Below are positions 1 through 64,000 of a stretch of DNA of 64,000 bases, piece after piece. The DNA is from Rubritalea squalenifaciens DSM 18772 (lineage in GTDB: Bacteria; Verrucomicrobiota; Verrucomicrobiia; Verrucomicrobiales; Akkermansiaceae). A program made the position numbers and the translations under genes. The notes under the pieces were generated by a model. It was not told the origin of the DNA, did no database searches, and saw nothing but the letters and a program-made list of their open reading frames with translations. Where the stretch lies: the NCBI RefSeq assembly GCF_900141815.1, contig NZ_FQYR01000005.1, forward strand, positions 124,001 through 188,000, read 5' to 3'. The first letter of the stretch is position 1. Each line of letters opens with the position of its first letter.

Positions 1-699
1 AGGGCATTCTACGACGAGAACCCCGGAGGCCCAGCTGGCTACGATCCGGTTCCGCATGGGAAAGGTTTTCTTGTCTGGTGGTTGCTGGAGTGGAAATTCG
101 GAGACGACGGCACCGTGACCGTCAGCGATTTCCTCCGCCAGCCGCATGTTCTCGGGGGGATAGAGTTGGGCCAGGCCGGAGCCAATGACGGCAACAGTTC
201 TGCCCCCTGCCTCTAGGGCTCCACGGTGTCCAAAGGTATCGATGCCGCGTGCGAGTCCGGAAATAATCGTCAAGCCGGAGGCTGCCAAGTCGCGCGACAG
301 CGTGAGTGCGGCACTCTGACCGTAGTGGGTGCAGCGGCGAGAGCCGACGACGGCCATGGCGTGCTTGTCTTTGTCTTGCAGCTCGCCCCAGACATAAAGT
401 GCCAGTGGCGGGTCATACATCTGGCGTAGCGGGGCGGGGTAGTCATCGTCTTCTTGAGTGATGATCTGAATGCCTCGCCTCTCAGCTTGCTGGATTTCAG
501 CAGCCAGATTGATGCTAGTTTCCCAGGATCGGATGATTTGTGCGGTCTCATTGCCAATTCCCCTGACCTGGGTGAGCTTGTTAGCCGGGGATGTTAGGAT
601 GGCTTCGGCGGAGCCAAGAGCCTCTAGCAATCTCTGCACACGGACAGGGCCTATCTTAGGCAGCATGTTCAGCGCGATCAGAGCTTCCCTGTTAGTCAT
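1..699 (-). CDS. dprA: DNA processing protein DprA (partial, 3' end outside window)
   Basis: Translating from the ATG at 699 gives 233 codons that stay open to the window edge, so the C-terminus is missing. DprA loads RecA on incoming single-stranded DNA during natural transformation. Residues 10-55 form a helix-hairpin-helix-like region with KIGPVR and RGIGNE turns. The Rossmann-like DprA core follows, with GSRR at 119-122, ISGLARGID at 146-154, GSGLAQLYPPEN around 173-184 and FPMRNRIV at 213-220, all hallmarks of the family. The DUF1080 gene upstream lies on the same strand and ends 60 bp before this start. The family call is firm; whether the organism is competent cannot be judged here. 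Confidence 0.95.
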   Translation of the reverse strand, partial: MTNREALIALNMLPKIGPVRVQRLLEALGSAEAILTSPANKLTQVRGIGNETAQIIRSWETSINLAAEIQQAERRGIQIITQEDDDYPAPLRQMYDPPLALYVWGELQDKDKHAMAVVGSRRCTHYGQSAALTLSRDLAASGLTIISGLARGIDTFGHRGALEAGGRTVAVIGSGLAQLYPPENMRLAEEIADGHGAVVSEFPLQQPPDKKTFPMRNRIVASWASGVLVVECP

Positions 700-759
700 G
701 ATAGAAACGCTAACAGAAGGAATAGCATCTTGGCGAGAAGTTTACGTGTTCAAATGAGT

Positions 760-1473
760 CTATTTGATCTCTTTGATCGTGATGTCCTTGAACTGTAGGG
801 CAAGGTCGTCCCTGGCGTGGAGTTGCAGGGCGATGTGTCCCTTCATGCCTACATGATGCTTTTTATGATGTTCGTCATTGAGTACGCCCTCGCCATCATA
901 GTCAGAAACGAGGTTACCGTTGAGCCAGGTCTGGATCTTGGTGCCGACAGCCTTGATGCGCAGCGTATTCCAGCCGTCTTTCTTCCAGACGACTTGGTGC
1001 TTGGTGTCTTCGGGGTTCACTTTCCAGCTAGGCTTGACCGGGTGGATCCAGTGCTGGGTTTCGAAGGTTTCATCATAGATGAGGCCTATCCGGTAAGGCG
1101 TAGGAGTATGAATATCGATCTGGGGGCCATTCATCCACATACCTTTGCCCTTAGGGTGCGGTGAATAACGCGAACGAATCTGGATACCTGAGTTTCCGCC
1201 AGCTGGGCGCAGCTCTTTGATTTTGAGGGAGAGGTCGAAGTCTGCGAATTCCTTTTCGTGAACCAGCCAGACGTAGAGGTGCTTTTTGTCGCCCTTGGTA
1301 TCCACGGTGATGGCGCCGTCTTTGACGGACCAGTAGTCTTTGCCTTGGTCGCTTTTCTGATACTCGGCTTTCCAGCCAGTAAGGTCTTTGCCATTAAATA
1401 AGCTGATGGCTTCATCGGCATGGGTGGCACAAATCAGTGACAGGCTGGTGATGGCTGTGAGCAGGGCTTTCAT
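760..1473 (-). CDS. Secreted DUF1080 (3-keto-disaccharide hydrolase family) protein
   Basis: This 237-residue protein starts with a signal peptide ending near residue 19 (AIT..LICATHADE). It is followed by SLFNGKDLTGWK, the standard opening of DUF1080 domains, and later GGNSGIQIRSRY, also typical. The fold is a concanavalin-like jelly roll; members are abundant in Verrucomicrobiota and Planctomycetota, and some hydrolyse 3-keto-glycosides. One domain fills the mature protein, so it is a normal-length member, acting in the periplasm or outside. A second DUF1080 protein lies at 50474-51112 in a catabolic operon, whereas this copy stands alone. The substrate is not deducible. Confidence 0.88.
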   Translation of the reverse strand: MKALLTAITSLSLICATHADEAISLFNGKDLTGWKAEYQKSDQGKDYWSVKDGAITVDTKGDKKHLYVWLVHEKEFADFDLSLKIKELRPAGGNSGIQIRSRYSPHPKGKGMWMNGPQIDIHTPTPYRIGLIYDETFETQHWIHPVKPSWKVNPEDTKHQVVWKKDGWNTLRIKAVGTKIQTWLNGNLVSDYDGEGVLNDEHHKKHHVGMKGHIALQLHARDDLALQFKDITIKEIK

Positions 1474-1548
1474 GGTTTTCTTTAAATGGAAGTGGGCTGG
1501 ATTTGAATAGTATTACCGATTCTAGCTGCCAGATCTAACATAGAGGCA

Positions 1549-1583
1549 ATAAAAAACCTGCGCACCACAGGGATGCGCAGGTT
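1549..1583 (-). terminator. Rho-independent terminator of hisI
   Basis: Arms AACCTGCGCA and TGCGCAGGTT (1555-1564 and 1574-1583) enclose a 9-nt loop. On the minus strand the stem is followed by a run of T (complement of 1551-1556). It lies 27 bp after the hisI stop. Confidence 0.9.
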
Positions 1584-1609
1584 AAAATGATCTCTCAGAT
1601 CTCAGAGAC

Positions 1610-2062
1610 TTACTTCTTGTAGACGGAATCCGGGTCGAAAGTAAGGTCTTCAGTGAAAGTCAGTGCGGTCGGGTCTGTGCCGGCCTCGAGGTCTACTTTG
1701 CGGTAGAAGCAGGAGTTGCGGCCAGTGTGGCATGCGCCAGCGCCTTGCTGATCTACGTAGAGGATGACTGCATCCTGATCACAATCGGTACGGATCTCGA
1801 CGATCTTTTGAGTATGGCCGGAGGTGGCTCCTTTGTGCCAGATCTCTTGGCGACTGCGTGAATAATACACGGCTTCACCAATTTCGAGTGTCTTGAGGAG
1901 GGATTCCTCGTTCATGTATGCCAGCATCAGAGGCTCCTTGGTCTGGGCATCCATGGCTACAGCCGGGATGAGACCGTTTTCGTCAAACTTAGGTGCGAAA
2001 ACTGGTGCTTCTTCTACGGTTTTCTTGTCGTTACGTCCGCCGAATGTGAGGTTACAGCTCAT
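1610..2062 (-). CDS. hisI: Phosphoribosyl-AMP cyclohydrolase
   Basis: A 150-residue stand-alone HisI that opens the adenine ring of phosphoribosyl-AMP, the third step of histidine synthesis. The metal-binding signature RTDCDQD is at residues 91-97 (Asp93, Asp95, Asp97, Cys94). The other zinc ligands are Cys111 (GACHTGR) and Cys118 (NSCFYRK). No HisE pyrophosphohydrolase domain is fused, so HisE must be encoded elsewhere. The N-terminal 20 residues are a small extension. The unknown gene at 2075-2617 ends 12 bp upstream, so both are probably one transcript closed by the hairpin at 1549-1583. hisF is also in the window (19214) but not linked, so the his genes are scattered. Confidence 0.95.
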   Translation of the reverse strand: MSCNLTFGGRNDKKTVEEAPVFAPKFDENGLIPAVAMDAQTKEPLMLAYMNEESLLKTLEIGEAVYYSRSRQEIWHKGATSGHTQKIVEIRTDCDQDAVILYVDQQGAGACHTGRNSCFYRKVDLEAGTDPTALTFTEDLTFDPDSVYKK

Positions 2063-2074
2063 GATTCTAAGTGG

Positions 2075-2617
2075 TTATGCAATGGCGATTCTCTCGTCTT
2101 TTTCGAGGAGCTCGGTGAGGGAGTCCCATCCGGACTCTGTCTGGAGATTGAATACGCTGAGGTAGAGAGCGGTCAGCTTTTCACCGTTCTCTTCGATCAG
2201 CTTGTCTACAGCAGCCTTGAGCTTATCTGCATCGAGAGTTTCTGGCAGCTCACCGTCTACGGAGCCTTTGCCGTCGTGTTCGATGCCCATGGAGTCGCAG
2301 AAGGACACGAGCATTTTCTCTTGCCCCTTCATGAAGTAAACTTGGAAGAGGTGTTCGCCGATCATGTCGCAGCTCTTCAGCTTGAGTGTTTTGTGAAGCC
2401 AGGCGATCTGCTCAGGGACGGACTTCTTAGTGACAAATACTGGACGGAGTTTGCGGTCCTGAGCCAGCGTAGCCACGGTGGTCTTATAGAGGTCGCGCTC
2501 TTCGTCTCTCATCCACTGGAACATGTCCTGGATGAGTGTCGGGTCGATATTTTGGTAGATTTCGTAAGCTTTCACGATGGTCAAAATTGAATTGATGGAG
2601 TGAAGGCTGTGTGCCAT
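2075..2617 (-). CDS. Conserved-looking protein of unknown function upstream of hisI
   Basis: This 180-residue soluble protein has no signal peptide or membrane segment. It is acidic and helical, with a C-terminal segment rich in Leu, Glu and Lys (LTELLEKDERIAIA). I do not recognise a family. The stretch VFVTKKSVPEQIAWLHKTL might be a small folded core, but no catalytic motif stands out. It is the first gene of a likely two-gene transcript with hisI, which suggests co-expression but does not give a function. Confidence 0.7.
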   Translation of the reverse strand: MAHSLHSINSILTIVKAYEIYQNIDPTLIQDMFQWMRDEERDLYKTTVATLAQDRKLRPVFVTKKSVPEQIAWLHKTLKLKSCDMIGEHLFQVYFMKGQEKMLVSFCDSMGIEHDGKGSVDGELPETLDADKLKAAVDKLIEENGEKLTALYLSVFNLQTESGWDSLTELLEKDERIAIA

Positions 2618-2650
2618 GCCCAGTCAAGGGTGTAGTGTGCGGGAAATCCG

Positions 2651-2676
2651 TAAAAAAACGGCTGAGGAATCAGCCG
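2651..2676 (-). terminator. Rho-independent terminator of the His-rich lipoprotein gene
   Basis: Stem CGGCTGA / TCAGCCG (2659-2665 and 2670-2676) with a 4-nt loop, followed on the minus strand by seven T (complement of 2652-2658). It sits 33 bp after the stop at 2710. Confidence 0.88.
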
Positions 2677-2709
2677 TGTGAAGAGAAAGGTGGGTAGGAG
2701 TCTGCGAAC

Positions 2710-3228
2710 TTATTCCCGGTGACGGGATTTACCCCTGCGGCGGCTAGATTCGCCATCGCTGGGATTGCCCCGCTGGGTAGAGACGAAGGTGCGATTATCG
2801 CTAGATCTACTGCTTCGCTGGCGATTGTGCTCACTGTGGTTACCGCCTCTTGAGCGAGTTCGCTGGTAGCTGTCACCTCTGGAATGGCTTCGTTGATAGC
2901 TCCTGTGGCGATCATGGTCTCCAGAGCGGTGAGATCTCCCGCTGTGATGCTTGACGTGGTGACTAGAGTGAGGCTTCCGGTGACCGTAGTGGCGATGATG
3001 ATGGCCGTGATGATGTCTGTTTGCGTGGCTGTAGTGGTAATACGGGGAGCTATAGTAGCGGGGATAACTGGAATAGCTGGTATAAACATAGCTGCTACCA
3101 GTATAGCCGGGGCTGTAATAACCATCATAACCCGTGTAATAGGCGTCATACACGCAGGAGGGCAATAGGAAGGAGAGTAAAACCAGACCTATTGCGTAAA
3201 AAGAGCGACGTATTCTCGGATTTTTCAT
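2710..3228 (-). CDS. Low-complexity Tyr/His/Ser/Arg-rich lipoprotein
   Basis: I start at the ATG at 3228; an upstream in-frame ATG at 3267 would put an extra 13 residues before the signal peptide. The N-terminus is a lipoprotein signal (hydrophobic LVLLSFLLPSC, Cys25 as the lipidated residue). The mature part begins Tyr/Ser/Gly-rich (YY, SSY, GYDGYY), passes through a His-dense block around residues 67-95 (HHHGHHHRHYGH) and ends in a Ser/Arg/Asp-rich, very basic tail. No globular domain is visible. His clusters of this kind often bind Zn, Ni or Cu, but that is only inference. The opposite and shifted frames are also long because of the repetitive composition; the lipobox decides for this frame. 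Confidence 0.75.
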   Translation of the reverse strand: MKNPRIRRSFYAIGLVLLSFLLPSCVYDAYYTGYDGYYSPGYTGSSYVYTSYSSYPRYYSSPYYHYSHANRHHHGHHHRHYGHRKPHSSHHVKHHSGRSHRSGDHDRHRSYQRSHSRGDSYQRTRSRGGNHSEHNRQRSSRSSDNRTFVSTQRGNPSDGESSRRRGKSRHRE

Positions 3229-3274
3229 GGTGTAGTGTTCGACGTTGATGCTATCACATCTATTCACACAGTAG

Positions 3275-3303
3275 CTTATTTTATCTGAATTAGTTAAAAT
3301 AAG
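3275..3303. promoter_or_regulatory. AT-rich inverted repeat between divergent genes
   Basis: Perfect 9-bp arms CTTATTTTA (3275-3283) and TAAAATAAG (3295-3303) with an 11-bp spacer lie between the lipoprotein gene (start 3228) and the prepilin cluster (start 3426). It could be an operator; there is no T-run that would favour a terminator. Confidence 0.4.
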
Positions 3304-3425
3304 TGTGAGTTTTCAATGGGAGAATACTTTGTAATCACAATTATCTTGAAATCTCACGGAAAGCCTTCAAACTTAAAAAAAGGGTTTCCACCTCGCGGTG
3401 AAATCACTAGGTTCCCATCTATTCC

Positions 3426-4148
3426 ATGAAAAATCCATCTATATCTTTATTCAGGAACAAACCCAGAGGCTTTACGCTCATCGAATTGATCGCGGTGATT
3501 ATGGTGATCGCGATTTTGATGGGTATCGGAGCAACGACCCTGAAGAACGTGACAACGGCAAAAGGTGTAAACACCGGAGTGCCAATCGCTGAGAGTATCT
3601 TTTCCGAGGCTCGCTCACTGGCCAAAGGCAGAGGTGTGGATGCCTATGTCATCATCTACGCAGATACTTCAGATAACGACGCGGACATGACCGAAAAGCT
3701 CTATCGTTACATGGGTGTAGCAACCAATGCCGAATACGACGCGAACGGGAACTTGACTGAAGGCTCAGGTACACTGCGCCTGACAAGTCGTGGTTCTATG
3801 TTGCCGACCAAAACATTCTTGAATGCCAATCTCAGTGGTTTGACTGATGCGGACAAAATGCCGGTTTTGATTCCAGGTTCCAGTGATCCAAAGGAATGCT
3901 ACGTCTACCGTTTCAACTCTGAGGGCATCCTCGTAGAGCCGACTCTCTCTGGAGCGAATGGCCCTCAGGCTCTGTTCGTGATTCAATCAGGTGTGATGAC
4001 CCCGGGTTCAGATTTTCCTAGGGAATTGCCGAAGAATGAGAAAGACGTAGGCGGTTTCGCTGTGTGGAGAAGTGGTCAGACTTCCGTCTTCCGTCACCCG
4101 GACCAAATCCTCGACATCAACGGAGCTGTGGACGCTTCTTTTGAATAA
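3426..4148 (+). CDS. Prepilin-like protein with N-terminal methylation motif (first of three)
   Basis: 240 residues. The N-terminus RGFTLIELIAVIMVIAILMG carries a classical prepilin peptidase site: cleavage after Gly15, Phe16 at +1 and Glu20 at +5, then one hydrophobic helix. The remainder is a periplasmic domain with no recognised catalytic motif. It is followed at 20-bp spacings by two more proteins of the same type. The layout recalls the Verru_Chthon cassette proteins (this one would be D-like), a verrucomicrobial family of pseudopilin-like proteins; that assignment is from memory of the family pattern. No secretion ATPase, inner-membrane platform or prepilin peptidase is nearby. Confidence 0.85.
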   Translation: MKNPSISLFRNKPRGFTLIELIAVIMVIAILMGIGATTLKNVTTAKGVNTGVPIAESIFSEARSLAKGRGVDAYVIIYADTSDNDADMTEKLYRYMGVATNAEYDANGNLTEGSGTLRLTSRGSMLPTKTFLNANLSGLTDADKMPVLIPGSSDPKECYVYRFNSEGILVEPTLSGANGPQALFVIQSGVMTPGSDFPRELPKNEKDVGGFAVWRSGQTSVFRHPDQILDINGAVDASFE

Positions 4149-4168
4149 ATACCAATTTCCTCACACTT

Positions 4169-4915
4169 ATGAGATCTACAAAACTCAATACAACAAAGGG
4201 ATTCTCACTGGTAGAAGTGGTGATTGCCATGGGGATCGTGGCTATCCTGCTGACTACATTCTTTGCCGTATTTACTCCGGCCCAACGAAATATCCAACGC
4301 TCCCTTGGCATCAAGGATGCCAACCGTATGGCATCCGCCTTGGAAAATGAAATGGCGGTGCTGAGACCCGGTGGTGAATCCAGTACTTACGATTCTGCTT
4401 TTGATAAAGCCTTCGAGTGGATCAAGAATTCCAATTCTCCTACTTCAGCCGTCCTAGTCTACCAATACACGGCAGTGCCTGGTCAGACCGATGGAGAAAT
4501 GAACCAAGATGGCACACCTCAAGCCTACAACACCGCGAAGGATAAAGGTATCCCAGGTAAGGATTACATTACATTTACCGCTGTCAGAAGTCTTAATGAC
4601 AGTAGCGCTAGGAACTTGATCCAAGAGGAGCTTGTCCCTGGTGTGGTAACTGGAGGTGTCTATGTGGTACGCATGACTCAGCTTGTGCCTAAGCAAGATG
4701 GCAGCTTGGGGCTTGGGTCTGAGGGGCAAATCGTAGATCCTGATACAGGTTCCGGAGTTGGCTCCAGTGATCAATACGAACAAGCTTACATCGCATTTCA
4801 GGCTGACTTCTTCCGTCTTAAGTCCAACCAGGCAGGCTATGTACTGGGTGGCTCATGGAATTTCGATAATCTCGGTAAGGCTGTAGCATCTCGTAACATG
4901 GCCGTCAGACGATAA
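4169..4915 (+). CDS. Prepilin-like protein (second of three)
   Basis: 248 residues with a prepilin cleavage motif KGFSLVEVVIAMGIVAILL (cleavage after Gly11, Glu16 at +5) and one hydrophobic helix. The soluble part is rich in Gly, Ser and Asp and has no catalytic signature. It resembles Verru_Chthon cassette protein B (short pseudopilin with a C-terminal extracytoplasmic domain), which is tentative. It lies 20 bp after the preceding gene and 20 bp before the following one, so the three are surely one transcript. Confidence 0.83.
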   Translation: MRSTKLNTTKGFSLVEVVIAMGIVAILLTTFFAVFTPAQRNIQRSLGIKDANRMASALENEMAVLRPGGESSTYDSAFDKAFEWIKNSNSPTSAVLVYQYTAVPGQTDGEMNQDGTPQAYNTAKDKGIPGKDYITFTAVRSLNDSSARNLIQEELVPGVVTGGVYVVRMTQLVPKQDGSLGLGSEGQIVDPDTGSGVGSSDQYEQAYIAFQADFFRLKSNQAGYVLGGSWNFDNLGKAVASRNMAVRR

Positions 4916-4935
4916 CCCCATAAGAATAGGATTTT

Positions 4936-5850
4936 ATGATTTCAGTAAAGAAACTCAGAAGCCGCAAAGGCTTCACAATGATCGAACTGCTTACTTCGGT
5001 TGCTGTTACTGCCATTATCATCAGTGTCTTGATCGGGATGACCCGTATCGCCATGGATGCTTGGAAGGATAGCCGTGACAAGACCAAGGCATCACGTCTG
5101 GCTAAGGAAGCTCTGGAGACCATGTCCAAGGACTTGGAGGGGATTGTGATCCGCTCCGGCAACAACTATGAATGGGCCTTTGTGAAGTCCGAGTCTTCCA
5201 ACAAAGACGGTCCTCTCAATGCCGAAATGTCCAACCCAACTGAGATTCTCTTCTTCACAGGGGCAACAGATCGTTATGATGGTCAAATCGGTACCAAAGA
5301 CGATAAAGGTGGCGACGTGTCCACGGTGGCTTATCGTATTGTTTATCAGGATCAATTGAATCCTGGTGAAAACGAGTTCCCGATCTTTGCTCTCTACAGA
5401 GACTTGGTAAACCCTGATGAGACTTTCAAAAAGTATCTTTCAGAAGAGAACTTGATGTCCGGTGGTATTTACAATTCCAGTGATACCAGCGACCAGGAGA
5501 ACTTCTTGGTGGAAAATATTTTCGACCTAACTATTACATTCATCTTCGAGTATCAGGATAATTCAGGTCAGACCTTCACCAAGCGAGTACCTGTTACGGC
5601 GGACGGCTCTGGTGCCAACCGCTTGAGAATCTTTGGAGATCGTGTGGAAGTAGGTGGTTCCGTTCTTAATGACCCGAGTGGCAATAAGATCACCCGTCTT
5701 GCTGGATGTGAGTTGAGCGTGCTGGTGCTTACAGACAGTGCTCTGACCCTCTTGAAAAATCGTAACTTCTCTGATCCGAGTGAGCTTTCCAAATTCCTCA
5801 ATGAGAATGGATTCCATTACTCCAAGTCAGTGATTCTGCCACGCCCTTAA
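4936..5850 (+). CDS. Prepilin-like protein (third of three)
   Basis: 304 residues with prepilin motif KGFTMIELLTSVAVTAIIIS (cleavage after Gly12, Glu17 at +5). The segment after the helix (DAWKDSRDKTKASRLAKEALETMSKDLEG) is the alpha-helical stalk seen in minor pseudopilins of the GspJ kind and in Verru_Chthon cassette protein C. Its Trp-x3-Arg spacing followed by an acidic helix fits the latter. The C-terminal half contains a large beta-rich domain. It ends the prepilin transcript; a strong terminator follows at 5882-5909. Confidence 0.83.
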   Translation: MISVKKLRSRKGFTMIELLTSVAVTAIIISVLIGMTRIAMDAWKDSRDKTKASRLAKEALETMSKDLEGIVIRSGNNYEWAFVKSESSNKDGPLNAEMSNPTEILFFTGATDRYDGQIGTKDDKGGDVSTVAYRIVYQDQLNPGENEFPIFALYRDLVNPDETFKKYLSEENLMSGGIYNSSDTSDQENFLVENIFDLTITFIFEYQDNSGQTFTKRVPVTADGSGANRLRIFGDRVEVGGSVLNDPSGNKITRLAGCELSVLVLTDSALTLLKNRNFSDPSELSKFLNENGFHYSKSVILPRP

Positions 5851-5881
5851 TCAGGTGTAGGTTTGAGACCTTTTCAAAGAA

Positions 5882-5909
5882 AAGCCGGTCTAACGACCGG
5901 CTTTTTTAT
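5882..5909. terminator. Bidirectional terminator after the prepilin genes
   Basis: Stem AAGCCGGTC / GACCGGCTT (about 5882-5890 and 5895-5903) with a 4-nt loop, followed by TTTTTATTTT on the plus strand. It lies between convergent genes; the minus-strand side has AAAGAAAA upstream, giving a T-rich tail for that strand too. Confidence 0.9.
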
Positions 5910-5937
5910 TTTAGGGGAGAGGCTTATTGCTTGTAGC

Positions 5938-6936
5938 TCATGGATTAGTCTTATCGTGCTCTTCAAGCCACTTCTTGCGGGCTTCCAGGTTTTCTTGCAG
6001 ATCAGAGAGCTTGCTTCGCTCGGTTCTGAATTCCTGGTATTTTCTGCGAATCGTATTCAGGTCGTCTCGCAAGTCGGATACAGCTTCATTGAAAGCCTCC
6101 TCCAGATCATTAGCAGCTTCTTTGCCGACTGCTGATGTGTTGTCTGGTTTACCGGCCGTCATGACCTGGGTGAGTTGGCTTTTGCGGGCTAGCAGTGTTT
6201 CCTCATGGCGCTGAAGTTCTGATTGGATTAATTCCTTGTCCTCTGGTGAGAGATCGCGGTTTTCCAATTTATCCTTCATGCCAGCGATCAAGGATTCATA
6301 GCGTGTGATGGATTTTTTGAGAGCGCCTTCCATGGCGTCTCGTTGTTTTTTATCCATGCTCTTATCCCGTCTATTCTGCTTCCATTCCTCGCTGATTCTC
6401 TCGTTTTCGACATACCAGAAGCTTCCTCCGGAATAGTACTCGTAGCCTCCGTCTGATTCATATTTCTTCACGTCCTCGTCCTGGGTGAAAGAGTTTGAGA
6501 TTTTGACGATCTGCTCCACCCGTGTCTCGGTGAGTTTGTCTAGCGTGTCGATTTCTTCCTTGAGTCCCTCTGAGCCTGTTTTCTTGAGTTCCCGTAGAAC
6601 CTCTGAACGGCGGCTCTGAAGGCGCTGAGCCGACTTGCCTAGCCCTTCCATGGCCTGCATTTTGAGCTGGCTTACCTTGCGGCCTGAAGACTGGGAGTCT
6701 TTGATGCTAGCAAGCTTGTTGACGATTTGGTCGATCTGGGACTCGACTCGCTTATCCAGACGGATGATATCCGCAGCGAGGACTTTAAGGCGTTCTGAGC
6801 GCTCATCAATGCGCTTCTCGAGCGCAGGTATGGATTTTCTGCGGGCTTCCATATCGATAGCTTGTTCGTCCTGTCCAAACGCGAACGGGCTGCAAAACGA
6901 TACGACAATCACAAAGGGGGCTAGAGTTTTCATCAA
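5938..6936 (-). CDS. Secreted coiled-coil protein of unknown function
   Basis: 332 residues with a Sec signal peptide (LAPFVIVVSFCSPFAFGQ). Nearly all of the mature protein is charged, heptad-rich helix with regular Leu/Ile/Val spacing, interrupted around residues 155-180 by a Tyr/Gly-rich patch (GGYEYYSGGSFWYVEN). I see no enzymatic motif, lipobox or C-terminal anchor. A periplasmic scaffold or spacer is the most that can be inferred. It stands alone, convergent to the prepilin genes. Confidence 0.75.
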   Translation of the reverse strand: MMKTLAPFVIVVSFCSPFAFGQDEQAIDMEARRKSIPALEKRIDERSERLKVLAADIIRLDKRVESQIDQIVNKLASIKDSQSSGRKVSQLKMQAMEGLGKSAQRLQSRRSEVLRELKKTGSEGLKEEIDTLDKLTETRVEQIVKISNSFTQDEDVKKYESDGGYEYYSGGSFWYVENERISEEWKQNRRDKSMDKKQRDAMEGALKKSITRYESLIAGMKDKLENRDLSPEDKELIQSELQRHEETLLARKSQLTQVMTAGKPDNTSAVGKEAANDLEEAFNEAVSDLRDDLNTIRRKYQEFRTERSKLSDLQENLEARKKWLEEHDKTNP

Positions 6937-7138
6937 TACTTATATACTCATGCTTTGCCAGTTGAATCAAGTCGTTAGTTTGTTAGTGAGTTTTGCCCTG
7001 TATTGATAGTGAGTGTGTTGTGTTCTGGTTTGTGTGGTCTATTGAGGGAGGAGGGAGATCTTAGCCTGAAACGGGAAAAGTGGTGAGTTCGGAGTGTTCA
7101 AAGGCGGGGGAATGGTATAGATGAGGAGCGTGAGCGAT

Positions 7139-8170
7139 ATGGAAACAGAAATTCTCTATGCAGATCCAGAGGGCTTTGATGAGGCTGTGAATGCCGCAGT
7201 GAAGCTGCTGGAAAGTGGCGAAGTAGTGGCCTTGCCTACAGAGACTGTCTATGGTCTTGGGGCGAATGCTCTGGATGAATCAGCTGTGGCCAAAGTATTT
7301 GATGCCAAGCAGCGCCCCTCTTTCGATCCTCTGATCGTACATATTGCGAAGCGTGAGCAAATCCGTGAAATCTGTGAACTCAGCCCTGAGCTGGATGAAG
7401 TGGTGCAGAAGCTCATGCATGCATTTTGGCCGGGACCGTTCACCATGGTACTTCCGAAGAAGAGTATCATTCCAGATATTGTGACGAGTGGTGAGCCTAC
7501 CGTCGCGGTGCGTATGAGTGCGCATCCGGTGATGCGAGCCGTGTGTAAGCAAGTCGGTAAACCAATCGCGGCACCAAGTGCCAATCGTTTTGGCCGCATT
7601 AGCCCGACATCGGCTAATGCCGTTGAGAAGGAGCTTGGTGGCAAAATTCCCATGATTGTTGATGGCGGCGCCTGCAATGATGGCGTTGAAAGTACAATCG
7701 TGCGTGTGGAGCTGGGTGAGAAAAGACCCGAGCTTCATCTACTGCGTGCCGGTCCTGTAGTCAAAGAAGACCTGCAGAAGTACGGCAAGGTGATCAGACC
7801 GAAAAAGGCCCGGAATGTAGCCGAGGCTCCGGGTCAGTTGGACAGTCACTATGCTCCGGCGACACCACTGTATATTTTTGACAAGCCAGAGGACTTCAAG
7901 CCTGAGCCGGGTCTCCGCTACGCGCTGCTGAGTTATCGTGGCGCCTCCAGGGATGGGTATATCGACCTCTATGATTGGGATGTCGTGGAGGAATTGAGCC
8001 CCGGTAGCGGCAAGTTGACCGAGGCGGCAGTGCGTTTGTTTTTTGTCATGCGTCAGCTGGATGAGAGTGGCGTGGATGCCATCGTCGCGGAAACCGTGGC
8101 AGAGACTGGAATTGGCGTGGCTATCAACGACCGTCTGAGAAGAGCAAGCGTGCCTCAAGAACCAGCGTAA
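7139..8170 (+). CDS. tsaC: L-threonylcarbamoyladenylate synthase, Sua5 type
   Basis: Makes threonylcarbamoyl-AMP for the t6A modification of tRNAs reading ANN codons. The YrdC core holds ALPTETVYGLGANA, the KRPSFDPLIVH-like nucleotide-binding segment (KQRPSFDPLIVHI), VAVRMSAHP and APSANRFGRISPT. A linker PGQLDSHYAPATPLYIF leads into a C-terminal Sua5 domain, so this is the long Sua5 form rather than the short TsaC form. I prefer the ATG at 7139 because GAGGAG lies 10 bp upstream of it; an in-frame ATG at 7121 would put that Shine-Dalgarno inside the gene. murJ begins 10 bp after the stop. Confidence 0.95.
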   Translation: METEILYADPEGFDEAVNAAVKLLESGEVVALPTETVYGLGANALDESAVAKVFDAKQRPSFDPLIVHIAKREQIREICELSPELDEVVQKLMHAFWPGPFTMVLPKKSIIPDIVTSGEPTVAVRMSAHPVMRAVCKQVGKPIAAPSANRFGRISPTSANAVEKELGGKIPMIVDGGACNDGVESTIVRVELGEKRPELHLLRAGPVVKEDLQKYGKVIRPKKARNVAEAPGQLDSHYAPATPLYIFDKPEDFKPEPGLRYALLSYRGASRDGYIDLYDWDVVEELSPGSGKLTEAAVRLFFVMRQLDESGVDAIVAETVAETGIGVAINDRLRRASVPQEPA

Positions 8171-8180
8171 TTAAAAGGAT

Positions 8181-10181
8181 ATGCTGCGCTCCATCATGAC
8201 TGTCTCGGGGTTCACGGCGATCAGCCGTGTCCTGGGGTTCCTGCGGGACATTCTTATCGCTAGATATATTGGCTCGGGTCTGGTGGGGGACGCCTTTCTC
8301 TCTGCATTTCGTTTTCCCAATTTATTCCGCCGAATTTTCGGTGAAGGTGCCTTCAATGCGGCGTTCATTCCGATGTTTGGCAGGCGTCTGGATGGCGAAG
8401 GTCAGCAGAAGGCTCTGGGCTTTGCGAGTAACGCTTTTTCGGTGCTCTGCGTTACCTTAGTGATTTTCTCGATCATCGCGATCCCGTCCATGAAATGGAT
8501 CATGAGCGCGGTGGTGCCAGGTTTTAAGCCGGCTGTGGTAATGACCGCCCCGCATGGTGAGCAGCTCGAGACTGTGCCTTTCACTGTGCAGGTCGGTGGT
8601 GAGCGAAACATCTATTTTTCGGATGCCGCCAACAAGGAATTCGAAGGTGGCAGAAGTATTGTTCTCAAAAACCTGCGTTTGGTTGGTGAAGGGGATAAGG
8701 TGTGGACCAATCCATTTGGTGATGGTGCACGCACTGAAGAGCTTCCCTTGGAGAGCTTTGTTTCCGGCTATAACGAAAAGGAAGACGCTCGCGTAGAGGC
8801 GGCCTTGGCACAAGGTGAGGAAGCCAGTCCTGTCTATAGTTTGACTAACCTAACTCAGCAAGGTGATCAGTGGGTCGTGGCGCCAGGTGATTTTGGCCGC
8901 ATCCGTATGGGTCGTGGTCATGACTATGGCTGGCTGGAAGGTGAGCTGGTGACTGGAGCGGGAGCGACCGAGGCGGATGTTGTAGAAGTCTACAAAAACC
9001 ATCCAGACACCTTTTCGCTGACGGTCACCCTCTCTCAGATCACATTCTGTTATTTACTGTTCATGGCCTTGACGGCTCAGTTGAGCGGCGTGCTCAATAC
9101 CTTCAAGGTCTTTGGGGTTCCTGCAGCAGCACCGATCCTCTTGAATCTTGTTTTCCTGATCGGCCTGGTCGTCTTCATCTGGATTCTCGGATCTGATCTG
9201 CCCGGACACGTCTTGGCTTGGTGTGTGGCGGTAGCAGGCGTTCTGCAGTTTGTGATGCTGTGGTGGAGTTGCCATAGACACGGTTATGAGGTGAGGCTGC
9301 AAAAGCCGGAGTTCAATGGGGAAATCAAGCGACTCTTTGTCCTTATGATTCCTGGGATTGCCAGTGCGGGTATCCAGCAGGTCAATTTGCTCGTCGGTAG
9401 TGTGATTGCCAGTTTCCAGCAGGGCGCGATCTCATGGCTCTATTATTCTGACAGGGTCTATCAGCTCCCCTTGGGAATGATTGGCATTGCTTTGGGGATT
9501 GTCTTGCTGCCGGAAGTGACTCGTTTGCTGCGTTCTGGCAAAAAAGACGAGGCTTCTGAGAGTATCGTTCGTGGCGCAGAGATTGGCCTACTGATTACCT
9601 TACCAGCAGCCATTGCGATGATCGTGATACCTGGTGCTATCATCTCTCTCTTGTTTGAGCGTGGTGAATTTACTGCTGTGGATGCGAGTGCTACTTCCCA
9701 GGCACTGGCCGGTTTTGCACTGGGCTTGCCCGGCTATGTTTTGATCAAGGTGCTCCAGCCCGGATACTTTGCGAGGGAAGATACCAAGACTCCGATGAAG
9801 ATGGCGATTGTGACGGTGCTGGTGAATATCGTGGTCAGCCTGGCACTGTTCCCTTTCATTGGCCACATAGGTATCGCGATTGCGACTTCCGTGGCGGCTT
9901 GGGTCAATGTGGCTATGCTGTGGTTTGGTCTTAAAGGCTTGGTAAAAGTGGATTCTCTCTTCTGGAAGCGTATCGGGAAGCTGCTGCTCGCGAGTGTGCT
10001 GATGGGGCTCACCGTCTGGGTAGCTCAATGGATGGTTTCCGATTGGTTAGTCGAAGGGCTGATCAAGAAGGTCTGCGCGGTATCTTTGCTCATCGGCCTG
10101 GGAATGGTGGTCTATGCCATGCTGGTGCTCGGGCTTAAGGCGATGACCTTACAGGAGCTCAAAGCAGGCTTCCGCAGGTAA
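8181..10181 (+). CDS. murJ: Lipid II flippase MurJ with a large periplasmic insertion
   Basis: MurJ moves lipid II across the inner membrane for peptidoglycan synthesis. Family features are clear: SGFTAISRVLGFLRDILIA at the N-terminus, the GEGAFNAAFIPMF motif around residues 54-66, LLFMALTAQLSGVLNTF, YYSDRVYQLPLGM and GIALGIVLLPEVTRL. At 666 residues it is about 150 longer than usual (about 510). The excess lies at residues 116-275, between VVPGF at the end of TM3 and SQITFCYLLF of TM4. That is the periplasmic side in the known MurJ topology. The insert is polar and beta-strand-like (VPFTVQVGGERNIYFSD), with no family I know. Start supported by AAAGGA 4 bp upstream; co-transcribed with the Sua5 gene. 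Confidence 0.94.
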   Translation: MLRSIMTVSGFTAISRVLGFLRDILIARYIGSGLVGDAFLSAFRFPNLFRRIFGEGAFNAAFIPMFGRRLDGEGQQKALGFASNAFSVLCVTLVIFSIIAIPSMKWIMSAVVPGFKPAVVMTAPHGEQLETVPFTVQVGGERNIYFSDAANKEFEGGRSIVLKNLRLVGEGDKVWTNPFGDGARTEELPLESFVSGYNEKEDARVEAALAQGEEASPVYSLTNLTQQGDQWVVAPGDFGRIRMGRGHDYGWLEGELVTGAGATEADVVEVYKNHPDTFSLTVTLSQITFCYLLFMALTAQLSGVLNTFKVFGVPAAAPILLNLVFLIGLVVFIWILGSDLPGHVLAWCVAVAGVLQFVMLWWSCHRHGYEVRLQKPEFNGEIKRLFVLMIPGIASAGIQQVNLLVGSVIASFQQGAISWLYYSDRVYQLPLGMIGIALGIVLLPEVTRLLRSGKKDEASESIVRGAEIGLLITLPAAIAMIVIPGAIISLLFERGEFTAVDASATSQALAGFALGLPGYVLIKVLQPGYFAREDTKTPMKMAIVTVLVNIVVSLALFPFIGHIGIAIATSVAAWVNVAMLWFGLKGLVKVDSLFWKRIGKLLLASVLMGLTVWVAQWMVSDWLVEGLIKKVCAVSLLIGLGMVVYAMLVLGLKAMTLQELKAGFRR

Positions 10182-10197
10182 GTAGATAGATGGATGC

Positions 10198-10680
10198 TTA
10201 TTCCCCGGCTTGAGTGAACGCCGGGGGGTATTCGATGGCGAACTTGGGATCTTCCGTGTTCCATCTCAGTGCACGGAAATGCTGATTTGAGGAGTCATAG
10301 GGACAGCGGGCGTTCCAGGTTTTGAGAAAGCCGAATCGCTCATAGAATGCAGGGTCTCCCAATACAAAAATGCTTTCGTCGCGAAGTTCCGCACTTTGGA
10401 GAGTTTCCCGGATGAGCTGGGTGCCGATTCCTTGTTTCTGATGATCTGGGTGTACACAGACTGGTGCCAGATGGTAGCCAATCTTGGTGCCGCTGCGCAA
10501 TGCAGGAGAATAGAGAATGTGAGCGATAATCGTTCCTTTCACTTCGAGCACCCATTCATGAAAATCGTCTTCGCTAACTACCAGTGCCCTGAGCTGTGCC
10601 TCGTAGCTGCTCGGGGAGAAGGCTTTTAAAAGTAGTTCGGAAATGGCTGCTGAATCCGATGGGGTGGATTTTCTGATCAT
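10198..10680 (-). CDS. GNAT-family N-acetyltransferase
   Basis: 160 residues spanning a single acetyltransferase domain. Motif A, which binds the acetyl-CoA pyrophosphate, is VCVHPDHQKQGIGTQLIRETL around residues 71-91. The late FVLGDPAFYERFGF segment is typical of the YhbS-like subgroup (COG3153). The substrate is unknown. The Asp/Glu racemase gene upstream on the same strand ends 9 bp before this start, so the two are probably co-transcribed. Confidence 0.9.
   Translation of the reverse strand: MIRKSTPSDSAAISELLLKAFSPSSYEAQLRALVVSEDDFHEWVLEVKGTIIAHILYSPALRSGTKIGYHLAPVCVHPDHQKQGIGTQLIRETLQSAELRDESIFVLGDPAFYERFGFLKTWNARCPYDSSNQHFRALRWNTEDPKFAIEYPPAFTQAGE
10203..10226. terminator. GC-rich hairpin between convergent murJ and the GNAT gene
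   Basis: Arms CCCCGGC (10203-10209) and GCCGGGG (10220-10226) with a 10-nt loop. It overlaps the last codons of the acetyltransferase gene and lies 21 bp after the murJ stop. There is no T-run on either side, so it may only stall or stabilise transcripts. Confidence 0.35.
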
Positions 10681-10689
10681 GCTATCGTT

Positions 10690-11382
10690 CTAATCGAGTA
10701 GATACTGGGTGAGGTTATGGCAATGGCTCTGCAGTGAGTCGATCAAAGGGAGCTGGCTCTGGCTGTCTCTGAGAAGAATCGGGAATTCTGTGCAGCCTAA
10801 CACCACAGCTTTAGCTCCTTTGGTGGCTAGCTTTTCGATGATCTTTAGGAATGCTGCTCGGCTTTCATCATCGAATATTCCCATGGATAGCTTGTCGTAG
10901 AAGTGCTGCTGGATGATATCTTGCTCAGTGGGAGCTGGCACCAAGGAGGTGATCTGATGTTGGCTGAGAAGTCTTCCCCGGATGAAGTCTTCCTGCATGG
11001 TGAAACGCGTGCCGAGGAGGCCGATGCAGTCCAAGTCTTGAGCTTTCACGGAATCGGCAATGGCGTCGGCAATATGGAGCACGGGGATATTCAGCGACTC
11101 TTGCAGTGGTTCGTAGATTTTATGCGGTGTGTTGGCACAGAGTGCTATCGCATCGCAGCCTGAGCGTGCCAGCTTTTGAGCTGCATCTATGAAGATCGTG
11201 GAAATGGTCTGCCAATCTCCGGAACGTTGCAGTTCGTGGATCTCGTGCTGGTTGAGGCTGACAAGATGAAGAGGTGGGTTGGTGTTATTCCCATAGTGTT
11301 GGTTGATGGCACGATTCAAGGTGCTGTAGTACTCTACTGTGGAGTGCCACGAAGTGCCGCCTATGAGCCCGAGTGTTTTCAT
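10690..11382 (-). CDS. Aspartate/glutamate racemase family protein
   Basis: 230 residues, the normal length for PLP-independent Asp/Glu racemases of the YgeA/RacX type. The two active-site cysteines sit in ALCANTPHK (first half) and VLGCTEFPILL (second half). The N-terminus KTLGLIGGTSWHSTVEYYSTLN is characteristic. It could supply a D-amino acid for peptidoglycan or signalling, but specificity cannot be read from the sequence. It precedes the GNAT gene by 9 bp. Confidence 0.92.
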   Translation of the reverse strand: MKTLGLIGGTSWHSTVEYYSTLNRAINQHYGNNTNPPLHLVSLNQHEIHELQRSGDWQTISTIFIDAAQKLARSGCDAIALCANTPHKIYEPLQESLNIPVLHIADAIADSVKAQDLDCIGLLGTRFTMQEDFIRGRLLSQHQITSLVPAPTEQDIIQQHFYDKLSMGIFDDESRAAFLKIIEKLATKGAKAVVLGCTEFPILLRDSQSQLPLIDSLQSHCHNLTQYLLD

Positions 11383-11411
11383 GCTCTTTACCCCTAGCTC
11401 ATATACTCTAC

Positions 11412-14132
11412 TCAGGAAAGCAGCGAATGCATGGTTTGCTCATTAAGGTCAATGGTCTGGGTGGAGCCGTCCAGGATGTTGTCAGCCAGAGTGTTTTTCT
11501 TCGACTGCATGTCCTGGATACGTTCCTCGACGGTATCTTGACAGATAAGCTTGTGAACGAATACGGCCTTGTCCTGGCCAATCCGGTAGGCTCGGTCGGT
11601 AGCTTGGTTTTCTGCGGCAGGATTCCACCAGGGATCGTAATGGATGACAGTGGATGCACCTGTTAGGGTGAGTCCTGTGCCACCGGCTTTGAGGGAAATG
11701 AGGAAGACTTCGCCTTCACCGGATTGGAAACGCTCGACAAGATCTTGGCGGTCTTTGGTGGCTCCAGTTAAGATGAGATACTCGATGCTTTCCTCATTGA
11801 GATAGTCTTCAATGATGCTGAGCATGGAGGTGAACTGGGAGAAGATCAGGACACGGTGACCTTCAGCCCTGAGGGTTTCCAGTAGCTCTATCAGATAGCT
11901 GAACTTCGCGGATGCATGGTAGTCGAGTTTCTCGTAGCGTTTGGCTTCATCATCCTCTCCCTTGAGTAGAGATGGGTGACAGCAGATTTGGCGCAGCTTG
12001 AGGAGCGCATCTAGAAAGACTATCTGAGCCTGGCCACCGCGTGCGATGATGGCCTGGCGCACTTGCTTGTCCATTGCCGAGCGTACGGTTTCATAGAGGT
12101 CCTTTTGCTCTTCTGTGAGTGAAATGGTATGCAGAATCTCTGTTTTTGGCGGGAGCTCCTTGGCAACGTCGTGCTTCGTGCGGCGCAGGATGAGTGGGCC
12201 GACTTTTCGGTTGAGCTGGTTGCGCTTTTCCTCGTCGTGATTTTTTTCGATCGGAGAGCGATAGGTTTCGGTGAACTGTGTTTGCGTTCCCAGCAGACCG
12301 GGCATGAGGAAGGCGAAGAGACTCCAGAGTTCGCCGAGATTGTTTTCGATCGGGGTTCCTGAGAGGCAAAGGCGATGGGTAGAGCTGAGTTCGCGCACCG
12401 CCTGAGAGGTCTGGGCTGCGGCATTCTTGATGTGCTGGGCTTCATCCAGTGCGATCAGGTGATAGTGGATCGGCAAATGCTGCTCGAGGTCGCGGTGTAT
12501 GAGGGCATAGGATGTGAGTACCAGGTCGTACTCGTTGATCCGGGAGAAGTGTTGATGTCTGTCAGGTCCCTGCAGGATAAGCACGGACAGAGTGGGGGCG
12601 AACTTGGCGGCCTCACGTTGCCAGTTGACGACCACAGAGGTGGGGGCGAGAACTAGCGTGGGATGTCCTTTGGATTGGCCGCTCTCTTTCTCAGTGAGAA
12701 TGTGGGTGATGGTTTGCAGTGTTTTACCCAGGCCCATGTCATCGGCTAGAATCCCACAAAACCCACTTCTTGCGAGGAACTGCATCCAGCAGAAGCCTTC
12801 CTGCTGATACTCTCGCAGGGTGGCCTGCAGTGAGTCGGGAGGGGTGATGTTTTCAATCTTCTGCGGGGAGAGGATACGCTCGGCTATTTGTTCGATGTCA
12901 TCCGGGGCTGCGACTTCGATCTCGGGATCCGCCTCTAGCAGAGCTGCATCCAGCTTTGACATCTTGATAGGGCCGTCTGTGAACTTGAATTCAAGAATCT
13001 CCCCTAGTGTCTTCAAAATATGGCGGAAACGTCCAACCGGGAGGACGAGGCCTCGGCCATCGGGGAGAAAGATCATGAATTCCTGTCCCTTTGGCATGCC
13101 TTCAGTGACCTCCATGAAGTTGTTTTCTAACAGTGCTGCTAGGATGGGTTGCAGTTCGAACTGCTCGCCATCGATCTCGAAACCTGCCGAGAGGTGGAAC
13201 CAGCCTTTGGCCTCCTCGACCATTTCAGCCTTCCACGTGTCTGTGCGGAAGACCAGCGGCTTGAGGGCTACATGAGGGGAGTACTTGACCTCCCAGCCTC
13301 TGGATTCCAGCGCCGGAGTAGCTTCGTGTCTGAAGCGCTGCCAATAAAAGTCTGGGTGCGGCCATTCCTTTTTGTTCACGCCCCATGGTGGAGCGATATG
13401 CGAGGTGCTCTGCTTGGCGGTTTTCAGGAAGTGAGTGGCAGTAGGCTCTTCCTGTTCATCATGTAATTGGTCAAAGTTTTCGTTTTTCTTCAGCGGCAGC
13501 AGGTCCAGCGCATAGAGAGTCTGGAGGGCGACCATTTCAGCCTCACGTTTCCTGATGATTTTTTGTTCGGGGGTGACGATGGGTCGGAGGTTGCCTGAAG
13601 GTTCCAGCGGAACTTGGTGCTTGCCGTAGACTGCGTATGGCTGCGCGTAAATCTCAGGAAGGTAGTTCAGGGTTTTGTCATTAGGGCGCCTTTCGATGCG
13701 AATGAGGAAGCTAGGTCCTCCGCTTGAGGCTGAGGGGGCTGGTTTCTGGCTTTCTATGCTTGTTAGGTTCTTTCCTTCGCTGATGTTTTCGGTGTGCGGA
13801 GTTTCGCCGAAGGCTATGAAGAGGCGTTCCCCTTTACTGAGGTATTCCAAGCCACAGGCGCAATGCACGCAGTTACTCCGGACATCACAGGAGCAAGAGG
13901 CGTCGAGCTGGAGCTCTCCGTTCTCCATCCAGAATGCGAGGATGGACTCATGCTGGTGACCTGTCTTGTCCATGATCTGGGCAACGAGCTCGACGTCACC
14001 CGTTGGCAGAAATTCACCAGTCACCGAGGTGACACAGCGACCTCGAGCCATCTTCGTGCCAGCCATAACTACGCCTCGTTCAAACTGCCCCGTCCAAGAC
14101 GAGGTGTTCAGGTAGTCCGTAATGTGTTTCAT
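11412..14132 (-). CDS. SWIM zinc-finger SNF2-family helicase
   Basis: 906 residues from the ATG at 14132; an upstream in-frame ATG at 14252 would add 40 residues with promoter-like AT-rich coding, which I consider unlikely. A SWIM zinc finger (CSCDVRSNCVHC, about residues 80-91) is followed by a long bacterial SNF2-associated region. Then comes the two-lobe ATPase: Walker A DDMGLGKT near 462, LDEAQHI (DEAQ box) near 560, and motif VI with ATDRAYRIGQ near the C-terminus. This is the common bacterial HepA/SNF2 architecture: an ATP-driven translocase acting on DNA or nucleoprotein. It stands alone, divergent from the sulfatase gene. No restriction or defence genes are linked. Confidence 0.92.
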   Translation of the reverse strand: MKHITDYLNTSSWTGQFERGVVMAGTKMARGRCVTSVTGEFLPTGDVELVAQIMDKTGHQHESILAFWMENGELQLDASCSCDVRSNCVHCACGLEYLSKGERLFIAFGETPHTENISEGKNLTSIESQKPAPSASSGGPSFLIRIERRPNDKTLNYLPEIYAQPYAVYGKHQVPLEPSGNLRPIVTPEQKIIRKREAEMVALQTLYALDLLPLKKNENFDQLHDEQEEPTATHFLKTAKQSTSHIAPPWGVNKKEWPHPDFYWQRFRHEATPALESRGWEVKYSPHVALKPLVFRTDTWKAEMVEEAKGWFHLSAGFEIDGEQFELQPILAALLENNFMEVTEGMPKGQEFMIFLPDGRGLVLPVGRFRHILKTLGEILEFKFTDGPIKMSKLDAALLEADPEIEVAAPDDIEQIAERILSPQKIENITPPDSLQATLREYQQEGFCWMQFLARSGFCGILADDMGLGKTLQTITHILTEKESGQSKGHPTLVLAPTSVVVNWQREAAKFAPTLSVLILQGPDRHQHFSRINEYDLVLTSYALIHRDLEQHLPIHYHLIALDEAQHIKNAAAQTSQAVRELSSTHRLCLSGTPIENNLGELWSLFAFLMPGLLGTQTQFTETYRSPIEKNHDEEKRNQLNRKVGPLILRRTKHDVAKELPPKTEILHTISLTEEQKDLYETVRSAMDKQVRQAIIARGGQAQIVFLDALLKLRQICCHPSLLKGEDDEAKRYEKLDYHASAKFSYLIELLETLRAEGHRVLIFSQFTSMLSIIEDYLNEESIEYLILTGATKDRQDLVERFQSGEGEVFLISLKAGGTGLTLTGASTVIHYDPWWNPAAENQATDRAYRIGQDKAVFVHKLICQDTVEERIQDMQSKKNTLADNILDGSTQTIDLNEQTMHSLLS

Positions 14133-14331
14133 CTCCAGCACGGGGCTTTTATAGTGTCCGTGGAGCAAACTTGCATTGTTTTTGTCAGCGAAGATACTAG
14201 TTTTGTTAAAATAGCGAACGTGAAATATTAAAACATGTGCGCAATAACTCACTACTCAATCACGTAAAGAGCGTGTACTCATAATCTAATACCCCACGCA
14301 CTCCGCATTTTAAGAACATTATCACAAACAC

Positions 14332-15855
14332 ATGAAGAGAATTACTATGAGAAACAGAATGGCTGCCTTCGGTGCGGTCATGCTGGCGGGTCTGGCCAGT
14401 TTTGCCCAGGCAGCTGGTGAGAAGCCGAACATCGTATTCATCCTGGCCGATGACTTGGGCTATGGTGAGCTTGGCTGTTACGGGCAAGAGAAGATTAGGA
14501 CTCCGCACATTGACCAGTTGGCGAAGGAGGGGATGAAATTCAACCAGCATTACACTGGAGCCCCGGTCTGTGCACCTGCACGCTGCGTGCTGATGACTGG
14601 CAAGAGCTTGGCCCGTGCGGAAATCCGCGGTAATCGTGACTCTGGTAATGGCAAGAAATTCCCGGGACAGTTACCGATCACGGCAGATGCCGTCACCATC
14701 GCGGAAGTGCTCAAAGAGCAGGGTTACACGACTGGTGCTTTCGGTAAGTGGGGCCTAGGCCCTTCAGATACCACAGGGTCACCCATGAAGCAGGGTTTTG
14801 ACCGTTACTATGGTTACAACTGTCAGCGTAATGCACACAGCTATTATCCTCCCTTCCTGGATAGCGACGAGGGGACGGTGACGATCAACAAGAATCCGAT
14901 CCCTGGACACAAGCGTCAGCCGAAAGGCGAAGTGAAGGCTGAGGACTACATCGCAGAGAACTATGCTCCTAAGCTCATTCTGGATGAGAGCCTCAAGTTC
15001 ATCGATAAGAACAAGGACAAGCCATTCTTCCTCTATCTCCCTTTTGTGGAGCCACACGTTTCCATCCAGTCTCCACAGGAACTGATCGATACGTACCCTA
15101 AAGAGTGGGACAAGGATCGTGAGTATCGTGGACAGAACGGCTACCTTCCTCATCCCCGTCCGCGTGCAGCCTATGCGGCAATGATTACTGATCTGGACAG
15201 ACATGTCGGAGCTGTCATGGAGCGGCTTAAAAAGTACGGTTTGGATGAGAACACCATCGTGATCTTTACCTCAGACAATGGACCGACTCACGGAGGCGGT
15301 GACAAGAGATTCAATATTGGTGGTGCTGACTGTGAGTTCTTCAATTCCCGAGGTGAACTCAAGGGGTACAAGGGAAGCTGCTATGAAGGTGGAATCCGTA
15401 TTCCTTGTGTTGTGAAATGGCCGGGCAAAGTGAAGCCAGGATCCGAGACTTCCTTCCCGTCTTACTTCCCGGATTGGTTCGTGACCATGGCTCACATCGG
15501 TGGAGCCACTCTGGCGGACAAAGATCAGGATGGCGTGGATATCACCCCAGTGTTGGAAGGTGCAGCTTCAGTGAAGCGTGATGTGCCTATGATCTGGGAC
15601 TTCCACAACTACGGTGGCATCGTGGCCATTCGTGAAGGTAAGTGGAAGGCGGTACGCAGAAACCTCCTTGCCAGGAAAGGTAAGCCTGCAGCGTGGGAGC
15701 TCTATGATATTGAGGCTGACCCAGCTGAGAAGAACGATGTCGCATCCGAACACAAGGATGTCGTCAAGCAACTCGAAAAGGTTTGGCTTGAGCGCCGTAC
15801 GATTGAGCCTGATTTCCCAGTGCCGTTCGTGGATGGTAAGAAAGAGCTGAAGTAA
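14332..15855 (+). CDS. Secreted sulfatase (arylsulfatase family)
   Basis: 507 residues with a signal peptide ending near AQA-A (residue 28). The sulfatase core starts KPNIVFILADDLGYGELGCYG, whose DD residues bind the catalytic calcium. Cys80 in the CAPAR pentapeptide (CxPxR type) would be oxidised to formylglycine by an FGE-type enzyme. GKWGLG and TSDNGPTHGG are the later conserved metal and substrate-contacting segments. Length and order are normal for family S1 sulfatases, which in this phylum mostly desulfate algal or host polysaccharides. The start may alternatively be the ATG at 14347. Strong terminator after the gene. Confidence 0.93.
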   Translation: MKRITMRNRMAAFGAVMLAGLASFAQAAGEKPNIVFILADDLGYGELGCYGQEKIRTPHIDQLAKEGMKFNQHYTGAPVCAPARCVLMTGKSLARAEIRGNRDSGNGKKFPGQLPITADAVTIAEVLKEQGYTTGAFGKWGLGPSDTTGSPMKQGFDRYYGYNCQRNAHSYYPPFLDSDEGTVTINKNPIPGHKRQPKGEVKAEDYIAENYAPKLILDESLKFIDKNKDKPFFLYLPFVEPHVSIQSPQELIDTYPKEWDKDREYRGQNGYLPHPRPRAAYAAMITDLDRHVGAVMERLKKYGLDENTIVIFTSDNGPTHGGGDKRFNIGGADCEFFNSRGELKGYKGSCYEGGIRIPCVVKWPGKVKPGSETSFPSYFPDWFVTMAHIGGATLADKDQDGVDITPVLEGAASVKRDVPMIWDFHNYGGIVAIREGKWKAVRRNLLARKGKPAAWELYDIEADPAEKNDVASEHKDVVKQLEKVWLERRTIEPDFPVPFVDGKKELK

Positions 15856-15882
15856 GCTGATCTCACCAAATTAGATTCAAAA

Positions 15883-15917
15883 AAAACCACCTTCCTTTTT
15901 GGGGAGGTGGTTTTTTT
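15883..15917. terminator. Bidirectional terminator between sulfatase and lipoprotein genes
   Basis: AAAACCACCTTCC / GGGAGGTGGTTTT arms with a T-rich loop, flanked by A-run and T-run on both sides (about 15880-15918). Serves the convergent genes ending at 15855 and 15939. Confidence 0.92.
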
Positions 15918-15938
15918 ATAATGGAAAGGGAATTTGTC

Positions 15939-16331
15939 CTAGAGCGTGCTCAGGACTTTGTCGTCGAGTTTATACATCGCACCTGTGGCTGGATCTACGA
16001 TGATGAGGCCGATGAGTCCGCCGAAGATAACGTTGCCGCCGTACCAGGGGTCGATCTTCGCGCTGAGCTCCTTGGTCTCTTTGTGTTTCCTCTTCTGGAA
16101 ATCTACAGTGTACTTGGCTTTCTTAAAGTAGCCGTTTGAAGCTCTGAGGTTGACTGTAGCAGGGGTGTTGGCGGAATGGATGGTGTCACCATTCGTATCT
16201 TTGACGTTGAACTTCACGTTCGGAGTCGTGCTCTGGAAAGTGACTGGGTACTCAGACTTACTGACGATGGATGAACAGCTGGTAGTTGCCACAGCACATG
16301 CAGCAAGTAAGATGGAGAATGATTTCTTCAT
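15939..16331 (-). CDS. Small lipoprotein with PEGA-like/glycine-zipper C-terminus
   Basis: 130 residues with a lipoprotein signal (ILLAACAVATTSC, Cys19). A short beta-rich segment resembling a PEGA-type surface domain (NVKFNVKDTNGDTIHSANTPATVNL) is followed by a hydrophobic GNVIFGGLIGLIIVDPATGAMYKL segment. The latter pattern recurs in many small proteobacterial lipoproteins. It is probably attached to the outer membrane. No function is assigned. Confidence 0.8.
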   Translation of the reverse strand: MKKSFSILLAACAVATTSCSSIVSKSEYPVTFQSTTPNVKFNVKDTNGDTIHSANTPATVNLRASNGYFKKAKYTVDFQKRKHKETKELSAKIDPWYGGNVIFGGLIGLIIVDPATGAMYKLDDKVLSTL

Positions 16332-16446
16332 GGGATGATAGATTCAGCAATAACAACACAAGCTAACACATTGTTAGAAAGTGCAGAGGCGGAAACTAGT
16401 AGCCGGACCACTGAGGTCAAGCCAGATTTTGCTGCTTATTTAGCAG

Positions 16447-17031
16447 TTACCACCAGACCAAGGCACAGGCGAGAACGGCGATGCCGTATGTGAGGCCTGC
16501 GAAGGCGAGAGCTTGGAAGCGGCTCTTCTTGGCAATGGCCCAGGTGATGGCATCACGGAAAAGGTAGGGCATACCGACCCAGAACAGGCCGGCAGTAAGC
16601 AAACCGTAGCTGAAGATAGGAATGAGGAGCTTGCCTGGAGCTGGCTCCATCCAGGCGGCAGCGAGCAGTGGTGCAGCAGCCATCAAGGCGATAACCCCAA
16701 GCCCGCGCACTGCGAGGAACTCACGGACGCGATCGATCATGATGTAGGTCACGATGGGGACGAGAATGAAGAGAGCGGTTTTGGCGGCATTGAACTCACC
16801 GAGGTCCATGGCGAGCGGGGACTTGAACACTCTCTCAGGGATAATGAGCAGCCAGAACCAGAACATCCCGGCAGCCATGAAGGCGATACCAAAGGGGTAG
16901 TTGCGAGGCAGGCGCTTGAGAAACGCCATGGCATTGTCGGACTTGGTGAGCATCCAGACATGGACAAGGATGAGCCAGACACCAAGTATGTAGCCTGCGG
17001 TATTCAGTGGAATCTCTTCGTATGGATGCAT
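16447..17031 (-). CDS. Multi-pass membrane protein of unknown function
   Basis: 194 residues with five or six hydrophobic segments (for example TAGYILGVWLILVHVWML, ALFILVPIVTYIMI, LGVIALMAAAPLLAAAW, LTYGIAVLACALVWW). No transporter or enzyme motif is recognised. Short loops with RVREF and RDAIT are cytoplasmic by the positive-inside rule. It has its own intergenic spaces on both sides. Confidence 0.75.
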   Translation of the reverse strand: MHPYEEIPLNTAGYILGVWLILVHVWMLTKSDNAMAFLKRLPRNYPFGIAFMAAGMFWFWLLIIPERVFKSPLAMDLGEFNAAKTALFILVPIVTYIMIDRVREFLAVRGLGVIALMAAAPLLAAAWMEPAPGKLLIPIFSYGLLTAGLFWVGMPYLFRDAITWAIAKKSRFQALAFAGLTYGIAVLACALVWW

Positions 17032-17138
17032 GAGGAAATAGAGTGTTCAGGATGGCTGGCTCTATGCAGAGCCTGCCGTCAACGTATCGATGGATAAGTT
17101 CTGTACAGAGAATTTCAATGGCTAACTGAGTTTGAAGC

Positions 17139-17885
17139 CTATTTAGACTCTACCGCTGACGGAAACTGAGACCAACGGAACATACTGACATCAGTGTCGA
17201 ACCAAGGATTCTGCTCCTTTTTTGCATTCAGAGTATGAACCTTGTAGGCTGACGGGTCGGCTTGAATCCATTGGTCATCCCCCAGATAAACGATGACGTG
17301 GTTACCGCTGGCTGTGATGGCGAGGTCTCCGGGGAGTAACTGCTCTGTAGGAAGCTCTTTAAGTACACCCTGGATGCCAAGTGGTTTGACATAGTTTCGG
17401 TACTCCTCCATCAGAGCTAGCGCACTGGAGTCATGCCACCAATTGAGGATCGATTCTCTTACCAGAGCCGGATTGGCACGAATCAGGCCTTCCTCAGCCA
17501 TGGCTAAACGATATGCCTTCCGCGGAAGTCCCGAGCAATCAATGCCTTTTCCTGTCTCGCCGCCCCAGTGGTACTCGACTCCCTCATAGGATTCCAGATT
17601 TCTGGTGTAGCGCTCCCTCAGGGCGTCCTCCTTGATCTTTCTCATGGGCGCGTAGGCGATGATAGCACCTGCTGCCAGAGGGATAATGACTAGTAGAGAG
17701 CAGAGGGGGCGGAGCTTTCGAGTCAGGATGATGATGCTCATCCAGAAGGTGGCCAGTGCCGCCGTGGCGAGATAAGTCGCCAATTTGCTGTTTACCGGGT
17801 TGTTGTAGATGATGAGAAAGAGGATCAGGCCTCCAATCAGGCCAATCCATGAGAGAGTCTGGAGCTTGAGGCGGGACTTCAGCAT
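17139..17885 (-). CDS. Membrane-anchored NlpC/P60-family hydrolase
   Basis: 248 residues. Two or three N-terminal membrane segments (about residues 10-27, 37-55 and 60-80) are followed by a papain-like NlpC/P60 domain. The catalytic Cys117 is in KGIDCSGL, preceded by YHWGGE, and His196 is in GNHVIVYLGD. The third polar residue would lie in WIQADP. Enzymes of this family cut peptide bonds in peptidoglycan stems, although some act on other substrates. LPGDLAI before the His is typical. The lipoprotein gene upstream ends 3 bp before this start, so they are one operon and probably act on the same wall material. Confidence 0.88.
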   Translation of the reverse strand: MLKSRLKLQTLSWIGLIGGLILFLIIYNNPVNSKLATYLATAALATFWMSIIILTRKLRPLCSLLVIIPLAAGAIIAYAPMRKIKEDALRERYTRNLESYEGVEYHWGGETGKGIDCSGLPRKAYRLAMAEEGLIRANPALVRESILNWWHDSSALALMEEYRNYVKPLGIQGVLKELPTEQLLPGDLAITASGNHVIVYLGDDQWIQADPSAYKVHTLNAKKEQNPWFDTDVSMFRWSQFPSAVESK

Positions 17886-17888
17886 GGT

Positions 17889-18725
17889 TTAAAGCGGGCG
17901 GGCATAGGTTTCACAGCGATTGTTCCATCCAGCGCGCCAGCGGGATTCACCCCGGGCCTGAGGTGAGTTTTTGATGCGGCGCTCTAACATGGCTTTGGCA
18001 GAATCAGCAAAGGCCCTGGCGGAATCTTGTCCTCCGGAGGAGGGACGCATGTTCGAGAGCACCTGAAGCATGCCCCAGCCTTGGTTGTTGTAGCGTTCGG
18101 TGGGATTGGTGCCGTCGCCTTTGAAATTAACGTAGTCGATGAGGGCGTAGGCTCCGTTTGGGGTAGATGCGACTTTGGCATAATTGTCCCGGATGCGTGC
18201 CCGTTCCTGGGCCGGAGCCGCGGCGAGGATCTTGGGGAGTGCGGCGCTGGAGCGGGAAAGGATGAAGTCAGTCTGGAGAGTGACGGTGCTTGCGAGAAAC
18301 TTGCGTAACTCGGTGAGGCGTGGGCCGTTTTTGTCGGCATTGAACTGGGCTCTGGAGTTCCACGGGCAATCCTTGGCGCTGAGCACCCAGGCTGGAATGT
18401 CTTTGTTGCCAGCAGCTTTAGCGTAGTTGATGAAGAGCGGGAAGGTCTCTGTCCAGCGGCCATTGAAGCCTTTGGGGTACCAAATGAAGTGACCAATCCC
18501 CATGGAGGGGAATTCCTCTCCTTCATTCCAGTGGGTGAGCCCGGCGACGCTACCTCCAGATTCATTCTGCCAGATCTTTTTGCCGATCTTCATTTTGTCG
18601 GCATTGGAAAAGCGGGGAAGGAGGTTGTTGCTGGAGGCTGTTTTGACAAGAACGGGAGTTTGTTCCACTGGCGTGCAAGCCAGAAGTGGAAGAGATAAGA
18701 GGGTGAGCAAAAACGGATACTTCAT
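17889..18725 (-). CDS. Lipoprotein, possible lysozyme-like wall hydrolase
   Basis: 278 residues with a lipobox LLAC (Cys17). The segment KKIWQNESGGSVAGLTHWNEGEEFPSMGIGHFIWYP (residues 49-83) combines a candidate acid Glu55 with a GIGH turn at 76-79. That arrangement is reminiscent of T4-type lysozymes (Glu followed by TIGIGH). I remember this as a conserved bacterial family without an assigned activity. It is transcribed just ahead of an NlpC/P60 hydrolase gene (3-bp gap), which supports a role in the cell wall; the hydrolase call itself is inference. Confidence 0.7.
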   Translation of the reverse strand: MKYPFLLTLLSLPLLACTPVEQTPVLVKTASSNNLLPRFSNADKMKIGKKIWQNESGGSVAGLTHWNEGEEFPSMGIGHFIWYPKGFNGRWTETFPLFINYAKAAGNKDIPAWVLSAKDCPWNSRAQFNADKNGPRLTELRKFLASTVTLQTDFILSRSSAALPKILAAAPAQERARIRDNYAKVASTPNGAYALIDYVNFKGDGTNPTERYNNQGWGMLQVLSNMRPSSGGQDSARAFADSAKAMLERRIKNSPQARGESRWRAGWNNRCETYARPL

Positions 18726-18804
18726 GATAGAGTAATGAGTTATTTATGGGATTTTACGAGTGTAATCCCTGGAATGTTTCGTTATCTGTCGACGTATCCC
18801 AATT

Positions 18805-19164
18805 ATGCCGATCTTCCTGAAATACCTGATCACGGCTGCCATTGTTGTGGCAGTATCCGAGTTTGCCAAACGGAGTGACAAGCTGGGGGCTTTGATCGCC
18901 TCCTTGCCCATGGTCACGACGATTGCGATGATCTGGATGTTTGTCGAATTGAAGGGGCAAACCCAGGTGGACAAGATTGCGAACCATTCCTGGTACACGT
19001 TCTGGTACGTCCTGCCAACCTTGCCGATGTTTTTGGTGATTCCAGTCATGATGCGTAAAGGGATTCACTTTGGTTGGGTCTTGGCTACGTATTGTGCCGG
19101 TACGATGGTTCTTTTTGTGCTTCTGCACCTGATTATGCGCCGATTTGGCGATGGTCTGATGTAG
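18805..19164 (+). CDS. DUF3147 family membrane protein
   Basis: 119 residues with four membrane segments: LKYLITAAIVVAVSEFA, LGALIASLPMVTTIAMIWMFV, WYVLPTLPMFLVIPVMM and WVLATYCAGTMVLFVLLHLIM. The SEFAKRSDKLGALIASLP signature fits DUF3147, an uncharacterised inner-membrane family. Its stop is 49 bp before the hisF start on the same strand. Confidence 0.85.
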   Translation: MPIFLKYLITAAIVVAVSEFAKRSDKLGALIASLPMVTTIAMIWMFVELKGQTQVDKIANHSWYTFWYVLPTLPMFLVIPVMMRKGIHFGWVLATYCAGTMVLFVLLHLIMRRFGDGLM

Positions 19165-19213
19165 TGGCGTTTTGTGGGGTTGACCTTTGCGGGCGGAGAG
19201 GTTTTCTTGCGGC

Positions 19214-19981
19214 ATGCTCGCTAAGCGGATTATCCCATGTCTCGACGTCACTGACGGACGAGTAGTGAAAGGCACGAATTTCGTTGATCTCATCGATGCG
19301 GGGGATCCCGTGGAGTGTGCGATTGCTTATAACGAGCAACAGGCAGACGAGCTGGTATTCCTGGACATCACGGCTTCCAGTGATGAGCGTAAAACGATGG
19401 TCGATGTCGTCCGCCGCACTGCCGAGCACGTCTTTATTCCTCTGACCGTGGGGGGAGGTATCCGCAAGGTAGAGGATATGCGCGAAATGCTGATGGCTGG
19501 AGCCGACAAGGTAGGAGTTAATACGGCAGCTGTAGTTAATCCCGGACTGGTCGACGAAGGGGCCAATGCCTTCGGGAGCCAGTGTATTGTCGTCGCCATT
19601 GATGCCAAGCGAGAGGGGCCTGGGAAGTGGGGAGTCTATACCCATGGTGGCCGCAAGCCTGTAGGGCTGGACGTGGTCGAGTGGGCCAAGGAAATCTACA
19701 ATCGTGGTGCCGGTGAGATTCTACTTACCAGCATGGATGGAGATGGTACTAAGGCTGGCTATGATGTTGAACTGACTGCTGCAGTCAGTGAGGCTGTGGG
19801 GATTCCTGTGATTGCCAGTGGCGGGGCGGGGAATCTGCAGCACATGGTCGATGTGCTTGAGCAAGGCAAGGCAGATGCCGTGCTTGCGGCGAGTATCTTC
19901 CACTTTGGTCAGCACACGGTTGCTGAAGCTAAAGCCTATTTTGCCGAGAAAGGTATTCCGGTTAGGCCGATCACCAAGTAA
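19214..19981 (+). CDS. hisF: Imidazole glycerol phosphate synthase, cyclase subunit
   Basis: Cyclase half of IGP synthase; with HisH it makes imidazole glycerol phosphate and AICAR. I start at the ATG at 19214 ([12 protein letters not shown]), the family's usual N-terminus, with GGAGAGG about 12 bp upstream; a longer frame from 19187 adds nine non-conserved residues. Phosphate-binding loops VGGGIR and ASGGAG are intact, as are the catalytic aspartates in IPCLDV and LLTSMDGDG. 255 residues is normal. hisH is not adjacent. Confidence 0.96.
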
Positions 19982-20136
19982 TTCCGTTGCAGATCCGGAA
20001 TTGGTAACAATAACGACAACCTGATGTTCTAGTCTGAATATCAATGTTTTGCCGTGTCGATGTGTGTGCTGACTAGCCCTTCTGGCTCACAAATGTGAAG
20101 CAAGGGTTGAAAGTCTCAAATGGGTAGTTTACTACC

Positions 20137-21156
20137 ATGACCATGTCCTTTGCTAAGTACATTACTACCCCTTTGACTGTTTCCCTGTTGAGCTGTCTCC
20201 TGCTTTCTTCATGTGATGTGGATTGGCGTAGCCGTAAGCAGATTGAAGAGGAAAAGAAGGAGCAAATGGAACATGAGCAGACTCTCAGGGAGCTTGAAGC
20301 TACCCGTAGGTCTGTGGAGGCCTCCAAGGCTCTTGAAAAACAAAAGGCAGCAGAGCTCGCAGCCAAACGTGCTGCTGAAGAGGCTGAGGAGAAAGAGCTC
20401 GAGCGTCAGCGTGTCGAGGAGCAGAAAAGGCTTGAGGAGGAAGCCAGACTGGCCGAGCTGCAGCTTAAGGAGGACCAGTATCGAGAGAGGCAGAGACTCC
20501 AGGCTTGTATTCAATTCAAGGGTAGGAAATTTGCATCGCTGACTCTGCGCAATGGCGACACCTTGGAAAACCTCAAAGTCACCTCCGCTGATGCGATTGG
20601 TGTATCTTTCATGCATGCCCATGGAATCAAAAGGATTCCATTCACGAATCTTCCTGATGAGATTCGCGAGGCCTGCCATTATGACCCGGAAGCCGCAAAG
20701 AGACGCGAGAAGCTTGAGCTGAAGTACAAGCAGGCCCAATATGAGGCGGCTCATAAGCTGGAGATGCTGGAGCGAGAAAGAAAAATCAAACTCAAGCAGC
20801 TTACCACCCTGTCAGGTGATTCACCTTCTAGCAATACCAAGCCTTCTACCACTCCCAAGGCTAGCACCCAACAAGGCTCGCTCACAGTGACCGTTTCCGG
20901 GATTAACCAACTTGGCAGAGACTACAAAAGGGGACAAAAGCTGCTTAAGATTCGAGCCTTTGCCAATGTGCCTGCCTATATCGAATTCAACGGTGAGCGC
21001 ATTGTTACACTGCAGCCGTTTGTGGCTCGTGAAGTGGATAGGATGACGAGTCTTACTGGTCAATACAAGGTGGTCTTGAGAAGTGTCAAAGATGGCGCCA
21101 TTCTCGACCAGGAAAGCCATAACAGAAAGACCGGCCTGTCTACCAGCGAGCTCTAG
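20137..21156 (+). CDS. Coiled-coil lipoprotein with a small beta domain
   Basis: 339 residues. A lipoprotein signal (SLLSCLLLSSC, Cys26) leads into about 90 residues of Glu/Arg/Lys-rich coiled coil. A compact domain follows at about 128-185 (RKFASLTLRNGD...IGVSFMHAHGIKRIPFTNLPDEIREACHYDPEAA). I recognise this 60-residue pattern, ending in IPF-x2-LP and a YDP-x-A helix, as recurrent in Verrucomicrobiota proteins, without a known activity. After a second helix and a Ser/Thr/Pro linker, a C-terminal beta domain (LTVTVSGINQLGRDY...) ends the protein. Probably anchored in the outer membrane with the coil crossing the periplasm. Confidence 0.78.
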   Translation: MTMSFAKYITTPLTVSLLSCLLLSSCDVDWRSRKQIEEEKKEQMEHEQTLRELEATRRSVEASKALEKQKAAELAAKRAAEEAEEKELERQRVEEQKRLEEEARLAELQLKEDQYRERQRLQACIQFKGRKFASLTLRNGDTLENLKVTSADAIGVSFMHAHGIKRIPFTNLPDEIREACHYDPEAAKRREKLELKYKQAQYEAAHKLEMLERERKIKLKQLTTLSGDSPSSNTKPSTTPKASTQQGSLTVTVSGINQLGRDYKRGQKLLKIRAFANVPAYIEFNGERIVTLQPFVAREVDRMTSLTGQYKVVLRSVKDGAILDQESHNRKTGLSTSEL

Positions 21157-21378
21157 TCTTCCGGTTAGATTGGCCATCTTCATGGTGAAATCGAGAGTGA
21201 GCTCTTCTCGTTTTAGCGTCTAGGAAAGCTCGTCTTCACAGCTCCGTGGAAAAAATCCCCTGACAGGATTGGCCATGGCGTGTAAACTATATCCAGTTGT
21301 GAATTGAGTGTCAGTGTATTGCTCGGTGCATCGGTTTCCGTTGCAGCCTTGAAAGACATTCCTGTTCACACAGGATTT

Positions 21379-21549
21379 ATGAGAAAAACAAAAGAAGTAC
21401 TAAAGATAGGCGCTCTTGTGGCGCTTGGTTCCGCAGCCTTGATCAGTTTGGTTGCGTGTGAGAAAGAGGGACCTGCAGAGAAGGCTGGCAAGAAAATTGA
21501 CGAAGCCGTCGAGAAAGCAGGTGATAAAGTGGAAGACGCTACTGACTAA
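21379..21549 (+). CDS. Small lipoprotein with amphipathic tail
   Basis: I choose the ATG at 21379 (AGGA 5 bp upstream), giving 56 residues; a frame from 21304 is longer but would bury the signal peptide. The lipobox is SLVAC (Cys27). The mature peptide [28 protein letters not shown] is an 11-residue-periodic amphipathic helix like those of YtxH/LEA-type stress proteins. It is followed by the DUF1328 gene 14 bp downstream; similar pairs occur among general stress genes in Gram-negative bacteria. Confidence 0.75.
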
Positions 21550-21563
21550 CCCCAAATAAGAAG

Positions 21564-21716
21564 ATGTTAAGCAACGCCCTGCTATTTCTAATCATCGCAT
21601 TGATCGCAGCTGCCTTAGGCTTCACCGTATTGTCTGGTATTGCTGCTACAATTGCCAAGATTCTCTTTATCCTCTTTTTGATTGTTTGGATTCTTTCCTT
21701 TTTCAAAAAGGGTTAA
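21564..21716 (+). CDS. DUF1328 (UPF0391) small membrane protein
   Basis: A 50-residue protein read directly from the DNA. It begins [20 protein letters not shown], continues through [21 protein letters not shown] and ends SFFKKG. The two hydrophobic helices with AALGF and the terminal SF-x-KKG match the DUF1328/YtjA family. Its function is unknown, but it is often induced by osmotic or general stress. It forms a transcript with the small lipoprotein gene 14 bp upstream and is closed by the terminator at 21746. Confidence 0.88.
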
Positions 21717-21745
21717 GCCGATGCAGTTAGCATCCTAGGAATTTC

Positions 21746-21775
21746 AAAGGCACCCGTGATGGGTGCCTTTTTTTT
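21746..21775. terminator. Bidirectional terminator after DUF1328
   Basis: AAAGGCACCC / GGGTGCCTTT arms with a 5-nt loop, followed by eight T on the plus strand. Also lies just after the mgtC-like gene on the minus strand. Confidence 0.93.
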
Positions 21776-21779
21776 GCAG

Positions 21780-22241
21780 TTACCTCTCTGATTGGTGGTT
21801 CTTCACTTTTTTCTTTAATGGGGCCAAGAGGACGAGAGATACGTACATCAGAGCCGAGAGTAGTATGGCTAAATCAAACCGGTTGAAGGCACAAGCCACT
21901 CCAATAGCTCCCGTGCCCCAGAGGGTTATTGCCGTGGCGGTTCCTTTCACACTCTCGTTATTTTTTAGAATAGCTCCACCACCTAGGAAGCCGAGGCCAG
22001 TCATTACCCCGGCTATAAGGCGAGCTGCTGCATCATGCTCAATGCCCTCAGAGGGGACTAAGGATTTACCCACAAGTACAAAAATACAGCAGGTGACTGC
22101 GACTAAGGGATACGTACGTAATCCAGCGTTTTTCTCATGTGACTCACGATGCAGGCCGATAGGGAATGCTAGAATGCAGGCCGCTAGAGCTCTTCCAATA
22201 TCTTGGATTTGGGGTAGGAACTCTGAGATTTGTTCTAACAT
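21780..22241 (-). CDS. MgtC/SapB family membrane protein
   Basis: 153 residues. The N-terminal AACILAFPIGLHRESHEKNAGLRTYPLVAVTCCIFVLVG and the later LIAGVMTGLGFLGGGAILKN are the defining MgtC/SapB motifs. About four membrane helices are present. This is the short form without the C-terminal ACT-like domain of Salmonella MgtC. Family members are linked to magnesium limitation and F-ATPase modulation in pathogens; environmental homologues are poorly understood. Confidence 0.92.
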   Translation of the reverse strand: MLEQISEFLPQIQDIGRALAACILAFPIGLHRESHEKNAGLRTYPLVAVTCCIFVLVGKSLVPSEGIEHDAAARLIAGVMTGLGFLGGGAILKNNESVKGTATAITLWGTGAIGVACAFNRFDLAILLSALMYVSLVLLAPLKKKVKNHQSER

Positions 22242-22285
22242 AGGTAAAGATAAATGCAGTATTAGGGAAGATTACTTCTCAGGCT

Positions 22286-22828
22286 TTATTGTTTCAAGGC
22301 TGCTTCAATCGCTTCAGTCACCTTGGCGTCATCCGGGGTGGTGCGTGGTGAGAAGCGGGCGAGGATCTTGCCGTCCTTGGAGATCAGGAACTTGGTGAAG
22401 TTCCATTTGATGAGTCCTGGATAAGGCGAGTCCTTGCCAGCAAGGATCGTGTACAAGTCGTGGCGTTCCTTGCCATTCACCTTGAGTTTACCGTAGATAG
22501 GGAATGTTACTCCATAGGTGGTGGAGCAGAAGGTCTCAATCTCCTTGCCGGTACCAGGTTCCTGTTTGCCAAATTGGTTGCAGGGCATGCCTACCACGGT
22601 GAAACCTTTGTCGGCGTATTTCTTCTGCAGCTCCTCGAGCTGAGCGTACTGCTTGGTGAGACCGCACTTGGAGGCCACATTGACGATTAGCATGACCTTA
22701 CCCTTGTGTTCGGCCAGGCTAGTCTCTTTATCGTCGACAAGCGTTTTGAGCGGGACGTCGTAGATACTGGCGGAGACTGAGCCAATGGCAGCGCTGCTGA
22801 AGAGGGCGAATAGCTTTTTGAACATCAT
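22286..22828 (-). CDS. Secreted glutathione peroxidase family protein (Cys form)
   Basis: 180 residues with a signal peptide (KLFALFSSAAIGSVSAS). The catalytic tetrad is visible: Cys55 in VNVASKCGLTKQY, Gln85 in PCNQFGKQEPG, and Trp142-Asn143 in IKWNFTKFL. The peroxidatic residue is Cys, not Sec, and the family in bacteria normally uses thioredoxin as reductant. It would reduce peroxides in the periplasm. The Cys here contrasts with the in-frame UGA gene at 39900-40844. Confidence 0.93.
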   Translation of the reverse strand: MMFKKLFALFSSAAIGSVSASIYDVPLKTLVDDKETSLAEHKGKVMLIVNVASKCGLTKQYAQLEELQKKYADKGFTVVGMPCNQFGKQEPGTGKEIETFCSTTYGVTFPIYGKLKVNGKERHDLYTILAGKDSPYPGLIKWNFTKFLISKDGKILARFSPRTTPDDAKVTEAIEAALKQ

Positions 22829-23010
22829 GGCTTGGAATTTAATGCTGTTATGAAAAATGTACAGTGGTGACTTTTAGGGTGAATGCTTGAAGGTCCTGAG
22901 GTAGGGATCTTACTGGTACAAGGAGCGCGATTTGTAGTAAGTGTCGGGATATGGCGGCTTGCTGGGTTGACACCACGGGGGTGAGTTTGCACTTTGTTGG
23001 ACTGTAAATT

Positions 23011-24027
23011 ATGAGCAAGCAAATCATACTCAAAGCTAATTTGGAACTCGGTGTCGTCCCAACACATGTGAAATTTGTCGGAGGCCTGGTGCCGGATGAA
23101 AATGGCAAGCTGCCAAGAAATGCAGATGGTGAATTCGTCGTCGTGGCGGAGATGAAGAAGTTGATGGAGCAAAGCTCGGTGGCGATCACCAGCGTGCAGG
23201 TTCCTTACTTCGGTGGTGCGGATGCTGCGGATGTGGATGCGTTCTACAATAGTCTCAAGGATCTAGGCCTTACGCTTCACATCATCATGATGGTGGGCGG
23301 TGCTGACCCGATGTCTCCGGAAGGTGAAGACGCGGTAGTTGCCCAGCTCGTGGAAGGTCTGCAGACTGCCAAGAAATTTGGCGTGGCTACCGTTTCCTCC
23401 ACCTCTCTGGAAGAATGGATGGACCCGAATGCTTCCCGCAAAGACGGCGCTGATTTTGACGCGGCTGTGAAGCAGGTGATCAAGCTTCACGTACGTGCCT
23501 ACGAAGAGGCCGGTGTGGCTGGTAGCTGCGTAGAGGCCTGGAACCTGGAGTTCCTTCGTGGCATTGAGTTCAGCACATTCACTGACCTCGGTCGTGTGTG
23601 GGAAGTGGCCAAGGGCGCGAATGAGGTGATTGGGAAGAAATTCTTCAAACTCCTCATTGATGCCGCTCACTGCGGTGACTCCGAACTGAGTATCGATGAG
23701 AATGCAGCTCTCATTGCCAAGATTGCCGAGAGTGGTGAGATGGGCATGTTCCATGCTTCTTCTCCTACCACCCGTGGCTGCCTCTCTACCGATGATGGTT
23801 GGATCGGTGCCTTGCTTACTGCTTGTGCAAAGACAGGCAAACTCACTCAGGTCTTTGTGGAGCTCTTCAACCATGAAGACGATGCCTTGGCCGGTCTGCG
23901 TGCTGGAGTCGAAGGTCATGGTGTGGATACCACGGACGGACGTACTTACAGCGAGGCTGTGATCGACGGTCTGCGTGACGTGTCTTGCCGTATCAATAAT
24001 TTGGTTGCGCGCGGTCTTCTCAAGTAA
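23011..24027 (+). CDS. Xylose isomerase-like TIM-barrel protein
   Basis: 338 residues, cytoplasmic. The C-terminal part FHASSPTTRGCLSTDDGWIGALL...TQVFVELFNHEDDALAGLR has the His/Asp/Glu spacing of sugar-phosphate isomerase/AP endonuclease-2 TIM barrels. LLIDAAHCGDSELSIDE supplies a further Asp-x-x-His. Metal-dependent sugar epimerase or isomerase activity is likely; the substrate is unknown. An SDR-type epimerase gene follows 36 bp later on the same strand, so both may act on one sugar. Confidence 0.75.
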   Translation: MSKQIILKANLELGVVPTHVKFVGGLVPDENGKLPRNADGEFVVVAEMKKLMEQSSVAITSVQVPYFGGADAADVDAFYNSLKDLGLTLHIIMMVGGADPMSPEGEDAVVAQLVEGLQTAKKFGVATVSSTSLEEWMDPNASRKDGADFDAAVKQVIKLHVRAYEEAGVAGSCVEAWNLEFLRGIEFSTFTDLGRVWEVAKGANEVIGKKFFKLLIDAAHCGDSELSIDENAALIAKIAESGEMGMFHASSPTTRGCLSTDDGWIGALLTACAKTGKLTQVFVELFNHEDDALAGLRAGVEGHGVDTTDGRTYSEAVIDGLRDVSCRINNLVARGLLK

Positions 24028-24063
24028 GGAGCTCGTTAACACTTGTTTCCACACAGTCACCTC

Positions 24064-24957
24064 ATGAGTAAGACAATCTTGGTTATTGGTGGCTCTGGCT
24101 GTGTGGGACGCAATGTGATTGAAGTTTTGATGAGGGATCACCCGGAGTGCCGGGTGATCCTTTTGTCTCGGGGCATTGCATCTGTGGAGCAGCGCCAGGG
24201 AGTGACCTGGGTACGGGGAGACATTCTCGATAAAGATTCCCTGCTCGATGTCATGCGGAAGTTTGAGGTGACTCATATCCTGCACGCAGCGGGCATGCGA
24301 ACCTCGGACTGCAAAGCCGATCCCGTGCACGCCATGGAGGTGAATGTCGCGGGTACAGTGAATGTGTTAGATTCGGCCAGAATGCATGGAGCGATTGAGC
24401 GCCTGGTGTTTCTGAGTACCGCCGCTGTCTACGAGGTGCCGGATGGTGAAGAATTTCTCGATGAAGGTGCCAAGACGAGCGCGCTCAATGCCTACACGGC
24501 GAGCAAGCTGGCCGCCGAAGCGATGGTGGAGTGCTACGCTCGAAGTTATGGTCTGAAATGTACCGTCCTCAGACCTCAAATTATCTATGGCCCGGACCGT
24601 GAGGGGGAAGGCTCTACTGCGGGGGTGAGCGTAGCCATTCGTGAAGCTGCCGCTGGGAGAAAATACACGATCCCTTTTCAGGGGCGGACCTATTTTCACT
24701 ACACCAAGGATGTGGGAATCTATGTGGTGAGGTCTTTGTTAGAGTCCAGCGATGACTATGCGGTCTATAACCTGCCGGGAGAATCTCTGGAGGTAGCAGA
24801 GATTGCTGAGACCTTGAACCGGTGGGCGGGGAGAGAGTTGGTCGACTACATGCCTGTGAGCTATCCCTTTGCTCAGGGACTCGTCGATACGAAGTTCCGT
24901 GAGGCTTATCCAAGCGTGGCCAATACGCCGCTCGATGCGGTGTTAGAAAATTTATGA
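24064..24957 (+). CDS. NAD-dependent epimerase/dehydratase (extended SDR)
   Basis: 297 residues from the ATG at 24064; a frame from 24043 adds seven residues. The nucleotide-binding GGSGCVG lies directly after the N-terminus, HAAG follows at about residue 78, and the catalytic YTASK (Tyr-x3-Lys) comes with Ser/Thr in LSTAAVYE. C-terminal sugar-binding segments are typical of extended SDRs. It is translated after the TIM-barrel gene, which suggests a shared carbohydrate pathway. Confidence 0.9.
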   Translation: MSKTILVIGGSGCVGRNVIEVLMRDHPECRVILLSRGIASVEQRQGVTWVRGDILDKDSLLDVMRKFEVTHILHAAGMRTSDCKADPVHAMEVNVAGTVNVLDSARMHGAIERLVFLSTAAVYEVPDGEEFLDEGAKTSALNAYTASKLAAEAMVECYARSYGLKCTVLRPQIIYGPDREGEGSTAGVSVAIREAAAGRKYTIPFQGRTYFHYTKDVGIYVVRSLLESSDDYAVYNLPGESLEVAEIAETLNRWAGRELVDYMPVSYPFAQGLVDTKFREAYPSVANTPLDAVLENL

Positions 24958-24974
24958 AACCCTGTGGAGAAATT

Positions 24975-25001
24975 AAAAAAGGCGAAGAGGATTCCTTCGC
25001 C
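24975..25001 (-). terminator. Rho-independent terminator of hsp20
   Basis: GGCGAAG / CTTCGCC arms (24981-24987 and 24995-25001) with six A on the left, giving a T-run on the minus strand. It lies 30 bp after the hsp20 stop; the plus side has only three T. Confidence 0.85.
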
Positions 25002-25030
25002 TTTGGCTGGCTAGGGGGATTTAAGTACGT

Positions 25031-25471
25031 TTACTTAATCTCAATACGTTTTGATTTTTCGATTTCTCTGGGTTCCATCTTGGGCATGGTAAGCAGCAGG
25101 AGGCCGTCCTTGTACTCGGCGTTGATAGCATCCGTGTTCACATCATCAGGGAGCTGGAAGCTCCGGGAGAATGATGAGTAGCTAAACTCACGCCTGGTGA
25201 CCGTTTCCCCTTCTTTCTCTTCATGCTCTTGTTTCTGCTCGGAGGAGATTGTCAGTACTCCGTGATCGAGTCCAATATCAAAGTCTCCTTTCTTGAGGCC
25301 TGGAGCTGCAATTTCCATCAGATACTCATTGTCGGTTTCCTTGGAGTTTACAGCGGGAATACTGGTTCCCAGTTCCATACTTCCTCTGAAGAAGTCTCTG
25401 TTGAATAAGCCGTCCCACAACGAATCAATTGCAGGAAGCAAACTGTCTTTGTCCCTTTTGATAATAGCCAT
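25031..25471 (-). CDS. hsp20: Hsp20-family small heat shock protein
   Basis: 146 residues: a short N-terminal arm, an alpha-crystallin domain (about 36-135) and an IEIK C-terminal anchor. The domain shows ETDNEYLMEIAAPGLKKGDFDIGLDHGVLTISSE and AEYKDGLLLLTMPK, the latter matching the A-x-x-x-n-G-v-L signature with Tyr-Lys-Asp-Gly-Leu-Leu. It holds unfolding proteins in solution for refolding by ATP-dependent chaperones. A perfect 8-bp inverted repeat at 25494-25512 lies just upstream of the start and may be its operator. Confidence 0.95.
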   Translation of the reverse strand: MAIIKRDKDSLLPAIDSLWDGLFNRDFFRGSMELGTSIPAVNSKETDNEYLMEIAAPGLKKGDFDIGLDHGVLTISSEQKQEHEEKEGETVTRREFSYSSFSRSFQLPDDVNTDAINAEYKDGLLLLTMPKMEPREIEKSKRIEIK

Positions 25472-25493
25472 AACGTTATCTGTTCGTTCGTGA

Positions 25494-25512
25494 ATGCTAA
25501 GTGGCTTAGCAT
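25494..25512. promoter_or_regulatory. Perfect palindrome upstream of hsp20, candidate operator
   Basis: ATGCTAAG-TGG-CTTAGCAT: 8-bp arms with a 3-bp spacer, centred about 32 bp upstream of the hsp20 start codon. The arms share TTAGCA with the CIRCE element bound by HrcA, but CIRCE has a 9-bp spacer, so this is a different site. A second small palindrome ATAACGTTAT (25470-25479) overlaps the start codon. Confidence 0.5.
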
Positions 25513-25736
25513 AGATAATTTAACGCTTACATCGACTGTCGTCTACGTGGATTTTACTCATCCGAGAGGCCAAAATGTGAAGGTTTTATGTTGGTTGCTA
25601 TATCAGATGGTAGGAGCGGTGATTATGATACATTTCCGTGATCGTGGATTTGTCGGTGAATGAATTTATTATTTAATTACTTACGGCCCTTACTGTCTGC
25701 ATGAAGTTTTGATTTCATCAACTTTCAAGCTCTTGA

Positions 25737-26552
25737 ATTTGTGATGAGGCGGCGGAAATCGAATATGGCTATATTCGTGGGCATGATATCATCAGGCAGA
25801 AATTTGAGCAGCGTTGGGCGGATCGTGCAGAGTCCGTTGCTGACGTCTTAAATTTCCTCAATGAGATCCGCAAGGACCCCATGCTACTGAAAGCCTTGGC
25901 TTGCTATATGGCAGATGAGTTGCTCGCGAGATATGGTGGCCCAGATGGCTCTATCAATATGGCCGAGGATGTCATGCTGGCCGCAGTGGAGGCCATATTA
26001 ACAGCAGGTATGAGCAAGGCGGGCAGCTTGGCGAAGCTGATGCCTAAGCTCAAGGTGCTCAGGGAGGCAATTGCTGATGGAAGAAATGCTAGAAAGCTTT
26101 CTAAAGCGATGGATGGTCTTGACCTTCTTGATGCAGACCTTGGATCAAACGCTATTGAACGCTCAATTAATGACATCTTCATTAATCCTGAGCGAGTATG
26201 GAATAAAAAACCAATTCAAAGGGGAATTGATATCGAGGATTCTTTAGCTACTACAGACTATAAGGATTGGTTCAGAGCAGGGCAATTAGATGATGGTATG
26301 TTTCCGCTTGTGGATTTTCAATTGGGGGATAATCTAGTTTCGTTAAAGAGTATAGATACGAATGGCAGTACGTGGACGGGTAGAATGGAGAAGCATATAA
26401 ACGACTTAGCCTTGGGCCATGAGGTAAATGACGCGCCTGCCAACATGATATTGGATATTAGAGTGCAACCAGGTGGCGCTAGCGATGCCGCTTCACTTAT
26501 TGAATACGGTGCTGAACGTGGTGTTGATGTAATGGTCTCTGAATTTAAATAG
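25737..26552 (+). pseudogene. Orphan polymorphic-toxin C-terminal fragment (nuclease-like)
   Basis: The frame is open from 25737, after an in-frame TGA at 25734, to the stop at 26552. The first ATG is only at 25881 (223 residues), and the 48 codons before it read as protein (EYGYIRGHDIIRQKFEQRW...). This is what a toxin cassette looks like after losing its N-terminal delivery part. The last 110 residues contain RGIDIEDSLA, then FPLVDFQLGDNLVSLKSIDTNG and RMEKHINDL. This Glu, Asp and SxK spacing resembles the PD-(D/E)xK-like nuclease toxins of CDI and Rhs proteins. A small gene starts one base after the stop, as immunity genes do. AT-richer than its neighbours. The toxin call is inference; the reading-frame facts are seen. 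Confidence 0.55.
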
Positions 26553-26553
26553 C

Positions 26554-27252
26554 ATGAATAAATTGGTGTTGGTTTTCAGTTATACTAGTGTGGATGTCAC
26601 TAAATTGTGGGATGCCCTGTATCCACTATTGTCCTCATCCATAAACGATGATCAAGTTGTTGATGTTTTTGGTGAGGAGATGAAGTTCATGGATATTGAG
26701 CGAAATCTAAGCGAAGAATCGTTCAGCCTTAAGAGTGAGAATTTATCTATAAACTACACTAGAGTCGGGCGATATAAGCATGACGCTGTTCGTCTCAAAA
26801 CTAGCTTGTTGATAGATTGGGGTGAATTGGTGAGAGATCTATCAGATGTAGGAATATTTACTCAGGGATATCTAGTGGATGCTGAGTATGATTTCTGGCA
26901 GAATGCCGTGGATACTTTACAGTACGAAGTTGCTGGTAAAGATTTCAGCCATTTGCCAATGGTTTCAAACGGTCTGCCTAAGCCATTATCTAGAAACATT
27001 ATTGATATCAGTGAAAATCCAGGAAGGAGAGTGCTTAAGAATGGTTATATAGAGGCGATTGGGAGCCCTATGTGGTTTACTGATGAATTTTGGAGGCTAA
27101 CTGGATCTCAAATGTCTAAAGTTTGTAGTGTTGCTGGGGTGAGATGTGTTGTTGAAGATGGTATTACAGTGGTTAGTATGCTAGATGGAAGGGTTGATGA
27201 GGCCTCTAATGAAAGTACGCTGAAAAATCTTCGTTGCGCTCTATACCCCTAG
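26554..27252 (+). CDS. Candidate immunity protein paired with the toxin fragment
   Basis: 232 residues, acidic, soluble, with no signal peptide. It starts one base after the preceding stop (TAGC-ATG), which implies translational coupling. I do not recognise a family; segments such as LPMVSNGLPKPLSRNIIDISENPGRRVLKNGYIEAIGSPMWF have no catalytic motif. Position, acidity and AT-rich composition unlike its neighbours fit an immunity protein that neutralises the nuclease-like domain upstream. It remains intact although the toxin seems truncated, a usual state for orphan modules. Confidence 0.6.
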   Translation: MNKLVLVFSYTSVDVTKLWDALYPLLSSSINDDQVVDVFGEEMKFMDIERNLSEESFSLKSENLSINYTRVGRYKHDAVRLKTSLLIDWGELVRDLSDVGIFTQGYLVDAEYDFWQNAVDTLQYEVAGKDFSHLPMVSNGLPKPLSRNIIDISENPGRRVLKNGYIEAIGSPMWFTDEFWRLTGSQMSKVCSVAGVRCVVEDGITVVSMLDGRVDEASNESTLKNLRCALYP

Positions 27253-27298
27253 CCTCCTGCTGCCTTGAAACACTCGACGTCGAGTATGATAGTTAACA

Positions 27299-27334
27299 AA
27301 AAAGAGCGACCAGCTTTCGCGGGTCGCTCTTTTG
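27299..27334. terminator. Bidirectional terminator between the toxin/immunity pair and CASDH
   Basis: AAAGAGCGACC / GGGTCGCTCTTT arms with a 9-nt loop, A-run before and T-run after. Serves the convergent genes ending at 27252 and 27354. Confidence 0.92.
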
Positions 27335-27353
27335 AAAGGAATGTTCTAACTGA

Positions 27354-28580
27354 TTAGACGACGGTGAGGCTCTTGGCGGCTTCGACGTCGAGTTCGACGA
27401 CGGTCCATGGGAGGCCGTATTGGTTGAGGTCGTCCATGAATGGATCCGGGTCGTTCTGTTCCATGTTCCAGACGCCTGCTTCGGTGGTCCACTTGCCTTC
27501 GAGCATGAGCTTGGCGCCGATCATGGCAGGTACGCCGGTGGTGTAGGAGACACCCTGGGAGCCGACTTCGGCGAAGCACTCTTCGTGGTCGCAGATGTTG
27601 TAGATGTAGAGAGCTTTCTCCTGGCCGTCCTTGATACCGCGGATGATGGTGCCGATGCAGGTGCGGCCTGTGGTGGTCTTGCCTAGGTCGCCTGGGTCCG
27701 GAAGGACAGCTTTGAGGAACTGCAGTGGGATGATCTTCTGGCCGTTGTACTCGACTTCGTCGATACGGGTCATGCCGACGGACTGGAGGACATCGAGGTG
27801 CTTGATATAGTTGTCTGAGAAGGACATCCAGAACTGAGCGCGCTTGATGGTCGGGATGTGCTTGGTGAGGGACTCCATTTCCTCATGGTACATGCGGTAG
27901 ATGGAGTAGGTGCCCACACCTTCAGGGCAGGTAAACTTCTGGGACTTTGACATGGCCTCAGTCTCCTGGAAGGCACCGTCTTCCCAGTGGCGGCATGGTG
28001 CGGTGACCTCGCGGATGTTGATCTCCGGGTTGAAATTGGTGGCGAAGGACTGGCCGTGGTCGCCGCCGTTGACGTCGACGATGTCGAGGTAGTGGATTTC
28101 GTCGAAGTGGTGCTTGAGTGCCCAAGCGGTGAAGACATTGGTCACGCCCGGGTCGAAACCGGAGCCGAGCAGGGCCTTGAGGCCAGCTTTTTCGAAGCGC
28201 TCCTGGTAGGCCCACTGCCAGTGGTACTCGAACTTGGCTTCTTCTGGTGGTTCGTAGTTGGCGGTGTCCAGGTAGTGGATGCCGGCTTCGAGGCAGGCGT
28301 CCATGAGTGGAAGATCCTGGTATGGCAGGGCCACGTTGATGAGCAGGGAAGGATTCACTTCCTTGATGAGAGCCACGGTGGCGGCTACGTTGTCCGCATC
28401 GATGGCTGCGGTCTTGATGTTCACCCCGGTGCGCTCCTTGACGGAAGCGGCGATCGCGTCACACTTGGAAACGGTGCGTGAGGCGAGGGTGATATCGGTG
28501 AAAATATCGGAGAGTTGAGCGCATTTGTGAGCGACTACTGAGCCGACTCCGCCGGCGCCGATGATGAGAACGGTAGACAT
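27354..28580 (-). CDS. Carboxynorspermidine/carboxyspermidine dehydrogenase
   Basis: 408 residues of the saccharopine dehydrogenase superfamily. The N-terminal Rossmann loop is IIGAGGVGS (residues 6-14). LGSGFDPGVTNVFTAWALKHHFDEIHYLDIVDVNGGDHG and RTCIGTIIRGIKDG are characteristic of CASDH rather than lysine-pathway enzymes. CASDH condenses aspartate semialdehyde with a diamine to form carboxy(nor)spermidine, the alternative bacterial route to (nor)spermidine; the decarboxylase partner is not in the window. Monocistronic by its surroundings. Confidence 0.9.
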   Translation of the reverse strand: MSTVLIIGAGGVGSVVAHKCAQLSDIFTDITLASRTVSKCDAIAASVKERTGVNIKTAAIDADNVAATVALIKEVNPSLLINVALPYQDLPLMDACLEAGIHYLDTANYEPPEEAKFEYHWQWAYQERFEKAGLKALLGSGFDPGVTNVFTAWALKHHFDEIHYLDIVDVNGGDHGQSFATNFNPEINIREVTAPCRHWEDGAFQETEAMSKSQKFTCPEGVGTYSIYRMYHEEMESLTKHIPTIKRAQFWMSFSDNYIKHLDVLQSVGMTRIDEVEYNGQKIIPLQFLKAVLPDPGDLGKTTTGRTCIGTIIRGIKDGQEKALYIYNICDHEECFAEVGSQGVSYTTGVPAMIGAKLMLEGKWTTEAGVWNMEQNDPDPFMDDLNQYGLPWTVVELDVEAAKSLTVV

Positions 28581-28847
28581 AAATGGATAACGGTTTGGTT
28601 TGCCCCGAGGGATTGCAGATTACGTGAAGGATTACACGAAATTTCTCACTTACAAGTGATGATTTTTTACCAGTCTGAAGGTGGGCCATCTCAGTAAAAT
28701 GGGGAACAATCAGGTAGTATCCGCATAAAATAAAGATTCTGGTAGCCTTAGCTTGCCATGAGGGGTGAAACGAGCATGATAGCAGGAAACCCAGCGTAGA
28801 TAAGCGCTAAAGCAATTTACTAAAAACACCAAAAACCAGTATCACCT

Positions 28848-30245
28848 ATGAGCGATCCAGTCGTCGAAATCACGGAGTCCGATCTGCCGCAAAACCTTAA
28901 ATCACTGTGGCAGAAAGCATTGAGCGCAGTGGAGGTTAAGAACTATGGCTACGCCATCAGTATTATTCAGGCCATTTTGAAGGAGCAGCCAGGCTTTTTG
29001 GAGGGCCGTAAAGTAGCGCGTACCGCTGCTGCGAGACTCCAGGGTGGAGTCGCCAAGAAAAAGAAAAGTTTTCTTGGCGGTGGCATGTCCGGCATGAAGC
29101 TTGCCGGCCAAGCCAAGAAAGATCCACTCGGAGCCTTGATCGCCCTAGAGAAAGAACTGGAAAAAGAGCCTTTCGATCCGGGTATGAATGACGTCCTTTT
29201 CGAGGCAGCATTGAGTCTCAATATGGTGGAGACAGCCGCTTTCGGTCTGGAGACTGTGCGTAGTGGGGCTCCTGAGAATACCAAGCTTCTTCATAAGCTC
29301 GCTGAGCACTACCTCGCTCGTGACCTGCCAGACAGAGCAGCTGAGGTGTACAACACCATCGTCAAGCAGAACCCTGGTGATACCGATGCGGTCAAGGGTG
29401 CCAAGGATTGCTCTGCCCGTGCTTCCATGAAGCAGCAGAAGTGGGGCGAAGATGCCTCTATCGATGATCTCAAGAAGAACAAGGACGAGGCTGCCGAGCT
29501 GGAATCCAGCGGCCGCTCCGCCATGACCCGCGACCAGATGGAGGCCAAGCTTGGCCAGCTGATCGCGCAGTACCAGGAAGATCAGCACAACCTGGCCAAC
29601 GTGAAGCAAATCGCCAGTCTCTACGAGCAGCTCGAGGACTGGGAGAACTCCCACGCCTTCTTTGCTTGGGCTTATGAAATTTCCAACCAGGACGTGACTC
29701 TCAAGAACAAGGCTCGCATCATGAAAGAAAGAGCCGAGGAAGCTAGTGTCCAGGCTCTGGAAGCTCAGCTCGAGGCGGATCCTAACAACGAGGAACTCAG
29801 AGCACAGGTTCAGGAGATCAAGCAGAGCCGCGCCAAGGAAGCAGTGGCCGATGCACAGAAGCGCGTGGAGCAGAACCCTACCGATCCACAGCTGCGTTTC
29901 GAGCTTGGTACCGCACTCTTCAATTCCGGCATGTTCAGTGAGGCCATTCCTCACCTGCAGCAGGCTACTCGTAACCCGCACATCCGTACTCGCGTGCTTC
30001 TCACTCTTGCCCGCTCCTTTGATGGTAAGAACATGCATGACTTGGCCATCAAGCAGCTCTCTGATGCGCTTGCTGATCTGCACGGCATGGACAACACGAA
30101 GAAGGAAGTTCTCTACGAGAAAGGCCTCATCCACGACAAGATGGGCGACCAGACCAATGCACTGGCTTGCTTCAAGGAAATCTACGAAGTGGATTACGGC
30201 TACCGCGATGTAGCAAACCGCGTGGAGTCCTCCTACAGCGGCTAG
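28848..30245 (+). CDS. Tetratricopeptide-repeat protein
   Basis: 465 residues without signal peptide. It is built of helical repeats with TPR spacing, for example LWQKALSAVEVKNYGYAISIIQAILKEQPG at the start, AEHYLARDLPDRAAEVYNTIVKQNPGDTDAV in the middle and FELGTALFNSGMFSEAIPHLQQATRNP near the end. A basic Gly-rich patch (VAKKKKSFLGGGMSGMKLAGQAKK) follows the first repeat. It would act as a protein-interaction scaffold. Downstream is a strong terminator, then dgt. Confidence 0.88.
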   Translation: MSDPVVEITESDLPQNLKSLWQKALSAVEVKNYGYAISIIQAILKEQPGFLEGRKVARTAAARLQGGVAKKKKSFLGGGMSGMKLAGQAKKDPLGALIALEKELEKEPFDPGMNDVLFEAALSLNMVETAAFGLETVRSGAPENTKLLHKLAEHYLARDLPDRAAEVYNTIVKQNPGDTDAVKGAKDCSARASMKQQKWGEDASIDDLKKNKDEAAELESSGRSAMTRDQMEAKLGQLIAQYQEDQHNLANVKQIASLYEQLEDWENSHAFFAWAYEISNQDVTLKNKARIMKERAEEASVQALEAQLEADPNNEELRAQVQEIKQSRAKEAVADAQKRVEQNPTDPQLRFELGTALFNSGMFSEAIPHLQQATRNPHIRTRVLLTLARSFDGKNMHDLAIKQLSDALADLHGMDNTKKEVLYEKGLIHDKMGDQTNALACFKEIYEVDYGYRDVANRVESSYSG

Positions 30246-30272
30246 TCCTACTGGCGATAAACGCTTTTCAGA

Positions 30273-30307
30273 GACCCCGGCGAGCCTGGCTCCCGGGGTC
30301 TTTTCTT
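30273..30307 (+). terminator. Rho-independent terminator of the TPR gene
   Basis: GACCCCGG / CCGGGGTC arms (30273-30280 and 30293-30300) followed by TTTTCTTT. Confidence 0.92.
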
Positions 30308-30381
30308 TGTACTCACCCCGACAAAGTGGGAAAAGGGATTGAGCCGTCAGGCGCGGTGGCTACAGTGGTGCAGCAATTCTC

Positions 30382-31662
30382 ATGAAAAACAGGTTTTATA
30401 ACGCGTTCGACACCGAGCGGATGTTCGAGGAAAAGACCAGCGATGACTACCGCTCGGCTTTCCAGATAGATCGTGACAGGATTCTCCACACGCCTGCTTT
30501 TCGTAAACTGCAGAGCAAGACCCAGGTCTTCTGGAGTGGTGAGTATGATTTCTACCGTACCCGGTTGACCCATTCCCTGGAGGTGGCCCAGATCGGCCGT
30601 TCCATCTGCCACTATCTGAATGTGACCTCGGACTTGTTAGGAGAAGATTATTTTATCGATGGTGATCTGGTGGAGGCTTCTTGCCTTTCCCATGATTTGG
30701 GGCATCCGCCCTTCGGGCATGCCGGTGAGAAGAGCTTGAATGCCCTGATGGCCGGGCATGGAGGCTTCGAGGGGAATGCGCAGACCTTGCGTCTGCTGAC
30801 TGAGCGAATCTTCAGTGTGAGCAAGCGGGGGATGAACCCTACCAGAGCTTTCCTGGACGGTGTGCTGAAGTACAAGTCCCTCTGGTCGGAGATGAAGGCC
30901 GCCAATGGAGGGAAGAACCCCAAGAACCATTTCGTCTATGACGAGCAGACGAAGTATCTGGACTGGGTCTTTGATGGCCGTGACTTTCCGCTGGAGCTTT
31001 CACCGGGTAAGCCGCGAGAAGCTTTCAAGTCCATCGAATGCCAGATCATGGACTGGGCGGATGATGTGGCCTATTCCCTCAATGACCTGGCCGATAGTGT
31101 GCGGGCTGGATTCCTCACCATTGAAAGCATCGAAAGGTGGGCGAGCCTGAATGACATCAGCAGCGATGAGGGCAGTGCTCTCGGTGATCTGCTAAGAGCC
31201 ATTCGCAAGGGAAAGGTGGAACCTATGGTGGGCAGCCGTATCGGCAAGTACCTCAAGGGGGTGAAGCTAGAGGAGGATATCAACTTCATGAGTGCGGAGA
31301 CTAACCGCTATCACTACAAGCTCATCATCGATGATGAGGTGAAGCGGGAGTCAGGCTTGTTCAAGAAGCTGGCGTTCGAGGTGGTCTTCCGTTCAGCAGA
31401 GCTCAACCAGCTTGAGTACAAGGGCAATCATATGCTGGTCCGCCTCTGGGACGCGCTGGAAGAAGAGTATCTTGCTGGCGCAGGTGCAGGCTACAAGCTC
31501 CTGCCAGATGATGTGGAGGCGGAAATCCGCTCCACCGAGGACGAAAGCTCTAAGCGCAGGCTGCTGTGCGATTACTTGGCCAGCCTGACAGACTCCGCCG
31601 CTGGGCGTCTCTATCAGCGCCTCTTTGTCCCCGGCTCCGGCTCGATCGGGGACTTGGTGTAA
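30382..31662 (+). CDS. dgt: Deoxyguanosinetriphosphate triphosphohydrolase-like protein
   Basis: 426 residues, an HD-domain dNTPase that removes triphosphate from dGTP. The metal ligands appear as RTRLTHSLEVAQIGR (His) and ASCLSHDLGHPPFGHAGE (His-Asp), with a later Asp in IMDWADDVAYSLND. The N-terminal FQIDRDRILHTPAFRKLQSKTQVF is the family signature. Normal length for the bacterial type-1/2 form. It may balance dNTP pools or restrict phage replication. The nearest upstream gene is separated by a terminator, so dgt has its own promoter. Confidence 0.95.
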   Translation: MKNRFYNAFDTERMFEEKTSDDYRSAFQIDRDRILHTPAFRKLQSKTQVFWSGEYDFYRTRLTHSLEVAQIGRSICHYLNVTSDLLGEDYFIDGDLVEASCLSHDLGHPPFGHAGEKSLNALMAGHGGFEGNAQTLRLLTERIFSVSKRGMNPTRAFLDGVLKYKSLWSEMKAANGGKNPKNHFVYDEQTKYLDWVFDGRDFPLELSPGKPREAFKSIECQIMDWADDVAYSLNDLADSVRAGFLTIESIERWASLNDISSDEGSALGDLLRAIRKGKVEPMVGSRIGKYLKGVKLEEDINFMSAETNRYHYKLIIDDEVKRESGLFKKLAFEVVFRSAELNQLEYKGNHMLVRLWDALEEEYLAGAGAGYKLLPDDVEAEIRSTEDESSKRRLLCDYLASLTDSAAGRLYQRLFVPGSGSIGDLV

Positions 31663-31669
31663 GTCCTGC

Positions 31670-32407
31670 TTAAGGCAATTTCCAGACTGACTTGTACTTG
31701 GTGTACTCAGCCTGAGGAAGCAGGATGTAGACTGGGTTTTTGTTAGGATCCAGTCTGGCGATGAGATTTCTTAGCTGGGTTTCGTGCATGGTGGTGCAGC
31801 CAGCGGTTGGGGCTTTGCCGTCACGACGCCAGATGTGGAAGAAGATGGCCGAGCCTCCATTGGGGACGGCCTTCTGCTTGGAGGTGGCGGTGTTGTGGCT
31901 GATGTAGAGTTTGAGGGAGTGCGGGTAGTCGTTCTGCCGCATCTGCGCCTTCTTTTCCCACTTGGAGCTAGGCTCGTGGTCGATCCTCAGGTGGCGGTTG
32001 TAGTAGGGCGAGCTAGAATCTTCCACCCAGAGGTCCCGGGTGGTGACCTGGGTGTAGTCCAGAGAGCGGTGCTTCTTGATGGAGGCGTGTGTGCCGTAGG
32101 CTCCGTAGGGTTTACCTACCCAGAAGACTCCGGCTGGAGCGCGCCAGTCAGATTCACGCTTAAAGTAGGGCTTGGTGATAGTCGGATGAATGCCCCTTCC
32201 CCAGGCGAGGCCTTTTTTGCCGAGACGTCCTTGCCAGCTCTGGGTGACGGGCTTCCAGGTGTTGCCAGACTTCTCGTAGATCTGGAGGGTAACGTGGGAA
32301 GAATTCCAGTCTTTGGCGATGCCGACGATGGCTTGTTTGCTGTTAGATGGAATTTCGAATGCCTGCAGCGGCAAAAGCAAAGCGAGGAATGCGACGAGTA
32401 ACTTCAT
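31670..32407 (-). CDS. L,D-transpeptidase (YkuD) family protein
   Basis: 245 residues from the ATG at 32407, giving a good signal peptide (KLLVAFLALLLPLQAFE); a longer frame from 32452 adds 15 residues before it. The YkuD active site is FFHIWRRDGKAPTAGCTTM, with the His followed about 12 residues later by a nucleophilic Cys; the usual SHGC is here TAGC. YkuD enzymes form 3-3 crosslinks or attach proteins to peptidoglycan; this shorter ErfK-like subgroup may have other roles. It ends 8 bp from the convergent dgt stop, and a methyltransferase gene ends 46 bp upstream. Confidence 0.88.
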   Translation of the reverse strand: MKLLVAFLALLLPLQAFEIPSNSKQAIVGIAKDWNSSHVTLQIYEKSGNTWKPVTQSWQGRLGKKGLAWGRGIHPTITKPYFKRESDWRAPAGVFWVGKPYGAYGTHASIKKHRSLDYTQVTTRDLWVEDSSSPYYNRHLRIDHEPSSKWEKKAQMRQNDYPHSLKLYISHNTATSKQKAVPNGGSAIFFHIWRRDGKAPTAGCTTMHETQLRNLIARLDPNKNPVYILLPQAEYTKYKSVWKLP

Positions 32408-32453
32408 AGCTAGTCTAATAAAGCACAGAAGTGCCGCAAAATATAGGGGCATT

Positions 32454-33398
32454 TCAAGACGGTGCCTGAATCAGCACTTTGAAGGCCGAGCCGGGGCCGT
32501 CTGGATGGGTCAGGTAGTGATCCAGAGAAGTAGAAGTCGCGTGTGGCGCGAGAAACTCGTTTTGGGTGACGAGGCTCAGCGTGGTGAGGCCGCAGTGGTT
32601 CCCCCAGTCCATGAGATCGGTGAAGTTGACATCTGCGGTGAGGTCCTGCATGCCGACATTCTGATAGATGGCCGGGCCATCCAGCAACTGGTGCATGAGG
32701 AAGGCGCGAATCGTGCCGTGCGGGCGGCGGTGGTAGATCTCCGGGTAGGTGTCCCCGTAATCGATGGTGATGATTTCCCCCTCATGCCAGGCTGGGAGCC
32801 AGTCCTCCATCCAGTCGCGGTAGGATTCGTGGATTTCGACCCGGTAGTCTTCCGGGTGATCATCCTGGAGTGCCGAGGACTCGGGGAGGCTAGTGCAGGG
32901 GTGGAAGGATTCCTGCCCATTTTCCACATGAAGCTCGTTCCAGAGGCCTTCCTTGCGGCAAAGGATGCGCACAGGGAAGGCATCTACCAGTTCGTTGGAG
33001 AAGATGACGGCGCGGCCACGGCAGGCAGAGAGAGCCGCTTTGACGTTGTCGTGCCAAGTGACCCGGTGCTTGTTGAGCTTTTCCTTCTGTTGCTCGGTCA
33101 GTGGTTCTGAAGTCTCTACGATGTGGTAGTGGACTTTCCAGCGTTGCGGGATGGGCAGTGCATTCAGCACGGACTTTGCCAGCGAGCCATCACCTGCGCC
33201 AATTTCTATCAGGTGGAAGGATCCAGGGTTCTGCTTTAGCCAAGCGATGGCTCTGGCAGCGATGGCTCGACCTAGGATTGGAGATAGCGTAGCTGTGGTG
33301 GAGAAGTCTCCACCGGGGCCCACGGTTTTGATTTTACGCGCGTAGTATCCTTCTGATGGATGATGCAGCGCATACTGCATGAAAGAGTCGAAGCGCAC
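32454..33398 (-). CDS. SAM-dependent methyltransferase, MidA/NDUFAF7 family
   Basis: 314 residues starting at a GTG (33398). The frame is closed upstream by the stop of the preceding gene's region (TAA at 33438), so no in-frame ATG exists before it. It opens RFDSFMQYALHHPSEGYYAR, as COG1565 proteins do. The SAM-binding motif I is HLIEIGAGDGSLAKSVL, and VIFSNELVDAFPVR is motif-IV-like. Human NDUFAF7 methylates an Arg of complex I; the bacterial substrate is unknown. Its start lies 39 bp after the acyl-activating enzyme gene. Confidence 0.88.
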   Translation of the reverse strand: MRFDSFMQYALHHPSEGYYARKIKTVGPGGDFSTTATLSPILGRAIAARAIAWLKQNPGSFHLIEIGAGDGSLAKSVLNALPIPQRWKVHYHIVETSEPLTEQQKEKLNKHRVTWHDNVKAALSACRGRAVIFSNELVDAFPVRILCRKEGLWNELHVENGQESFHPCTSLPESSALQDDHPEDYRVEIHESYRDWMEDWLPAWHEGEIITIDYGDTYPEIYHRRPHGTIRAFLMHQLLDGPAIYQNVGMQDLTADVNFTDLMDWGNHCGLTTLSLVTQNEFLAPHATSTSLDHYLTHPDGPGSAFKVLIQAPS

Positions 33399-33437
33399 GG
33401 CTATGGATTCTGAGAGTTGGGAGGGCAGGAGTGCTGC

Positions 33438-35588
33438 TTATTGATCAACCTTTTCAGAGAGTTGCTGGCAGGCTTTGATATCGAGCTTTCCGGAGGCGAG
33501 AATCGGAATTTCCTCTACTGGGATGATGCGTTTCGGGCACCAGAGGGAAGGAAGGCCATTTTCTAGCAGGCGGTAGCGGAGGTCGATGCACTCTTGCTCC
33601 AGCGCAACGCCGCTGATGGTGGAGAGGAGTGCAATGGCTTCACCTTTCTGAGCGTCTGGAATGCCCACGATGGCAATCTTGCGCTCCGTCTCTTCGTCGA
33701 GTCCCAGAGCATTGTTGACTGCTGCCTCCACGGTTTCATGAGGAACCATTTCACCGGCAATCTTGGAGAAGCGGGAAATGCGGCCCTCAATGGAGAGGAA
33801 GCCTTGATCGTCCATGCGGCCTACATCGCCAGTCTTGAACCAACCATCGATGATGACTTCTTTGGTCTTCTCTTCGTTGTTCAAGTAGCCGGGGAATACG
33901 TTGGCACCCTTCATCCAGATGATGCCTGGCTGGTCGATTGGGACCGGCTTGTCTGTGCTCGGATCGGTGAGTTTGACGGCGATGCCTGGCAGGAAGTTAC
34001 CAACCGTGCCAACCTTGGCAGCTGGGATCACGGGCAGATTGCCAGCTGGCTCAGGAGCGGGTAGGTTGACGTTGGTAGCAGGTGAGGTCTCGGTGAGTCC
34101 GTAGCCTTCCTGCGGCATGATATTGAATTTCTGGTGGAAGGCATTGGCGAGAGAGGTCGGGAGCTTCTCTGCCCCGGTGACTACGAGCTTGAGTGGTTTG
34201 AGCTGCTCCGGGGTGACCCTGCGCATGTAGCCACGCAGGAAGGTCGGGGTAGCGAGCAGGAGGACGATCTTGTGTTCCTCGATGAGCTCGGCAATGCGCT
34301 TGGTTTCCAGCGGGCTTGGATAGGTCACGAGGTTCAGGCCTTCGATGATCGGGAACCAGAGGGTTACCGTGCAGCCGAAGGAATGGAACAGAGGCAGGGA
34401 GCCTAGGATCGTGGCATTGTGCGGAAGGTTGAGGCGGGTGCCAAACTGGCAGACATTGGCCAGTAGGTTGCGGTGAGTGAGCGGGACGCCTTTCGGTGCT
34501 CCTGATGAGCCCGAGGTGAAGAGAAGGATCGCCTCTTTGTCTCCACCTTGCGGGTCGATACCGACGAGCTTGGCGAGCAATTTGGTCGGGGTGACCTTGG
34601 AGAGAAGTACCCAGCGGGTGATCGACTTCTTGAGCTGTGGGAGTACACGCTCTAGATAGATGAGGTCGCGGTTAGGCGGCCATGGGAAGGATGGCATCTT
34701 GCGGATGAAGGGGTCCGCAGTGATGAACTTGTCCAGATCAGCCTGCTTGATGGCGGAGTGGACTGCCTCATGGCTGGCGGTGAAGTTCAGGTTCACAGGT
34801 ACCTTGCCGGCAAAAATGACGGCGAGGTTGGCGATCATGCCGCCGAGTCCCGGAGGTAGAATGATGCCGACGCGCTTCTTCTTCGTCTGCTGGCTGATGT
34901 GCTTGGAGAAGGCGATGGCAACCCCGAGAATGATGGCAAAGCTTTTGCTGTCGTCCTTGGAGCCATCAAACACGGTGCACGAGCTGTGTTTTTTCAGACC
35001 GGCAAGCAAAGCCATACCCAAGGAGCCTTTGAGGAATTCCCTGGAAGAAAAAGCTGCCTCACTGGCAGTGAGGAGGCCTTCCAGCCAGGCAGCCGGGCTC
35101 ATGTCAGATGGATGGAGCAGTTTGCCGAAGGAGAAAATGACTGAGGGCAGTGAGGAAGTGCTCTCGATAGAAAGAGAGCTGTCAGCAGGGATCTGGACAG
35201 CGAGTGGCAAGGAGGGTAGGCCAAGCTCAGTGATGGCCTTCAGGGTGTCGCTGGGGATGAGGGAGGCCGTGCCGGGTAGGGCGAGAGCTTCGCCTGGGAG
35301 GAAGACCGCTACGCCATTGTCGCCCAGATCTTTGAAGAGCTGTTTGCCGACCTGCTGCAGGTCCTTGTCCTTGGATGAAAAGGCAACGGCCTCGGTACCT
35401 GGTTTGCTCAGGTGAGCCTGAATAGAATCCTCAATGACGGCACTTTCCTCACAGAGCCAGATGATTTTGCGACCTGAGAGAAGTTTCTCTAGCTGAACCA
35501 ATTCGGGGTAGTTCAGGCGCCCGGGGACGATCAGAACGTTGCGGTTCGGCAGGTTTTCTTTACCAATAACTTGGATGGATTTACTCAT
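33438..35588 (-). CDS. AMP-forming acyl-activating enzyme with degenerate N-terminal acyltransferase-like domain
   Basis: 716 residues. Residues about 200-715 form an acyl-CoA/acyl-ACP synthetase: P-loop LLFTSGSSGAPKGVPLTHRN, GYGLTETSPATN, WFKTGDVGRMDDQGFLSIEGR and a C-terminal Lys in ASGKLDIKA. This matches the AMP-binding half of Aas-type enzymes. The first 190 residues look like a PlsC domain (ENLPNRNVLIVPGRLNYPELVQLEKLL...) in which the HxxxxD active-site motif is absent, so acyl transfer is probably lost there. It would activate fatty acids for membrane lipid recycling. Confidence 0.85.
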   Translation of the reverse strand: MSKSIQVIGKENLPNRNVLIVPGRLNYPELVQLEKLLSGRKIIWLCEESAVIEDSIQAHLSKPGTEAVAFSSKDKDLQQVGKQLFKDLGDNGVAVFLPGEALALPGTASLIPSDTLKAITELGLPSLPLAVQIPADSSLSIESTSSLPSVIFSFGKLLHPSDMSPAAWLEGLLTASEAAFSSREFLKGSLGMALLAGLKKHSSCTVFDGSKDDSKSFAIILGVAIAFSKHISQQTKKKRVGIILPPGLGGMIANLAVIFAGKVPVNLNFTASHEAVHSAIKQADLDKFITADPFIRKMPSFPWPPNRDLIYLERVLPQLKKSITRWVLLSKVTPTKLLAKLVGIDPQGGDKEAILLFTSGSSGAPKGVPLTHRNLLANVCQFGTRLNLPHNATILGSLPLFHSFGCTVTLWFPIIEGLNLVTYPSPLETKRIAELIEEHKIVLLLATPTFLRGYMRRVTPEQLKPLKLVVTGAEKLPTSLANAFHQKFNIMPQEGYGLTETSPATNVNLPAPEPAGNLPVIPAAKVGTVGNFLPGIAVKLTDPSTDKPVPIDQPGIIWMKGANVFPGYLNNEEKTKEVIIDGWFKTGDVGRMDDQGFLSIEGRISRFSKIAGEMVPHETVEAAVNNALGLDEETERKIAIVGIPDAQKGEAIALLSTISGVALEQECIDLRYRLLENGLPSLWCPKRIIPVEEIPILASGKLDIKACQQLSEKVDQ

Positions 35589-35714
35589 GAGACTGGACTT
35601 GCGATGGACGTGTTGCTGCGGGGAGCGTGCTTACGCTACACAATACGCCGAGAATGGCCTGTTTAATCAAGCCATTCTTTTCGATGATCCCATCTCGATT
35701 TTCAATGATCGAGC

Positions 35715-36650
35715 TTACTGCTCGCTCTCTTGTGGTGAAGAGGGCTCTACCGGGGCGATCTGCTCCTTGGAGCCTTTGGCAATCGCATCGAGCACACCAT
35801 TGATAAATCTAGGTGAATCGGTGGAGCCGAAGCGGCGGGAAATCTCGATAGCCTCGTTGATGGCGACAGGAGTCGGGATGTCCTCACGGAAACAGATCTC
35901 GTAGATGCCGAGGCGCAGGATGGCGCGGTCAACCGGATCGATACGCTCAGGGCGGTAGTTGCTGACGATCTCCGCGATCTTGGAATCGAGATCCGCTTTG
36001 CGGTTGAGGACGGCACTGGAGAGGGAGTCCACTTCCTTGCGGAAATGGTTGAGATCTTCGCTGGTCTCTCTGAGGTGCTTGATATCCGGATGGTCCGGGA
36101 ATTTGTCCGGGCTCTCGACCATGTCGATGCGGTCGGAGACGCGCTGCAGGGCATTGATGGAAGCCTTGATGGATTCCAGCTGTCTGTTGATGACTGGGAA
36201 ATCCTGCAGAAGCAGGTTCCATTCCCTGCGCTGAATGGTCAGTGAGCGGTTCAGTGAGAAGAATTTCTCGATGAGATCGAGCAATTCCGGGTCGGCAGTT
36301 TCGCTGTCTGGCTTGAAGAGGCGCTTGATGCGGTCCACGAGAGCCTGCCAGTTGTTTTCCAGTTTGAGGATTTCAGCGAGCTTCAACTTCAGCTTCTCAG
36401 CGTCCGGGTGGGCGCCGATGATCGAGTCGGCCTCTGGAGCCCTGTCGATGAGTTTGGTGAAGCGGCCTTGTCTGCCCTGATTGAAATGAAGGATGGCCTT
36501 CACGGTGGCTTTGGTCAGCTTGTTGTGGTCTGACTCAAGCACGAGGGCCCAAAAAGTTTCGCAGAGGTCTTCTGCTGAGGCGCCGCCTTCTAGATCTGAA
36601 CTATAGAGGAACTGGATGGCGGATTCGCGTATTTCGCGGCGGCTATGCAT
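35715..36650 (-). CDS. nusB: NusB with a large central insertion
   Basis: 311 residues, about twice the usual 140. The first helix RREIRESAIQFLYSSD (residues 4-19) and the C-terminal core NYRPERIDPVDRAILRLGIYEI...PVAINEAIEISRRFGSTDSPRFINGVLDAIAK (231-292) are plain NusB. Between them, about residues 45-215 are extra: charged helices with LKLKLAEILKLENNW, RREWNLLLQDFPVINRQLESIKASINAL and RETSEDLNHFRKEVDSL, likely coiled coil. NusB with NusE (S10) binds boxA RNA and drives rRNA antitermination. The gene overlaps ribH by 8 bp, the classic ribH-nusB order. Confidence 0.9.
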   Translation of the reverse strand: MHSRREIRESAIQFLYSSDLEGGASAEDLCETFWALVLESDHNKLTKATVKAILHFNQGRQGRFTKLIDRAPEADSIIGAHPDAEKLKLKLAEILKLENNWQALVDRIKRLFKPDSETADPELLDLIEKFFSLNRSLTIQRREWNLLLQDFPVINRQLESIKASINALQRVSDRIDMVESPDKFPDHPDIKHLRETSEDLNHFRKEVDSLSSAVLNRKADLDSKIAEIVSNYRPERIDPVDRAILRLGIYEICFREDIPTPVAINEAIEISRRFGSTDSPRFINGVLDAIAKGSKEQIAPVEPSSPQESEQ

Positions 36651-37170
36651 TGCTCGGGAACTGTCGGTTAAGTTTCTTTTTGGAATCTGGGTCGTGCTTC
36701 AACTTGGAGAAGAGCTCTACCATGGATTCCGCAGCTCTGGCAGCCTCGCGTCCGCGGTTGAGCTGGGAGCCGATGCAGCGTGCGTAAGCTTGTTTCTCGT
36801 CCTCGACAAGCAATACTTCATGAATCACGGGAGTAACATGCTTGACGGCCATCTCCTGCAGGCTGGTGCTGACGGATTCTGCGACCAAATCTCCGTGCTG
36901 GGTTTTTCCTCTAATGATGAGGCCCAGGGCGATCACAGCCTGTGGCTTTTCCTCTCCGGCAAGTACGGCGGCACAGGCTACCGGGATTTCAAAAGCTCCA
37001 GGAACGCGGACAACATCCACGCGGGCGTGTGGCATGATGGCTGCGAGTTCATCTTTGGCATTCTCAACGAGGGCATCGGTAAACTCTTCATTGTACTTGG
37101 AAGCGACAATGCTGATGCGAGCCTTTGAGTTGGAGATATTTCTTGGTCTTGGAGGAAGTGCCGTCGACAT
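36643..37170 (-). CDS. ribH: 6,7-dimethyl-8-ribityllumazine synthase
   Basis: 175 residues. Penultimate step of riboflavin synthesis. RVPGAFEIPVACAAVLA, the phosphate-binding IRGKTQHGDLVAESVS with the catalytic His, and IGSQLNRGREAARAAESM are the family motifs. The usual Phe after the His (HFE/HFD) is Gly here (HGD), a small departure. Overlaps the start of nusB by 8 bp. Confidence 0.95.
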   Translation of the reverse strand: MSTALPPRPRNISNSKARISIVASKYNEEFTDALVENAKDELAAIMPHARVDVVRVPGAFEIPVACAAVLAGEEKPQAVIALGLIIRGKTQHGDLVAESVSTSLQEMAVKHVTPVIHEVLLVEDEKQAYARCIGSQLNRGREAARAAESMVELFSKLKHDPDSKKKLNRQFPSNA

Positions 37171-37254
37171 AGGGAGTGTATGTCGTGTGACGGGGAAAAA
37201 GTCAATGACGGCCTCTGAACTTACACAGGCTACTTGCTCTAAGGGCTTGTCATC

Positions 37255-37950
37255 ATGGGAAGAGATGGCAAATGTGTGGGCAGCAAGATGGGGAAATCAA
37301 CAGAGATACGTGGTGGGACCAAGGCCAAGGTCATCGGTAGAGTAATCGGTGGCGTGATATGGCTGGTGGGGATTACGCTGCGTATGCGCTTTGTGGACCG
37401 TACTGGCGCGGGCAAGACCCAGGGAACGCCGGATGAGGTGCCACCGATGCTCTATTCCCTCTGGCACAACCGGGTGTTCATCATGCCCTTTTTCAAGCGC
37501 AAGTTCCTGCGCAAGCGCCGGGTAACTGTGCTGACCAGTGCCAGTAAGGACGGGACGATCCTGGAGACTGCCGTGGGGATGTTCGGGATGGGGGCCGTTC
37601 GAGGCTCAAGCTCTCGCCGGGCCGTGGCTGCCCTGGTGGCTATGAAGAAGGCTCTTAAGGCTGGCAGCGATGTCTGCGTGACGCCTGATGGTCCCCGCGG
37701 GCCAGTCTACAAGATTCAGGCAGGTATTGTGAAGCTAGCTCAGACGACTGGAGCCCCCCTCTGTATCGTGCGTGTGCACTACTCGAGCTACTGGAGCCTG
37801 AAGAGTTGGGACCGCTTCATGATTCCTAAGCCCTTCAGCAAGGTGGAAATCATTTTCGAAGAGCCCTATTTTGTAGGGGATGACCTGGATGAAGCTGGTT
37901 TCGAGGCTGAGCGGGAGAAGCTGGAGCAGGCGATGTCCTTGTCAGCATGA
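37255..37950 (+). CDS. DUF374 lysophospholipid acyltransferase family protein
   Basis: 231 residues. An N-terminal hydrophobic segment (IGRVIGGVIWLVGITLRM) is followed by PMLYSLWHNRVFIMPFF (the DUF374 equivalent of the HxxxxD motif), TSASKDGTIL, RGSSSRRAVAALVAM and VCVTPDGPRGPVYKIQAG. These define DUF374, a relative of lysophospholipid and lipid A acyltransferases acting at the inner membrane. Start at 37255 is supported by AAGGG nine bases upstream; 37288 is an alternative. Divergent from ribH-nusB. Confidence 0.9.
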   Translation: MGRDGKCVGSKMGKSTEIRGGTKAKVIGRVIGGVIWLVGITLRMRFVDRTGAGKTQGTPDEVPPMLYSLWHNRVFIMPFFKRKFLRKRRVTVLTSASKDGTILETAVGMFGMGAVRGSSSRRAVAALVAMKKALKAGSDVCVTPDGPRGPVYKIQAGIVKLAQTTGAPLCIVRVHYSSYWSLKSWDRFMIPKPFSKVEIIFEEPYFVGDDLDEAGFEAEREKLEQAMSLSA

Positions 37951-37988
37951 AGAGTTGATCCTGGCCGCGGAAAGGCTAAGCTCAGCGC

Positions 37989-38396
37989 ATGCAGATCGAG
38001 TTATCCACTCCAGCCCTCCTTTTTCCGGCTGTGAGTTTGCTGTTTCTTAGTTACACGAACCGATTTTTAGCTCTGTCTGCGCTGATCCGGAAGCTGCACA
38101 CGGAATGGCGGGAGGATTCCAAGTTTGGTGGTAAGTCGGCTCTCGCACAGATCGAGAACCTGCGTCACCGGCTAGTGCTGATCCGCTGGATGCAGGTGAG
38201 CGGTGCGGTTAGTCTTTTCTGCTGTGTGCTCTCCATGGCAGCCATGTTGCTCGATTTCCGAGTGCTTGGCGTGTGGATCTTTGGGACGGCTCTCTTTCTG
38301 ATGGCGGTTTCCCTGATTGCCCTGGTCAAGGAGGCGAGTGTCTCTGGTGGCGCGCTGAATATTTTGCTCAATGAGGCCGAGGAAAAAGAGGAATAA
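37989..38396 (+). CDS. DUF2721 membrane protein
   Basis: 135 residues with three hydrophobic segments (PALLFPAVSLLFLSYTNRFLALSALIR, SGAVSLFCCVLSMAAMLLDF, VWIFGTALFLMAVSLIALV). The run YTNRFLALSALIRKLH and IENLRHRLVLIRWMQ fit DUF2721, a small inner-membrane family of unknown role. 38 bp after the DUF374 gene, likely co-transcribed. Confidence 0.85.
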   Translation: MQIELSTPALLFPAVSLLFLSYTNRFLALSALIRKLHTEWREDSKFGGKSALAQIENLRHRLVLIRWMQVSGAVSLFCCVLSMAAMLLDFRVLGVWIFGTALFLMAVSLIALVKEASVSGGALNILLNEAEEKEE

Positions 38397-38431
38397 AAAA
38401 GCCACGCTCGGGAGAGACGTGGCTTGGAAAA
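38395..38431. terminator. Bidirectional terminator between DUF2721 and asnS
   Basis: AAGCCACG / CGTGGCTT arms (38399-38406 and 38418-38425), A-run to the left and GGAAAAAA to the right; strongest for asnS on the minus strand. Confidence 0.88.
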
Positions 38432-38452
38432 AATGGGTGATGATTCCTGCGG

Positions 38453-39820
38453 TTAGAATTCGCAGGAGCCCGGAGTCCTGGAGAAGGGGATGACGTCCCG
38501 GATGTTTTTCATGCCAGTGACGAACATGAGCATGCGCTCGAAGCCCATCCCGAAGCCTGCATGTGGGCAGGTGCCGTACTTGCGCAGATCCAGGTACCAC
38601 CAGTAGTCCTCATCGGAGAGGCCGTGCTCTTCCATATTCTTTTTGAGAACGTCCATGCGCTCTTCACGCTGGGCACCACCGATGATTTCGCCGATGCCTG
38701 GGACGAGAAGGTCCATGGCGGTGACGGTCTTGCCGTCGTCGTTCGTGCGCATATAGAATGGCTTCACGGATTTCGGATAGTTGTAAACGGTGGTGGGGCT
38801 CTTGAAATGTTCCTCGGTCAGGTAGCGCTCGTGCTCGGACTGCAGGTTTACTCCCCACTCGATCGGGTATTCAAATTTCTTGCCGGACTGGATGAGGATC
38901 TCGACGGCTTCGGTGTAGGAGACACGCTGGAATGAACGCTCGACCACGAACTCCAGTCGCTCACGGAGGGACTTGTCGACAAACTTGCAGAAGATATCGA
39001 GGTCACCTTCGTTGTTCTCAAGGATGTCTTTCACGAGGTATTTGACGAATTCCTCGGCAAGGTCCATGTCTCCCTCAAGGTCACAGAATGCCATCTCTGG
39101 CTCGACCATCCAGAACTCGGCGGCGTGGCGTGAGGTGTGGGAGTTCTCCGCGCGGAATGTCGGGCCGAAGGTATAGATGTTAGAAAGGGCGGTGGCAAAG
39201 GCTTCTCCCTCGAGCTGACCGGAGACGGTGAGGTAGGTCGCCTTGGCGAAGAAGTCTTCCTCTGGTTTGTCGGCCTTGGTATTGGTCGGGTCCTGGGTGG
39301 TGACGCGGAACATTTCACCAGCACCTTCGCAGTCGGATGCCGTAATGATCGGAGTGTGAACCAAGGTGAAGTCACGCTCTTCGAAGAAACGGTGAACTGC
39401 ATGGGCAAGACGTGAGCGCATGCGGAAGACGGCTCCGTAGAGATTCGCGCGTGGGCGTAGATGGGAAATGGAGCGCAGGAACTCAGGAGTATGACCTTTC
39501 TTCTGTAGCGGGTAATCAGATGGAGCCTCGCCGATCAGTTCAAGTTCGGTGACCTGGACTTCCCATTTCTGGCCTTGGCCGGGAGATTCGATCAGCTTTC
39601 CTGTGATGCCGACCGCGGCACCGGTAGACATCTTACCGATGTGCTCGTAACCAGGGATGCCAGCATCCGCAATGCACTGGATGTTCGCCAGGCAGGACCC
39701 GTCGTTCATTTCGAGGAAGGAAAACTCTTTGGAGTCGCGTCTGGTACGCACCCATCCCTTGATGACGATGGAGTCCATCGGGGAGTCGCTACCCAGAGCG
39801 TGCTTGATTAAAGTTCGCAT
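38453..39820 (-). CDS. asnS: Asparaginyl-tRNA synthetase
   Basis: 455 residues, class IIb. The N-terminal OB fold binds the anticodon ([24 protein letters not shown]). Catalytic motif 2 is [24 protein letters not shown] and motif 3 is [15 protein letters not shown] with the ATP-binding Arg. The SGQLEGE segment is typical of AsnRS. The presence of AsnS implies direct Asn-tRNA charging. Single gene with its own terminator. Confidence 0.97.
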
Positions 39821-39899
39821 GCAGCTGGGATAATCGTTTTAGCTTAGCGGGTAAATAAGGAAACCGACAAACTTTTGATTTCCGTGGTGACACAGGGTC

Positions 39900-40844
39900 C
39901 TACCGGGTCACTTCAGCTCGTTGAGACGCCGTGAGGTAGGTGAGAGCCTTGGTTTTGTCCGTGCGGGCAAAGGCATTGACTTTGGTAGCTTGTGCTGGGG
40001 TGAGTTCTAGTTTGGTAAAGCGCGTGCCGGCGAGTTGGCGCTTTTGGTCAGAACCTTTGGCCTTCCTGTATTGCTTGCCCAGAGTGGCTACGGGCTTCGC
40101 GGTAATCTTTCTCACCAGATCGAGTCGTTCTCGGGGAACGAAGATTTTATTGGCGCATTCGATGGCGCTGGCTTTTCTCACCAGATCCTGAAGCTTGAGT
40201 TGGGTTTGATCATAGGTCACGAGCGTGACTTCCAGTCCATCGATCCAGCCCGCCTCCGTGGTGATGACTCCGGGTAGGGCACCAAGTTTGCGCTCACCAG
40301 TCCAGAAGCAGTGCATTGCAAAGGCGGCCTTGGCCTGATTCTGTGTGCTGAGTTCTATCCGTAGGAGCTCCAAAGGAGCTGGAATCTTCTGCCCGGATTT
40401 TTGAAGAGCTAAAACCATTCTGTCTGTTAGGCTCTTGAGGTCCCAGATTTTGTCTTTGCGAGGAATGATATCTTTACCCGAGGCGTCGAAGAAGCGGATG
40501 ACTTGGTAGTTCCAGGCAGGCTCGTTGAACTTGCGAAGCATTTCTTTGTCCTTACCTCCGCTGTTATTCTTGATGAGGAGCGGGACAAAGGTGTTCTCAA
40601 TACTATCAACGATGATGGGGTGGGCCATGACCTCATGGCCAAACTTCTTGCAGCCTGCTCATCCGGGGACTTCCTGAAAAAAGGCGAAGATCGGCTTGTT
40701 AGTCTTTTTGGAGAGTGCCGCGGCCTGATCAAAGTCTCTAAGAAAAGCGGCCGGCCCAGTCTCTTGGGCAAAGTTTTTTGATTCGGCGGAGCAAGAGCTC
40801 AGCAAAATACTGAAGCCTAAAAGAAACAGCCATCGTAAACCCAT
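39900..40844 (-). CDS. Thioredoxin-like selenoprotein lipoprotein candidate (in-frame UGA as Sec62)
   Basis: Two open stretches, 40844-40662 and 40658-39900, lie in the same frame and are separated only by TGA at 40661-40659. Read through, they give a 314-residue lipoprotein (lipobox LSSC, Cys18). A thioredoxin-like region follows: PIFAFFQEVPG-U62-AGC65-KKFGHEVMAHPIIVDSIENTFVPLLIKNN. UGA occupies the first Cys of a CxxC motif; I recall related proteins with VPGC there. The downstream stretch has no credible start of its own: the first ATG is 10 codons after the UGA inside the conserved fold. A hairpin with an AGGU loop starts 18 nt after UGA (see 40623-40661). It follows sppA by 42 bp. Confidence that this is one gene is high; Sec insertion needs SelB/SelC, which are not in this window. 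Confidence 0.82.
40623..40661 (-). promoter_or_regulatory. Candidate bacterial SECIS element
   Basis: After UGA (40661-40659) come 18 nt, then a perfect stem GGCCATG (40640-40634) / CATGGCC (40629-40623) closed by the loop AGGU (40633-40630). Bacterial SECIS elements need a stem-loop shortly after UGA with G in the first two loop positions; the GGU core is as in the E. coli fdhF loop, from memory. The distance from UGA to the loop (25 nt) is within the usual range. Confidence 0.72.
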
Positions 40845-40860
40845 ACAGGTACGATGGCTG
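40828..40860 (-). terminator. 11-bp hairpin overlapping the selenoprotein start codon
   Basis: CAGCCATCGTA (40828-40838) pairs with TACGATGGCTG (40850-40860); on the minus strand it is followed by TTTCTTTT. It could terminate or attenuate transcription from sppA. The ATG of the next gene (40844-40842) lies in its loop, so it may also restrict ribosome access. Confidence 0.6.
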
Positions 40861-40886
40861 TGAGATGGTATCTATTCCAGATCTAT

Positions 40887-42677
40887 TTAATTCATCGGAA
40901 GGCTAGGAGCAATTAGGAGCACACGCTGGCTCTGGTAGGCTTCCAGCTTATTGAGGAAGCTTTCAATTTGCTTTGCCTTGTCAGGACCGAGGAGCCCGAC
41001 GGCTTGGCTCTGTAGAAGCTCTTTGCGGAGTTGCTCTACCATGGAATGCTGCGGATGAGCTGCCTGAATGAACTCATGCTTGTCTTCTTTTGGCTTAGCA
41101 AACAGGCCTTCCATAGGGCTCTTAGGCTCGGGGAAGAGAAGGACGTCTATTTCATTCTCACTGTGGAGGGAATCATAGAGGTGGTTGATGGCGTCATTCA
41201 GACCACCGAGTTCATCTACCAGGCCGATAGCAATAGCGTCTTTGCCGCTGTAGACTCGACCACCTGCCAGCTTTTCCAGTTCACCTTTGATGCGGTCACC
41301 GCGGCCATCCATGATGCGCTTCTTGAAAGTCCCGTAGACGTCGAGCATGGACTTGCGGATCAGCTCGGTTTCCTCAGGGGTGTAAGCGCGCGTGATATTC
41401 ATGAGGTCGGCGTGCTTGCCACGCTTGGAGGCGTGCACCGTGATGCCAAGTTTGTCCATGGCATCGCCAAACACAAATTTCATGCCGACTACACCAATCG
41501 AACCAGTGATGGTGCCGGGCTCTGCGAAGATCTTGTCTGCTCCTGCAGAGACGTAGTAACCACCACTAGCTGCGACTGCCCCCATAGAAACAACAAATGG
41601 ACGGCCGGTGGCTTTGAATTCATCAGTCGCTTCCCATAGGACGTCTGAAGCAAGAGCAGATCCCCCTGGTGAGTTCACGCGAAGAACGAGACCTTTGCAG
41701 TTGTCGTTGCGAGTGGCTGCCAGAATCTCCTTTCGGACTGGCGCAACCGATTCGTCAGTGATGTTGCCTTCCAAGACGACGACTGCGATGTAAGGTGATG
41801 TTGCTTTGGCATCACCATCAGAATTGAGCATGAGTTTGACCAGGTCGAAGAAGCCTTTGATCTCCGGGCCATTGGGATCAGGGAGTGAATAGGTGCGGTC
41901 GAATTTCGTTTCCTTGCCGTAATGGGCTCTGACTTTTTTGATGAAGTCAGTGCGGTACTCCAAATGATCCACGAGCTTGAGCTCCAGAGCTTCCTTGGGG
42001 CTGATGACGCCTTTGTTGATGATGTCTTTGACCTTCTCTTTGGAGAGCTTACGTCCCTCTGCCAGTTGGTTGATGATCTGTTCGTAGAGTGAGTCTAGCA
42101 AAGCGGCCTGCTGTTTCTCAGCGTACTCGGATGGTCCAGTCCTGTAGAAGGTTTCTCCAGCGGACTTGAAGTCTCCGATGTGAATGACCTCGACTTTGAC
42201 GCCTACTTTATCCAGCAAGTTTTTGAAGTACATGCTCTCGCCATAGAGGCCTGTGAGCATGACGTTGCCCTCTGGCATGAGGGTCATGTGGTTCGCGGCG
42301 CTGCCTAGCAGTGCGGTGGTGGGAGTCAGATATTCGGTGTAGAGCCAGACGTCTTTTTCTTGTTCTCTGAGTTTCAGGAGAAGACAGCGGATTTCCTGTA
42401 CTTGAGCCAGTGACATAGAGGAATCGTCTACGTCGAAAACGACGCCTTTGATCTCATTGTCGTTGATGGCTGCCTCAAGGCTCTCAGTGATGTCGAAGTG
42501 AGTCAGCGGACGTGATGCGTCGCTCAGGTTGAACAGGCTGGTGCTTGTCTGACCACTTTCAGAGATCGGGCTATCTAGGTCATAGACCGCGACGGTGGGC
42601 TCTGCATACAAGCTAGTGGCTGCCATCAAGGCTGAGGCTGTGAGGATGGATGGAATAAATCGGGACATGTTCGTCAA
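40887..42677 (-). CDS. sppA: Signal peptide peptidase SppA, 67K type
   Basis: 596 residues with a signal peptide or anchor (SILTASALMAATSLYAE) and two S49 protease domains, the long E. coli-type arrangement. The catalytic Lys is in VIHIGDFKSAGETFYR of the first domain and the nucleophile Ser in GAVAASGGYYVSAGADKIFA of the second. LRVNSPGGSALASD is the conserved loop between. It degrades cleaved signal peptides in the membrane. The ATG at 42668 is an alternative start. The redox lipoprotein gene follows after 42 bp. Confidence 0.94.
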   Translation of the reverse strand: MTNMSRFIPSILTASALMAATSLYAEPTVAVYDLDSPISESGQTSTSLFNLSDASRPLTHFDITESLEAAINDNEIKGVVFDVDDSSMSLAQVQEIRCLLLKLREQEKDVWLYTEYLTPTTALLGSAANHMTLMPEGNVMLTGLYGESMYFKNLLDKVGVKVEVIHIGDFKSAGETFYRTGPSEYAEKQQAALLDSLYEQIINQLAEGRKLSKEKVKDIINKGVISPKEALELKLVDHLEYRTDFIKKVRAHYGKETKFDRTYSLPDPNGPEIKGFFDLVKLMLNSDGDAKATSPYIAVVVLEGNITDESVAPVRKEILAATRNDNCKGLVLRVNSPGGSALASDVLWEATDEFKATGRPFVVSMGAVAASGGYYVSAGADKIFAEPGTITGSIGVVGMKFVFGDAMDKLGITVHASKRGKHADLMNITRAYTPEETELIRKSMLDVYGTFKKRIMDGRGDRIKGELEKLAGGRVYSGKDAIAIGLVDELGGLNDAINHLYDSLHSENEIDVLLFPEPKSPMEGLFAKPKEDKHEFIQAAHPQHSMVEQLRKELLQSQAVGLLGPDKAKQIESFLNKLEAYQSQRVLLIAPSLPMN

Positions 42678-43043
42678 TTCTACGTGTTATGGGGTATTAA
42701 CGCATCACCAAGGCTTGGTTACAACTAAATGTAACGAACATAAAAAAATGCAGGATGGAGAGACCGGGATTTCTTCCACCGCAGCTCAAGAGCCGTAATT
42801 GGCTCCAGATTAATGGATCTGCCCGATCACTGTGTTGAGGTAGATAGAGACAAGGTCGAGAGCAGAAATTGATTGGTGATATTGAATATGGTATATAGAC
42901 CCCTTATGCTGGGAAAAGAAGATGCATTGGGATGTCGCGCCTACCAGAGTGGATTTCAACTATCCCTTGGTGTAGAGCGGATATTCTCCTCGAGTCATGT
43001 ATTGGGGCAGTATCGTCTGTAATCACTGAGGCTGATTTCTATC
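42678..43043. other. 366-bp non-coding gap between divergent sppA and the FMN oxidase gene
   Basis: No convincing gene or RNA structure. A sigma70-like promoter candidate is given at 42869-42897. The remaining sequence contains short open frames only, with no homology I recognise. Confidence 0.7.
42869..42897 (+). promoter_or_regulatory. Candidate sigma70-type promoter
   Basis: TTGATT (42869-42874) and TATATA (42892-42897) are separated by 17 bp, the optimal spacing, about 147 bp before the oxidase start. The long leader this implies makes it tentative. Confidence 0.4.
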
Positions 43044-44192
43044 ATGAAGAAGGAGTATTTTAATCCAGAGATTCCGTCGGTGGAATTTTTGATGCAAAGA
43101 GTGAAGAAGCGTCTGCCGGGTTTCGCCTACGATTACTTGGTGGGAGGTTGCTTTTCCGAGGTCAATCTTGAGCGGAACATCTCAGATATAAAACAAGTGC
43201 AGCTTAAGCCTTGGTATCTGCGGGACTTTGCTGGGGCTAGTCAACAGACTCAATTATTCGGGAAATCTTACGATTCTCCCTTTGGTGTAGCTCCAGTTGG
43301 TTTGCAGGGGCTCATGTGGCCCAGGTCCTGTGAGTACTTGGCTAGGGCTGCAAGAGATCATGGAGTGCCTTTTGTTCTCTCTACGGTTGGGACGGCGAGT
43401 ATCGAAACGATCGCAGAGATTACCGAAGGGGAATTCTGGTTTCAGCTGTATCATCCTGCGGAGAATGAGCTTCGGGACAAGCTGTTGGAGCGGGCCTGGA
43501 GTGCAGGCTGCAGGACATTGGTGATTTTGGCTGATACGCCGACTTTTGCTTACCGACCCAAAGAAATTCGTAATGGTCTCTCTATTCCTCCGCGAATGAC
43601 CTTAAGAAATATCATCCAGATGTGCCTTCACCCAAGTTGGTCCTTTGCTCAGCTGTCAGCAGGAGCTCCTGAATTTAAGACGATGAAGCCCTACATTCCT
43701 GAGGGTCTGAATATGAAACACCTCGGGCAATTCATGAATAAAACATTCTCAGGCCGTCTAACAGAGGATAAGATTGCGGCCATAAGAGACAGATGGAAGG
43801 GTAATCTGGTGATCAAGGGAATCGTCAATCCTGAGGATGCTGAGTTGGCTGTAAAGCTCGGCTTAGATGGTATGATTGTGTCTAACCATGGTGGGCGTCA
43901 GCTGGATCGAGGTCAGTCAACGGTCGAGCCATTGAAGGCGCTAGTGCCGGAGTTTAAGGGCAAGATCAAGATCATGATGGACAGCGGCATTCGTTCGGGT
44001 GAGGACATCGCGGCCGCTTTGGCATGTGGTGCTGATTTTACCTTTCTCGGGCGTACTCCGATGTATGGAGTCTGTGCCATGGGCGAGTATGGCGGGCACC
44101 ATGTCTTTGAAATGCTCAAACGCCAGCTGCAGCAAGTGATGGAGCAGGTGGCGTGTGAAAAGGTCGAGGATTTCCCTAAGCACCTGGTATGA
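43044..44192 (+). CDS. FMN-dependent alpha-hydroxyacid oxidase/dehydrogenase
   Basis: 382 residues. Family with lactate dehydrogenase LldD, glycolate oxidase and lactate monooxygenase. LPGFAYDYLVGGCFSEVNLERN opens the barrel, SPFGVAPVGLQGLMWPRSCEYLARAA binds FMN, LVIKGIVNPEDAELAVKLGLDGMIVSNHGGRQLD includes the active-site His-Gly-Gly-Arg, and MDSGIRSGEDIAAALACGADFTFLGR completes the flavin phosphate site. Most likely oxidises lactate or another 2-hydroxyacid. Convergent to the lyase gene with stops one base apart. Confidence 0.93.
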   Translation: MKKEYFNPEIPSVEFLMQRVKKRLPGFAYDYLVGGCFSEVNLERNISDIKQVQLKPWYLRDFAGASQQTQLFGKSYDSPFGVAPVGLQGLMWPRSCEYLARAARDHGVPFVLSTVGTASIETIAEITEGEFWFQLYHPAENELRDKLLERAWSAGCRTLVILADTPTFAYRPKEIRNGLSIPPRMTLRNIIQMCLHPSWSFAQLSAGAPEFKTMKPYIPEGLNMKHLGQFMNKTFSGRLTEDKIAAIRDRWKGNLVIKGIVNPEDAELAVKLGLDGMIVSNHGGRQLDRGQSTVEPLKALVPEFKGKIKIMMDSGIRSGEDIAAALACGADFTFLGRTPMYGVCAMGEYGGHHVFEMLKRQLQQVMEQVACEKVEDFPKHLV

Positions 44193-44193
44193 A

Positions 44194-47190
44194 TTAGTCC
44201 GCAGATGGCGTGAGCTGCATTTGTACAGATTCACCACGCCAGGTGGTGATCAGGAGGCGTGTATTCTCCCCGGATGACTCTAGCTGGATCCCTTTGTCTC
44301 CCTTGGACGTAGAGAGAGACCACTTGCCTTTGAGTTCAATCACGGTAGTCGGAGATAGGGGGGCCTTGCCTGCCAAGGGGAGATCAATGTCGGTGATACT
44401 CAGCTGGAGGCTTTTATCTGCCTGGTGACGGATCAAGGCGATGCAGCTGCGGTCGGTGGAGAGTAAGGTCGTGTCACCCTTACTTTGATAGGGAGAAAAG
44501 GCGGCTGTGGCCTCTAGGTTCTTTGATTTGTTAGCGATCACGTGAGCCGTATCATCTTGTTGAATGATTTGGTAGTGAGCAGCGTGCTCGCTATGCCATG
44601 TTTTCATGAGCTCTGGTGTGGCATCCAGTACGATGTGGTATTGATAGCTTGCATTCCTTGGAGTGATTCCGTGCTCAAGCCAGGCAGTGGAGAAGTTGCC
44701 GGAGGTAGGCTTGCGGTCTGATTGATCCGGAGATTTTTGTAAGCCCGAATGGTGTTTTAGGTTTTGGTCTCCTGGTAGGTAGTAACCGGTGCCGAAAGGA
44801 TCAATGAGCCAGCCATCTCCCTGAGAGCTCAGGTCTTCACCCTTTGTCGGCAGTGCTGCTTGAAATACAGTCGTGATTGTCGGGTAGGTTTTAGACTGGT
44901 TGCTGATACCGCTGCCTAAACAAATGATTTCCCGGTCGATGAGGAAAACGCTCTTACGTATGCGCAGTGACTGATCGTCTTTGCTTGGGTCAAGCTGGAA
45001 GAGGAAGGCTCCGAAATGCTTGCCCAGCTTTCCCGCTCCGGATGGATAGCTCTGTTGTTTTGGCCCCCAACCGTAGAAGCCCTTACTACCCTCGAGTTCA
45101 TCAAAGGGAAGAAGCTGGCTAGTAGTTCCTGGGATCTGGCTCCAGTTCCAGCCCTCATTCAGCTGTCCGCTCTTGTGATCTGATGTTGTCTTGAAGATCT
45201 GTGTAGAGCCGTGGCTTAGATAACGGCCGTAGCGGTTGGCATCGCGGTAAGTTTCGTGAGATTTGATGCCGTCGCCAAAGCCCTTGAGCTGCACGGTAGA
45301 GTTACCCCATTTGTAGGATCCTCCTGCATTGTAGTTCATGACGTGAAAGCCTTGTGTACGTGAAGGTGAGATGCTTTCAACAAAGAGCTTTTGACTATCT
45401 CCGCCAAACATTTCCAAGTAGCAAGCCGCCAACTCGCTATCAACGTCACTAGTACCAGGTCGGCTAAGAGCTAGCTTCTGCAGAGCGCCTCTGCTGCTGG
45501 TGAGGTCATGGGTAATCGGGTGTCTGCCGCAGGCGTTGAATCCACAGTAGGGGTAGCCCCAATAGTTGGCTGCAAGATAAGCACGTTTCAATACTTCATA
45601 GGCTTCTGGAGTAATCTCAAAGGGTGTGCCATCCAGTTTGTGAACGACACTTGTGCTGATTTTGTCGATCGCTGGGATACCGTAGCCATGGTAATGCATG
45701 GCGTGGTGGAAGAGTGAGCCGTCAGGTTTGAAGCCCGAAGTCGTCCCCGGAGATTCGGAGCTAATTGTCTCGCTGATCCATTGTGAGTATCTTTTGATGC
45801 GAGCTACTTTGGCCGCATTATCTTCACCAATCATTTGGATGGTGAAGTCCGCCTGAGACAGGGTATTGAGATAGTCCATGTTCGCCAGCTCTTCGACTGG
45901 TGCAAATATTCTGTTAGAATTATAAAACCAAACAAGTGATTCTCTAGCTTGCTCAAGCAGCCTTGCTTTAGCAAGTGGTTCCTGCATCGCCGAAATCGCT
46001 GGAACCCAGGATCGGGTGCGGTAACCAAAGTGATGCATCGTGCCCAATGAACTGCCTGCCGTGAACCCTTGATCTAGCATGTGCTCGGTGAGCAGGCAGA
46101 ACATTTCTGCTACACGTAATGCCTTGGCTTCCGCCCGATCATTCTGTGGAACCCGGTTGTAAGTACGCGCAAGATTGAGTAGGAAGTCACAAGTTTGTTG
46201 AAGTGTATGCGCCTGGAACTGCTCCAAGTTTTCTGGAGCTCCCACCTGCTGATGCTCCATGTAGATATGCTTACCCCGGATGCCATGTTCATCTTTGATG
46301 ATTCCATAGGTGGCAAATTGCTTCTCTAGGCTGACGAGTATCTTGTCATTAAGTGGCTGAGATTTCTCTTTCATCTCGAGCCGCTTGGCAATGGTGGCTA
46401 GGGCCTTCATTTCTTGCCCGGTAATGGGGTTGTCTGCTCTCTGGTTTTGACCAAGCTCGTAAAGGTGCATGATTGGATCCCAGTGCCCTGCCTTTTTGGT
46501 GTCGGCACCATGGACAAAGGGGACTTGTGGATCACCGTGCTGATGGCGGGCATCGATGAATTTGTGAATCATGGTGTCGCCAATCCAGAGCGTTCCCTTA
46601 GGGATGTTGGCTGGAGCTTGGATGGTGACATAATCCATGGGAGCACTTGGTTTTTCTCCCAGCATGTCTCGGTCATAGGAAACCCAGGCAGTGCGCCAGC
46701 CTGTGAAGTTCAGACTAAAGTAAAAATGGCAGATCTCTTTTTCGTCCGCGCCAAAGGAGAAGCGCAGCTTAGCGTCCTTGTGTGGTGTTTTGTTGTAGAT
46801 CCATACGGTGAAGCAGTTCTGCACTGGGTGTGGGAACTTGTATTTTCCTCGGGCTTGCTTGGGGGGCATCCAGGGGATGGGGCGGTGGAGGGTGAGGCTT
46901 GACTGATTTTTCCAGTCCCAGCGTAGGGAATAGTCGCTCCAGACATGGTGCGTGTTGTCAGTGTTTACCGAGGAGTTTTGCCAGCTAAGCCCTGTAGGAA
47001 GTTCTGCTGAGGGAATGAGCAATTCGCTCGGGTTCTTTTCTTGGCCGGGTGCAAAAGCATCGGTATTTCCAGACGTGTAGCTGAGGCTCTCTTCTGTAGG
47101 ATGCTGTGGTTCTGTGGCGCTTTTCTGACTCCGGTGACAGGAGCTAAGGAGGAATGATACCGCGAACAATGGGTAAAAATAGGAATGCAT
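44194..47190 (-). CDS. Polysaccharide lyase family 8-like (chondroitinase ABC-like) lipoprotein
   Basis: 998 residues with a lipoprotein signal (FAVSFLLSSC, Cys18). The N-terminal jelly roll carries NCFTVWIYNKTPHKDAKLRFSFGADE and LNFTGWRTAWVSYDRDMLGE, a pattern I know from chondroitin ABC lyases. The helical catalytic part has FHHAMHYHGYGIPAIDKIS near residues 490-510 (His/Tyr acting as base and acid) and NYWGYPYCGFNACGRHPI. A beta-sandwich C-terminus completes the usual PL8 layout. It would cleave sulfated glycosaminoglycans or similar uronates by beta-elimination at the cell surface. A sulfatase (14332) is also encoded in the window. Confidence 0.85.
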   Translation of the reverse strand: MHSYFYPLFAVSFLLSSCHRSQKSATEPQHPTEESLSYTSGNTDAFAPGQEKNPSELLIPSAELPTGLSWQNSSVNTDNTHHVWSDYSLRWDWKNQSSLTLHRPIPWMPPKQARGKYKFPHPVQNCFTVWIYNKTPHKDAKLRFSFGADEKEICHFYFSLNFTGWRTAWVSYDRDMLGEKPSAPMDYVTIQAPANIPKGTLWIGDTMIHKFIDARHQHGDPQVPFVHGADTKKAGHWDPIMHLYELGQNQRADNPITGQEMKALATIAKRLEMKEKSQPLNDKILVSLEKQFATYGIIKDEHGIRGKHIYMEHQQVGAPENLEQFQAHTLQQTCDFLLNLARTYNRVPQNDRAEAKALRVAEMFCLLTEHMLDQGFTAGSSLGTMHHFGYRTRSWVPAISAMQEPLAKARLLEQARESLVWFYNSNRIFAPVEELANMDYLNTLSQADFTIQMIGEDNAAKVARIKRYSQWISETISSESPGTTSGFKPDGSLFHHAMHYHGYGIPAIDKISTSVVHKLDGTPFEITPEAYEVLKRAYLAANYWGYPYCGFNACGRHPITHDLTSSRGALQKLALSRPGTSDVDSELAACYLEMFGGDSQKLFVESISPSRTQGFHVMNYNAGGSYKWGNSTVQLKGFGDGIKSHETYRDANRYGRYLSHGSTQIFKTTSDHKSGQLNEGWNWSQIPGTTSQLLPFDELEGSKGFYGWGPKQQSYPSGAGKLGKHFGAFLFQLDPSKDDQSLRIRKSVFLIDREIICLGSGISNQSKTYPTITTVFQAALPTKGEDLSSQGDGWLIDPFGTGYYLPGDQNLKHHSGLQKSPDQSDRKPTSGNFSTAWLEHGITPRNASYQYHIVLDATPELMKTWHSEHAAHYQIIQQDDTAHVIANKSKNLEATAAFSPYQSKGDTTLLSTDRSCIALIRHQADKSLQLSITDIDLPLAGKAPLSPTTVIELKGKWSLSTSKGDKGIQLESSGENTRLLITTWRGESVQMQLTPSAD

Positions 47191-47281
47191 GTGAGCTTAT
47201 AGAGTGGCGTAATATATTCTTTATCTATAATACAGGTAGGAGGTGTGCAAGGGAATAACGAGTCAGTAATTTGGTGGAAAT

Positions 47282-47316
47282 AAAAAGCCCCAAGCAGAGA
47301 GAGTCACTGCTTGGGG
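47282..47316 (-). terminator. Terminator closing the AraC-linked operon
   Basis: CCCCAAGCAG / CTGCTTGGGG arms (47288-47297 and 47307-47316) with a T-run on the minus strand (complement of 47282-47286). It separates the PVC haem-protein gene from the lyase gene. Confidence 0.93.
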
Positions 47317-47337
47317 AAGAAATAAGTGAGGAACAGG

Positions 47338-50300
47338 CTATTTAAGTGTTTTGATGTAGGAGAGTAGATCCAGGATAGTTTGATCCGGCAGTTTATCGAA
47401 GGTTCCCGACGGCATGAATGATTTGGAACCGACGTGCTCTTGTTTGGCAATGGTACGGTGAGGTATGAAGGTGGTAAGGCCTCCTTGGATTGCCAACATC
47501 GTGCCTCGTTCGCTTTGCTTCAGCTTGTAGCCCTCAAAGATGTGACCAGCGGAGTCAGTGACCCGGTAAAGGACGTAGGCGCCCTCTGCGGCCTCATCAG
47601 GAAGCAGGATGGCAGTCAGCAGGTGTTCCAAGTCCCGATTGGCTGAACCGTCAAGAGCGGGTGCGATTCCAACGCCGTCTTCACCCACTACATGGCAAGT
47701 AAGGCACATGCCAGTGAAGACCGCTTTGCCTGTGGTGGTATTGCCTGGTTTTTCCGCATAGAGTCGTGTGAGTTCAGGGATACGTTTAGTGACAGCATTT
47801 TTAATTGCTGCTGCTTCTTTGTCTAAGTGTTTGCTGAGCTGATCTTTGATCTCACCCTTGGGTAAGGTGTCCACGGTACGTTGGATGATAGCGCTAGGAA
47901 TGTCAGTAACGAGGAGTTCATTATTATCGATGAGTGAGGCGAGGAGTTTGCAGCCCTGCACGGTGGAGCCCATCGCGCTGATAAGGGCGTGTTTGTTATT
48001 TTCGTTCTTCTTCAGGAAAGCCGTCACTTCAGGAAGAGAGTTTATACCTTTAGCCTGAGTGTAGGCAGTCAGTGCCTCGATCCGCAGGTCGCTAGATTTG
48101 CTAGTATCGTTTGCGATCTGCAGCAGGGTATTGGTGTGTGCAGCTGGAAGGTGTGAGAGGAATTTGATAACTTCTCGTTGCAGTTTGGGATCTTTTGAAT
48201 TATCTAACAATCTAGAAACGTCCTGATGGATATGAGTGATCCTGTAAGCCGAGGCTAGTTGTGTGCCCATTATCTGATCCTCGACATCATTTGATTTGAT
48301 GAGGGTGAGGCAGGTGGCGGCTAGAGGGAATCCTACTTGGGTGGTATAAGTGTCTTGAATATGGTCCAAGGCGAGTTGAGCAATGTGCTGCGCATGCTCT
48401 CTGTTTGCAAAATATGGCGTAACAGCATTGGAGATCTGCTTGTTCTTACAGAGGTCAGCGATGATGGTAAGTGTCTCCTTGTCCAATGGTTGCTTCTGGA
48501 TGCTGGTCCACTGCTTGAGGAATGAGGCTGTGCTCTGGTGGTCGAGGGCTTGCTGGGCCCACAGGATCTTTTCTGAGGGTTGCGCTTTGGCGAGTGTGCT
48601 CTCCAAATATTCTTTGAGTTGCTCAGGATAGCGCTCAAGGGCTCTTCGTGCCAGATAGCGTTCGAAGTTTTGTTCGTAATGGCCGCCGAGAGTATTATCG
48701 GGTGCTGGAGCATGGCAGAATGAAACCAAAAGATTGATGGTGTCTGCATTTGCCGATCCCAGATTCTCAAGCGTACGGATCACTTGGGAGCGTACCATCA
48801 CATGGGGATCCTTGGCCAGAGGTGACAGGAGTTGGTACGCTACTTGTGCCGTCACCTTGAGGTTCGCCAGAGAACGTACAGTTTCACGGCGAAGGTTGGC
48901 ATCCTCGTCCTTGAGGAGCTGCGACCAAGTGTCTTGGTCGAATACCTGGAGGCCTTCAAGTGCCCAGAGCGCGTGAATACGGGTAGTGCTCAGTTGAGTA
49001 GTGTCAGTAGCGACCTGGATCAGCTGAGGGGTGCAGTCCTTGGCCTGTCTGTCGATGATTTCAAAGGCTGCGTAGCGTTTAATGTGCAGGGAGGGAGACT
49101 GGAGGAAAGACAGCAGCTGATCGTTAGAAGCTGCATGGAGATTAGGAATTTCGCGTGGAGTTTGTGACTGGTGGCGGATGCGCCAGATGCGGCCGTGTGA
49201 TTTGTCTCGGTCAGGATGAGTGGTGGCGACTTCATTGTGCGATACGATCTTGTTGTACCAGTCTGCGATGTAGAGGCAGCCGTCTGGTCCGAACTCGATG
49301 TTTACCGGGCGGAACCAATCGTCTTCTGACTTAAGTAGGTCTGGAAGGTGCTCGGCGGTCACTGTGCCGTCTGCATTACGCACGATACGCACGCAGTTGA
49401 TGGTGGAGGTGATGGGGTTAGCCAGAAATGCGACGTCTTTGTATTCTTCCGGGAAGGTATTGGTCGTGTCGTCAGCAAAGGCCAGACCAGAGATACCGGT
49501 ACCACCCACGCGGAATTTATGAAGTGCAGGAAAGAAGGGTTGATACTCGCGGAGCTTTTCGTTGCCGATACCTTTATAGGCGGTGTAAGGCTCTGCGGGG
49601 GTGACGGAGAGACCCATGTCATTGGCCTCCGTCATGTACCACTGACCGTTACTGCGAAGCTGAAATCCCCAGATGTTGTTAAGGCCTGCATTGACGAGTT
49701 CGACTTTGTTGCCATCGAGTGAGAATCGCGCAATTTTGGAGTAGTCGATGCGAGTAGAGCTTCCAGACTTAGTGGCAGTGATGTTCCCTTTGTTCAGGGC
49801 TCCCTGGGAAAAATTGATCCATCCTCCAGGTGCACGCACGAGTGTGTGAGCCATGGTGTGGGTGTCGGTGAAGCCGAAACCCGTCAGGACTGGTGTGCGC
49901 TTGTCAGCTGAGCCATTCTGGTCGGTGTCTTCGAGATAGAATAATTCTGATCCTTGGGCTACGAAGGCACCGTTCTTGTAGGGGAGAATGGACTGAGGGA
50001 TTGTCAGGCCGCTTGCCCATTTGGTGACCGTGGGCTGCTTGTTCTCATAAAAGTTAGATAGGATGATGATGTCATCCTGACCTTTGGTTTTTCCCTGATA
50101 AAGGTCTTTGATTCGCTTGAATTCGGGGTTCTTGTCTTGCTCCTCAGGGTTATCCATCAGGCGAAGCAAGTCATTCCATTTAATGTCTTTGACGGGGTCG
50201 AGTGGATACATCCGAGCTGTCTGAGTCCAGAGTCGACCAGAGGCGTCAAAAGTGAGGTCAATGGGGTTGACGATGCCGTCCTTTTCCGAGGCCACGAGTT

Positions 50301-50445
50301 CAACCACGAAGCCCTCCGGTACGGTGAAGCCGGCCAGTTCTTGCTCCGGAGTGTAGGCTTCGGTGCGTCCTGATTGCGTCTTCTTCGCCGATGTGATACT
50401 AGTGCTTGCAATGAGAGCAAGTGTAATAGCTTGTTGTGAGTTCAT
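47338..50445 (-). CDS. PVC-type haem-binding CxxCH protein (membrane-bound dehydrogenase-like, HEAT repeats)
   Basis: 1035 residues, secreted. After a signal peptide comes a beta-propeller typical of PVC bacteria (FTVPEGFVVELVASEKDGIVNPIDLTFDASGRLWT..., later IEFGPDGCLYIADWYNKI). A middle region of HEAT-like helices follows (about 440-860). The C-terminal cytochrome c domain has GMCLTCHVVGEDGVGIAPALDGS, whose CxxCH binds haem near residue 913. This is the standard Verrucomicrobiota/Planctomycetota architecture, thought to oxidise sugars in the periplasm. Last gene of the operon. Confidence 0.9.
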   Translation of the reverse strand: MNSQQAITLALIASTSITSAKKTQSGRTEAYTPEQELAGFTVPEGFVVELVASEKDGIVNPIDLTFDASGRLWTQTARMYPLDPVKDIKWNDLLRLMDNPEEQDKNPEFKRIKDLYQGKTKGQDDIIILSNFYENKQPTVTKWASGLTIPQSILPYKNGAFVAQGSELFYLEDTDQNGSADKRTPVLTGFGFTDTHTMAHTLVRAPGGWINFSQGALNKGNITATKSGSSTRIDYSKIARFSLDGNKVELVNAGLNNIWGFQLRSNGQWYMTEANDMGLSVTPAEPYTAYKGIGNEKLREYQPFFPALHKFRVGGTGISGLAFADDTTNTFPEEYKDVAFLANPITSTINCVRIVRNADGTVTAEHLPDLLKSEDDWFRPVNIEFGPDGCLYIADWYNKIVSHNEVATTHPDRDKSHGRIWRIRHQSQTPREIPNLHAASNDQLLSFLQSPSLHIKRYAAFEIIDRQAKDCTPQLIQVATDTTQLSTTRIHALWALEGLQVFDQDTWSQLLKDEDANLRRETVRSLANLKVTAQVAYQLLSPLAKDPHVMVRSQVIRTLENLGSANADTINLLVSFCHAPAPDNTLGGHYEQNFERYLARRALERYPEQLKEYLESTLAKAQPSEKILWAQQALDHQSTASFLKQWTSIQKQPLDKETLTIIADLCKNKQISNAVTPYFANREHAQHIAQLALDHIQDTYTTQVGFPLAATCLTLIKSNDVEDQIMGTQLASAYRITHIHQDVSRLLDNSKDPKLQREVIKFLSHLPAAHTNTLLQIANDTSKSSDLRIEALTAYTQAKGINSLPEVTAFLKKNENNKHALISAMGSTVQGCKLLASLIDNNELLVTDIPSAIIQRTVDTLPKGEIKDQLSKHLDKEAAAIKNAVTKRIPELTRLYAEKPGNTTTGKAVFTGMCLTCHVVGEDGVGIAPALDGSANRDLEHLLTAILLPDEAAEGAYVLYRVTDSAGHIFEGYKLKQSERGTMLAIQGGLTTFIPHRTIAKQEHVGSKSFMPSGTFDKLPDQTILDLLSYIKTLK

Positions 50446-50473
50446 GCGAGTAGTGAGGTGTGTGTTAGAGAGA

Positions 50474-51112
50474 CTAGAGTTCAGTGATGGTGAGGTCTTG
50501 GAACTCTACCTTGGCTGCTCCTCCTGAGTGGATTTGAACAGCAATCACGCCTTTGCGTGGGATGTTCTTATCCTTCTCTACGTAGTCCGCGGTTTTGACG
50601 CCGTTGATGTAGATCTCATGGTGATCGCCTTTGCAGCGGATGATGTAGGAGTTCCAGCCAGTGGGGTTGAGTACTTTCTTGAGAACAGATAGGTCAGCCT
50701 TCACGAGTGCTTTATTGCGGCGGTGTTCATCATAGATGTCACCCCAGTACCCATTGCCTATATCCGCCTGATAACCGATGATTTTCGTGCCCTTGATGAT
50801 GGAACGGTATTGGATGCCTGAATTGATCAAGCCGGTTTTTGGGTCACCTTGGATACGGAAGAGACAGCGGAATTCGAAGTCTTCGTATTCCTTCGTGGTA
50901 GCCAAGTATGTGTTAGTTGGGATTTTATCCTGAAGGTTACCGGATGTAATAATGCCATCGACTACTGACCATTGTGAAGTGAACTTAGGATTGACGGTTT
51001 GCCAGCCAGTGAGGTCTTTACCGTTAAATAGAGATGTCGTTTTGGCTGGCTCTGCTGGTGTAGCGATGGTGAGGAAACTGCAAAGGAGTAGGCTAGTTGC
51101 TAAGGAGTTCAT
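50474..51112 (-). CDS. Secreted DUF1080 protein in the operon
   Basis: 212 residues with a signal peptide (LLLCSFLTIATPAEP) and one DUF1080 domain: TTSLFNGKDLTGWQTVN, FRIQGDPKTGLINSGIQYRS, GWNSYIIRCKGDHHEIYINGVKTADY and VAVQIHSGGAAKVEFQDLTI. Probably hydrolyses keto-sugar glycosides in the periplasm. It sits 18 bp after the FG-GAP gene and 28 bp before the PVC haem-protein gene. Confidence 0.9.
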   Translation of the reverse strand: MNSLATSLLLCSFLTIATPAEPAKTTSLFNGKDLTGWQTVNPKFTSQWSVVDGIITSGNLQDKIPTNTYLATTKEYEDFEFRCLFRIQGDPKTGLINSGIQYRSIIKGTKIIGYQADIGNGYWGDIYDEHRRNKALVKADLSVLKKVLNPTGWNSYIIRCKGDHHEIYINGVKTADYVEKDKNIPRKGVIAVQIHSGGAAKVEFQDLTITEL

Positions 51113-51130
51113 AAAGTAATACGTCTTGGA

Positions 51131-52354
51131 TTAGTTTTGGATGAAAATAAATACGCCCTTCTTACTTGATGTGATGATGTCCATTTTACCATCTGCATTC
51201 ACATCAGCGCAGGTAATTTGGCGACCAACGCCTGAGTTGGAATCAATCAAGTACGGGAGGAAGAGAACGCTTCCGTCAGGGTTGCGAGTTGTGCGAAACC
51301 AATACAGGACGGCTGGATCATGCGCTCCAGGGTCTTTGCCATTGTGAGCGAAATAGCACTTGCCTGTTACGATATCCTTGATGCCGTCTCCATCGATATC
51401 AGCGCATCCCATGGCGTGGAGTTGAGAGAAGCATACATAGAATGGGCTGCCGCTGGCCTTATCAGTCATGATGGTGTGCGCTTTAAAATCGATCTGGTCT
51501 TGTTGGTTGCGGGTTTGTTCATACCAAGAGAGGCCATATCCATGCGCATCCAGCGCGGTGACGACGTCATTGTCTCCGTCGCCGTCTATATCGTATGCAT
51601 ACATTTGAGAGCCTCCTTTGCCGGGGGCGAACGGGTATGGGTGGAACGTCCATGGAGTTTTCTTGTCCCAGTTCTTCGGCTGTTCCCACCAGCCGGATTT
51701 TTCTAAAATGTCGGGCAAGCTGTCTCCATTGATGTCACCACAGCCTAGACCGTGGGAATACTTGGCGAGCCTATTGTGGGGTGGAGATATCTTGAGAATA
51801 TTCCAATCCGATGATTGGTGAGTGGATGGAGTCGCGAGAGAAATGGAGTTTTGATGATAAGAGAGTAATTGTGGTTTCTCAGCTTTGAGCACATTTTGAA
51901 GTTGGGGGGACTCGTTGCAGACATGAGACTGGACCGTTTCATGACTGCAGGTTTTATCTTCATTACAATGACTAAATGGTGCTCTGCCTGGATTGATATA
52001 TAGTTTGGCTTCGCTTCCCGGTAATCCTACATGGAGAATTTCCGGCCATTGATCTTCGGTGATGTGAGCGGGGAAGCAGAAGAAGTTTGTGGAGTAACCC
52101 TCCAGTCCTGGACCTTCAATAGGGAAGTCCTTGATAGGGGCGTAGGAGTAGGATTGGTCAAATTGAGGGCCTTTCCACCACAGGTGTCCTGCAATGATGT
52201 CTGTATGACCGTCTGCGTCAATGTCTGCTGCGGATGCGCCCTCGCTTACATACTTGTTAGAAAGGGTGATTTTTGTAAATGTAACGCTAGTTGGAGGTAG
52301 TTCCGCAGCTTGTAAAGATGCTGAAAGCGTAATGTATGTGAGTAAGAGGCGCAT
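51131..52354 (-). CDS. Secreted FG-GAP/VCBS-repeat protein
   Basis: 407 residues with a signal peptide. Five calcium-loop repeats are visible: ADIDADGHTDIIAGHLWW, GDINGDSLPDIL, YDIDGDGDNDVVTAL, ADIDGDGIKDIVTGK and ADVNADGKMDIITSS. Each has the DxDxDG pattern of integrin-like beta-propellers. Likely a carbohydrate or surface-binding propeller. 18 bp before the DUF1080 gene. Confidence 0.88.
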   Translation of the reverse strand: MRLLLTYITLSASLQAAELPPTSVTFTKITLSNKYVSEGASAADIDADGHTDIIAGHLWWKGPQFDQSYSYAPIKDFPIEGPGLEGYSTNFFCFPAHITEDQWPEILHVGLPGSEAKLYINPGRAPFSHCNEDKTCSHETVQSHVCNESPQLQNVLKAEKPQLLSYHQNSISLATPSTHQSSDWNILKISPPHNRLAKYSHGLGCGDINGDSLPDILEKSGWWEQPKNWDKKTPWTFHPYPFAPGKGGSQMYAYDIDGDGDNDVVTALDAHGYGLSWYEQTRNQQDQIDFKAHTIMTDKASGSPFYVCFSQLHAMGCADIDGDGIKDIVTGKCYFAHNGKDPGAHDPAVLYWFRTTRNPDGSVLFLPYLIDSNSGVGRQITCADVNADGKMDIITSSKKGVFIFIQN

Positions 52355-52368
52355 CTTTTTTGCTAGGA

Positions 52369-52665
52369 TTAAACGTCAAAATCGAAGACGACGAGGCGCT
52401 CAAGGCGAGGTTGGACTAGGTCGACTACTTTCAGATGGTCTGGGTGGGGGAGGTAAGCATCTCTGGCCTCTGGTGTTTCAAAAGTCATGATGAAGCCGTG
52501 AGTGAAGCCATCATTGAGACCTTCATCGGATTTGTAGGGGCCGTGCTCTACACTGAGCAGGCCGGGAATTTTGTTAGCTAGATCTGCAAGCGCGATGAAG
52601 GACTCATTGATCTGCTCTTGAGTGATCTCTGACTTGAATTGGAAGACTCCGAAGTGGCGTGTCAT
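52369..52665 (-). CDS. Dabb-domain protein (cytoplasmic)
   Basis: 98 residues, a dimeric alpha/beta barrel (stress-responsive A/B barrel, Dabb): RHFGVFQFKSEITQEQINESF, LSVEHGPYKSDEGLNDGFTHGFIMTFETPEARDAYLPHPDHLKVV. No signal peptide. Proteins of this fold handle small organic substrates. It follows the secreted Dabb gene by 20 bp. Confidence 0.88.
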   Translation of the reverse strand: MTRHFGVFQFKSEITQEQINESFIALADLANKIPGLLSVEHGPYKSDEGLNDGFTHGFIMTFETPEARDAYLPHPDHLKVVDLVQPRLERLVVFDFDV

Positions 52666-52685
52666 TAGGCTAAAGGGTTCTTGAT

Positions 52686-53051
52686 TTATTTTTCCGGGAC
52701 GAAGTCGACCACAGTTGCTCTATCGAGTATGGGCAGGAGTTTCTCCACGAATGCTTTGTGGGCGGGATCGACCAGATACGCTTCAAGGTCTTTCTTGTTC
52801 TTGAAAGTGACTACAAAGCAGTGTGTCAGACCCTGATTGAGATTTTCGGGGCTCACGTTTTTACCCCATTCGAAGCCGATGATGGTTTTGACTTTGCTGG
52901 GAAGAGCTGCGAAGTCTTTCTCGATTTCGGTGATTTGCTCGGCTTTGGCGGAGTCCTTGAATTTGAAGAGGACGATGTGTCTGTACATAGTTTTGTCTTG
53001 GGCGAGAGCTAGTGGTGATAGTAGCAGGGTTAAGAGAAGTAATAGGCGCAT
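52686..53051 (-). CDS. Dabb-domain protein (secreted)
   Basis: 121 residues with signal peptide (LLLLTLLLSPLALAQ). Same A/B barrel as its neighbour: RHIVLFKFKDSAKAEQITEIEKDFAALP, FEWGKNVSPENLNQGLTHCFVVTFKNKKDLEAYLVDPAHKAFV. The pair puts one copy on each side of the inner membrane. Starts 4 bp after the Tm-1-like gene stop. Confidence 0.88.
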   Translation of the reverse strand: MRLLLLLTLLLSPLALAQDKTMYRHIVLFKFKDSAKAEQITEIEKDFAALPSKVKTIIGFEWGKNVSPENLNQGLTHCFVVTFKNKKDLEAYLVDPAHKAFVEKLLPILDRATVVDFVPEK

Positions 53052-53055
53052 GGCG

Positions 53056-54288
53056 TTAGTTTGGTTGTTTGTTGATTTTGATCAGCTCAAGGAGCTTATG
53101 TGCAGCAGCCTTGGCAAATGCCGGGGAGTTGATTTTCTCATCAAAGGTAAGTACCTCGCGTCTAGCATGCTGGTTGATTGATTCAAAGAGAGCTCTGTCT
53201 GCAACGGGGTCATGGAAAGACTGTCCTTTGGCTGAGATTACTGAGATTGCTTTGCTTGGTATGAGGATGGCTGTGGGAGCAGGATTGGCGTTGGCTTTCT
53301 CAGCAATAATTTTTCCTAGCTCAGCGCATTCCTCGGCATTGGTCCGCATCAGGGTGACCTGGGGATTGTGGATATAGAAAAGGCGGTTGCTGTATTTTCC
53401 CGGAACTGTCTCTCGCTCACCAAAGTTCGCCATGTCTAGGCAGCCCGGAGCAATGACAGCAGGTACTTGTGCTCTGGTCATGGCATCCATCCGCTCAGGT
53501 CCGGCAGTCAGTGTGGCCCCTGTCAGCTCGTCGGCCCACTCAGTAGTGGTGATATCCAGAACACCTTGGACCATTCCAGAGTCGATAAGTGCTTCCATGC
53601 TTCTGCCACCAGCTCCAGTGGAATGGAATACGAGAACTTCGTAGCCAGCTTCTTCTAACACACCCTTTGCAATATTGATGCAATCTGTGGTGTTACCAAA
53701 CATGGAGGCGGCAATAAGCGGCTTGTCTGTAGAGGTGTCGACCTCACTTTCAACCATGCCACAGATCGCACCAGCTGCGCGTGTGAAGATCGTTTTTGAT
53801 ATAGAGTTGAGTCCAGCTACATCGACAATGGCTGGAATCATGGTGATGTCCTTGGTGCCGAGATAATGAGCGGTGTTGCCACTAGCCAAGGTGGAGACCA
53901 TGACTTTAGGGAAGCCGATAGGAAGTGCGCGCATGGCTGATGTGGCAAGTGAGGTGCCACCGCCTCCGCCTAGTGAGATCACGCCGTCAATTTCTCCTCT
54001 CTCTTGAAGCTGCTTGAGGAGAACGGGAGCGGCTTTTGACATGGCGACAACGCATTCGCCTCGATCCTGATTCTCAAGCAAGGGTTGAAGATCTAACCCC
54101 GCAGCTTCTGCAACTTCGTGACGGGTGATATCTGGTTTCACCTGAGGCTCTGCGCCAGTGCCGACATCTATCATCACTACGTTATGGCCTTGTTGTTTGA
54201 TGAGTTCCGCTACAAAAGCATGCTCGTGCCCTTTGGTGTCAAGAGTTCCCAGGATAGCTATAGTTTTAATGTTAGGTGTAGAGGCCAT
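53056..54288 (-). CDS. Tm-1-like ATP-binding protein (UPF0261)
   Basis: 410 residues. KTIAILGTLDTKGHEHAFVAELIKQQGHNVVMIDVGT begins the UPF0261 fold, and GVISLGGGGGTSLATSAMRALPIGFPKVMVSTLASGN is its nucleotide-binding signature. LVFHSTGAGGRSMEALID completes it. The same domain forms the N-terminal half of the tomato Tm-1 resistance protein; here the other half of Tm-1, the TIM barrel, is the gene immediately upstream (2-bp gap). The metabolic reaction in bacteria is not established. Confidence 0.9.
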   Translation of the reverse strand: MASTPNIKTIAILGTLDTKGHEHAFVAELIKQQGHNVVMIDVGTGAEPQVKPDITRHEVAEAAGLDLQPLLENQDRGECVVAMSKAAPVLLKQLQERGEIDGVISLGGGGGTSLATSAMRALPIGFPKVMVSTLASGNTAHYLGTKDITMIPAIVDVAGLNSISKTIFTRAAGAICGMVESEVDTSTDKPLIAASMFGNTTDCINIAKGVLEEAGYEVLVFHSTGAGGRSMEALIDSGMVQGVLDITTTEWADELTGATLTAGPERMDAMTRAQVPAVIAPGCLDMANFGERETVPGKYSNRLFYIHNPQVTLMRTNAEECAELGKIIAEKANANPAPTAILIPSKAISVISAKGQSFHDPVADRALFESINQHARREVLTFDEKINSPAFAKAAAHKLLELIKINKQPN

Positions 54289-54290
54289 GG

Positions 54291-55163
54291 CTATTTGATG
54301 CGCTTTACGGGAATGGATTTAAATTCGCGCGTGAGCTCAGTGATCGAGTCTTCCACGGCGAGACGTTCGATGCTTGATGCTCCAACGAACCCAACCGTAT
54401 CAGTGTGCTCATTGATGTATGCAGCATCGGATGGAGTGGCGATGGGACCGCCGTGTGAGAGAATGATAATGTCTTTATTGATCGAGTGTGCAGCTTCGCA
54501 GATGGCTTGTGTGGCTTTTGCTGCGGCATCTAGTCCGATGGCGGCGTCGCTGACTCCGATTGAACCACCAACGGTGCAGCCGACATGGGCGATGATGACA
54601 TCGGCGCCAGCTTTCGCCATTTTCACGGCTTCTTCTGGTGTAGCCACGTAGACGATGGAGAAGAGATCCATTTTGGAGGTCGCGAGTTGAACACAGTCGA
54701 TTTCCTTCTGAACTCCCATGTTAGTCTCTTCCAGTGATTGTCGGAAATGGCCGTCGATGATGGTGTGTGTGGGGAAATTGTTGATGCCGGAGAAGCCCAT
54801 GTTTTTCACTTGGAGAAGCCAGTGCCACATGCGGCGGCGGGGGTCAGAGGCATGAACCCCGCAGATGACCGGAATTTCCTGGACTACAGGGAGTACTTCA
54901 TACTCACCAATTTCCATGGCGATGGCATTGGCGTCCCCATAGGCCATCATGCCTGCAATGGATCCATGGCCCATCATGCGGAAGCGACCAGAGGCATAGA
55001 TGATAATGAGGTCGGCGCCGCCTTGCTCGATGAACTTCGCGGAAATCCCTGAGCCTGCTCCTGCGACAATGATCGGCTCTCCTTTGGACAAGGTGTCTCT
55101 CAGTCGCTCGTTGACTTCTGATCGGGTGTAGGGATTTCCAATTCCTGTATATGGGTTCGGCAT
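54291..55163 (-). CDS. Phosphoenolpyruvate hydrolase-family TIM-barrel protein
   Basis: 290 residues. RSEVNERLRDTLSKGEPIIVAGAGSGISAKFIEQGGADLIIIYASGRFRMMGHGSIAGMMAYGDANAI is the signature of the PEP_hydrolase family (PF09370). VYVATPEEAVKMAKAGADVIIAHVGCTVGGSIG and ILSHGGPIATPSDAAYI continue the barrel. This is the first gene of the operon; it is the counterpart of the C-terminal domain of plant Tm-1. The substrate is not established. Confidence 0.9.
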   Translation of the reverse strand: MPNPYTGIGNPYTRSEVNERLRDTLSKGEPIIVAGAGSGISAKFIEQGGADLIIIYASGRFRMMGHGSIAGMMAYGDANAIAMEIGEYEVLPVVQEIPVICGVHASDPRRRMWHWLLQVKNMGFSGINNFPTHTIIDGHFRQSLEETNMGVQKEIDCVQLATSKMDLFSIVYVATPEEAVKMAKAGADVIIAHVGCTVGGSIGVSDAAIGLDAAAKATQAICEAAHSINKDIIILSHGGPIATPSDAAYINEHTDTVGFVGASSIERLAVEDSITELTREFKSIPVKRIK

Positions 55164-55306
55164 GGTGTGTTAGTGTAACAAGGTTGTCCTCATCTGTATC
55201 GCATTAAACGAGCAAGTTGAATGTAGTCTATCCACTTGTATCTATTCAAAGTCCACATTCGTTTCATTATTTCTGGAAGGAGGTTTGCTGTTCTGGTGTA
55301 CTGTTG

Positions 55307-56167
55307 ATGGTGAAATTTAATCAGGATGCACATGTTTATGGGGCTCGGAGCACTTGGTTCTCTATCGTGGCCAAGCCAGGGAGTGAGCGTCGGCTGTTGA
55401 AAGATGCCGCCGTGTGCACTTGGTTTTCCCAGCATAGGATCATGCATGCTGGTGTGATGGATGCCTGCTATCCCTACGCTGTGATGAGAGTGAATCCCGC
55501 AGGTACTTTCTTCATGGCTTGTACTAGTGGTGAAGGTGAGGTGCTTGTGGACGGGGTGTGGAAGACTTTGAAAAAAGGTCATGCCTGTTTGCTTCCGCCC
55601 TATGTGGCCAACGCTTTTCGATGCATAGAAGGCAAGCGCTGGACATTCGCCTGGGTACGCTACGATGAAGTGAAGGGTGAAAAAACGGTGGCGACACATC
55701 AGGCTCCTGTGATCGGAAAGTATCCTGTCGAGAATATCGAACGAGTTGTGCGTGGTATCCAGAGTGAGTGTCTTCTGGACGGTCGGGAAGATTTACTGGC
55801 TCTCTGGTCTGACCTTTTACATCGGCATGTACTAGGTTTTGCTGCGCCCAAGATGGTGGATGCTAGACTGGTGCGGATATGGGCATGTGTTGGCCAGGAT
55901 ATATCGCATAAGTGGACTCTGGATGAGTTGGCAGATTTGGGATATTTGAGTGGTGAGCACCTACGTCGCTTGTGTAAGCGTGACCTTGGAAGAAGTCCGC
56001 TTCAGCATTTGATTTACATGCGCTTGATGAGAGCCCGTAAGTTGCTTCTTGAGACGGATGATACAGTGGAGGCTATCTCTGAACAGGTAGGCTATGAAAG
56101 CGGTTTTAGTTTTTCTAACACCTTCAAAAAATGGATGGGCTGCCGTCCAAGTGACCTCCGCTCCTGA
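55307..56167 (+). CDS. AraC-family transcriptional regulator
   Basis: 286 residues from the ATG at 55307; an in-frame ATG at 55217 would add 30 weakly conserved residues and I cannot exclude it. GGAAGGAGG at 55276-55283 is too far from 55307 for normal spacing. The N-terminal cupin-like sensor (TFFMACTSGEGEVLVDGVWKTLKKGHACLLPP) is followed by two HTH motifs: WTLDELADLGYLSGEHLRRLCKRDLGRSPLQHLIYMRL and VEAISEQVGYESGFSFSNTFKKWMGCRPSDLR. Divergent from the PEP-hydrolase/Tm-1 operon, which it very probably controls in response to a sugar-like ligand. Confidence 0.9.
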   Translation: MVKFNQDAHVYGARSTWFSIVAKPGSERRLLKDAAVCTWFSQHRIMHAGVMDACYPYAVMRVNPAGTFFMACTSGEGEVLVDGVWKTLKKGHACLLPPYVANAFRCIEGKRWTFAWVRYDEVKGEKTVATHQAPVIGKYPVENIERVVRGIQSECLLDGREDLLALWSDLLHRHVLGFAAPKMVDARLVRIWACVGQDISHKWTLDELADLGYLSGEHLRRLCKRDLGRSPLQHLIYMRLMRARKLLLETDDTVEAISEQVGYESGFSFSNTFKKWMGCRPSDLRS

Positions 56168-56293
56168 GGTGCGTTTCGAATATATATTAGTGTGTGTGGC
56201 TTATTCCTGAAGTTTACAGGATTGACTAATACTGAATTAGTCGAGAGCTGAGTTTCTAGCAGCTCTCGTTTAATCAACTAAATAAGCAATCCC

Positions 56294-56962
56294 ATGTATA
56301 CTCTAGCTACTCGCAAGGTCTATGGCTTGACCTTCATACTCCTGTTAAGTTCTCTCGATGGTCATTCTGCCATTGTCGCCGGACAAACAATCGGTGTCGA
56401 TTTCGGCACGACTGCGGCTACCAACAACTTTAATTCTACCAATGCCACGGGCTCATTTGTAATGAGTAGTTTGATTGATACAGATGGTTCCACAGTATCT
56501 GGAGTTGAACTCTCGGTGGCCGGCATCGACTTCAGTAACGCAGACCCAAACATCGGCGCGCCCAGTGGTGCTGAGCCTGTAGTCTTTAATGAGAGTAATC
56601 TCTTGGATTTTTCTGGCGGTTTTGGGTCACCAGTGAACACGCTTACCCTGAATTTTACAGGACTGGATGATGGATTGATGTACGAATTGGATCTGGTGTC
56701 GGCTTTTGATGGGCGCAATCTGGCGGTGACTGTGAGCGCAGGAGGTGATTCCATTATCATTGATACGACATCGGTCAATCCCACTGCCCGCTTTGCTGAG
56801 TTGACTTCATCTGGCGGTGAATTGCTGATGACTGTTCAGTCTAGCGATGCGGTCGTCATCAATGCTCTGGCTCTCACGGCAGCCTCTGTGCCAGAGCCAG
56901 GTTCAGTATCTTTGCTTGGACTTGGTTCTCTCCTCTTTCTTCTCAAGAGGAGAAGGAACTAA
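56294..56962 (+). CDS. PEP-CTERM sorting-domain protein
   Basis: 222 residues: signal peptide (LTFILLLSSLDGHSA), a beta-rich body (TIGVDFGTTAATNNF..., LDDGLMYELDLVSAFDGR), and a C-terminal tag VPEPGSVSLLGLGSLLFLLKRRRN with the Pro-Glu-Pro motif, hydrophobic helix and basic end. Such proteins are processed by exosortase and exported, often to the extracellular matrix. The exosortase itself is not in the window. Confidence 0.9.
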   Translation: MYTLATRKVYGLTFILLLSSLDGHSAIVAGQTIGVDFGTTAATNNFNSTNATGSFVMSSLIDTDGSTVSGVELSVAGIDFSNADPNIGAPSGAEPVVFNESNLLDFSGGFGSPVNTLTLNFTGLDDGLMYELDLVSAFDGRNLAVTVSAGGDSIIIDTTSVNPTARFAELTSSGGELLMTVQSSDAVVINALALTAASVPEPGSVSLLGLGSLLFLLKRRRN

Positions 56963-56970
56963 CGATCTCT

Positions 56971-57006
56971 ACAAAAAAACACTGCCGTTGCGAAGCGGCA
57001 GTGTCT
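56971..57006. terminator. Bidirectional terminator between PEP-CTERM gene and zinc-ribbon gene
   Basis: CACTGCCG / CGGCAGTG arms (56980-56987 and 56996-57003) with seven A on the left, giving a T-run for the minus-strand gene; TCTCT on the right. Confidence 0.85.
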
Positions 57007-57047
57007 CTAGACATCCTAAATAAGGTGTATGTGTGTGGTATGAAATC

Positions 57048-57443
57048 TTAGGAATTCTTCTCACCAAACTCTCGGCACCAGTGGCAAACGAGGAATTTCT
57101 TGGAGTTGTGTGTTTCCTCTACAAGAGGCGAGTTGCAGCAACCGCAGTGGTGAGTGACTTTCTTAGGTGTATTCACCTTCTTGTCTTTGCGGGCCAGAAT
57201 GATACCTGTCACCATCAGCGCGGAGGAGGAAAAGGCGCTGATGTATGGAGGATCGATAGAAAAGATATAAGCGATGAATGCTGCAAGTGTAATCACAGAG
57301 AGTACCACGAACAGCTTGGGCAAGCTGTTGCTCTTGGCTTCGGTCTCTTGCTCGGTAACTTGAGCGACCAAGCTGGAGATCGTGCGGTTTTCTGTGTAGG
57401 TATTATCCGGGTAATTCGTTGAATTTGTCATGTGCGTGGCCAT
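57048..57443 (-). CDS. Small membrane protein with C-terminal zinc ribbon
   Basis: 131 residues. Two hydrophobic segments (LPKLFVVLSVITLAAFIAYIFS and PYISAFSSSALMVTGIILA) are followed by HHCGCCNSPLVEE...FLVCHWCREFG, two CxxC knuckles that should bind one zinc. The N-terminal 40 residues are polar. No family was recognised; a start at the fifth codon is possible. Confidence 0.72.
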   Translation of the reverse strand: MATHMTNSTNYPDNTYTENRTISSLVAQVTEQETEAKSNSLPKLFVVLSVITLAAFIAYIFSIDPPYISAFSSSALMVTGIILARKDKKVNTPKKVTHHCGCCNSPLVEETHNSKKFLVCHWCREFGEKNS

Positions 57444-57511
57444 GGTTAGTTCTAGAATTGGGGCAGTGATGAAATATCTAGCCCACGATCATGGCCGTGA
57501 AAAGATAAAAA

Positions 57512-57525
57512 TTACACAATTGTAA
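57512..57525. promoter_or_regulatory. AT-rich inverted repeat upstream of the zinc-ribbon gene
   Basis: TTACA-CAAT-TGTAA, with an overlapping larger repeat ATTACAC...GTGTAAT (to about 57537). It lies about 70 bp upstream of the minus-strand start, in a 287-bp gap that otherwise shows no gene. Possible operator; low certainty. Confidence 0.3.
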
Positions 57526-57730
57526 TAAAGGTGTAATGATTGCGTAAGTCCTTTACTTTAAGTGTTTGGGTTTTCCGAGGTGTGCTTAACTTTGTTTAAT
57601 TAAATATTTTTTCAGATTCACCGAGTGGGGGAGTTTCCTGTGGAATCAAGGAAAAAGGTAGGAGGGTCTTAAGCTTCTATGCTTCACGCGCTCTTTTGGG
57701 TGAACAAGAAGTCATTTTTAGCTGCGTGGC

Positions 57731-58927
57731 TTATTTGATAAAAACCGTGGCTCCAGGACGAATGTAGTTGGGTAGCTCAATGGCATCCCAATTGGTGAGG
57801 CGGACACATCCAGCGCTACGAGATCGGCCGATGGTCTCCGGCGAATCAGTGCCATGGATGCCAATTCCTCGACGGCTGAGGCCCATCCAGATGACGCCCA
57901 CCGGGTTATTGGGGCCCGAAGGAATGGTGAGTGCGCTGTTGCTGCGCTGTCCTGTCTTAAGAAGTGAGGCATCATAGCGCCAGGTAGGAAACTCGATTGC
58001 ATTCATCATCTTCCATTGGCCTCTCCGGATGAACTGAGGCTGGCCAGGTGTGATGGGGAAGGCGGCCACGATGAGAGCTCGGTGCTCGTCCCATGGGGTG
58101 AGTTTAGGCTTGGCTGAGCTATCTTCCTCGATGATGAGGGCTCTGGGCGGAGCGCCAGATTTTAGGGCTTCTCCATCAACCTGAGTCTTTACTAATGGCT
58201 GAGACTCCAGTTGTTCTGGAGGACTTGAGTCCAGGCTGCCCAGTTCATCATTCTCAGCGAGTGCATCGCTGGTTTGTTCCTCGTATGGCGGGGCGCCTTC
58301 CAGAGGCTCGTAGATGCGTATCTGGTGTTTCGTGGTGTCAATGACAGCCCAGCGCTGGCTGAGTATGGGATCTTTCTTGTGGGTGCGACCGTCTGCTACC
58401 AATTCAATACGAAAGGGAGCCACATTGGGCACGATGAGCGGGGTGCGGGTGGTCGCCTGCTTGACTTTTTCTTTGCCATTCACGATTTCCAAGAAATCCA
58501 CCGTGGTATGATAACGTTCTGCCATGAACTCGGCGATGGATCGGTATGGCATGCTCTTACGTCTGGCTTGGCTTGAGCGATTCTTGTTGTTGGCAAAGCC
58601 GGGATCGACCATCTTCGTGGCAAGATCCGGTACGATTGCAACGGCGTAGATGTCTTGAACTTCCTGCACAGCCAGTTTTTGGACCGCGTCCCAATCTCCT
58701 TCGGCAAGGCCGTTGCGCTTGTTATAGGCTTCGACCGCCATTTTGGTATAGGTGCCCATTTTGCCGTCGATCACGCCGGGCCCGAAGTGGTTTTGATCAA
58801 GAAAGATCTGTAGCCTGACTACTTCCTGGCGCTCTTCCGGAACTCCTTCAGAGCCGTTCTGAGCGAAGGTCTGAGTACAGAGAGCCAGCGTGCAAAATAC
58901 CGTGATGAAGTGTAGGAAATTTAGCAT
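57731..58927 (-). CDS. L,D-transpeptidase with peptidoglycan-binding and LysM-like regions
   Basis: 398 residues from the ATG at 58927, which gives a clean signal peptide (FLHFITVFCTLALCTQTFAQ); a frame from 58984 is longer. Residues 30-80 resemble a peptidoglycan-binding domain 1 (VVRLQIFLDQNHFGPGVIDGKMGTYTKMAVEAYNKRNGL). SIAEFMAERYHTTVDFLEIVNG is LysM-like. The C-terminal YkuD domain has IGIHGTDSPETIGRSRSAGCVRLTNWDA with the catalytic His and Cys. A Pro/Ser/Glu-rich segment interrupts the domain near residues 220-290. Forms 3-3 crosslinks or anchors proteins. Confidence 0.9.
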   Translation of the reverse strand: MLNFLHFITVFCTLALCTQTFAQNGSEGVPEERQEVVRLQIFLDQNHFGPGVIDGKMGTYTKMAVEAYNKRNGLAEGDWDAVQKLAVQEVQDIYAVAIVPDLATKMVDPGFANNKNRSSQARRKSMPYRSIAEFMAERYHTTVDFLEIVNGKEKVKQATTRTPLIVPNVAPFRIELVADGRTHKKDPILSQRWAVIDTTKHQIRIYEPLEGAPPYEEQTSDALAENDELGSLDSSPPEQLESQPLVKTQVDGEALKSGAPPRALIIEEDSSAKPKLTPWDEHRALIVAAFPITPGQPQFIRRGQWKMMNAIEFPTWRYDASLLKTGQRSNSALTIPSGPNNPVGVIWMGLSRRGIGIHGTDSPETIGRSRSAGCVRLTNWDAIELPNYIRPGATVFIK

Positions 58928-59001
58928 ATAACAATGAGAGACGACTACGCTCCGAATGTTCCCATTATTTCGGGAATTTCTCAACAGGTATCTGAGGTGC
59001 C

Positions 59002-59244
59002 TTAGGACATTATTCTTAATGCGATATAGGGTACGAGGTTGAATACTATGACCAGTAGCTTGAACGCAGCAACATATTGCATGTAGAGCAGGGGCATAGC
59101 CTGCTCATCCACTCCGAAGAGTTTCGCGTGCAGTTTGATGATGGAGTTTTTCAGCCCAAGTACAGCCAGTGTGCTAAACACCAACAGGCCTATGTTGATT
59201 AAAGTACACCAACCCAGTAGTTCGCGTAATTCTATCATTGTCAT
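59002..59244 (-). CDS. Small membrane protein, DUF6868-like
   Basis: 80 residues with two hydrophobic segments (LLGWCTLINIGLLVFSTLAVLGL and YVAAFKLLVIVFNLVPYIALRI). The pattern GWC-x2-INIGLL and FNLVPY-x-ALR fits the small DUF6868 family as I remember it. Function unknown. Confidence 0.75.
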   Translation of the reverse strand: MTMIELRELLGWCTLINIGLLVFSTLAVLGLKNSIIKLHAKLFGVDEQAMPLLYMQYVAAFKLLVIVFNLVPYIALRIMS

Positions 59245-59291
59245 GATAAAATATCGTACTGGATCGGTGGGGGGTCAATGGAGTGGAGTCC

Positions 59292-60581
59292 TTATTCTGC
59301 GGCAAATTCTTCCAAACGACCGGCAATCTTTGCTGGCACGATGGCCGTGGTCAGTACGTCATTGCCCTCATAATCAGTCGAGATGACTTTGCACTCGTTA
59401 TGAAGCAGGGCTACGAGATCACCGCGGTATTGTGGAATGCGGTAGGTGCGGCGGCGTACGCGATCACCCAGCATTTCAGAGCACTTTTGCTGCAGTTCTT
59501 CAATGCCTGTGCCAACTCTGGCTGACAGGAGGATGGTGTTCGGGAAGCGGTCTTGCAGACTGGCTAGAACGGACTGGTCCTCTATTTTATCGATTTTGTT
59601 CAGGACTGTGATCGAGGGTTTGTCCTCGGCACCCAATTCGCTTAGTACTTTGACCGTGGTATTATAAAACTCTATGGCTCTCGGGTCTGAAGCGTCCAGT
59701 ACGTGGATCAAGAAATCAGCGAGAACCGCTTCTTCGAGAGTTGCCTTGAAGGCCTCCACCAAACGGTGGGGGAGATTTCTGACGAAACCTACGGTGTCTG
59801 TCAAAAGCAGGGTCTGGCCATCAGGAAGTTCGATGGAGCGCGTTGTTGTGTCCAGAGTGGCAAAGAGCATGTCTTTCGCCATGATGTCGGCCCCTGAGAG
59901 AATGTTCAGCAGAGTGGATTTACCTGCGTTTGTGTAGCCAACGATAGCTGCTTGCGGGGTTTCGTTCTTCTCGCGGTCTTTACGTCTAGTGGCACGCTGG
60001 CTGCGTACGGCCTCCAGTTCACGCTTTGTCCGGTCGATACGCTTGCGGGCTAGTCGGCGGTCAACTTCGATCTGCTGTTCACCCATACCACGAGCAGCGC
60101 CACCACCGCCAGAGCCACCGCCACCTTCACGGTCGAGGTGTCCCCACATCCTGGCCATACGTGGCAAGGCATACTGCATGCGGGCAAGGTCTACCTGGAG
60201 GCGGGCTTCTTTGGTCTGAGCTCGCTGAGCAAAAATATCCAAGATGACTTCCTCTCGGTCGATTACGCAGATTCCAGCGAGTTCTTCCCACTCTCGTTGC
60301 TGTGAGGGTGCAAGCTGATTGTCAAACACAATGCAGTCGCATTCGTGGGCGCGTGCATACTCCACAACTTCAGCAGCTTTGCCGGTACCACAGAGGTATT
60401 TCTTATGCATCGAGCGGGAATGGGCGAGCATGAGATCGGCAATGCCAATCCCCAAGGTGGTGACCAACTCCTCAAGCTCGTTGAGTAGACTGATATCTTC
60501 CTCTTCTTCGCGACGGTTGAATGACATGCGCACGAGGAGTGCGCGCTCTACCATTTGTGGTTTTTCCCGGACTTCGAACAT
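59292..60581 (-). CDS. hflX: GTPase HflX
   Basis: 429 residues. HflX splits stalled 70S ribosomes under stress. The N-terminal ND1 domain includes YLCGTGKAAEVVEYARAHECDCIVFDNQLAPSQQREWE. The glycine-rich linker GGGGSGGGGAARGMGEQQIEVDRRLARKRIDRTKRELE is diagnostic. The G domain carries GYTNAGKSTLLN (G1), DTTTR, DTVGF (G3) and NKID (G4). Length normal. Neighbouring DUF6868-like gene ends 47 bp downstream. Confidence 0.96.
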   Translation of the reverse strand: MFEVREKPQMVERALLVRMSFNRREEEEDISLLNELEELVTTLGIGIADLMLAHSRSMHKKYLCGTGKAAEVVEYARAHECDCIVFDNQLAPSQQREWEELAGICVIDREEVILDIFAQRAQTKEARLQVDLARMQYALPRMARMWGHLDREGGGGSGGGGAARGMGEQQIEVDRRLARKRIDRTKRELEAVRSQRATRRKDREKNETPQAAIVGYTNAGKSTLLNILSGADIMAKDMLFATLDTTTRSIELPDGQTLLLTDTVGFVRNLPHRLVEAFKATLEEAVLADFLIHVLDASDPRAIEFYNTTVKVLSELGAEDKPSITVLNKIDKIEDQSVLASLQDRFPNTILLSARVGTGIEELQQKCSEMLGDRVRRRTYRIPQYRGDLVALLHNECKVISTDYEGNDVLTTAIVPAKIAGRLEEFAAE

Positions 60582-60658
60582 CTGCTGCGTATTGAAGCGC
60601 AGACCTCTTACGTTGACGAATCTTTTTCAAGACTATTGTTCGCCTTGCTTCCGAGTGG

Positions 60659-60693
60659 AAAAAGAGGTGGGGCCCGTCAACTCGACGGACCCC
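60659..60693 (-). terminator. Terminator of the outer-membrane barrel gene
   Basis: GGGGCCCGTC / GACGGACCCC arms (60669-60678 and 60684-60693, one mismatch) followed on the minus strand by ACCTCTTTTT. A smaller palindrome TGGGAGTTTTAACTCCCA spans the stop codon at 60718. Confidence 0.8.
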
Positions 60694-60717
60694 TGTTATT
60701 ATGCGTGTGAATGGGAG

Positions 60718-61638
60718 TTAAAACTCCCAGACAATGTCTAAAGTGAAGCGGTCTCTCATCAAGTTATCCTCCTCATCGGTGAGGGGGATTTCATAGGCTG
60801 CGCCGATGTTGACGGAGTCGCTGATGATATAGCGTGCGCCCAAGGCGAGAGTGACGATGTCTTCGTTCACTTTGGCATTGCTTGAGCCGAGGTTGATGAG
60901 ATCTCCACCTTCAAAGTCGGTCACAGAGATCGGGGTTTCGGTGCCATCCCCTTCCTCAAAGGTGTGGAACCAGTTGATCTCCGCCAAAGGAATGAATTTT
61001 TCAGTAAGGCGATAGCTGACGTGTGCAGAGGCAAAGCCTGTGAGTGATTCAGCGTCACTGTCGAAAGGGACGTGTGTCCCGATTGAGCCAGAGAACTGCC
61101 AGTTGTCATGTAACTTGAGGCCGTTGACGATCAGGTTTACTGCTCCATCTCCATAGCCTTGGAATACGTCCCGGTTACCAGTGGGTACCTCTACCACGGC
61201 GGTGCCGCTCATCGCAAACTGGTTCACAGTATCATAGATGAACGCATACTTTACGCCTGCTGCGAGGTTGGCAAAGCCTTCTTGGTCCTCGAGAGTCTTG
61301 TCAGGATTAAAATCGATATAACCGTCTTTTGTTGCGACGATGGAGAAACGCTCGTTGAAGGCGTACTCCAACTGGACGGCCAGAAGGTTGAGGTCTCCAC
61401 CGAGTTCGACATCGCCTCCAGCAAGACTGATCTCGTTAGGTAGACGATGGTGCATGAACATGGCATGGATGTTCGTGCGGGGGAGTGCCAAGTCTGCCAG
61501 TGTCGGGTTGGAGATCGGATTGATTGCCTTTGCGAATGGATTGGTAGGCTCCTGCTGCGTTTCCATGACAGGTTCCCCTGCGATGGCGAGAACTGCGGTG
61601 AGCGGGAGGAGTGCTGTAGTTGCAAGTTGTGACTTCAT
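60718..61638 (-). CDS. Outer-membrane beta-barrel protein (transporter-like)
   Basis: 306 residues with a signal peptide (ATTALLPLTAVLAIAG). The body alternates polar and hydrophobic residues as in transmembrane strands (LNLLAVQLEYAFNERFSIVATKDGYIDF, IVTLALGARYIISDSVNIGAAYEIPL) and ends RFTLDIVWEF with the terminal Phe needed for BAM-dependent insertion. It resembles the meta-pathway phenol-degradation-like barrels. Likely a porin or structural barrel. Confidence 0.82.
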   Translation of the reverse strand: MKSQLATTALLPLTAVLAIAGEPVMETQQEPTNPFAKAINPISNPTLADLALPRTNIHAMFMHHRLPNEISLAGGDVELGGDLNLLAVQLEYAFNERFSIVATKDGYIDFNPDKTLEDQEGFANLAAGVKYAFIYDTVNQFAMSGTAVVEVPTGNRDVFQGYGDGAVNLIVNGLKLHDNWQFSGSIGTHVPFDSDAESLTGFASAHVSYRLTEKFIPLAEINWFHTFEEGDGTETPISVTDFEGGDLINLGSSNAKVNEDIVTLALGARYIISDSVNIGAAYEIPLTDEEDNLMRDRFTLDIVWEF

Positions 61639-61918
61639 AATTCTGTCTGTTGCTGGTGAAGGGGTTCATTTCTTCACCTGATGAGGCCAATCTAGCAGTA
61701 GCTGGAGTGTTCTACTTCGCACGCTTAGGACAAAAGTTATGCATATTTTGATCTGATAAGATAGGGGCTAGATGTGTATTATTATAAGTTCGATGTGTGT
61801 ATAGGTGTAGTGTTACTCATTAATAGTTATTTATTTGTTGTGTGGTTGTGGCTATTTTGCTATGTTGATAGATAGCACAATGTCCGTTTTTTGTGCTCTA
61901 ACTATTGAAAGCCTCAAA

Positions 61919-62635
61919 ATGCAAACTAAGAAAATTATACCCTTGATTACGCTGTGTGCAGGCACGTTAAATGCTGCAACAGTTGCCGTTACTGAAGATG
62001 GTTGGATTGATAATAATGATAATGCTGTGAAAGACGGTGGCACTGGTGTTAGGCTAAATATAGCTACGCCAAACACATCAAACATTCAGCAGTATACTCG
62101 TGTAGCATATTTCGGCTTTGATGTATCAAGCATCAATCTAGCTACCGTGACATCGGCGACGTTCAGAGTGACTGGTGCTCCTGATATATCGGGGTCGTAC
62201 AATGGTCAGAATGTCATAAGGTTTTATCTCGTTGATAATAACATAAATGATCTATTTGATGAAACGACGTTGACTGATACCAACGCGCCCGGTCACAGCC
62301 TAGGTGATCGCTTGTCAGAGCAGCGTACAGCAGGTGTAATTATCGGTGATGTGGCCGTCGGTGATCCTGCGTCTAACCAAGCTTTTGAAGTAAACTTTTC
62401 AGCTTCGGCCATTGCTGATTTGGCAAATGATTCAAATAGCTTTCTAACGATTGTAGCTGAGTACAGAGGTCAGAATAACACCGGATATAATCCTCCGAAT
62501 ATTACAGGATTAGGATTTGTCTCAAAAGAAGGAGGAACTGGTTCTGCAACGCTGGAACTCATACCTGAACCATCAACTTCCGTGATGGGATCATTAACAG
62601 CTCTGGGTTTTCTTCTAAGGCGTAAGAGAAAATAG
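61919..62635 (+). CDS. PEP-CTERM protein with DNRLRE-like body
   Basis: 238 residues from the ATG at 61919; an in-frame ATG at 61835 gives no signal peptide at the N-terminus. The body (VAVTEDGWIDNNDNAVKDGGTGVRLNIATPN...RVAYFGFDVSSI...ATFRVTG) resembles the DNRLRE-type beta sandwich found in secreted proteins of this phylum. The C-terminal tag IPEPSTSVMGSLTALGFLLRRKRK is a PEP-CTERM signal. Exported and probably retained in the matrix. It is AT-richer than most genes here. Confidence 0.87.
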   Translation: MQTKKIIPLITLCAGTLNAATVAVTEDGWIDNNDNAVKDGGTGVRLNIATPNTSNIQQYTRVAYFGFDVSSINLATVTSATFRVTGAPDISGSYNGQNVIRFYLVDNNINDLFDETTLTDTNAPGHSLGDRLSEQRTAGVIIGDVAVGDPASNQAFEVNFSASAIADLANDSNSFLTIVAEYRGQNNTGYNPPNITGLGFVSKEGGTGSATLELIPEPSTSVMGSLTALGFLLRRKRK

Positions 62636-62680
62636 CCTCGTCATAGTTCATTCGCTCATCAATAGTATGATGTCGGAAGA

Positions 62681-64000
62681 ATGAATGATCAGAAATTTTT
62701 AGAACAAACAGTTAACATGGCACGGGCAGGTGAATATGCTCGTGCCATTCCTCGTTTCGAGAGGCTGATTAAATCGTACCCAGACAATGTGCCACTTCGC
62801 TTGTTGTGGGCAAAGTCGTTGGTGCTAAATTTTCAATTTGATGAAGCTGAGTTAGTGTTAGAGCATATTCTTGAGGGGACGTCTAGAGATGCTTCTGTGA
62901 TGATTGAAGTGGCAAAGTGTCGAGAGCAGGTAGATCAGTATGAGGCTGCGCTCAATATCTGGCGAGAAATTGCAGAAGGTGGTAGTTCTTATTCTCAGAA
63001 AGCATGGGTTGAAGTTTCTCGGTTGAGTGAGAGGTTGAATAGGGTGGAGGAGGCTCAGGAGGCTATCTTTAAGGCAGAAGTTTCGGGAGTGAGTAGTCCG
63101 CAGTATATATATGTGCGCTCACTGATTAATGAGAGATTGGGCAATTATGACGAAGCAATTGAAGGCTATCTTAAAATAGCGCAAAAAGCGCAGAGTCTGG
63201 AGATGCGTCAGTCTGCGTTGTGCCGGTTAGGCAAAATACATGAAGCAAGAGAAGATGTGGATAGGGCTGTGAAAGTTGTTCTTGAAGCAAAGTCTCTAGG
63301 CTGTCTTGAGGCGGTGAAAATGCGCAAAACGAGTCCAGTCTATGGTCCTGAAAAGTTCAGTGCGTGTGTATCCAACCCGAGTGGGGGCAGAGAGGATCAC
63401 ATTATGATGCTAGGCTTCCCTCGTTCTGGAACTACTTTGGTATCCAGGAGGCTTGCTTCACATTGTCAAATTCAGCTAATGGACGAATCACTGGTGGCAA
63501 GTCATGTTTTGAACAAGTATAATGCTCACAGAGGAAAGATAAGCGCCATTAAGTCGAAGGAGGCTTCATCAGAATATTGGAGCTGTGTGAGAAGGCTCAT
63601 GCGAGATACTTGCGATGACGTTATTCTAGTCGACAAGAACCCTGCTTTATCACTTTGGGTGCCATGGTTTACCTCAGTATTCCCCAAGGCAAAAACACTA
63701 TGGGTGGATCGTGATCCTCGGGATATTTTCGTAAGTTGCTTTTTTACTTATTTCCCGCTGAATGGTCTGACCAGCTATTTCTGGAATGCAGATTCTCTTG
63801 TTGATGTAATTGAGAAGGCCTGGAGGCATCGCAAGTATCTCAAGGACAATTGCGATCCGCATCTCGTTAAATTCATTTCATACGAGGCATTACTGGAAAA
63901 TGATGGAAAGCTAGGCGCAGATATTTGGAAGTTTTTGGGCCTTGAATGCCCAGTGGAAGACACCAGAGAGAAAGCGGGCAAATTAATCAACTCACCTACA
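62681..64000 (+). CDS. TPR-sulfotransferase fusion (partial, 3' end outside window)
   Basis: Reading from the ATG at 62681 gives 440 codons open to the window edge. Residues about 5-215 are helical repeats with TPR spacing (ARAGEYARAIPRFERLIKSYPDN...). A sulfotransferase domain then begins: the 5'-phosphosulfate-binding loop MMLGFPRSGTTLVSRRLA near residue 244 and the 3'-phosphate-binding segment WVDRDPRDIFVSCFFTYF near 340, both PAPS contacts. TPR plus sulfotransferase fusions are common in marine bacteria. The acceptor is unknown. It is 45 bp after the PEP-CTERM gene. Confidence 0.88.
   Translation, partial: MNDQKFLEQTVNMARAGEYARAIPRFERLIKSYPDNVPLRLLWAKSLVLNFQFDEAELVLEHILEGTSRDASVMIEVAKCREQVDQYEAALNIWREIAEGGSSYSQKAWVEVSRLSERLNRVEEAQEAIFKAEVSGVSSPQYIYVRSLINERLGNYDEAIEGYLKIAQKAQSLEMRQSALCRLGKIHEAREDVDRAVKVVLEAKSLGCLEAVKMRKTSPVYGPEKFSACVSNPSGGREDHIMMLGFPRSGTTLVSRRLASHCQIQLMDESLVASHVLNKYNAHRGKISAIKSKEASSEYWSCVRRLMRDTCDDVILVDKNPALSLWVPWFTSVFPKAKTLWVDRDPRDIFVSCFFTYFPLNGLTSYFWNADSLVDVIEKAWRHRKYLKDNCDPHLVKFISYEALLENDGKLGADIWKFLGLECPVEDTREKAGKLINSPT

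Follow-up and report, generated by a model that had tools for sequence, protein, structure and literature searches.

Two methionine sulfoxide reductase (Msr) systems and one catalogued protein family lie closest to the locus described here. PilB of Neisseria is an exported protein in which a thioredoxin-like reductase domain is followed by MsrA and MsrB domains. In the MsrA of Clostridium oremlandii, selenocysteine (Sec) itself serves as the nucleophile of the enzyme. The third system is NCBIfam family NF041383, the VPGUxxT thioredoxin-like (seleno)proteins of type 2, which a 2026 review (PMC13188914) presents as hypothetical protein OS_HP5 with the motif VPGU and traces to work on Olavius algarvensis symbionts published by Zhang and Gladyshev in 2007. 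The family and its Sec nature are therefore already on record, and the protein reported here, very probably a selenoprotein, belongs to an established kind whose function is uncharacterised. In the catalogue the name covers just the thioredoxin part; the MsrA-like second half shown here is not mentioned in the review that names the family.

The window, a 64-kb stretch of DNA analysed as a whole, carries one member of this family, with sppA (40887-42677) upstream and asnS (38453-39820) downstream on the same strand. The gene, its Sec codon and its export signal are located as follows:

39900..40844, minus strand: whole selenoprotein gene of family NF041383, 314 amino acids when TGA is read as Sec, ending in the stop codon TAG
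40659..40661, minus strand: UGA codon for the predicted Sec62, within the redox motif VPG-U62-A-G-C65; U or C at this position in 17 of 17 sequences
40791..40844, minus strand: signal peptide and lipobox LLSSC18, recognised by sequence inspection, with Cys18 as the putative lipidation site

Translation of the frame from 40844 to 39900 reveals a sole in-frame TGA at residue 62 of 314, surrounded by the motif FFQEVPG-U-AGC. Under the standard code the same frame yields a 61-residue ORF (40844-40659) and a 242-residue ORF (40628-39900). The earlier note, made from the sequence alone, had described two same-frame open stretches with one TGA at 40661-40659 between them, together with a lipobox and a UxxC motif, and all three are borne out: the frame is split as stated, LLSSC18 can be read at the N-terminus, and U62-A-G-C65 follows EVPG. 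It had also held that the segment after the TGA continues a conserved fold without a proper start. The conserved fold does continue, but an ATG is present at 40628, 11 codons past the TGA, with a Shine-Dalgarno-like GAGGU one base ahead of it. A gene beginning there is unlikely, because its product would have neither the active site nor the opening strands of the thioredoxin domain. Elsewhere in the window, several other TGA-split frames with a U/C motif turn up as mechanical matches.

A signal peptide with a lipobox is what marks a bacterial lipoprotein, and by inspection this N-terminus has both, although the feature is not kept in all relatives; Cys fills the lipobox column in 7 of 16 rows, and the other rows have plain hydrophobic N-termini. 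The product is predicted to be exported and is probably lipid-anchored.

Comparison with profile families places the joined protein firmly within NF041383. Its score is 371.9 bits (cut-off 275), with profile positions 1-286 of 287 covered, and the 242-residue part by itself scores 290.8 bits. The VPGU motif is shared as well, as is the use of either Sec or Cys at this position. The family name gives Thr three residues after Sec, whereas this protein and all 17 aligned members have Cys there. NF041382 (VPGUxxT type 1) and NF041199 (Trx7/PDZ (seleno)protein) share a related thioredoxin half, but their matches end near residues 154 and 92, respectively, and both fall below cut-off. NF041383 is rare: among 387 genomes from the phylum, 10 score over its cut-off, and 8 loci were taken from the genome collection.

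The alignment comprises 17 sequences, namely the window protein and 16 homologues (L024 and L034 are the same protein and count once), with members from Verrucomicrobiota, one record from Pirellulales and two of Bacteroidetes type. L034 comes from a genome in the window's own taxonomic family and L024 from a record titled Verrucomicrobiales, which supports the phylum. Of the 17 sequences, four (the window, L021, L025 and L037) have U at position 62 and the other 13 have C; no other residue occurs there. The earlier note had proposed asking whether homologues carry Cys at the UGA position; among the 16 there are 13 with Cys and three with Sec. In each of the 13 Cys homologues the codon is TGC or TGT and the reading frame is single and uninterrupted, and identity to the 16 homologues amounts to 35-59% ahead of the TGA (residues 28-61) and 40-53% behind it (residues 63-92). 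Since homology spans the TGA and these 13 frames run through unbroken with TGC or TGT, the TGA is not there by chance. Positions 62, 65 and 179 are the only invariant cysteines across the 17 sequences, with Sec standing for Cys at 62 in the UGA forms. In L037/G240, a UGA form whose genome belongs to the same taxonomic family as the window, the motif reads U-G-P-C instead of U-A-G-C, resembling the CGPC of classical thioredoxins.

The genome (4.32 Mb, 96.7% complete) was also searched for selA, selB, selC and selD, as the earlier note had suggested, and holds the full set. selB scores 300.1 bits and selC, the tRNA-Sec gene, 50.8 bits, both over cut-off, and ARAGORN reports a tRNA-SeC with anticodon tca (UCA); selA reaches 506.8 bits and selD 378.3 bits, and the selD frame is interrupted once, by a TGA in SCGGUASK. 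Only 25 of 387 genomes in the phylum carry selB, yet it is present in all four UGA-form genomes, versus 2 of 13 Cys-form genomes (Fisher p 0.006). Those two, L068/G059 and L022/G388, have selB over cut-off yet encode the Cys form of the protein, so the choice between Sec and Cys is not dictated by the machinery alone. selD (L017, G000:C3:915205-916134) is itself a selenoprotein gene, with its TGA at SelD's usual Sec/Cys site and a GGUU-containing hairpin at about +33 behind it. For fdhA, considered as a further selenoprotein, the best match in the genome is below cut-off and has no inner TGA.

These data also bear on the reading that a Cys codon was mutated or misread to TGA, in a pseudogene or through a sequencing error. 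The TGC or TGT of 13 of the 17 sequences does stand one base from TGA, but the TGA recurs in three other genomes, each with selB, the Sec pathway of this genome is complete, and outside this codon the frame is undamaged and conserved, which makes such an origin scarcely credible. Sequencing error was accordingly rejected on the conservation through the TGA and on the three further UGA-bearing selB genomes.

A candidate recoding signal lies a short distance downstream of the codon:

40623..40640, minus strand: SECIS-like hairpin GGCCAUG-AGGU-CAUGGCC, its loop 26-29 nt past the UGA

This hairpin stands directly behind the UGA and presents G/GU in its apical loop, as a SECIS element would, and is a putative binding site for SelB. 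In the window it has a 7-bp stem with the AGGU loop at +26 and a stability of -12.0 kcal/mol with flanks, equalled by 1 of 200 shuffles; a GGUC loop occurs at +19 in L021 and L025 and at +20 in L037. With p values that serve as guides, the loop criterion having been fixed after viewing these sequences, a GGU-loop hairpin with a stem of at least 5 pairs is found in 4 of 4 UGA forms (5 to 8 pairs) and 0 of 13 Cys forms (Fisher p 0.0004), two Cys forms having weak 4-pair hairpins only, and the fractions of codon-synonymous recodings that are as stable are 0.023, 0.019, 0.014 and 0.106 (combined p 0.0004), each single hairpin being modestly unusual. The whole 52 nt from the UGA on, when folded, is not unusual (z -0.3).

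The hairpin also matters for the possibility that the locus makes two products, a 61-residue lipoprotein, for which the TGA would be a true stop, and a protein of 242 residues from ATG 40628. Both ORFs exist mechanically, and the GAGGU would serve the second, but these Shine-Dalgarno-like bases and the ATG itself fall within the SECIS-like hairpin. Conservation moreover spans the TGA, homologues have one frame with Cys, and the later start would cost the domain its first strands along with the active site, so that two separate products are very improbable. The two-gene reading was rejected on the conservation through the TGA and the UGA found in three other selB genomes.

Taken as a reading of the sequence, the UGA is very likely decoded as Sec. 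The earlier note had claimed a genuine selenoprotein and not a 61-residue lipoprotein plus a separate gene. The first part stands on the NF041383 match, the Sec pathway, the restriction of position 62 to U or C and the SECIS-like hairpin, and the second on conservation through the TGA and the one-frame Cys homologues. Automatic annotation would split this gene or give it too late a start, an error that the present reading puts right, and an uncharacterised selenoprotein family gains well-supported UGA members from Verrucomicrobiota.

Structurally, the predicted protein is a fusion of a thioredoxin_7 domain bearing U62xxC65 with a shortened MsrA-like domain:

40386..40754, minus strand: Thioredoxin_7 / DsbD-gamma-like domain, residues 31-153; Pfam PF13899 over cut-off, VIA-align Z 12-15
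39903..40349, minus strand: shortened MsrA-like domain and C-terminal helices, residues 166-314; Pfam PF01625 over cut-off

Pfam searches at E 0.01 find Thioredoxin_7 in 17 of 17 members and a partial PMSR (MsrA) domain in 16. In the AlphaFold model (pLDDT 91.7, pTM 0.84), residues 31-153 resemble DsbD-gamma, DsbH and other exported or DsbD-type thioredoxins at the Z scores given above. The structure closest to the C-terminal half, C-terminal helices included, is the MsrA of C. oremlandii (PDB 4u66, 4lwl, 4lwm), which residues 166-314 match at VIA-align Z 15.7 over 144 residues with an rmsd of 2.4. Because the titles of these PDB entries name U16C and U16S variants, residue 16 of that enzyme is naturally Sec. 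In the present protein, in contrast, Cys179 occupies that site, Sec sits in the thioredoxin half of the fusion, and the substrate loop is missing. The MsrA domain of PilB (3bqe-3bqh) matches residues 168-272 at Z 11-12. Like PilB, the present protein joins an exported thioredoxin-like reductase domain to an MsrA-type domain; unlike PilB, it has no MsrB domain, its MsrA-like domain is shortened, and its thioredoxin domain contains Sec.

At the residue level, the MsrA profile match centres on the CFW nucleophile motif, and hhalign against three MsrA proteins, one of them encoded by this genome, gives E 1.5e-11, pairing C179 with the MsrA nucleophile and E205 with the Glu of H-x-E-V-V. C179-F180-W181, T196, E197, G199 and E205 are invariant in the 17 sequences. 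Relative to the genome's own MsrA, a 17-residue stretch between nucleophile and Glu, which in MsrA carries the substrate-binding Tyr (Tyr82 in E. coli numbering), is absent, and no alignment was obtained for the region of MsrA's other active-site residues. The fold (from the predicted model), the CFW motif and the catalytic Glu of an MsrA are thus found together, but the substrate-Tyr loop is not, and the NCBIfam msrA score reaches 17.4 bits for TIGR00401 against a cut-off of 108.1. As the substrate-Tyr loop is absent, the second half is named MsrA-like rather than MsrA. A full-length MsrA is encoded elsewhere in the genome (L075:3065-3700, G000:C3), with a lipobox-like export leader, FFSTC, and a Cys nucleophile.

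Gene neighbourhoods provide a further view of possible partners. In L025, a UGA form, msrA is the next gene. No msr neighbour occurs within the fetched flanking DNA of the loci other than L025 and L028, the window included. The Rubritalea record L021/L073 also has sppA upstream; apart from this, no gene partner is shared across the other loci. In L028, a Saprospiraceae record with the Cys form, the next genes are msrB, msrA and one for a thioredoxin-like lipoprotein (4986-6498), a candidate methionine-sulfoxide repair operon.

Overall, the product is likely to be a Sec-containing exported reductase. Its MsrA-like half hints at repair of oxidised proteins, and the fusion, combined with the msrA/msrB genes adjoining it in two relatives, offers a hypothesis for the function of the family, namely exported sulfoxide or sulfenate repair. 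A link to a methionine-sulfoxide step or to Msr enzymes is put forward tentatively. The fold and the gene neighbours guide the guess at the substrate; the missing substrate-Tyr stretch, the separate exported MsrA and the mostly absent msr neighbours are points against it.

Two versions of such a reductase can be weighed. The MsrA-like half may be a non-catalytic remnant that binds a partner or substrate, and the selenoprotein would then be a plain exported DsbD-gamma-type disulfide (or sulfenate) reductase, perhaps serving separate MsrA/MsrB. This has close to an even chance: the deleted substrate-Tyr loop, the full, separately exported MsrA, the msrA or msrB/msrA genes adjoining the gene in relatives and the DsbD-gamma- and DsbH-like thioredoxin half all agree with it, but seven residues invariant from C179 to E205 across the 17 sequences would be unusual in a dead domain. 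The other version, a self-contained exported sulfoxide (methionine-sulfoxide-like) reductase, would have Sec in a fused thioredoxin-type recycling domain and a minimal MsrA domain without the usual substrate loop; this is possible but rather unlikely. In that case the protein would differ from Sec-MsrA in holding Sec in the recycling domain and not at the sulfoxide-attacking site.

For a Sec-containing exported reductase with an active MsrA-like half, the following course may be proposed. SelB and tRNA-Sec would decode the UGA at residue 62, helped by the hairpin directly behind it. C179 would attack an oxidised substrate, most likely methionine sulfoxide or else another sulfoxide-like group, and turn into a sulfenate or mixed disulfide. 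The U62 selenol could then attack the oxidised C179, with C65 resolving the intermediate to give a U62-C65 selenenylsulfide, which a putative membrane donor of the DsbD/CcdA kind would re-reduce. Alternatively, the U62/C65 pair may reduce a partner Msr instead of the protein's own C179.

One more element overlaps the beginning of the gene, where no clear Shine-Dalgarno site was seen at the start ATG 40844:

40826..40861, minus strand: strong hairpin holding the gene's start codon, followed by a U-rich run; -21.6 kcal/mol, z -5.5

The ATG lies within this very stable structure, CAGCCAUCGUA...UACGAUGGCUG, and UUUCUUUU comes next. The hairpin may be an sppA terminator that overlaps the start of the next gene, or a translation switch.
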